Assembly (NCBI GenBank): GCA_003695505.1
Contig: RFIY01000272.1
Location: 1 to 13,778 of the forward strand
DNA from: J088 sp003695505 [NCBI: Candidatus Dadabacteria bacterium]
GTDB lineage: Bacteria; J088
Reading direction: 5' to 3'
Length of the DNA stretch: 13,778 bases
Under the pieces are notes generated by a model, which saw only the letters and a list, made by a program, of their open reading frames with translations, was not told the origin of the DNA and did not search any database. Of this stretch, positions 1 through 13,778 are shown piece by piece (positions within the stretch are counted from its first letter, which is position 1; each line of letters opens with the position of its first letter). A program made the translations under genes and the position numbers.

Positions 1-1251
1 CCGCGGATGTACACAACCTGGCACGCCGATTTCGAAAAGCTGAGCCACGACGGCATTCTTGGCCATCTCGATCATCTGAAGCAAACCGGCCTGGATCAGT
101 CGATCAACGCGTTTCAGATCGATGACGGTTACCAGCAACACTGGGGCGACTGGCTGACGACCTCGGCGCAGTTCGGCACCGACCTGACGACCATTGCAAC
201 TGAAATTCGCGCGCGCGGATTTGAACCAGGCCTGTGGCTGGCGCCACCACTCGTCGCCGCCGATTCCGCAATCGCGCGCCGCCACCCCGACTGGATCCTG
301 CGGCGCGATGGCCGTCCGGTTCGTTGCGACACCTGCAATACCCGCGGCATCAAACTGTACGTTCTCGATTTCGGCAATGACGAGGTGACGAACTGGCTGG
401 AGCAGACGATGGCCCGGCTGCAAGATGCAGGCTTCAGCCTGTTCAAGCTCGATTTCCTGGCGACGGCGGTTGCGGTTGGCGCATCCGCCGCGACCGACAC
501 GACGGGTCTGGACCGCTTTCATCGCATGCTCGCAGCAATCCGACGTGGCGCGAGACCTGGGACATTCCTGTGGTCCGCGACACAGCCGCTGTTTCCGACG
601 CTTGGTGCTCTCGATGGCTACCGGGTCAGTGGAGATCTGGGTTTTCCGTTTTTCGATGATCTTCCTCTGGCCAACTGGTACCACTATGCCCGCACGCTGG
701 CGCTGCGCGCCCCGTGGCTCAATCGTTGGGGCATCATCGACCCGGATGGCTTCTTTCTGCGCGGACAGCCCGACGCGTCCCGCCGTCGGACGCTGCTCTG
801 GCTTGACGCAATGGCCGGCGGTATCTACGCCATCGGAGACCGCGATGCGGACCTCTCTGCGGCCCATTCGCCGTCGGCGCTGCCCCAGCCCCTCCGCGAC
901 GGCATCGGAACCGGGGTTTCCTGGATCCCGATCGATCCGTTTGCCTATCCGATACGCACCTGGACGCCTTCACCCGTGGTTGAACAGTTGATCACGGTCG
1001 ATCGAAACACGGACGCGCAGCCTCCATTCTGGTTCCACCGCTGTGGTAGCGACGCATGCGTGATCGCCGTCAACTGGGCGCCATTCCAACGAACCGTGGC
1101 CCTTCCGGCGAGCCACCTCACCCGATTCGGATCCGGATCGTGGACAATTGCCGAATCGTGGGGAAACGGGACCCTGTTCAAGTCACGTTCCGAGTTACGC
1201 TTCGATCTTCCGGCGATGGGCGCGATGGCCGTTCGCCTGGCTCGTCGGTAG
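1..1251 (+). CDS. GH36-family alpha-galactosidase, 5'-truncated by the window edge
   Basis: This is the catalytic part of a retaining alpha-galactosidase of the GH36 type, which releases terminal alpha-galactose from oligosaccharides. Residues below count from the first Met in the window (position 7); the frame stays open to position 1, so the true start lies upstream. Visible motifs are the barrel-start Trp (W5), FQIDDGY (37-42), GDW (47-49), GLWLAPP (75-81) and HPDW (93-96). FKLDF (146-150) carries the expected nucleophile D149, and YRVSGD (205-210) the expected acid/base D210. The order and spacing resemble Thermotoga maritima GalA as I remember it. In that protein roughly 170-180 residues of beta-sandwich precede this point, so about that much is probably off-window. 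The C-terminal ~90 residues look like the usual beta-domain. No secretion signal can be judged. The gene converges on ftsZ, and no U-tract terminator was seen after its stop. The exact substrate is uncertain. Confidence 0.85.
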   Translation, partial: PRMYTTWHADFEKLSHDGILGHLDHLKQTGLDQSINAFQIDDGYQQHWGDWLTTSAQFGTDLTTIATEIRARGFEPGLWLAPPLVAADSAIARRHPDWILRRDGRPVRCDTCNTRGIKLYVLDFGNDEVTNWLEQTMARLQDAGFSLFKLDFLATAVAVGASAATDTTGLDRFHRMLAAIRRGARPGTFLWSATQPLFPTLGALDGYRVSGDLGFPFFDDLPLANWYHYARTLALRAPWLNRWGIIDPDGFFLRGQPDASRRRTLLWLDAMAGGIYAIGDRDADLSAAHSPSALPQPLRDGIGTGVSWIPIDPFAYPIRTWTPSPVVEQLITVDRNTDAQPPFWFHRCGSDACVIAVNWAPFQRTVALPASHLTRFGSGSWTIAESWGNGTLFKSRSELRFDLPAMGAMAVRLARR

Positions 1252-1396
1252 CCGCAGCAACCTCGGCTGGCGCCAGATCTGACCACACTGCATCGCCGTA
1301 CGGGTGGGCCCTCCGCCCCGGACCGTGTTGGCAAGGTCGCCAGGCCATTCTTGAAACCGTAGACCAACGCAAACCTGTAGACGATCGTGCAGCGAC

Positions 1397-1427
1397 AAAA
1401 AACCGCCGCACGAATCTCGTGCGGCGG
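1397..1427 (-). terminator. Rho-independent terminator of the dcw cluster
   Basis: On the minus strand a perfect 11-bp GC-rich stem (arms 1403-1413 and 1417-1427, loop 1414-1416) is followed directly by six T (1397-1402). This is the textbook shape of an intrinsic terminator for transcripts leaving ftsZ, whose stop codon lies about 130 nt upstream in the direction of transcription. On the plus strand the stem is preceded by A and not followed by T, so it should not work as an intrinsic terminator for the converging alpha-galactosidase gene. Confidence 0.9.
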
Positions 1428-1439
1428 CCAGGTACAAAG

Positions 1440-1495
1440 GGGCGGAGAGGTTGGTGTGGGTGGGGGATGGGGTGCAGGAGGGTACCTCTCCGCCC
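1440..1495 (-). promoter_or_regulatory. 12-bp perfect inverted repeat with a C-rich loop in the ftsZ 3' UTR
   Basis: Arms 1440-1451 and 1484-1495 are perfect reverse complements (GGGCGGAGAGGT on the plus strand) around a 32-nt loop (1452-1483). In the minus-strand RNA the loop holds 21 C and a single G, so it should stay unpaired. It contains CCCUCCUGC, which resembles the anti-Shine-Dalgarno end of 16S rRNA and is the exact complement of 9 nt over the ftsA ribosome binding site. It lies between the ftsZ stop and the terminator at 1397-1427, so it would be in the 3' UTR or in a small RNA processed from it. The inverted repeat is seen directly; a regulatory role is inference. Confidence 0.5.
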
Positions 1496-1516
1496 GAACC
1501 TGAAGATTCGTCCAGA

Positions 1517-1540
1517 CCAGACGGGCGCCTGCCCGTCCGG
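1517..1540 (-). other. Short hairpin just after the ftsZ stop
   Basis: Arms 1517-1526 and 1531-1540 pair over 10 bp, including one G-U wobble in the minus-strand RNA, with a 4-nt loop (1527-1530). It starts 17 nt past the ftsZ stop codon. No T-tract follows in the direction of transcription, so it is not an intrinsic terminator by itself. It could protect the mRNA end or help terminate together with the two downstream stems. Confidence 0.5.
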
Positions 1541-1557
1541 TTCGCTTAGTCTTCGGT

Positions 1558-2706
1558 TTACATTTGCTTGCGCAGGAAGGCCGGCCGGCTGCGCTCATCG
1601 TCATCGTACGGAGGCTTACCGAATCGCTCATAGACGGACTCACCCGGAGCATTGGCAGCCGCGCGCACGCGATCGCCCGTCAGCGTGGTGTCCTGCGTAC
1701 GCTGAGGCGCGGGTACGGCGCGCAATGGCGGAGCCACCGCCTGCTGTTGCGCGTTGCCAAACCCTGTTGCCAGAACGGTGATGCGCACCTTGTCGCCAAG
1801 CTTGGGATCCTCAGCGACACCCATAATAATGTTTGCTTCTTCGTGTACGCGCTCCTGAATGAAGCTGCACGCTTCATTGATTTCCTGCAGCGTCAACGAA
1901 TCCGTCGCAGAGAAGTTGACAAGGACGGCCGTTGCGCCGTCGATGTCCGCGTCTTCAAGCAGGGGGCTCATGATGGCCTGCTGCGCAGCATCGATAGCCC
2001 GTGTGTCTCCGGAGGCCTCGCCCGAACCCATGACCGCCATACCCCGGTTCGCCATAACGGTTCGCACGTCGGCGAAGTCGGTGTTGATGATACCGGGCAC
2101 CGTGATCACGTCAGAAATGCCACGCACCGAATCATACAGTACGAGATCGGCCAACCGGAATGCGTCCTTGAAGCTGGTATCCTTCTTGGCCAGCGACAGG
2201 AGACGATCATTCGGGATCGTGATCAGCGTATCAACGGTACCGACCAGTTCCTGCACGCCATACTCCGCATTTCGCGCCCGCTGGCGTCCTTCGTACGAGA
2301 ACGGCGTCGTCACGATCGCGACGGTCAATGCGCCGACTTCCTTTGCGACCTGAGCCACGATTGGCGCCGCACCGGTACCGGTGCCCTTACCCATTCCGGC
2401 AGTCACGAACACCATGTCGGATCCTTCGAGCACTTCACGCAACCGCTCGCGGTCCTCTTCGGCGGCCTGCCGCCCGACACTGGGATCCGCGCCAGCGCCA
2501 AGCCCCTGTGAGATCTGGGTACCGATCTGAATCTTCGTCGGCGCAAGTTTTGTGTCCAGCGCCTGGGCATCGGTATTGGCGACGATGAAATCTACGCCGT
2601 CCAGGCCGCGCATGATCATCGTGTCTACGGCGTTTCCGCCACCACCTCCGACGCCGATCACCTTGATCGTCGCCTGCGTCTTCGGCTGTTCCAGTTCGTA
2701 AATCAT
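1558..2706 (-). CDS. ftsZ: Cell division GTPase FtsZ
   Basis: FtsZ is the tubulin-like GTPase that polymerises into the cytoplasmic Z-ring and recruits the divisome. The 382-aa product from this start matches the E. coli length (383). Visible features are IKVIGVGGGGGNAV (14-27), NTDAQAL (44-50), the T4 loop GMGKGTGTG (104-112), FADVRTVM with the T7 synergy residues N208, D210 and D213, a short linker (~320-365), and the C-terminal peptide RPAFLRKQM that binds FtsA. The T4 loop has Lys where the family has Gly (E. coli G106). The ATG at 2704-2706 was chosen because MIYELEQ aligns with the usual FtsZ N-terminus and AAGGAG lies 8 nt upstream. An in-frame GTG at 2809-2811 with a perfect AGGAGG is a real alternative and would add 35 residues. 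It is the last gene of the cluster. The rest of the protein looks full length and functional. Confidence 0.95.
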   Translation of the reverse strand: MIYELEQPKTQATIKVIGVGGGGGNAVDTMIMRGLDGVDFIVANTDAQALDTKLAPTKIQIGTQISQGLGAGADPSVGRQAAEEDRERLREVLEGSDMVFVTAGMGKGTGTGAAPIVAQVAKEVGALTVAIVTTPFSYEGRQRARNAEYGVQELVGTVDTLITIPNDRLLSLAKKDTSFKDAFRLADLVLYDSVRGISDVITVPGIINTDFADVRTVMANRGMAVMGSGEASGDTRAIDAAQQAIMSPLLEDADIDGATAVLVNFSATDSLTLQEINEACSFIQERVHEEANIIMGVAEDPKLGDKVRITVLATGFGNAQQQAVAPPLRAVPAPQRTQDTTLTGDRVRAAANAPGESVYERFGKPPYDDDERSRPAFLRKQM

Positions 2707-2808
2707 TTCCTGCTCTCCTTGCATGTGCCCCGTCCCCCGGGACGTTGTCTGGTTTGAAAACATATCGATCTGTTCGGGTGCCGACTCTGTCTGCGGGTCT
2801 GCTTCGTT

Positions 2809-2823
2809 CACGTTCGTCCTCCT
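2809..2823 (-). promoter_or_regulatory. Strong ribosome binding site plus alternative GTG start for ftsZ
   Basis: Directly at the ftsA stop codon the minus strand reads AGGAGG (2818-2823, sharing the A of TGA), then a 6-nt spacer, then GTG (2809-2811) in frame with ftsZ. The 34 codons between this GTG and the ATG at 2706 contain no stop. Initiation here would give a 417-aa FtsZ with a polar, Glu/Gln/Thr/Ser-rich tail, and would shrink the ftsA-ftsZ gap from 116 to 11 nt, in line with the compact cluster. Whether ribosomes use this site, the downstream ATG, or both cannot be decided from sequence alone. Confidence 0.5.
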
Positions 2824-4061
2824 CAGAACATCGCAGCCATCAGTTCGCTGAACCATTCGCTCATCCGCGTCCGTACGCGGCGGAACATTCCTCCGTCGCG
2901 TGAACGAAAGCGATCCGCCCCGTCATACTTGAGGCCATACAGCATCAGGCCAACGCCAGTGGAATACTGCGGGCTCGCCACAATATCCGCAAGCCCCTTG
3001 ACGTTGCGCGGACGTCCGAGTCGGCAAGGCAGGCCCGTGATCACTTCCGCGTATTCCACGAGTCCCTCGAGCTGCGACGTCCCGCCAGTGAACACGATCC
3101 CGCCGGCGAGCAGATCGCGGTAACCCGACTCTTCGATCTGATAGGCAACCGCGCAGAGAATTTCTTCGACACGCGCCTGAATGATTCTGGCCAGCTCAGC
3201 CCGCGGTTCGCTGCGGGGCGGGCGTCCGCCCACCGATGGCACATCAATCATCTCGTCGGCGGAAACGGCATCGACATGGGCGATGCCGTACTTGCGCTTG
3301 ATGCGCTCGGCGTGGCGCGCCGGCGTGCGCATACCGACCGACACGTCACTGGTCAGATGATTCCCGCCGAGGCTGACAACCGATGTATACTTCAGCGTGC
3401 CCTCGGTAAAGATTGCAATGTCGGTTGTTCCCCCGCCGATATCGACGACGGCGACACCGAGTTCTTTTTCGTCCTGGGTCAGACAGGCTTCGGCACTGGC
3501 CAGTTGCTGCAGCACGATGTCCGAAACGTGCAAACCGTTCCGATTGGCACAGCGAATCAGGTTTTGTGCCGATGTGACTGCCGCTGTCACGATGTACACC
3601 TTGGCTTCCAGGCGCAACCCGCTCATGCCGATCGGCTCACGAATCCCGTCCTGATCATCGACGATGAATTCCTGCGGCAGGATGTGAACGACCTCGCGAT
3701 CGGCCGGGATATTGACCGCCCTCGCCGCATCGACCACGCGATGGATATCGGTCTCGCGAATTTCACGATCGCGAATCACCACCATGCCCTTGCTGGTCAT
3801 GCCGGCGATATGGGACCCGGAGATGCCGATGTAGACATCGGACAACTCCCGACCGCACATGACTTCGGCCTGTTCGACAGCTTCTTTTATCGACTCGATC
3901 GTCGACTCGATATTCGCGACCACACCGCGATCGAGACCACGCGACGGTGCGGCGCCAACGCCGATCACGTTGATTCCGCCCTCGCTATCGGGCTCGCCAA
4001 CGATGCAACAGATCTTCGTCGTTCCGACGTCGAGACCTACGATTAATGGTTCGGGCTTCAT
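2823..4061 (-). CDS. ftsA: Cell division protein FtsA, actin-like membrane tether of FtsZ
   Basis: FtsA is an actin-fold ATPase that ties FtsZ filaments to the inner membrane and recruits later division proteins. The 412-aa product has the phosphate-1 motif DVGTTK (11-16) and the 1C domain after ~85. The phosphate-2 motif DIGGGTTD is at 207-214 and the adenosine motif GIVFTGGTSQLEG at 321-333. The C-terminal stretch FRRVRTRMSEWFSEL is an amphipathic, membrane-targeting helix. The sequence around 126-160 and 180-216 looks more like deltaproteobacterial-type FtsA than E. coli FtsA; this is a judgement from memory. The ATG is preceded by AGGAGG (4066-4071) with a 4-nt spacer. A 35-nt gap separates it from ftsQ. 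The ribosome binding site region is the exact complement of part of the loop at 1474-1482. Confidence 0.96.
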   Translation of the reverse strand: MKPEPLIVGLDVGTTKICCIVGEPDSEGGINVIGVGAAPSRGLDRGVVANIESTIESIKEAVEQAEVMCGRELSDVYIGISGSHIAGMTSKGMVVIRDREIRETDIHRVVDAARAVNIPADREVVHILPQEFIVDDQDGIREPIGMSGLRLEAKVYIVTAAVTSAQNLIRCANRNGLHVSDIVLQQLASAEACLTQDEKELGVAVVDIGGGTTDIAIFTEGTLKYTSVVSLGGNHLTSDVSVGMRTPARHAERIKRKYGIAHVDAVSADEMIDVPSVGGRPPRSEPRAELARIIQARVEEILCAVAYQIEESGYRDLLAGGIVFTGGTSQLEGLVEYAEVITGLPCRLGRPRNVKGLADIVASPQYSTGVGLMLYGLKYDGADRFRSRDGGMFRRVRTRMSEWFSELMAAMF

Positions 4062-4064
4062 GAC

Positions 4065-4073
4065 CCCTCCTGC
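4065..4073 (-). promoter_or_regulatory. ftsA ribosome binding site, complementary to the ftsZ 3' UTR loop
   Basis: The minus strand reads GCAGGAGGG, containing a complete AGGAGG (4066-4071) four bases before the ftsA ATG. The same nine bases occur on the plus strand at 1474-1482, so the ftsZ 3' UTR loop in the transcript could pair with this site over 9 bp (7 G-C and 2 A-U). The site decides the ftsA start with little doubt. The pairing is a prediction. Confidence 0.55.
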
Positions 4074-4096
4074 CGGCTTGTAGGGATGTTCATTGT

Positions 4097-4819
4097 TCAG
4101 GCTCCGTCAATTTGTCTGTGTTGATGTGGGCGAATCGCGACGCGACCTTCTCCAATCACGGTCAGGACCGCGGGCTGGATGCCAACGCGCTGTGCCTGTG
4201 TCCACGCATAGGCGACCTGGCGAAGCTGTGGTCCGACTGGCGCGTCACGAAAGCGGATCGGCGTTCCGTCGTCCAGAACGACGGTCACACGTGTGCCATC
4301 CATCCGAATTTCACTGAGTTGCTGTAACCATTCCGGTGCCTCATGGTCGAGCAGCGCCAGAAAACCGACGGCCTGCGTCAGGCAGGCGCCCGCGCCGGCG
4401 TCAAGCAGGTCGCGAACCTCGGGCAGCGGACATCCTCGCACGACCGGCCGATCCCACAGGGCAATGCCCTGGTCGGCGCGCAGACTGGCCGGACGGACTG
4501 CGCGGTCCAGTAACAACACGCGTCCATCCTCACCAAGTGCCATCACATACGGAGACCGCTCGTCGACCACGATGCGCAATGTCCCGTTCCACTGCCGCTC
4601 GACCTGTGCATCCTGTAGCGGGATGGCTGCAAGCAGCTCTCGCCGCAAAGACGCAGGATCCACATCTCCAACCTCGCGGGGCAGGTGCTTCCGCAGCCAG
4701 GTATGGAGCGCCGCTTCAGTCAGTGGGGTCGCCCCGAGCACGGTGACGCGCCGCACGGGTACATCCGGGAGCGCGCACGCTCCCAGCAACAGGACACTTG
4801 CGAGAATCAGATAACGCAT
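4097..4819 (-). CDS. ftsQ: Divisome protein FtsQ/DivIB with a lipoprotein-like N-terminus
   Basis: FtsQ links early and late divisome proteins and binds FtsB/FtsL through its periplasmic domain. The 240-aa product has a POTRA domain (about 22-90: VRRVTVLGA, a VDPASLRREL helix, then IPLQDAQVERQWNGTLRIVV and DERSP). The FtsQ beta-domain follows (about 91-230, including IRMDGTRVTVVLDDG). The N-terminus is odd. MRY is followed by nine hydrophobic residues and LLGAC with C15, which fits a lipobox, and the POTRA domain starts about seven residues later. There is no cytoplasmic tail, and the hydrophobic stretch is only ~15 residues. The start is forced: the nearest in-frame stop (4856-4858) is 12 codons upstream, with no ATG, GTG or TTG between. 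It overlaps ddl by 13 nt and has GAGG upstream. Two more Cys (C130, C146) could form a disulphide. The family call rests on domain pattern and position between ddl and ftsA. Confidence 0.88.
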   Translation of the reverse strand: MRYLILASVLLLGACALPDVPVRRVTVLGATPLTEAALHTWLRKHLPREVGDVDPASLRRELLAAIPLQDAQVERQWNGTLRIVVDERSPYVMALGEDGRVLLLDRAVRPASLRADQGIALWDRPVVRGCPLPEVRDLLDAGAGACLTQAVGFLALLDHEAPEWLQQLSEIRMDGTRVTVVLDDGTPIRFRDAPVGPQLRQVAYAWTQAQRVGIQPAVLTVIGEGRVAIRPHQHRQIDGA

Positions 4820-5736
4820 TTGAGCCTCGCTTGCAACGCAATCCGCTCGACGAGCTCATCAAATCTGAGACCCGCGGCCGCGGCCATCTTGGGAAGCAGG
4901 CTGTGTTCAGTCAGCCCCGGCGTCGTGTTGACCTCGATGAAGCGGAGATCCTGATCGCCGACCAGGAAAAAGTCGATCCGCACGATGCCCTCGCAACCAA
5001 CGGCCTGCCAGACCTCGAGCGCCTGGCGATGCAGCTCGCCACGAACACCGTCCGCAAGTTCCGGCGTCAGGATATAACGGGTGTGACCGCTTTCATATTT
5101 GGCGCTGTAGTCATAGAAAGGTCGATCCGTCTCGATTTCGATATCACCGAGGACTTCGCCCTCAAAAACACCCACCGACAGCTCCCGTCCGGTCAGGAAG
5201 GTTTCAACAATGGCGCGATCGTCCACGCGCAACACTTCATAGATGGCGTCGATCAGTTCGTCGGCACTGTTGGCCACGGCTGTTGCGACACTGGATCCGC
5301 CCTGTACGGGCTTGACGATCACAGGGAAAGACCAGTCATCGGGAAGCGAGAACCAGTCCACTTCGCCAAGACCGACCGTTGTCCAGCGAGGTTGCCGTAC
5401 GGAGGTGCCACGCAGCAGACGGCGCGTCAGAGCCTTGTCCATCGCCACGGCGCTTGCCGCAACACCTGTACCGGTATAGGGGATCCGCATCATCTCCAGA
5501 AATCCCTGCAACGTTCCGTCCTCGCCGAGCGGCCCATGAGCCGCAATCCAGGCGATTTCGGGACGAGCGTCAAGCATGGCGCGCAGTCCGTCTGGCGTGG
5601 CCTCGACTTCTGTCACTGTGTAGCCCTGCCGCCGCAAACCGGCCGCAACCGCGGCGCGTGACCGGCGACTGATCTCGGCCTCGGGTGAAAGCCCGCCACC
5701 AATCACGGCGATGGTCATTGATTCAGTCTTCATCAT
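4807..5736 (-). CDS. ddl: D-alanine--D-alanine ligase
   Basis: Ddl joins two D-Ala with ATP to make the dipeptide that MurF adds to the UDP-MurNAc-tripeptide in the cytoplasm. At 309 aa it matches DdlB-type enzymes (E. coli 306), with an ATP-grasp fold. Residues equivalent to E. coli DdlB are visible: E19 in GGGLSPEAEIS, HGPLGEDGTLQG (68-79), the ATP-binding K142 in IVKP, S148 in QGGSSV, YDYSAKY with Y214, R253 and D255 in RIDF, and N270 in EVNTTPG. The Tyr in the YDYSAKY loop points to D-Ala rather than D-lactate as second substrate. The start ATG at 5734-5736 has GGAGG six bases upstream; a second ATG follows immediately. It overlaps murB by 14 nt and ftsQ by 13 nt. Confidence 0.96.
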   Translation of the reverse strand: MMKTESMTIAVIGGGLSPEAEISRRSRAAVAAGLRRQGYTVTEVEATPDGLRAMLDARPEIAWIAAHGPLGEDGTLQGFLEMMRIPYTGTGVAASAVAMDKALTRRLLRGTSVRQPRWTTVGLGEVDWFSLPDDWSFPVIVKPVQGGSSVATAVANSADELIDAIYEVLRVDDRAIVETFLTGRELSVGVFEGEVLGDIEIETDRPFYDYSAKYESGHTRYILTPELADGVRGELHRQALEVWQAVGCEGIVRIDFFLVGDQDLRFIEVNTTPGLTEHSLLPKMAAAAGLRFDELVERIALQARLKCVI

Positions 5737-6718
5737 CGTGTTCCTCCGCGGGGTCTCCGATAATCCGAACCTCCTCCTCGAGCCGGATTCCAGTCTCTTC
5801 GTACACCTTCTGACGCGCGAGTCGAATCAGTGCAAGGATGTCCCGCGCCGTGGCACCGCCAAGATTGACGATGAAATTCGCGTGCTGTTCACTGATCTGT
5901 GCGGCGTGCAACCGTACGCCCTTCAGCCCTGCGCGTTCGATCAGTTCTCCTGCCGAGCCGTTTTCGGGATTGCGAAACACCGAGCCACAACTGGGCAGAT
6001 TCAGGGGCTGCGTCGCCTTGCGGCGCGCAATGTGTTCGTCAATGGCCTGCCGCGCCAGGGATGGGTCGTCGCGTTCGACCTGCAAAATGCCCGACACGAT
6101 GACCGAACCCGGCGGAAATTGACTGTGCCGATACCCGTAACCGATTCGCTCGACTGGAACGGTTGTGAGCTTTCCGTCCCGCTTGACGATGTCCACGCTT
6201 TCGACAAACTGACCGATCCAGGTATGACGATCTCCGGCATTCATCCGCAATGCGCCGCCGACCGTCCCCGGCGTTCCCCCCAGGGGGGCCAGAGACCGCC
6301 ATCCGTGCTGGCGCGCGGCCTTGATCAGTTGCCCGAGTGGAGTTGCCGCGCCGACATGGATGCGATCGCTGTCACCGAGCGGCTCGACATCAATACCCGA
6401 GAATTTTGGCCCGAGTGTGATCACGACCCCGCGGAAGCCGCCGTCCTGCACCAGCACGTTGCTGCCGCGCCCCAGTACGACTGATGGGATCCGGTTCGAC
6501 GCAATGACCTGCTGCACCTTCGAAAGTGCGTCGAGATCCGGCACCCGCACCACGACGTCCGCCGGACCACCCGTCCGCCAGGTCGTCAAACCGGACAGCG
6601 GCTCGTGTTCGCGCAGATGCTCCGGACCGACGATCTCGCGCAACACATCGACCACGGCCGGGTCGACGTGACGCCGCTCTTCGATCAGCAGCTTACGCCA
6701 GTGTTTCTGCGAACTCAT
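5723..6718 (-). CDS. murB: UDP-N-acetylenolpyruvoylglucosamine reductase, type II MurB
   Basis: MurB reduces the enolpyruvyl group of UDP-GlcNAc-enolpyruvate with NADPH and FAD to give UDP-MurNAc. The 331-aa product has RTGGPAD (48-54) and the FAD-binding stretch GRGSNVLVQDGGFRG (83-97). It also has LGGTPGTVGGALRMNAG (146-162), YRHS with R197, GSVFRNP with the proton-donor Ser S246, ISEQHANFIVN (275-285), and LEEEVRIIG with the expected catalytic E316. The GSVFRNP form and length indicate the shorter type II enzyme. The ATG at 6716-6718 was chosen for GGAG five bases upstream and for the family start. The frame is open further upstream, but that would sit deep inside murC. It overlaps murC by 26 nt. 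The acidic tail EEHDDED overlaps the ddl start. Confidence 0.95.
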   Translation of the reverse strand: MSSQKHWRKLLIEERRHVDPAVVDVLREIVGPEHLREHEPLSGLTTWRTGGPADVVVRVPDLDALSKVQQVIASNRIPSVVLGRGSNVLVQDGGFRGVVITLGPKFSGIDVEPLGDSDRIHVGAATPLGQLIKAARQHGWRSLAPLGGTPGTVGGALRMNAGDRHTWIGQFVESVDIVKRDGKLTTVPVERIGYGYRHSQFPPGSVIVSGILQVERDDPSLARQAIDEHIARRKATQPLNLPSCGSVFRNPENGSAGELIERAGLKGVRLHAAQISEQHANFIVNLGGATARDILALIRLARQKVYEETGIRLEEEVRIIGDPAEEHDDED

Positions 6719-8054
6719 GCGCTCTCCGTGTAATATCGCCGGCTCCAAGAAACAAAACGACATCCCCGCTGGTGCAGACTTGTCCAAGATGGCGAACGAG
6801 TTCATCCGCAGCGACCCAGGTGGCATCGGGATGACCCGCCTGTTGCAGGGCCGCCGCAAACCGTGCGCCATCGACCCCCGTGCGCGGCCGTTCTCCGGCG
6901 GCATAGACATCGGTCACGACGACGCGATCTGGACGCAACAGCACAGACCGAAAGTCGTCCCAGAGATCCGCGAGCCGAGAAAAGCGGTGGGGCTGGAATA
7001 CCGCCGTCACTGGTTGTTGCCAGCGATGACGCGCCGCGTCCAGTGTCGCGCGAATCTCGGCAGGATGATGGCCGTAATCATCGACGACAATCGGGCCGCG
7101 GTCGCTGAGCACTTCAAAGCGCCGCTCGACCCCTGGAAAACTCGCCAGCGCTGCAGCCGCGTCCCGCACGGACGCGCCAGCTTCAATGGCGACACCGATC
7201 GCGGCCAGGGCGTTGCGAACATTGTGACGCCCGGCGAGGGGCAATACGACCTGCCCGACCGGCTCTCCATCGACGGTCAGCTCGAAACGCGTACCGTCAC
7301 CGACGTCGACCTTTCGCGCCTGCAAATCCGCCGGCGCATCGATCGCGAATGTTCGTACCGGACGTCGGATAAGCGGGCGCAGGGCGGCCAGCTCCGGGTC
7401 GTCCTGCCCGAGCAACACGGTTCCATAGAACGGGACGGCATTTGCGAACTCGACCACACCATCCTTGAGTGCGTCAAAGCTTCCCCAGTACTCCAGATGC
7501 TCGCGGTCAATATTGTTGATGACGGCAATCACGGGCCGCAGGCGCAGAAAACTGCCGTCGCTTTCATCTGCCTCGACGACAACCAGTTCCCCCTGCCCGA
7601 GCTTCCCATGCCCTCCAAGTGATTTGACGCGCCCGCCAATCACGACCGTCGGATCGAGGCCACATGTCTCCAGCACATGTGCAATCAGGCTCGTCGTCGT
7701 GGTCTTGCCGTGAGCACCGGCGACCGCCACTCCAGGCTTCAGCCGCATGAGCTCCGCCAGCATTTCGGCGCGATGAATGACCGGCACACGCAGCCGCTCC
7801 GCCTCTGTCAGCTCCGGATTGTCGTCCGGGATGGCCGTCGAACGGACCACGACGTCGGCATCCGCGACGTTCTCGGCTGCGTGTCCGATCGCGATCCGCG
7901 CGCCACCGGCTCGCAGGCATGCAATCACGTCGCCTTCGCGAACATCCGAACCCGACACGGCGTACCCGAGATCCAGCAGGATCTGCGCGAGTCCGTTCAT
8001 GCCGGTTCCGCCGATCCCGACGAAATGTACACGGTGAACGCGTCCGAGCTTCAT
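6693..8054 (-). CDS. murC: UDP-N-acetylmuramate--L-alanine ligase
   Basis: MurC adds L-Ala to UDP-MurNAc with ATP, the first step of stem peptide assembly in the cytoplasm. The 453-aa product is of normal length and has the three Mur ligase domains. The UDP-binding motif GIGGTGM is at 13-19. The P-loop AGAHGKTTTTS (112-122) and the conserved EADESDGSF (161-169) and NNIDREHLEYW (180-190) define the central domain. The C-terminal domain has RRFEV (311-315), DDYGHHPAEI (325-334) and QPHRFSR (354-360). The ATG at 8052-8054 forms a 4-nt ATGA overlap with the murG stop and has GGAGG seven bases upstream, so translation is probably coupled to murG. Confidence 0.97.
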   Translation of the reverse strand: MKLGRVHRVHFVGIGGTGMNGLAQILLDLGYAVSGSDVREGDVIACLRAGGARIAIGHAAENVADADVVVRSTAIPDDNPELTEAERLRVPVIHRAEMLAELMRLKPGVAVAGAHGKTTTTSLIAHVLETCGLDPTVVIGGRVKSLGGHGKLGQGELVVVEADESDGSFLRLRPVIAVINNIDREHLEYWGSFDALKDGVVEFANAVPFYGTVLLGQDDPELAALRPLIRRPVRTFAIDAPADLQARKVDVGDGTRFELTVDGEPVGQVVLPLAGRHNVRNALAAIGVAIEAGASVRDAAAALASFPGVERRFEVLSDRGPIVVDDYGHHPAEIRATLDAARHRWQQPVTAVFQPHRFSRLADLWDDFRSVLLRPDRVVVTDVYAAGERPRTGVDGARFAAALQQAGHPDATWVAADELVRHLGQVCTSGDVVLFLGAGDITRRAHEFAETLA

Positions 8055-9097
8055 CGCACGTCCTCCAGTACATCGAGCAGGGCTTCCGGGTCGAATCGTT
8101 CCTTCTCCCCTTCGAGGCGTTCAATCGCCGCCCGCCTCGTATCCGGGCCGATCCACAGCTTCAGCGCCTGATCGAGTTCGTCCGCAAACTGATCGGATTC
8201 AGACACCACACATCCACCACCCCACTCGACGAACTTCGCGGCATTCGCATCCTGATGCCGATCAGCAGCGAAGGGATAGGGAACCAGAATCGCGGGCAGC
8301 CGCGCCGCCCCCAGCTCGGCGATCGTGGCCGCGCCGGCGCGGGCGATGGCAAGATCGGCCCGGGCGTACAGTGCAGGCATGTCATCGGCGTATTCGATCA
8401 GCTCGACGTTGACGTCCGGGTGCGTGGACCATGCGTCACGAGCCGCTTCCAGGTTCCCAGGCCCAGTCACATGAATCACCGTTGAGCACTTTACAACCGA
8501 TGGTAGTCCGGGCAGCGTCTCGTTCAATCTGCGTGCACCCTGACTGCCGCCGACAACGAGCAATACGGGTTGGTCGTCGGGTTGGCGGCGTTCGATATGC
8601 AGAAATGCCCGGCGGACCGGGATTCCGGCACGCACCGCGCGGGCGCGCGGCGTGTGGAGACGATCCGGATCGAGCGCGATCACGCCTTTTGCCCAACGGG
8701 CGAGTATGCGCCCGACACGACCCGGGATCGCATTCGGCTCAACCAGGACCAGTTGCCGCCGGGTAAGTGCAGCCACGAGTCCAACCGGAAACGCAACATA
8801 ACCACCGGTCGCAACGATATGGTCTGGCCGAACGCGTCGCACGATTCGCCAGGCGCGCCATAACGCAAATGGCTGCGACAACAGGCCGCGCAGGCGGCGC
8901 CAGACGCTTCCCGTTGTCAGCCCCGCCGCATGAATGGCAAAACGAAGCCAGCTCGAAGCCCGGAATGCACGATCTTCGACGGAACGGTCACCCGTGACAA
9001 AGATCGGGATATCACCGCGCGACTCGAGCACTTCGGCGAGCGCGATCGCCGGGTAGAGGTGCCCACCGGTTCCGCCGCCAGCGAACAGCACCCTCAC
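8051..9097 (-). CDS. murG: Lipid II synthase MurG (UDP-GlcNAc transferase)
   Basis: MurG transfers GlcNAc from UDP-GlcNAc to lipid I, giving lipid II on the inner face of the cytoplasmic membrane. The 348-aa GT28 product has the N-terminal glycine-rich motif GGGTGGHLYPA (7-17), VEPNAIPG (119-126), GGSQGARRLN (183-192), RAGAATIAEL (253-262) and PYPFAADRHQDANA (273-286) for UDP-GlcNAc binding. The start codon is GTG (9095-9097), overlapping the ftsW stop as GTGA, with GGAGG six bases upstream. Another 4-nt overlap joins it to murC. Confidence 0.96.
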   Translation of the reverse strand: MRVLFAGGGTGGHLYPAIALAEVLESRGDIPIFVTGDRSVEDRAFRASSWLRFAIHAAGLTTGSVWRRLRGLLSQPFALWRAWRIVRRVRPDHIVATGGYVAFPVGLVAALTRRQLVLVEPNAIPGRVGRILARWAKGVIALDPDRLHTPRARAVRAGIPVRRAFLHIERRQPDDQPVLLVVGGSQGARRLNETLPGLPSVVKCSTVIHVTGPGNLEAARDAWSTHPDVNVELIEYADDMPALYARADLAIARAGAATIAELGAARLPAILVPYPFAADRHQDANAAKFVEWGGGCVVSESDQFADELDQALKLWIGPDTRRAAIERLEGEKERFDPEALLDVLEDVR

Positions 9098-10185
9098 GCA
9101 ACACCTCCGAGGTCGCGCTCGATGCGATGCAGGATGCCCAGCAGGCCAAGCGAAGCGACCAGCGTACTGCCACCGTAGCTGACGAACGGCAGTGCGATGC
9201 CCTTGGTTGGCGCGAGTCCCGTGACCACTGCGAGATTGATCAGGGCGGCAAACCCGAACAACAACAGCGCCCCTGTAACGACGTAACGGGCGAAAGCATC
9301 GGTGGTACAGCGTGTGGCCAGCCGCCAGATCTCAAAGAGCAACCACCCCGTCAATGCGAGCACGAGCAGGGTGCCAACCAGCCCAACCTCTTCACCGATC
9401 ACCGCCAGGATGAAATCTGTATGTGCTTCTGGCAGGTAGAACAACTTCTGCACCCCCAGCCCAAGGCCTCGGCCTGTCAGGCCACCGCTGCCAAGCGCGA
9501 GATAACTTTGCACGAGTTGAAAGCCGTACGCCTGCGCGTCTGCCCATGGGTCAAGAAATGCAAGTACCCGTCCCCGTTTGTACGGACTGGAGATGATCAC
9601 CTGCCAGGCCACGATTGCGCCGGCACCACACACACCGGTGAGCAGTTGCCACGGCGCGCCGGAGAGCCACAGGAATACGAGCAGAACCAGGCCGAGCAGG
9701 ACTGCACCGCCAAAGTCCGGTTGGGCCCCTACAAGGATGATCAGCAACCCGGACACGCCCATCAACGTGACGTACCGATCCGCTGGCGGCCTGTCTTCGC
9801 GAAACATCTGACTGCTGAGCAACTTCGCAAGCAGCAGCACAAAGACCGGCCGCGCAAACTCACTCGGCTGGATATTCAATGGCCCGAGTCGGATCCAGCG
9901 TCCCGCGCCCTTGTGTACCGACGCGATTCCCGCCAGATCCATCACGCCAAGGACAACCAGCAATGTCAGAAATGCGACCGGCGCAATCATCTTCCAGAAT
10001 TTCAGAGAGAATCGCGACGCGGCAAAAAAGGCGACCAGTCCAACGGCCATCCATAGCAACTGCCGAAAAACGAAGTAATACTCGCTGTCGTATCGAGTCA
10101 GAGCGAGCGGCATGCTCGCCGTGTACACCGCCACGAGTCCAACCATCATCAGGCCGACTGCCGGTATCAGCACGCGGGAATTCAC
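9094..10185 (-). CDS. ftsW: Septal peptidoglycan glycosyltransferase FtsW (SEDS family)
   Basis: FtsW is the SEDS-family polymerase that builds septal glycan strands from lipid II, working with the transpeptidase FtsI, which is not in this window. The 363-aa polytopic membrane protein has many hydrophobic segments, beginning at residue 5, so the N-terminal cytoplasmic tail is minimal (E. coli FtsW is 414 aa). Family motifs are GAGRWIRLGPLNIQPSEFAR (93-112), QPDFGGA (155-161) and LPEAHTDFILAVIGEE (251-266). The latter contains D257, equivalent to the essential E. coli D297. The ending GIALPFVSYGGSTL (329-342) is also typical. The start is GTG (10183-10185), overlapping the murD stop as GTGA, with a perfect AGGAGG seven bases upstream. 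Being between murD and murG favours FtsW over the related RodA. Confidence 0.95.
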   Translation of the reverse strand: MNSRVLIPAVGLMMVGLVAVYTASMPLALTRYDSEYYFVFRQLLWMAVGLVAFFAASRFSLKFWKMIAPVAFLTLLVVLGVMDLAGIASVHKGAGRWIRLGPLNIQPSEFARPVFVLLLAKLLSSQMFREDRPPADRYVTLMGVSGLLIILVGAQPDFGGAVLLGLVLLVFLWLSGAPWQLLTGVCGAGAIVAWQVIISSPYKRGRVLAFLDPWADAQAYGFQLVQSYLALGSGGLTGRGLGLGVQKLFYLPEAHTDFILAVIGEEVGLVGTLLVLALTGWLLFEIWRLATRCTTDAFARYVVTGALLLFGFAALINLAVVTGLAPTKGIALPFVSYGGSTLVASLGLLGILHRIERDLGGVA

Positions 10186-11528
10186 GAACCGGCCTCCTGA
10201 TCAAGCGACGCCACAGCCTCGCGAAAGGCCAGCCCGCGTTCCGCATAACTCGCGAATTCATCGAAGGAGCTGGTTCCCGGAGCGAGCAATACGACGTCGC
10301 CGGCGTTGGCCTCGCGGGCGACAACGCGAACCGCATCGATGAGCTTGTCGGAGACATGCACGTCGAGACGTTCTTGCCAGGCATCGCGGATTGCATCTGC
10401 GGATTCTCCAAATGCGTAGACGCGAATCGTAGACGGAATGATCGCGTCGATGACGCTGCCCCAGTTCAGTCCTTTGTCTTTGCCACCGGCGAGCAACCGC
10501 ACGGGTCCGCCGGCGGTCTGCACAGCGGCGACGAGTGCGTGCAGATTGGTGGCCTTCGAATCGTTGACCCAGGTGACCCCGCGTCGCTCGGCAACGACTT
10601 CGAAGCGGTGTGCCAATGGCTCAAATCGTTGCAAGGCTGCGCTGATCTGCTCCACCGACGCCCCCGTAGACCAGGCCGCCAGCGCCGCCATCGCGGCATT
10701 TTCGATGAACGGGATCTTTTCGCGGACGTCAGCCAGCGAAAGATTCGCTTGCCGCTTGCCAAAGAACAGCAGCAATTCGTCGTCGCGAATCGAGGCGCCA
10801 CGCTCCACGGTGGCGGGATCGAGCCCTTCCCCGACGATCGCCCGCATGGCCGCGCTGTCTGGCGCAAAATCGGCGAGTTCCCGCGGCACGATCAGCAATT
10901 GCTCCGGCGTCATCTCGCGCGCGATGCGTTCTTTCGCGGTGCGATATTCGGTCAGATCGCTATGCCAGTCAAGATGATCCGGCGCCAGATTGGTCACGAT
11001 TGCGACCTCAGGCGAAAATGCTTCGGCATACATCAGCTGAAAACTGCTGACCTCGAGAATCGCGCGCTCCACCCGCGTTTCTGACATCAGCAGCTCGCCG
11101 ACCGGCGTACCATAATTGGCGCCAAGTGCGGTTTCGAATCCACTTTCACGAAAGATTTCCGCGAGCATCGCGCAAACCGTGCTTTTCCCGTTGGTACCGG
11201 TCACCGCGACCGTCAATGCAGGTCGGGCCGCACTCCACAGGTCGAGATCCGAGCAGCCGCGCCCGCTGTCACGAACTGCCGCGACCAACGGGTGCGTCGG
11301 GGGAATACCAGGACTGATGACCCAACGCGCCGCATCCGTGGCCAGGACTGCATCCGCGGGACGCACTTCGACCAAATCCGCGAGCACCTCTGCGGCCTTG
11401 CCCAATGCACCCGGATCATCGTCGGCCAGCACCACACCGGCGCCTTCGGCCGCAAGATAACGTGCCGCAGCAACACCCGTCCGCCCTGCTCCGATCACGC
11501 CCCAGTGCTGGCCTTCGTAACGTCCCAC
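10182..11528 (-). CDS. murD: UDP-N-acetylmuramoyl-L-alanine--D-glutamate ligase
   Basis: MurD adds D-Glu to UDP-MurNAc-L-Ala using ATP. The 448-aa product (E. coli 438) has the UDP-binding GVIGAGRTG (10-18), P-loop GTNGKST (111-117), EVSSFQL (159-165), NLAPDHLDWH (180-189) and the likely carbamylated Lys K199 in YRTAKERI. It also has NDSKATN (322-328), LLAGGKDKG (345-353) and LLAPGTSSFDEFASYAERG (414-432). The start was set at the GTG (11526-11528): it lies 2 nt after the mraY stop, has GAGG five bases upstream, and gives the expected N-terminus. The open frame continues upstream into mraY, but that would add 30 residues unlike MurD. It overlaps ftsW by 4 nt. Confidence 0.95.
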   Translation of the reverse strand: MGRYEGQHWGVIGAGRTGVAAARYLAAEGAGVVLADDDPGALGKAAEVLADLVEVRPADAVLATDAARWVISPGIPPTHPLVAAVRDSGRGCSDLDLWSAARPALTVAVTGTNGKSTVCAMLAEIFRESGFETALGANYGTPVGELLMSETRVERAILEVSSFQLMYAEAFSPEVAIVTNLAPDHLDWHSDLTEYRTAKERIAREMTPEQLLIVPRELADFAPDSAAMRAIVGEGLDPATVERGASIRDDELLLFFGKRQANLSLADVREKIPFIENAAMAALAAWSTGASVEQISAALQRFEPLAHRFEVVAERRGVTWVNDSKATNLHALVAAVQTAGGPVRLLAGGKDKGLNWGSVIDAIIPSTIRVYAFGESADAIRDAWQERLDVHVSDKLIDAVRVVAREANAGDVVLLAPGTSSFDEFASYAERGLAFREAVASLDQEAGS

Positions 11529-11530
11529 AG

Positions 11531-12607
11531 TTACCTCAGCTTCAGTGTTGCGAGTCCGGCAATCGCCAGGACGATGGAAATGATCCAGAAACGGACCACG
11601 ACTTTGGTTTCGGGCCAACCGATCAATTCGAAATGGTGATGCAGGGGCGCCATTCTGAATACCCGTCGCCCGGTACGCTTGAACCAGGCGACCTGGATCA
11701 TGACGCTGAGCGCTTCAGCGACGAAGACGCCCCCAACCAGTACCAGCAGAAATTCCTGCTTGACCATGACGGCCAGCATCCCGATGACGCCACCCAGAGT
11801 CAACGCTCCCGTGTCGCCCATGAAAATATCCGCCGGATACGCGTTGTACCAGAGGAATCCCATTCCGGCGCCGATCAGAGCAGCAATGACGACCGTCAGC
11901 TCGCCACTTTGTGGCGAAAACGGGATGCGAAGATAGTCCGCGATTTCGACATGGCCGCTTGCGTAGGCAAAGATACCGTAGGTCGCCAGTACGATCAGCG
12001 ACACACCGATCGCCAGCCCATCGAGGCCGTCCGTCAGGTTGACAGCGTTGGATGCACCAACGATGACGAGCGTCGCAAACGGCAGATAGAGCCAGCCCAG
12101 ATCAAAGAGCGGATGCTTCAGAAACGGCACATAGAGCGACGTCGAGTACGCCGGATCCAGCAACAGGAAGCCCGACATGGCGCCAGCGGCCGCGAACTGA
12201 ACGAACAGCTTCCCCTTCGGGGACACGCCTCGACTATCTCGCTGTCGGGCGTTGATCCAGTCATCGACGAAACCGAGCAGTCCATAAGACAACAGAATCC
12301 CGAGAAGGTAATAGTTGAACCGATGATCCAGACGTCCCCAGAACAGCACCGAAATCAGGGTGCCACCCAGGATCAGCAGCCCACCCATGGTCGGTGTCCC
12401 CTGCTTGGACTTGTGGCTCTCCGGGCCATCGTCGCGAATGACCTGTTCGAACTGCATGCGACGCAACCACGGGATCACGACACGCGCCAACATCCAGACA
12501 AACACCAGGGAAGTGATCGCCGCACCCGCTGCACGAAACGTGATGTAGTGGAACACGTTGAATGCGGACCAGAATTCTGCCAGCGGCGTCAGCAACGCGT
12601 ACAGCAT
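11531..12607 (-). CDS. mraY: Phospho-N-acetylmuramoyl-pentapeptide-transferase MraY
   Basis: MraY transfers phospho-MurNAc-pentapeptide to undecaprenyl phosphate, making lipid I in the cytoplasmic membrane. The 358-aa product (E. coli 360) is a polytopic membrane protein. It has SKQGTPTMGG (67-76), the Asp pair D115-D116 in FVDDW, NAVNLTDGLDGLAIG (187-201), FMGDTGAL with the catalytic-site D265, and MAPLHHHFE with the histidine motif at 323-325. The ATG at 12605-12607 overlaps the murF stop by one base (TGATG) and has AAGGGGG upstream. An open frame reaching to 12688 is inside murF and adds a charged, non-membrane segment, so it was not used. Confidence 0.97.
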   Translation of the reverse strand: MLYALLTPLAEFWSAFNVFHYITFRAAGAAITSLVFVWMLARVVIPWLRRMQFEQVIRDDGPESHKSKQGTPTMGGLLILGGTLISVLFWGRLDHRFNYYLLGILLSYGLLGFVDDWINARQRDSRGVSPKGKLFVQFAAAGAMSGFLLLDPAYSTSLYVPFLKHPLFDLGWLYLPFATLVIVGASNAVNLTDGLDGLAIGVSLIVLATYGIFAYASGHVEIADYLRIPFSPQSGELTVVIAALIGAGMGFLWYNAYPADIFMGDTGALTLGGVIGMLAVMVKQEFLLVLVGGVFVAEALSVMIQVAWFKRTGRRVFRMAPLHHHFELIGWPETKVVVRFWIISIVLAIAGLATLKLR

Positions 12608-13778
12608 CACAGCCCCCTTCTGCGGAGCGCCGCGTACAGGCCGCTGCCATTGGCGCCCTTGACCGCAGCCAGAACGCCAGGCTGCCACTCGGCAAGCACC
12701 TGTTCAACGGCTTCGTCCGCATCGCGTGCGACAGATACCGGGCAACCGCGGCAACGGAGAGATTCAGCCAGCTCGCCCTCGACAGCGATCACGCGGTCAA
12801 GCGGCATCGCCAACAATGCAGCCGCAACCTCGTCGTGCAGCGCGGCGGACGCACTGCCCAGCTCGCGCATGTCGGCGAGAACGAGACGCGGGGGCAGCGG
12901 CACCTGAGACAGCCACCGCGCAAAGGCGAGAAACGATTCCGGGCTGGCATTGTAGCTGTCATCCAGCAGCCAGCCTCCGCGCAACGCGCGAAGCGTCATT
13001 CGTCCTGACGGCGATTCCAGATCGGAAAGTCGCTCCAGAGCCGCTGCGCGACGAAAGCCGCACTCGCGGACGATCGCCCATGCGGCGGCGAGGTTCGCGG
13101 AGAAATGGGCGCCGTGCACGCCGACGACGCGCGTCAGATGCTGGTGCTGATCGACAAGCGAGAATTGCGTACCTGTCGGAAACACGATACGCCGTGCGCG
13201 CGCGTCGTATTGACCTCCGGAACCGATCCGCACCTGTTCGATACCCGACGGTACCCAGGCGTCGTATTGCGTACCCACGGTCAGCACCCGGCGCGGCGCT
13301 TCGGCGACGCGCAGCATTTCCGCCTTGGCCGCGACGACATCTTGCTGGTTTTCGAAATGACCGAGATGCGCACGTCCAGCCGGCAGCAATACGCCGAGAT
13401 CGGGGCGGACGAGACTGGTCAGCGCACCGATTTCGCCAGCGGCGTTCATGCCCAGCTCGAGCACCCACGCGCGCGATCGCAGCGACGCTTCGAAAATCGA
13501 CAGCGGCACGCCAATCTGATTATTGAAATTCCCTTTCGTCACGCTGACCCCGCGTCCGGCCAGTTGCGAGACAAAGTGCTTGGCCGTGGTCTTGCCTGCA
13601 CTTCCGGTCAGCGTGACAACCGTTCCGCGGTAGGCTCGGCGCTTCATTTCCGCGAGCTGCATCAATGCATCAAGGGTATTGTCGACACGATAGACGGCGA
13701 CAGTTTCCGGCAATGCCGATGCAAGGTCGCGCTCGACCACAACGCCGGTGGCGCCGCGTGCGACCGCGTCTGCGGCAA
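12607..13778 (-). CDS. murF: UDP-MurNAc-tripeptide--D-Ala-D-Ala ligase MurF, 5'-truncated by the window edge
   Basis: MurF adds the D-Ala-D-Ala made by Ddl to the UDP-MurNAc-tripeptide, completing the cytoplasmic precursor. About 389 residues are visible, against roughly 450 for the family. The frame is open to the right edge, so the start and part of the N-terminal domain are outside. Motifs seen are the P-loop LTGSAGKTT (about 13585-13611), NFNNQIGVPLS, LELGMNAAGEIG, DDSYNASPESFLAF and LADMRELG. The family P-loop usually has Asn where this one has Ala in GSAGKTT, a position that varies. The stop overlaps the mraY start by one base. Confidence 0.95.
   Translation of the reverse strand, partial: AADAVARGATGVVVERDLASALPETVAVYRVDNTLDALMQLAEMKRRAYRGTVVTLTGSAGKTTAKHFVSQLAGRGVSVTKGNFNNQIGVPLSIFEASLRSRAWVLELGMNAAGEIGALTSLVRPDLGVLLPAGRAHLGHFENQQDVVAAKAEMLRVAEAPRRVLTVGTQYDAWVPSGIEQVRIGSGGQYDARARRIVFPTGTQFSLVDQHQHLTRVVGVHGAHFSANLAAAWAIVRECGFRRAAALERLSDLESPSGRMTLRALRGGWLLDDSYNASPESFLAFARWLSQVPLPPRLVLADMRELGSASAALHDEVAAALLAMPLDRVIAVEGELAESLRCRGCPVSVARDADEAVEQVLAEWQPGVLAAVKGANGSGLYAALRRRGL

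Follow-up and report, generated by a model that had tools for sequence, protein, structure and literature searches.

A tail-less FtsQ with a predicted lipoprotein signal in the division gene cluster of one bacterial genome

The window, by which we mean the whole stretch of 13,778 nucleotides analysed, carries a division cluster in which the ORFs and their family matches give the gene order ddl–ftsQ–ftsA–ftsZ (Table 1). The ORF between ddl and ftsA encodes FtsQ, an identification based on synteny, profile and fold; its place in the cluster, ahead of ftsA, is the one expected for FtsQ/DivIB. Elsewhere in the cluster, the longest ORFs for murB (5723–6910, minus strand) and ftsZ (1558–2856, minus strand) both have N-terminal extensions, with family matches beginning at residues 97 and 64, respectively, and their true starts probably lie further downstream.

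Table 1. Positions of the genes and protein features discussed in the text, numbered along the window
Feature	Position	Strand	Basis
ddl, D-alanine–D-alanine ligase	4807..5736	(-)	NCBIfam NF002378, 308.5 bits, cut-off 243
Translation start region of ftsQ: GAGG 4825–4828, ATG 4817–4819	4817..4828	(-)	Sequence
ftsQ, 240 aa, between ddl and ftsA	4097..4819	(-)	ORF, POTRA_1, FtsQ profile, fold match
Predicted type II signal peptide, residues 1–14 (MRYLILASVLLLGA)	4778..4819	(-)	Sequence; PS51257-like and G+LPP patterns; helix 2–15 in model
Cys15, predicted lipidation site (+1), with Ala at +2 and Asp at +5	4775..4777	(-)	Codon TGC; lipobox L-G-A-C
POTRA domain, residues 21–88	4556..4759	(-)	PF08478 match; strand-helix-helix-strand-strand in model
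Beta domain, about residues 89–231, including the last strands	4127..4555	(-)	Alignment to FtsQ–FtsB entries 5z2w and 6h9o
ftsA	2823..4061	(-)	TIGR01174, 465 bits, cut-off 175.85

An FtsQ-type POTRA domain is present, POTRA_1 (PF08478) scoring 29.5 bits against a cut-off of 23 (E 9e-7), and a profile built from the FtsQ loci of other genomes, with the window sequence left out, matches the protein over positions 11–216 of 217 (E 3.1e-20). FtsQ_DivIB_C (PF03799) falls below its cut-off of 21 (15.5 bits, E 0.033); matching this weak score of the beta domain, the same family gave nothing over threshold anywhere in the genome. The AlphaFold2 model, derived from 45 sequences (pLDDT 88.1, pTM 0.76), consists of a helix at residues 2–15, then the POTRA domain and then the beta domain. 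The top ten Foldseek chains are all FtsQ or FtsQ-containing divisome entries, nine of them with E < 0.001, and VIA-align gives Z-scores of 14.4–15.2 to 5z2w, 2vh1, 8hhf, 6h9o and 2vh2; the match to 5z2w_A has a Z of 15.2 (rmsd 4.0, 194 residues), compared with at most 8.6 for the BamA POTRA domains. In E. coli FtsQ, the last strands of the beta domain form the FtsB-binding edge. These are also present here: the profile match runs almost to its end, and the alignments to 5z2w and 6h9o reach residues 236 and 235 of the model, respectively. We considered whether the genome (G000) has another FtsQ of the normal kind and rejected this, as the sole PF08478 match is the window ftsQ, in a genome that is 84.5% complete and in which absence is, therefore, not proof. 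The beta domain also contains Cys130 and Cys146 (4382–4432, minus strand), which could form a periplasmic disulfide.

The Shine-Dalgarno core GAGG lies 5 nt upstream of the ftsQ ATG, and the start overlaps the 3′ end of ddl, the stop codon of which is at 4807–4809, by 13 nt; there is, therefore, little space for a longer N-terminus. Further upstream, the frame is closed by a TGA at 4856–4858, immediately preceded by a second stop, and no ATG, GTG or TTG is present among the 12 codons from this TGA to the ATG. The ddl family match covers residues 3–304 of 309, near to the end of that protein. In another frame, an ATG at 4857–4859 overlaps the TGA and opens a run of 14 codons (MSSSSGLRCKRGSN; 4818–4859, minus strand), which carries three basic residues, lies within the 3′ end of ddl and continues to the ftsQ start; joining it to ftsQ would need a frame slip.

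Residues 1–19, as translated from the ORF, read MRYLILASVLLLGACALPD. The layout is that of a lipoprotein signal: an n-region, MR, is followed by the hydrophobic YLILASVLLLGAC, and both the PS51257-like and the G+LPP lipobox patterns are matched. The sequence-only reading had reported the stop at 4856–4858 with no start codon after it, a lipobox-like LLGAC with Cys15 within the first 19 residues, and an FtsQ that has no cytoplasmic tail; the first two were confirmed on rereading, and the third is borne out by the profile, the fold and the N-terminus. The charge-free stretch comprises 16 residues; among 229 FtsQ the median is 20, so that the window value is below the median without being extreme. 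Indeed, runs of 12–15 charge-free residues are found in other FtsQ, so that a short hydrophobic stretch cannot by itself exclude a membrane anchor, and we dropped the argument that its length alone disproves a membrane helix. Judged as a bitopic protein, the window FtsQ has no tail, a feature that varies across the family, and its 16 charge-free residues would fit either a short helix or a signal peptide. The Pfam lipoprotein attachment model has no match in the window FtsQ; it was discarded as uninformative because lipoprotein-like controls of the same genome also fail, three of four giving no match and the fourth falling below the cut-off. Additionally, the A-C-A that precedes Leu17 would suit signal peptidase I.

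The genome encodes both Lgt (PF01790, E 1.1e-62) and LspA (PF01252, E 1.4e-20, profile positions 3–101 of 142, at a contig end), the pair of enzymes looked for in an organism with lipoproteins, as well as LolA (over cut-off) and FtsB (PF04977, 66.7 bits, over cut-off). An FtsL-like ORF of 84 residues (L123:3587-3841, plus strand; DivIC score 25.3, below cut-off) adjoins an upstream mraW-like ORF, the latter being recognised by eye with no family call. In this FtsL-like protein the hydrophobic stretch is preceded by only about two residues, so that FtsQ and FtsL of the organism would both be nearly without a cytoplasmic part.

When crude gene calls for 225,274 bases of this genome (the window among them) were scanned with Cys allowed at positions 14–30, a lipobox signal was found in 14 of 224, which is a rough rate only, because the crude caller missed some lipobox ORFs, a Pal-like one included. 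In the pattern-positive genes, FtsQ (Cys15) among them, the Cys falls at positions 14–22, and five of the 14, including FtsQ and BamD, have Ala at +2. The mature proteins would begin CASTQ (predicted BamD), CARNP (Pal-like) and CALPD (FtsQ). FtsQ, then, shares its signal length, a basic residue near the start and the lipobox with the predicted lipoproteins of its own genome (BamD, the Pal-like protein and others); unlike BamD and the Pal-like protein, it is otherwise a bitopic division protein and must meet FtsB at the inner membrane.

Other FtsQ were collected from the loci of other genomes, found through FtsA, POTRA_1 (PF08478) and the FtsQ of L184, the window genome's own loci having been excluded beforehand. 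The profile was searched against 310 sources (309 loci and the window), 298 of which matched at ≥ 20 bits; removal of duplicates, and of FtsQ without a covered POTRA start, left 271 distinct FtsQ, window included, in a sample that is uneven, being biased to genomes with a query-like FtsA or POTRA. The strict G+LPP lipobox occurs in one of the 271, the window FtsQ, and the looser PS51257-like pattern in three (the window, L058 and L075). Neither L058 nor L075 was accepted as a lipoprotein FtsQ: both proteins have long tails, the match falls towards the end of the helix, and an internal start would be required. A bare four-letter lipobox within the 40 residues before the POTRA domain is found in 6 of 177 FtsQ (L040, L073, L075, L079, L203 and the window); L040, L073, L079 and L203 were rejected, since they match in these four letters only and in neither of the fuller patterns. 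Moreover, the distance from the first start codon to the POTRA domain, with a median of 61 residues (n = 257 with a complete 5′ end), is 21 residues in the window FtsQ, the second shortest of the 257; it is 19 in L296, which has a GTG start and no Cys in this region, and 27 in the next. The suggestion from the sequence-only reading of a plausible type II signal peptide is supported by both patterns, by the shortness before the POTRA domain and by rarity in the sample.

A comparison is offered by the phylum of G297: of 132 genomes searched with the L184 protein, 55 had a match, and FtsQ were taken from the best 30 of these. The 28 new sequences that are complete at the 5′ end (from L330–L358) have 27–34 residues before the POTRA domain and match no lipobox pattern; like that of L184, they are tail-less, with an N-terminus that resembles a signal peptide or a short anchor. 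The stretches of L184 (LLLLGAAYGVKSYP) and L330 (LLLLGAGYGLKSYP) are short helices without a lipobox, and contain an LLLLGA[AG] close to the window stretch, with Ala or Gly where the window has Cys. Tail-less FtsQ are not rare and recur across the sample (G297 and 28 genomes of its phylum; L008, L012 and L022; L095), whereas a convincing lipobox does not recur. These proteins resemble the window FtsQ in having few or no cytoplasmic residues and a short hydrophobic N-terminus, but have 27–34 residues before the POTRA domain, as against 21, and none of them matches the lipobox patterns. The window FtsQ looks like a further step from a tail-less form of the G297-phylum type. With the FtsQ of E. 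coli and Yersinia (2vh1, 2vh2, 5z2w, 6h9o and 8hhf) it shares the POTRA domain, the beta domain to its last strands, a gene that precedes ftsA and an FtsB in the same genome; the difference lies in the N-terminus, FtsQ being described in an excerpt of PMC8998562 as bitopic in the inner membrane, with a membrane helix and a small portion in the cytosol, whereas the window protein has a predicted signal peptide of 14 residues and a lipobox.

From the sequence, we consider it probable that this one genome encodes a true FtsQ in which only a lipoprotein signal peptide is left of the ancestral tail and signal anchor, and which would be held by lipid at the inner membrane. Residues 1–14 would direct Sec export, Lgt would attach diacylglycerol to Cys15, and LspA would cleave between Ala14 and Cys15, leaving the POTRA domain to begin some 6–9 residues from the lipid. 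The lipidated protein would then stay on the periplasmic face of the inner membrane, retained by a sorting signal, by its grip on the bitopic FtsB and FtsL, or by both, and would act as an ordinary periplasmic scaffold, its periplasmic domain still binding FtsB; lipidation, cleavage, final membrane and function are all what we infer for this protein. Excerpts of two papers place the FtsB–FtsQ contact in the periplasm (PMC8998562 and PMC7733951); because of this, the FtsQ helix would be unnecessary for the contact, and an inner-membrane lipid could take its place.

The same N-terminus could instead be an uncleaved, very short signal anchor with no cytoplasmic tail, Cys15 being incidental and FtsQ working as the usual bitopic protein. 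That tail-less FtsQ recurs, with 28 examples from the G297 phylum that have 27–34 residues before the POTRA domain and no lipobox, speaks for such an anchor, as do the charge-free runs of 12–15 residues elsewhere; moreover, because the short helices of L184 and L330 have nearly the same stretch without the Cys, the Cys after LLLGA in the window FtsQ could be fortuitous. However, the window FtsQ is at least six residues shorter before the POTRA domain than the G297-phylum forms, it is missing the post-helix linker of the aligned relatives (such as SPYF), its stretch is ended after Leu17, at 15 residues, by Pro18 and Asp19, and the strict lipobox is found in the window alone of 271 FtsQ; on balance, an uncleaved anchor is rather unlikely.

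Two further alternatives concern processing and the start of the protein. Signal peptidase I might cut after A-C-A, a site with Ala at both −3 and −1, to leave FtsQ soluble in the periplasm and held only by FtsB and FtsL. An intact lipobox, however, is normally modified by Lgt first, both Lgt and LspA are encoded in the genome, and the A-C-A site has a Pro at +2; even with a periplasmic FtsB–FtsQ contact in its favour (excerpt of PMC8998562), a soluble FtsQ seems very improbable. Still harder to credit is an incomplete N-terminus, in which a frame error hides a tail in the 14 other-frame codons that open at 4857–4859. Such a stretch does exist, but no clear Shine-Dalgarno core precedes its ATG, in contrast to the GAGG of ftsQ; it would also create a 53-nt overlap with ddl, the family match of which extends nearly to the end of that protein. 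The lipoprotein reading would in any case survive a frame slip, because the hydrophobic stretch and the LGAC would be unchanged.

If the lipoprotein reading is adopted, there is the further matter of the membrane in which the lipid would reside. Under the E. coli rule, a lipoprotein with Ala at +2 is sent to the outer membrane, and the sequence-only reading had found this residue hard to reconcile with FtsB binding. The concern holds in so far as the predicted BamD and the Pal-like protein of the same genome share Ala at +2, but it leans on the E. coli rule: according to an excerpt of PMC6469965, the Asp +2 retention signal is less common outside enterobacteria, and is present in 3 of 17 inner-membrane lipoproteins of Pseudomonas. 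Retention at the inner membrane appears more likely than an outer-membrane location because FtsB must be reached. Since BamD and the Pal-like protein carry Ala at +2, a lipid-anchored FtsQ could also be sorted to the outer membrane as they would be, spanning the periplasm to FtsB; we regard this as improbable, but, if true, FtsQ itself would, in this lineage, link the outer membrane with the machinery that builds the septal wall.

A lipoprotein FtsQ is, overall, a well-supported prediction from the sequence of a single genome. In open-licence PMC, none of the papers listed, as judged by titles and the openings of abstracts, deals with FtsQ or DivIB as a lipoprotein, and phrases naming such a protein did not occur. 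Were FtsQ to be held by lipid in nature, neither the cytoplasmic tail nor the membrane helix would be needed for division, and the protein could serve as a construct with which to examine the role of the helix; additionally, a core division protein would be subject to the lipoprotein pathway and to inhibitors of that pathway. How a lipid anchor might evolve is suggested by the tail-less FtsQ of 28 G297-phylum genomes.

The window FtsQ protein matched its own genome only, among 59 genomes searched (own included), and had no plasmid match. The best match to the window FtsA in the contig scan is 60% identical among the matches listed, and the best non-self FtsA across 386 genomes searched (own included) is also 60% identical; all other genomes listed are related to that of the window only at the level of domain. 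In a FastTree phylogeny of FtsA, FtsZ and MurC (110 rows), which was flagged for the meeting of long branches such that no sister group can be named, the window falls among deltaproteobacteria-like lineages, on a branch that is long and weakly placed. The genome possibly represents a poorly sampled, deep lineage.
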